Assembly (NCBI GenBank): GCA_002718095.1
Contig: PBDP01000003.1
Coordinates: 32,523-38,157 of the forward strand
From: Chloroflexota bacterium
GTDB taxonomy: Bacteria > Chloroflexota > Dehalococcoidia > Lucifugimonadales > UBA826
Reading direction: 5' to 3'
Length of the DNA stretch: 5,635 bases
Shown piece after piece: positions 1 to 5,635 of this stretch (position 1 is the first letter of the stretch; each line of letters starts with the position of its first letter). The notes below the pieces were generated by a model. It was not told the origin of the DNA and did not search any database. It saw nothing but the letters and a program-made list of their open reading frames with translations. The position numbers and the translations under genes are program-made.

Positions 1-209
1 TCATTATCGTAATTTGTAGATGTGTAGGTGCCATCCACAATAGATGGACTATTTTGTATATTTTGATGAGGTAGCTGATCTTTAAATTTAATGCTACAAC
101 TCCATAGTCACAAACGAACACATCGTTGATTCAAAACATCGTCAATGAATTGATTATACGTCTCGTTAGAATAAAGGGTCAATAAAACTTCACTCCATTT
201 TGAATAACA
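1..209. other. Non-coding or decayed stretch downstream of the operon
   Basis: I find no confident gene here. On the minus strand the frame of the membrane-protein gene continues past its TAA (210-212) for 33 sense codons, meets one TGA (108-110), then stays open for 35 more codons to the window edge. One stop in 69 codons is fewer than expected for such AT-rich DNA, so a decayed or disrupted coding remnant is possible, but I recognise no family and there is no clear start or ribosome site. A short inverted repeat (CCATC at 31-35, GATGG at 43-47) could form a 5-bp stem. It is too weak to call a terminator for the operon to its right. Confidence 0.35.
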
Positions 210-1811
210 TTAATCAACAATAGGCTGGGCAATTATCCAAAGGCTTATTCCAGTATAAAAAACCATCAAAAAAAGCATTGGGTATTGAGTTTTTATTGCC
301 AATTTATGATTTGATAATTTGCGTATAGAAATTAAGTGTGCAATAAAAACAGAAAATATATGACCTCCAACTAATGCTATCACAGAAAATATCCAAGCAA
401 ATTTTGCATTGATGATAGATATATTGGGAGTATATTGAACAGTATTAAATAGATTCCAATCAAAAAAACAAACTATATTTCTGGCACTAGGAATATCAAC
501 ACTAGAACATCCAAAAGGGTCGGATGCTAGCGGTATAATTTGTTGCCCCGTGATAAGTAAAAAGGATATATAGTGTGACAGATTATATGCAAGAGCAATA
601 GGGACAAGAGAAAACACAAATGTTTTAATAGCTTCTTCTTTAGAGATTTTATTTTTTGATATATTAGAAATATTGGAGCAAACTAAAACATACATACTAA
701 AAAATAATATAGGAAAAAAAATAATCCCGATTGTTTTTATAGTCGCAAAAGTAGAAAATGGAAGACGATCAAAAATCGGCCATAAAGTATTCTGAATAGA
801 TATCCAAGTAGAGGTTTCAGCAAATCCATCAAAAGTTACTGTCGCTAATGCTGAAATGTGAAAGGCAACCAAAGCCCATGTAACTTTTTCTCCTCGAGCA
901 AGTCCTGAAGCAAAGGGCCTAAATGAAAATTTCCTAAGTTTATTCGGTGCCAACTCCCAACATTCATAACAATCAACACAGTCCTTTAAAGAGATATTTA
1001 AGCAATTCGATGTACATGCATCACAAATAACTTTTTCGCCTTTAGGAGTTTTGACTCTAACTTCTGTCATAGAGAATCGAGAAAAAAGTGAAAATAAAAC
1101 AAAAAACGGATCTGCGTTTCGTAACCAAGTATGTCTACCAAAAATATACATCCCTACTATGGAATATATAGAATACAAAATTAATGAAATCGATAATATT
1201 TTTGGTGTTGAGCTTCCAAAGTAAACATTCTCAAACCAGGCAAATAAAAAGAACGCTATAAGGGCAGGCCAAGCATCTATATTATTTGGCCAAGAATAAA
1301 TTGGCTTTAAATCTTGTTTAAAAATGTTTTCAAAATATTTAAACGCCATACTCCAAGGGTTTACTACAACCCATAAATTACCAAATATGGCAACTATATA
1401 TCCAAACCCAACCCACCATATTATCCACACAAAAGTTGGAGAAAAGTTATCTAAAGCATTTTTTGTTCCTAAAAACCCTGTCAAAATAGTTAAAATAAGT
1501 AAAAGAATAGACAATATGCTTAAAAAAAATTTAGCTCCTTTTAGGAATATTCTAATCCTGTCTTTATTCCATATATCTAATTGGAAATAATCGTCACTTG
1601 AATTTGCCTTTCTAACAAACCAGCCAATAATCACAAAAGATAAAGCAACCGTAGCTGACGCCCCAAAAACAAAATAGCTTAGTGGAATTGGAAGATCATA
1701 TCTTTCTCCAAATCCATGAGCAAAAATAATCGTTGTATTTAACATAGTAAATATTAATACTAAAAATACAACGATTATTTTTAACTTCAACCCTCTCACA
1801 AAAAAACTCAT
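210..1811 (-). CDS. Polytopic membrane protein, 'fenitrothion hydrolase'-like family, with a six-Cys loop
   Basis: A 533-residue integral membrane protein with about 11-12 hydrophobic segments, near residues 10-31 (signal-like), 41-65, 92-113, 125-150, 180-198, 204-224, 310-330, 355-378, 395-421, 466-494 and 508-530. Directly after the first segment comes HGFGERYDLP, which I remember from a family that pipelines often call fenitrothion hydrolase; the name comes from memory and the physiological role is unclear. The long soluble loop at 246-308 carries six cysteines (263, 266, 270, 278, 281, 284), a possible metal or Fe-S site. A later helix contains AYNLSHYISF, followed by ITGQQ, as in my recollection of the family. 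The ATG at 1811 overlaps a TAA (1813-1811) that ends the His/Glu-repeat frame. The only ribosome-site-like motif is a weak AGAAG about 10 nt upstream, so translation probably depends on coupling. The fold is confident; the function is not. Confidence 0.85.
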   Translation of the reverse strand: MSFFVRGLKLKIIVVFLVLIFTMLNTTIIFAHGFGERYDLPIPLSYFVFGASATVALSFVIIGWFVRKANSSDDYFQLDIWNKDRIRIFLKGAKFFLSILSILLLILTILTGFLGTKNALDNFSPTFVWIIWWVGFGYIVAIFGNLWVVVNPWSMAFKYFENIFKQDLKPIYSWPNNIDAWPALIAFFLFAWFENVYFGSSTPKILSISLILYSIYSIVGMYIFGRHTWLRNADPFFVLFSLFSRFSMTEVRVKTPKGEKVICDACTSNCLNISLKDCVDCYECWELAPNKLRKFSFRPFASGLARGEKVTWALVAFHISALATVTFDGFAETSTWISIQNTLWPIFDRLPFSTFATIKTIGIIFFPILFFSMYVLVCSNISNISKNKISKEEAIKTFVFSLVPIALAYNLSHYISFLLITGQQIIPLASDPFGCSSVDIPSARNIVCFFDWNLFNTVQYTPNISIINAKFAWIFSVIALVGGHIFSVFIAHLISIRKLSNHKLAIKTQYPMLFLMVFYTGISLWIIAQPIVD

Positions 1812-1981
1812 TAAGGATAAACTTCTAAAATTAATAATAAACGCTCTTCATGCTCTTCATGACCTTCATGCTCTTCATGACCTTCATGACCTTCATGCTC
1901 TTCATGACCTTCATGACCTTCATGCTCTTCATGACCTTCATGACCTTCATGACCTTCATGCTCTTCATGACCTTCATGACC
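1811..1981 (-). pseudogene. Out-of-frame C-terminal His/Glu-rich tail of the cupredoxin gene
   Basis: This minus-strand frame is open for 56 codons. It reads Gly, then fifteen HEG or HEE triplets (nine HEG, six HEE), then RLLLILEVYP and TAA. It has no start codon of its own, because a TGA (1984-1982) lies immediately upstream, so it can only be translated by a shift from the preceding cupredoxin frame. Three things argue that it is real coding sequence: the HEG/HEE frame is stop-free across the array, the ending looks like a final beta strand of a cupredoxin-type domain, and its TAA overlaps the downstream ATG as TAATG, the same junction seen at 2618 and 4346. His/Glu runs like this usually bind or buffer Ni, Zn or Cu. 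A +1 shift (skipping one base) or a net 1-bp deletion upstream would join the two frames. Whether this is a true mutation, programmed frameshifting or an assembly error cannot be seen here. Confidence 0.6.
1844..1978. repeat. Tandem array of fifteen 9-bp units
   Basis: Fifteen perfect-length 9-bp units come in two forms on the plus strand, ctcttcatg (six copies) and accttcatg (nine copies), differing only at their first three bases. Units often follow a ctc-acc-acc order, giving a 27-bp higher-order period. At the right edge a sixteenth unit (1979-1986, acctcatg) lacks one T and is 8 bp. Nine-base units keep the reading frame whatever the copy number, so the array can change length without breaking a protein; the 8-bp unit cannot. 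There are no spacers, so this is not CRISPR. On the minus strand the three frames read His-Glu-Gly/Glu, Met-Lys-Val/Ser, and a frame with TGA in every unit; the cupredoxin gene above enters the last of these. Confidence 0.95.
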
Positions 1982-2618
1982 TCATGGCTGGCGGAAGCCC
2001 ACTAGTTATTCTAACTTTTTCATCAGAAACAATTTCCCATTCAATTAATGTTCCCGGTTTAACAATGATAGGATTTGGATCATATGATTCACCATTATTG
2101 TTTGTTACTTTCACTATAGCCACTCCAGACAATCCTTGATCAGAAGAAACTATAATTTCGGCATAGTTTTTATGAGTTATATGATTGTGATAAGGGATAG
2201 TTTTGTCTTTCATGTCTTTAGGAACTTGATAAGAATATTTATCCCCTTTTTCTAAAGTGGCTGATTCAAAAAGCGCCGCATGGTCGCTATGAGAAAAGTG
2301 CTCTTCTTCATGAACAGTTATCCTAAAACGTCCCGTGGCATCTGCAAGAAACTCTAAAACAGTTTCGTGATTAGCAATTACATCTTTTTGTATATCGTAA
2401 CCATGAAGGTGTATTTGTAACGATTCATTTGAGTTAAAAACAAGTTTTAATTGGTCTCCTTTATTAACTTTTATTTTCTCCTGACCACTTACAACATTTC
2501 CCTCTTTAATATCGACAATTATTTCTTTTTCGGTTATTTCTTGAGTTGCATCATTACAAGAAATTCCTAAAAAAATTATTGTCGATAAAATTAATAAAAT
2601 AAGATCTCTAATTTTCAT
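1974..2618 (-). CDS. Cupredoxin-like probable lipoprotein, apparently frameshifted at its 3' end
   Basis: A 214-residue exported protein. Residues 5-20 are hydrophobic and end at Cys21 in FLGISC, an imperfect lipobox because Gly occupies -3, so a lipid anchor is likely but not certain. Residues about 32-105 resemble a small cupredoxin-type beta domain, with IHLHGYD at 69-75 and GRFRITVHEEEH at 96-107. Residues 115-170 look like the C-terminal half of a plastocyanin-type fold, but the YHNHITH stretch (143-149) has Asn where a type 1 copper Cys is expected. Residues 178-210 look like the N-terminal half of another such domain (SYDPNPIIVKPGT), cut off before its Cys-His-Met ligands. The frame ends at TGA inside the 9-bp array. 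The ATG overlaps the upstream TAA as TAATG, with AAAAGG 7 nt upstream. It probably handles copper or another metal outside the membrane; the last part is an inference. Confidence 0.75.
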   Translation of the reverse strand: MKIRDLILLILSTIIFLGISCNDATQEITEKEIIVDIKEGNVVSGQEKIKVNKGDQLKLVFNSNESLQIHLHGYDIQKDVIANHETVLEFLADATGRFRITVHEEEHFSHSDHAALFESATLEKGDKYSYQVPKDMKDKTIPYHNHITHKNYAEIIVSSDQGLSGVAIVKVTNNNGESYDPNPIIVKPGTLIEWEIVSDEKVRITSGLPPAMRS

Positions 2619-3157
2619 TAAATCGCCTTTTCTGCTTTAGATTGTTTTACCCAAGCTCTAATAGAAAGCCCTAAAATTATTAACAATCCAACTAAAAATA
2701 TCAACGTTAAAATAGGGATTATGGGATTTGGGTCATGAACCTCTATCTCGTAAAATCCCTTAGCTTCCCCATCGGGAGTGCTAATATTTAATTCTATTTG
2801 CCATATTCCTTTTGTTTCTATTGGGAAATCTACTTCATAGAAAGTTGGATCCATAACAGTGTTTAACATTTTCAAAGGTCCAATTTGTAGTTTATCTGGA
2901 TCTGATTCGTATACTTTTATATAAACTATCGCATCATCATAGCTAATATCTTTATCAAGGTTTTTAACGTATACGGCAAAATGAATAACACCACGTGTTG
3001 GTGTTTCGGGAACCGTGCCCAAACCAATCTCATATAATTCTGTTATTTGTTTCTTATATGTCTTAACAGAACCATTGGCTTCTATCAGATAAGGAAAGGA
3101 AAATATTAAAATAAGAGTGATTGCTAATGTATATAACTTAAAACTACAGCCCGACAT
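2618..3157 (-). CDS. Membrane-anchored FixH/YtkA-like beta-sandwich protein
   Basis: A 179-residue protein with an N-terminal signal or anchor (hydrophobic 8-26), an extracytoplasmic beta-rich domain at about 37-142 and a single C-terminal transmembrane helix (146-168) followed by a basic tail. The domain has the layout I associate with FixH/YtkA and CopC-type domains: [17 protein letters not shown], an alternating strand (HFAVYVKN), a D/P-rich middle, then [10 protein letters not shown] and GFYEIEVHD. No cysteine or clear metal-ligand cluster is visible in the domain. The ATG at 3157 overlaps the end of trpB by 14 nt; an AGG 8 nt upstream and the signal sequence that follows support this start. 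The TAA overlaps the cupredoxin ATG, so the two are almost certainly co-translated. A role as partner or assembly factor for the cupredoxin and membrane protein is plausible but inferred from position only. Confidence 0.75.
2626..2631 (-). promoter_or_regulatory. Ribosome binding site of the cupredoxin gene
   Basis: AAAAGG lies 7 nt upstream of the ATG at 2618 and inside the end of the FixH-like gene. It supports this start and shows that the TAATG junction can use both direct initiation and coupling. Confidence 0.6.
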
Positions 3158-4346
3158 CTAGTGCGCCTGCAACTGTTTCCATATCCTTATCTCCTCGGCC
3201 AGAAAGACCGAGAATAATAACTTTATCTTTATCGAGCTGAGGAGCTAATTGTGATAAATAATAGATTGCATGGGCAGGTTCTAATGCAGGAATAATTCCT
3301 TCTGTTTCACATAAAAGTTTAAACCCTTCAAGGGCTTCATCATCATTTACGCTAACATATTCTGCCCTTCCGGAATCATTTAACCAGCTATGCTCAGGGC
3401 CTACACCAGGATAATCTAATCCTGCAGAAATACTATGGGTTTCAATAACTTGACCATCTTCATCTTGAATTAGATAAGACATGCTTCCGTGTAAAACTCC
3501 GACAGAACCAGCAGTAATTGTAGAGGAATGCTTTCCTGTCTCAACTCCGTCTCCACCAGCTTCTACTCCAATTAACTTAACATCACTATCGTATATAAAA
3601 TCATAAAAAATTCCCATTGCGTTACTTCCCCCACCTACACAAGCAACAACATAATCAGGTAGCTTACCTGTCTCATGAATCATTTGTTGCTTAGACTCTT
3701 TACCTATTATTTTCTGATAATCTCTAACTATCATAGGATAAGGATGTGGGCCAACAACACTACCAATTAAATAATGGGTTGTTTCAACATTTGTAACCCA
3801 GTCTCTAATGGCTTCATTAATTGCATCTTTTAAAGTTTTACTACCAGAACTAACAGGCCTAACTTCTGCACCTAGAAGTTTCATACGAAAAACATTTAAC
3901 GCTTGACGTTTTATATCTTCCTCTCCCATATAAACAATGCATTCTAATCCTAATTTAGCACATACGGTAGCTGTGGCCACTCCATGTTGACCCGCTCCAG
4001 TTTCAGCAATAATTCTATTTTTACCCATTCTTTTAGCAAGGAGTCCTTGGCCGAGTGCATTATTTATTTTATGGGCTCCAGTGTGTGCGAGATCTTCTCT
4101 CTTTAGATAAATTTGGGCCCCTGAGAGTTTTTTCGTTAAATTTTCAGCAAAATACAATTCTGTTGGCCGTCCCACAAAAGTATTTAAAAGATTTCGCAAT
4201 TCCATTTGAAATTCTTCGTCTGACTGAGAAAGAAGATATTCTTTTTCAAGCTGATGTATAGCCGGCATCAATGTTTCGGGTACAAAACGACCACCAAAAT
4301 CTCCATATCTGCCAAAATTGTCAGGTAGTTTATTTTGATTAGGCAT
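3144..4346 (-). CDS. trpB: Tryptophan synthase beta chain
   Basis: TrpB is the PLP enzyme that condenses indole with L-serine to give L-tryptophan, normally in an alpha2-beta2 complex with TrpA in the cytoplasm. The 400-residue protein is full length for the family. Visible hallmarks are the N-terminal [18 protein letters not shown], the Schiff-base lysine K93 in [13 protein letters not shown], the catalytic Glu115 in AETGAGQHG, the phosphate-binding GGGSNA (238-243), [12 protein letters not shown] (309-320) and Ser382 in LSGRGDKD. The ATG at 4346 is chosen over an in-frame TTG at 4376, because the family N-terminus begins here and the ATG overlaps the methyltransferase stop as TAATG. There is no strong ribosome site, so translation is probably coupled. 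It is the classical TrpB1 type by its motifs. No trpA follows it; the next gene is an unrelated envelope protein. Confidence 0.97.
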
Positions 4347-5164
4347 TATTTTTTTACCGCAACAATATCCAACCAATTTCTAGGAACATGAGAAACTCCC
4401 AATTCAGAATAAGTTTCTTTTACTGCTTCTTGTAAAGACAAGCTAGCCTTATCCATTGGTACTCCAGGCATTGTTCCTTCTATAAAATCTGAAAAAGTAC
4501 TTATGTCCAACCAACCTTCAACAGGTACAGGAACCGTATCTACTTCCTGTTTAAATACCTCTAGGCCGTTTCTATTTAATAAATCTTCGTAGTCTTTCGG
4601 TGTAAGCTGTTGTCTTGATTGAACTTTTTCAGATCGTACAGGGCTAAGACCATATTTTCTTCTTAGAATCTTCATAGCTTTAAACATCCATTTTGAATAA
4701 AAAGCCGTAGAGTCTTCATGTTGTCCGCCTTCATAAAATGATGTGTTAAAAACGAATTTTCCTCCAGGTTTCAATGTATTGCATATATCTGCAACAACAG
4801 CGTCTTTATCTGGCAGATAATGAATCGCATTGCAAAAAACAATAGCATCCACAGAATCTTTAACTGCGTCAGAAACGTTTTCAACTCCTAACTGGACATA
4901 CTTCACGGCATTGTTTGAAATATCTTTAAGGTCATGCATAGCCGTCTTTAAGGCTGTAGAGGAATGATCTAAAGCTATAACAACCGTATCCTTAGTTTGA
5001 TTAATTCTTTCTAAAATTAATCTTGTTACTCCTCCGGTTCCACATGCTAAATCAACAATTTTCCTATCAGAAGCTAAATCAGCCATATCTATTAATCGTG
5101 CATTTAGATTCCCATAAAATTCATTTTTTGAAAAAGTTTGAAATGAAAAGTCGTTTCCAGCCAT
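4346..5164 (-). CDS. Class I SAM-dependent methyltransferase
   Basis: A 272-residue soluble protein with a Rossmann-type methyltransferase core. Motif I is VDLACGTGG (37-45), which binds S-adenosylmethionine. Asp66 in IALDHSS is the acidic residue after strand 2 that would contact the ribose. [14 protein letters not shown] (106-119) and [10 protein letters not shown] (131-140) correspond to the later core motifs of the UbiE/BchM-like superfamily. The C-terminal part (about 150-272) is a less conserved substrate-binding region that I cannot assign, so the methyl acceptor is unknown. There is no signal peptide or membrane segment. The ATG at 5164 follows AGGA at 7 nt spacing. The TAA overlaps the trpB ATG, which ties the two genes into one transcript, though no biochemical link to tryptophan synthesis is evident. 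Confidence 0.88.
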
Positions 5165-5171
5165 CTTATTA

Positions 5172-5175
5172 TCCT
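5172..5175 (-). promoter_or_regulatory. Ribosome binding site of the methyltransferase gene
   Basis: AGGA, read on the minus strand, sits 7 nt upstream of the ATG at 5164 and supports that start. Confidence 0.55.
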
Positions 5176-5200
5176 AAAACATTATAGTACCAGTTAAAAA

Positions 5201-5209
5201 ATTATAGCA
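5201..5209 (-). promoter_or_regulatory. Possible extended -10 promoter before the methyltransferase
   Basis: The minus strand reads TGCTATAAT, a consensus -10 hexamer preceded by the TGN extension, in the 54-bp gap after pth. A second TATAAT (5186-5181) lies 14 nt further on without the extension. No good -35 hexamer is visible for either. In DNA this AT-rich such matches arise by chance, so this is a candidate start for the methyltransferase-to-membrane-protein transcript, not a firm call. Confidence 0.3.
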
Positions 5210-5218
5210 GAATAAAAG

Positions 5219-5635
5219 TTAATTAAAAGAGTTCATAGCTTTATCTATCCCTTCTAAAAGTATAGAAGAAATAGCTTTTTCTAAGTTTATTAAAGAAGTT
5301 TCTATGTTTTTCCTTTCATCATCAGATGGTTCACTAAGTACATAATCGATTTGATCTTTGCTATTGTTAGGTTCACCAATTCCAATCCTTATGCGGGGAA
5401 AATCTTGACTTCCAAAAGCTTCTACTATAGATCTCATTCCATTATGTCCGCCCGGACTTCCTTGTTTTCTAATTCTTATTTTTCCTGGAGGCAAGTGAAT
5501 ATCATCATAAATAATTAAGTGTTTCTGCGGTTCTAGTTTATACTTGGATTTTAAATATTTAACAACTAGACCGCTTTGATTAATAAAAACACGCGATTTA
5601 GACAAAACTACTGATTTTTCTAAAAAAATACCTTC
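5219..5635 (-). CDS. pth: Peptidyl-tRNA hydrolase, 5' end outside the window
   Basis: Pth cleaves the ester bond of peptidyl-tRNAs that drop off ribosomes and so recycles tRNA; it is a cytoplasmic monomer. The 138 visible residues match the C-terminal two thirds of the family: VFINQSG (the MNxSG-type Asn), IIYDDIHLPPGKIRIR (the Asp motif), GSPGGHNGMRSI (the GGHNG Asn) and RIRIGIGEP. The frame stays open to the window edge, so about 50 N-terminal residues, including the catalytic His, lie beyond 5635. An in-frame TTG at 5605 falls inside the conserved domain and is not the start. A 54-bp gap separates its stop from the methyltransferase, and I see no terminator hairpin in it, so read-through into the next gene is possible. 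Confidence 0.95.
   Translation of the reverse strand, partial: EGIFLEKSVVLSKSRVFINQSGLVVKYLKSKYKLEPQKHLIIYDDIHLPPGKIRIRKQGSPGGHNGMRSIVEAFGSQDFPRIRIGIGEPNNSKDQIDYVLSEPSDDERKNIETSLINLEKAISSILLEGIDKAMNSFN

Follow-up and report, generated by a model that had tools for sequence, protein, structure and literature searches.

The analysed stretch of DNA (the window; 5,635 nucleotides, C3:32523-38157) originates from the 10-contig, 1.44-Mb genome of a marine SAR202 bacterium. Three consecutive genes of its minus strand are considered here, encoding a small membrane-anchored protein, a cupredoxin and a multi-spanning membrane protein, and a 9-bp tandem array lies at the boundary of the latter two (Table 1). 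The first of these genes gave no match in Pfam or NCBIfam. For the 214-aa cupredoxin ORF, the Pfam models Cu-oxidase_2 and Cu-oxidase_3 were matched above the cut-off and Cupredoxin_1 below it.

Table 1. Coordinates of genes, predicted domains and repeat features in the window.
Feature	Position	Strand	Basis
Upstream small membrane-anchored gene, named FixH-like in the original prediction	2618..3157	-	ORF list; similar ORF in relatives
Cupredoxin lipoprotein gene, annotatable part, 214 aa, ...SGLPPAMRS*	1974..2618	-	ORF; Pfam matches; SAR202 orthologues
Outer cupredoxin domain (N-terminal; residues 30-104), containing HLHGYD and GRFRITVH	2307..2531	-	pLDDT mostly >85; nitrosocyanin alignment
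Putative inserted second cupredoxin-like domain, residues 113-207	1998..2282	-	HMMER match order to 9cck; confident model strands
Frame-change zone, if a single small indel	1974..1984	-	Exhaustive indel enumeration
15 x 9-bp array, (HEG/HEE)15 in the +1 frame, predicted disordered loop of the outer domain	1844..1978	-	TRF, translation, pLDDT
RLLLILEVYP plus stop TAA; predicted last beta-strand of the outer domain, conserved, residues 259-268	1811..1843	-	Homologues; model; alignment
Multi-spanning membrane protein of the HGFGERYDLP family, downstream; its start overlaps the tail stop (TAATG)	210..1811	-	ORF; gene order

The array was detected by TRF at 1846-1986 with a period of 9 and 15.8 copies, and at a higher order with a period of 27, 5.0 copies and 94% match. 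Its 141 bp are near-perfect and self-complementary. The cupredoxin ORF terminates within the array, and a second minus-strand frame, +1 relative to this ORF, runs from 1981 through one G and 15 HEG or HEE units, for which only two unit types are used, CATGAAGGT and CATGAAGAG. It continues as RLLLILEVYP and ends in a TAA at 1813-1811 that overlaps the ATG of the membrane gene at 1811. The tail thereby counts 15 His and 21 Glu. TAATG junctions are present at 2618 and 4346 as well, and the re-derived frames agree in all of these points with the original prediction. Since the repeat period is a multiple of 3, a stop-free run across the array is weak evidence alone. The pattern [LIVMF]xx[LIVM][ED]V[YRH]P followed by a stop was found in 9 of 200,000 random 170-nt windows of the same genome, so it is the conserved end motif and not the open frame that goes beyond chance.

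The comparison with related genomes allowed us to assign the tail. A cupredoxin match was obtained in 14 of 16 genomes of the same family (the window's own included), and complete orthologues were available from 11 other genomes. All 11 are read as a single open frame from an SGLPP-like region through a His/Ser/Glu linker to a conserved end of the form L-x-x-[LIV]-EV-[YR]-P (LIxLEVYP, LFRIEVYP or LLIVEVRP). In a wider set, the same strand ends each of the 20 distinct two-domain homologues that could be classified by pattern, as LIxLEVYP or LGxLEVxPR after a linker of 7-34 residues rich in His, Asp and Glu; a distant relative with a different ending (L022) is left out of this count. Single-domain homologues from other phyla show the same last strand with a variable, often His-rich loop just before it. 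An alignment of 17 homologues has 26 invariant columns, and every one of them, tail positions included, is retained in the protein that results when the two frames are joined (P0001). Gene order points in the same direction: in 19 of the 20 homologous loci inspected, the HGFGERYDLP membrane gene comes after the cupredoxin gene, and a similar small ORF is located upstream in many relatives. The protein shares with the SAR202 two-domain cupredoxins the HLHGYD, GRF..T.H, HxH.xH and SG.P motifs, the final L..LEVxP and the neighbouring membrane gene, with the single exception that HNHI replaces HDHM. The named relatives are from SAR202/Chloroflexota genomes. No relatives were found by a single-protein scan of genome contigs or by an alignment-based scan of viral contigs.

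Because full-length orthologues continue past SGLPP to the same end, the His/Glu tail and the LEVYP strand are very probably the native C-terminus of the upstream cupredoxin gene, forming an expanded loop of its outer domain. The proposal that a native C-terminus belonging to the upstream gene has been cut off by a frame change is thus borne out, and the ending at SGLPPA that would speak against it was seen in none of the 20 two-domain homologues. The relatives also carry the expected His/acidic segment before their stop, but the TAATG overlap is not conserved at this junction. Another reading takes the array as a non-coding regulatory or attenuator element and lets the protein truly end with SGLPPAMRS. 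The annotatable ORF does stop there and the RNA folds strongly, but behind the array comes a conserved last strand, which ends at the start of the next gene, its end motif is as rare as given above and no orthologue ends at SGLPP, which makes a non-coding array extremely unlikely.

To place the tail in the protein fold, we refer to an AF2 model of the frame-joined protein, based on an alignment of 18 sequences (pLDDT 80.7). With a pTM of 0.46, the relative placement of the two domains in this model is uncertain. AlphaFold without an alignment delivered a poor model (pLDDT 45.7). In the AF2 model the outer domain (residues 30-104) has pLDDT values mostly above 85, the array is disordered (about 42 for residues 221-250) and residues 259-267 form a confident strand (mean of 94 over 261-268). 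Foldseek alone gave weak, partial matches. VIA-align, in turn, aligned the model with nitrosocyanin (1ibz_A; Z 11.8, rmsd 1.6 Å, 84 residues) and with the Cupredoxin_1 structure 4hcf (Z 11.1), and the structural alignment is in accordance with the Greek-key beta sandwich and the strand order of cupredoxins. The nitrosocyanin alignment extends from 31 to 268 of the model and from 2 to 112 of the chain (111 residues, the whole chain) and reaches both C-termini, where these values are the ends of the aligned range only. The N-terminal domain accounts for residues 30-104 and the alignment for only 84 residues; most simply, the aligned part therefore comprises residues 31-104 and the last strand, so that the tail would complete the outer domain. 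Sequences of the single-domain homologues, with GRFP..H, a His-rich loop and the same last strand, suggest likewise.

The original prediction had regarded the His/Glu run as a terminal metal-sequestering arm. We dropped the free C-terminal arm, since the model and the single-domain homologues assign the last strand to the N-terminal cupredoxin domain and the run instead becomes a loop in front of it. As modelled, the repeat would be an expanded loop at the position of the copper-ligand loop of cupredoxins. The strand after this loop exists only in the frame-joined protein; the truncated form of 214 aa would therefore lack the last strand of its outer domain.

The inner domain (113-207) looks like a second cupredoxin with its halves in reversed order, i.e. 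a possible circular permutation. This is suggested by weak HMMER matches to 9cck_A, in which profile positions 161-211 correspond to residues 311-365 of the chain and positions 121-139 to residues 368-386. Taken together, the gene from 2618 to 1811 would encode one two-domain, probably lipidated cupredoxin without the blue-copper Cys. Between the penultimate strand GRFRITVH and the last strand LLLILEVYP, its outer domain appears to accommodate a second domain of cupredoxin-like type together with a His/acidic linker, and in this lineage the linker was probably enlarged to (HEG/HEE)15 via the 9-bp tandem array with its 27-bp higher order.

The loop preceding the last strand lacks the Cys of a type-1 blue copper site; the sole Cys of the protein is C21, after the signal helix. 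With no Cys free for a blue-copper site, any metal site would have to rely on His, with H70, H72 and H103 together with loop His as candidates by their position. Because the loop sits where cupredoxins keep their copper ligands, it would probably gather and buffer Cu(II) or Zn(II) beside this predicted site. An analogue that works similarly is CopI, a His-rich cupredoxin-like copper-tolerance protein in which disordered His-rich segments are added to a cupredoxin and bind Cu(II) (PMC13308877). By this analogy, the loop described here may gather and buffer copper. CopI differs by its His-Cys-His-Met green site and by the N-terminal location of its His-rich segment (PMC13308877). In the inner domain, residues 144-149 (at about 2189-2172) read HNHITH and not HDHMxH, with Met found in 13 of 13 sequences of alignment A1. 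Judged from sequence, this is a possible loss of a predicted metal ligand.

The recorded sequence would be out of frame through an indel of one or two bases at the upstream edge of the array. An exhaustive enumeration showed that any single 1-base deletion or 2-base insertion that opens the frame falls within the 11 bases 1974-1984, the first and degenerate array unit, in which the longest run of identical bases is two. The origin of such an indel can be judged from the genome as a whole. It contains 12,996 Ns, mostly single, which occur in about half of its 1-kb bins and presumably stand for ambiguity codes. Within long ORFs (n=10,722) they are distributed over codon positions 1, 2 and 3 as 2,014, 1,018 and 7,690 (about 72% in third position). 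This is the pattern of merged strain polymorphism, and the genome apparently represents a consensus in which strains were merged. The window, however, corresponds to exactly one N-free block, so that the local sequence is not visibly strain-mixed. In a screen against G002 orthologues, which is blind to tails as short as that of the cupredoxin, 7 of the 364 genes containing Ns showed frameshift-like splits, compared with 1 of the 240 genes without Ns; the reverse comparison gave 2 of 644.

The near-perfect, self-complementary array puts both assembly and replication at risk of error. Since the assembly looks strain-merged, we consider an assembly or consensus error in this metagenome genome the most likely, and indeed a probable, source of the indel. 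Against it stand the N-free window, the rarity of frameshifts in N-free genes and a similar His/Asp/Glu array in the ZnuA gene of the same genome, which was assembled in frame. A genuine recent frameshift is a less probable but serious candidate, in which one or two bases were lost or gained by slippage or repair at the self-complementary array edge and the truncated protein is probably inactive. The N-free region without visible strain mixing is compatible with it, and the hairpin-prone array is a plausible mutation hot spot: the minus-strand array transcript (1900-2010) folds better than shuffled sequences, with a z of -4.2, because the array units contain the palindrome TCATGA. Moreover, this protein departs from 11 family members at six positions that are invariant among them, for instance by M147I next to the inner-domain HxH. 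But all remaining strongly conserved residues are preserved and there is no additional stop, so any loss would need to be very recent, and the resemblance of the assembly to a merged consensus also weakens the case for a mutation in the organism.

Two regulated alternatives had been proposed in addition. In programmed +1 ribosomal frameshifting, the ribosome would shift at ATG-AGG-TCA-TGA, stimulated by the array hairpin, giving a short and a long form. If this were true, a used +1 shift would mean a choice between a short lipoprotein without the last outer strand and a long form with a metal-gathering loop of 15 His. The offset of +1, the stop right at the shift zone and the strong RNA structure predicted downstream agree with this proposal. 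Nevertheless it appears very improbable. TCA-TGA is not slippery, since by codon-anticodon rules a tRNA that reads TCA in the P site is unable to pair anew with CAT; the RNA structure arises incidentally from the palindromic TCATGA of the units; and in the orthologues, which show neither a comparable break nor a conserved slippery site, a single frame covers both linker and strand.

The second proposal, reversible switching by phase variation of the array copy number, is even less credible. A tandem array does sit at the frame break, but its units of 9 and 27 bp retain the frame at any copy number, whereas phase-variable simple repeats have units that are not multiples of three, and 1974-1984 contains no run of more than two identical bases on which switching could rely. 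Switching by simple sequence repeats was dropped on account of the 9-bp units. The mechanism behind the break is thus an ordinary one overall, and it is the loop expansion and the domain architecture that are modestly interesting.

In an annotation based on gene calling, the protein would be entered in truncated form, without the last strand and the His-rich loop. With about half of this SAR202 genome looking strain-merged, frameshifts in it need careful reading. Beyond that, we are dealing with an apparently uncharacterised SAR202 cupredoxin family, in which the ligand loop accommodates whole domains and, recurrently, expanded His/acidic repeats and which may be relevant for metal handling in dark-ocean bacteria. 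Among the papers searched, none joins SAR202 with cupredoxin, and a search combining cupredoxin with the suspected name of the membrane gene found nothing.

Several known groups resemble the protein in part. The closest are the SAR202 two-domain orthologues, located beside trpB and the HGFGERYDLP membrane gene, which share architecture, neighbourhood and C-terminal strand but have linkers of 7-34 residues in one open frame. The single-domain HLHGYD cupredoxins (Cupredoxin_1-like; Nitrospinota, Proteobacteria and Chloroflexota) have the same outer domain with HLHGYD and A.GRFP...H, followed, as in the window protein, by a variable, often His-rich loop and a C-terminal L.YLEVxPR. They lack the inserted second cupredoxin, and their loops mostly comprise 5-42 residues without a 15-unit array. 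Structurally, the outer domain with its last strand is matched best by nitrosocyanin (PDB 1iby/1ibz). Nitrosocyanin has a Cys ligand, whereas the only Cys of the window protein is the lipidation-type C21.

Repeat expansions of this kind are not restricted to the window. The ZnuA homologue of the same genome (G000:C4:6462-7667, minus strand; L045; 401 aa), a protein of a different fold with a ZnuA-type His-rich loop, carries a long in-frame 9-bp His/Asp/Glu array of diverged copies. In relative G010 (L010), a perfect 9-bp SGH array is found in the first His linker (1802-1848) instead, an independent expansion. Further arrays were detected with 15 bp in L098 and with 12-33 bp in L124. In six other loci (L021, L023, L026, L086, L089 and L111), a different domain and not a second cupredoxin is inserted in the same loop; the two inserts that were scanned (L089 and L111) are weakly DUF4399-like, below the Pfam cut-off. 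The outer-domain loop thus seems to accept different inserts.
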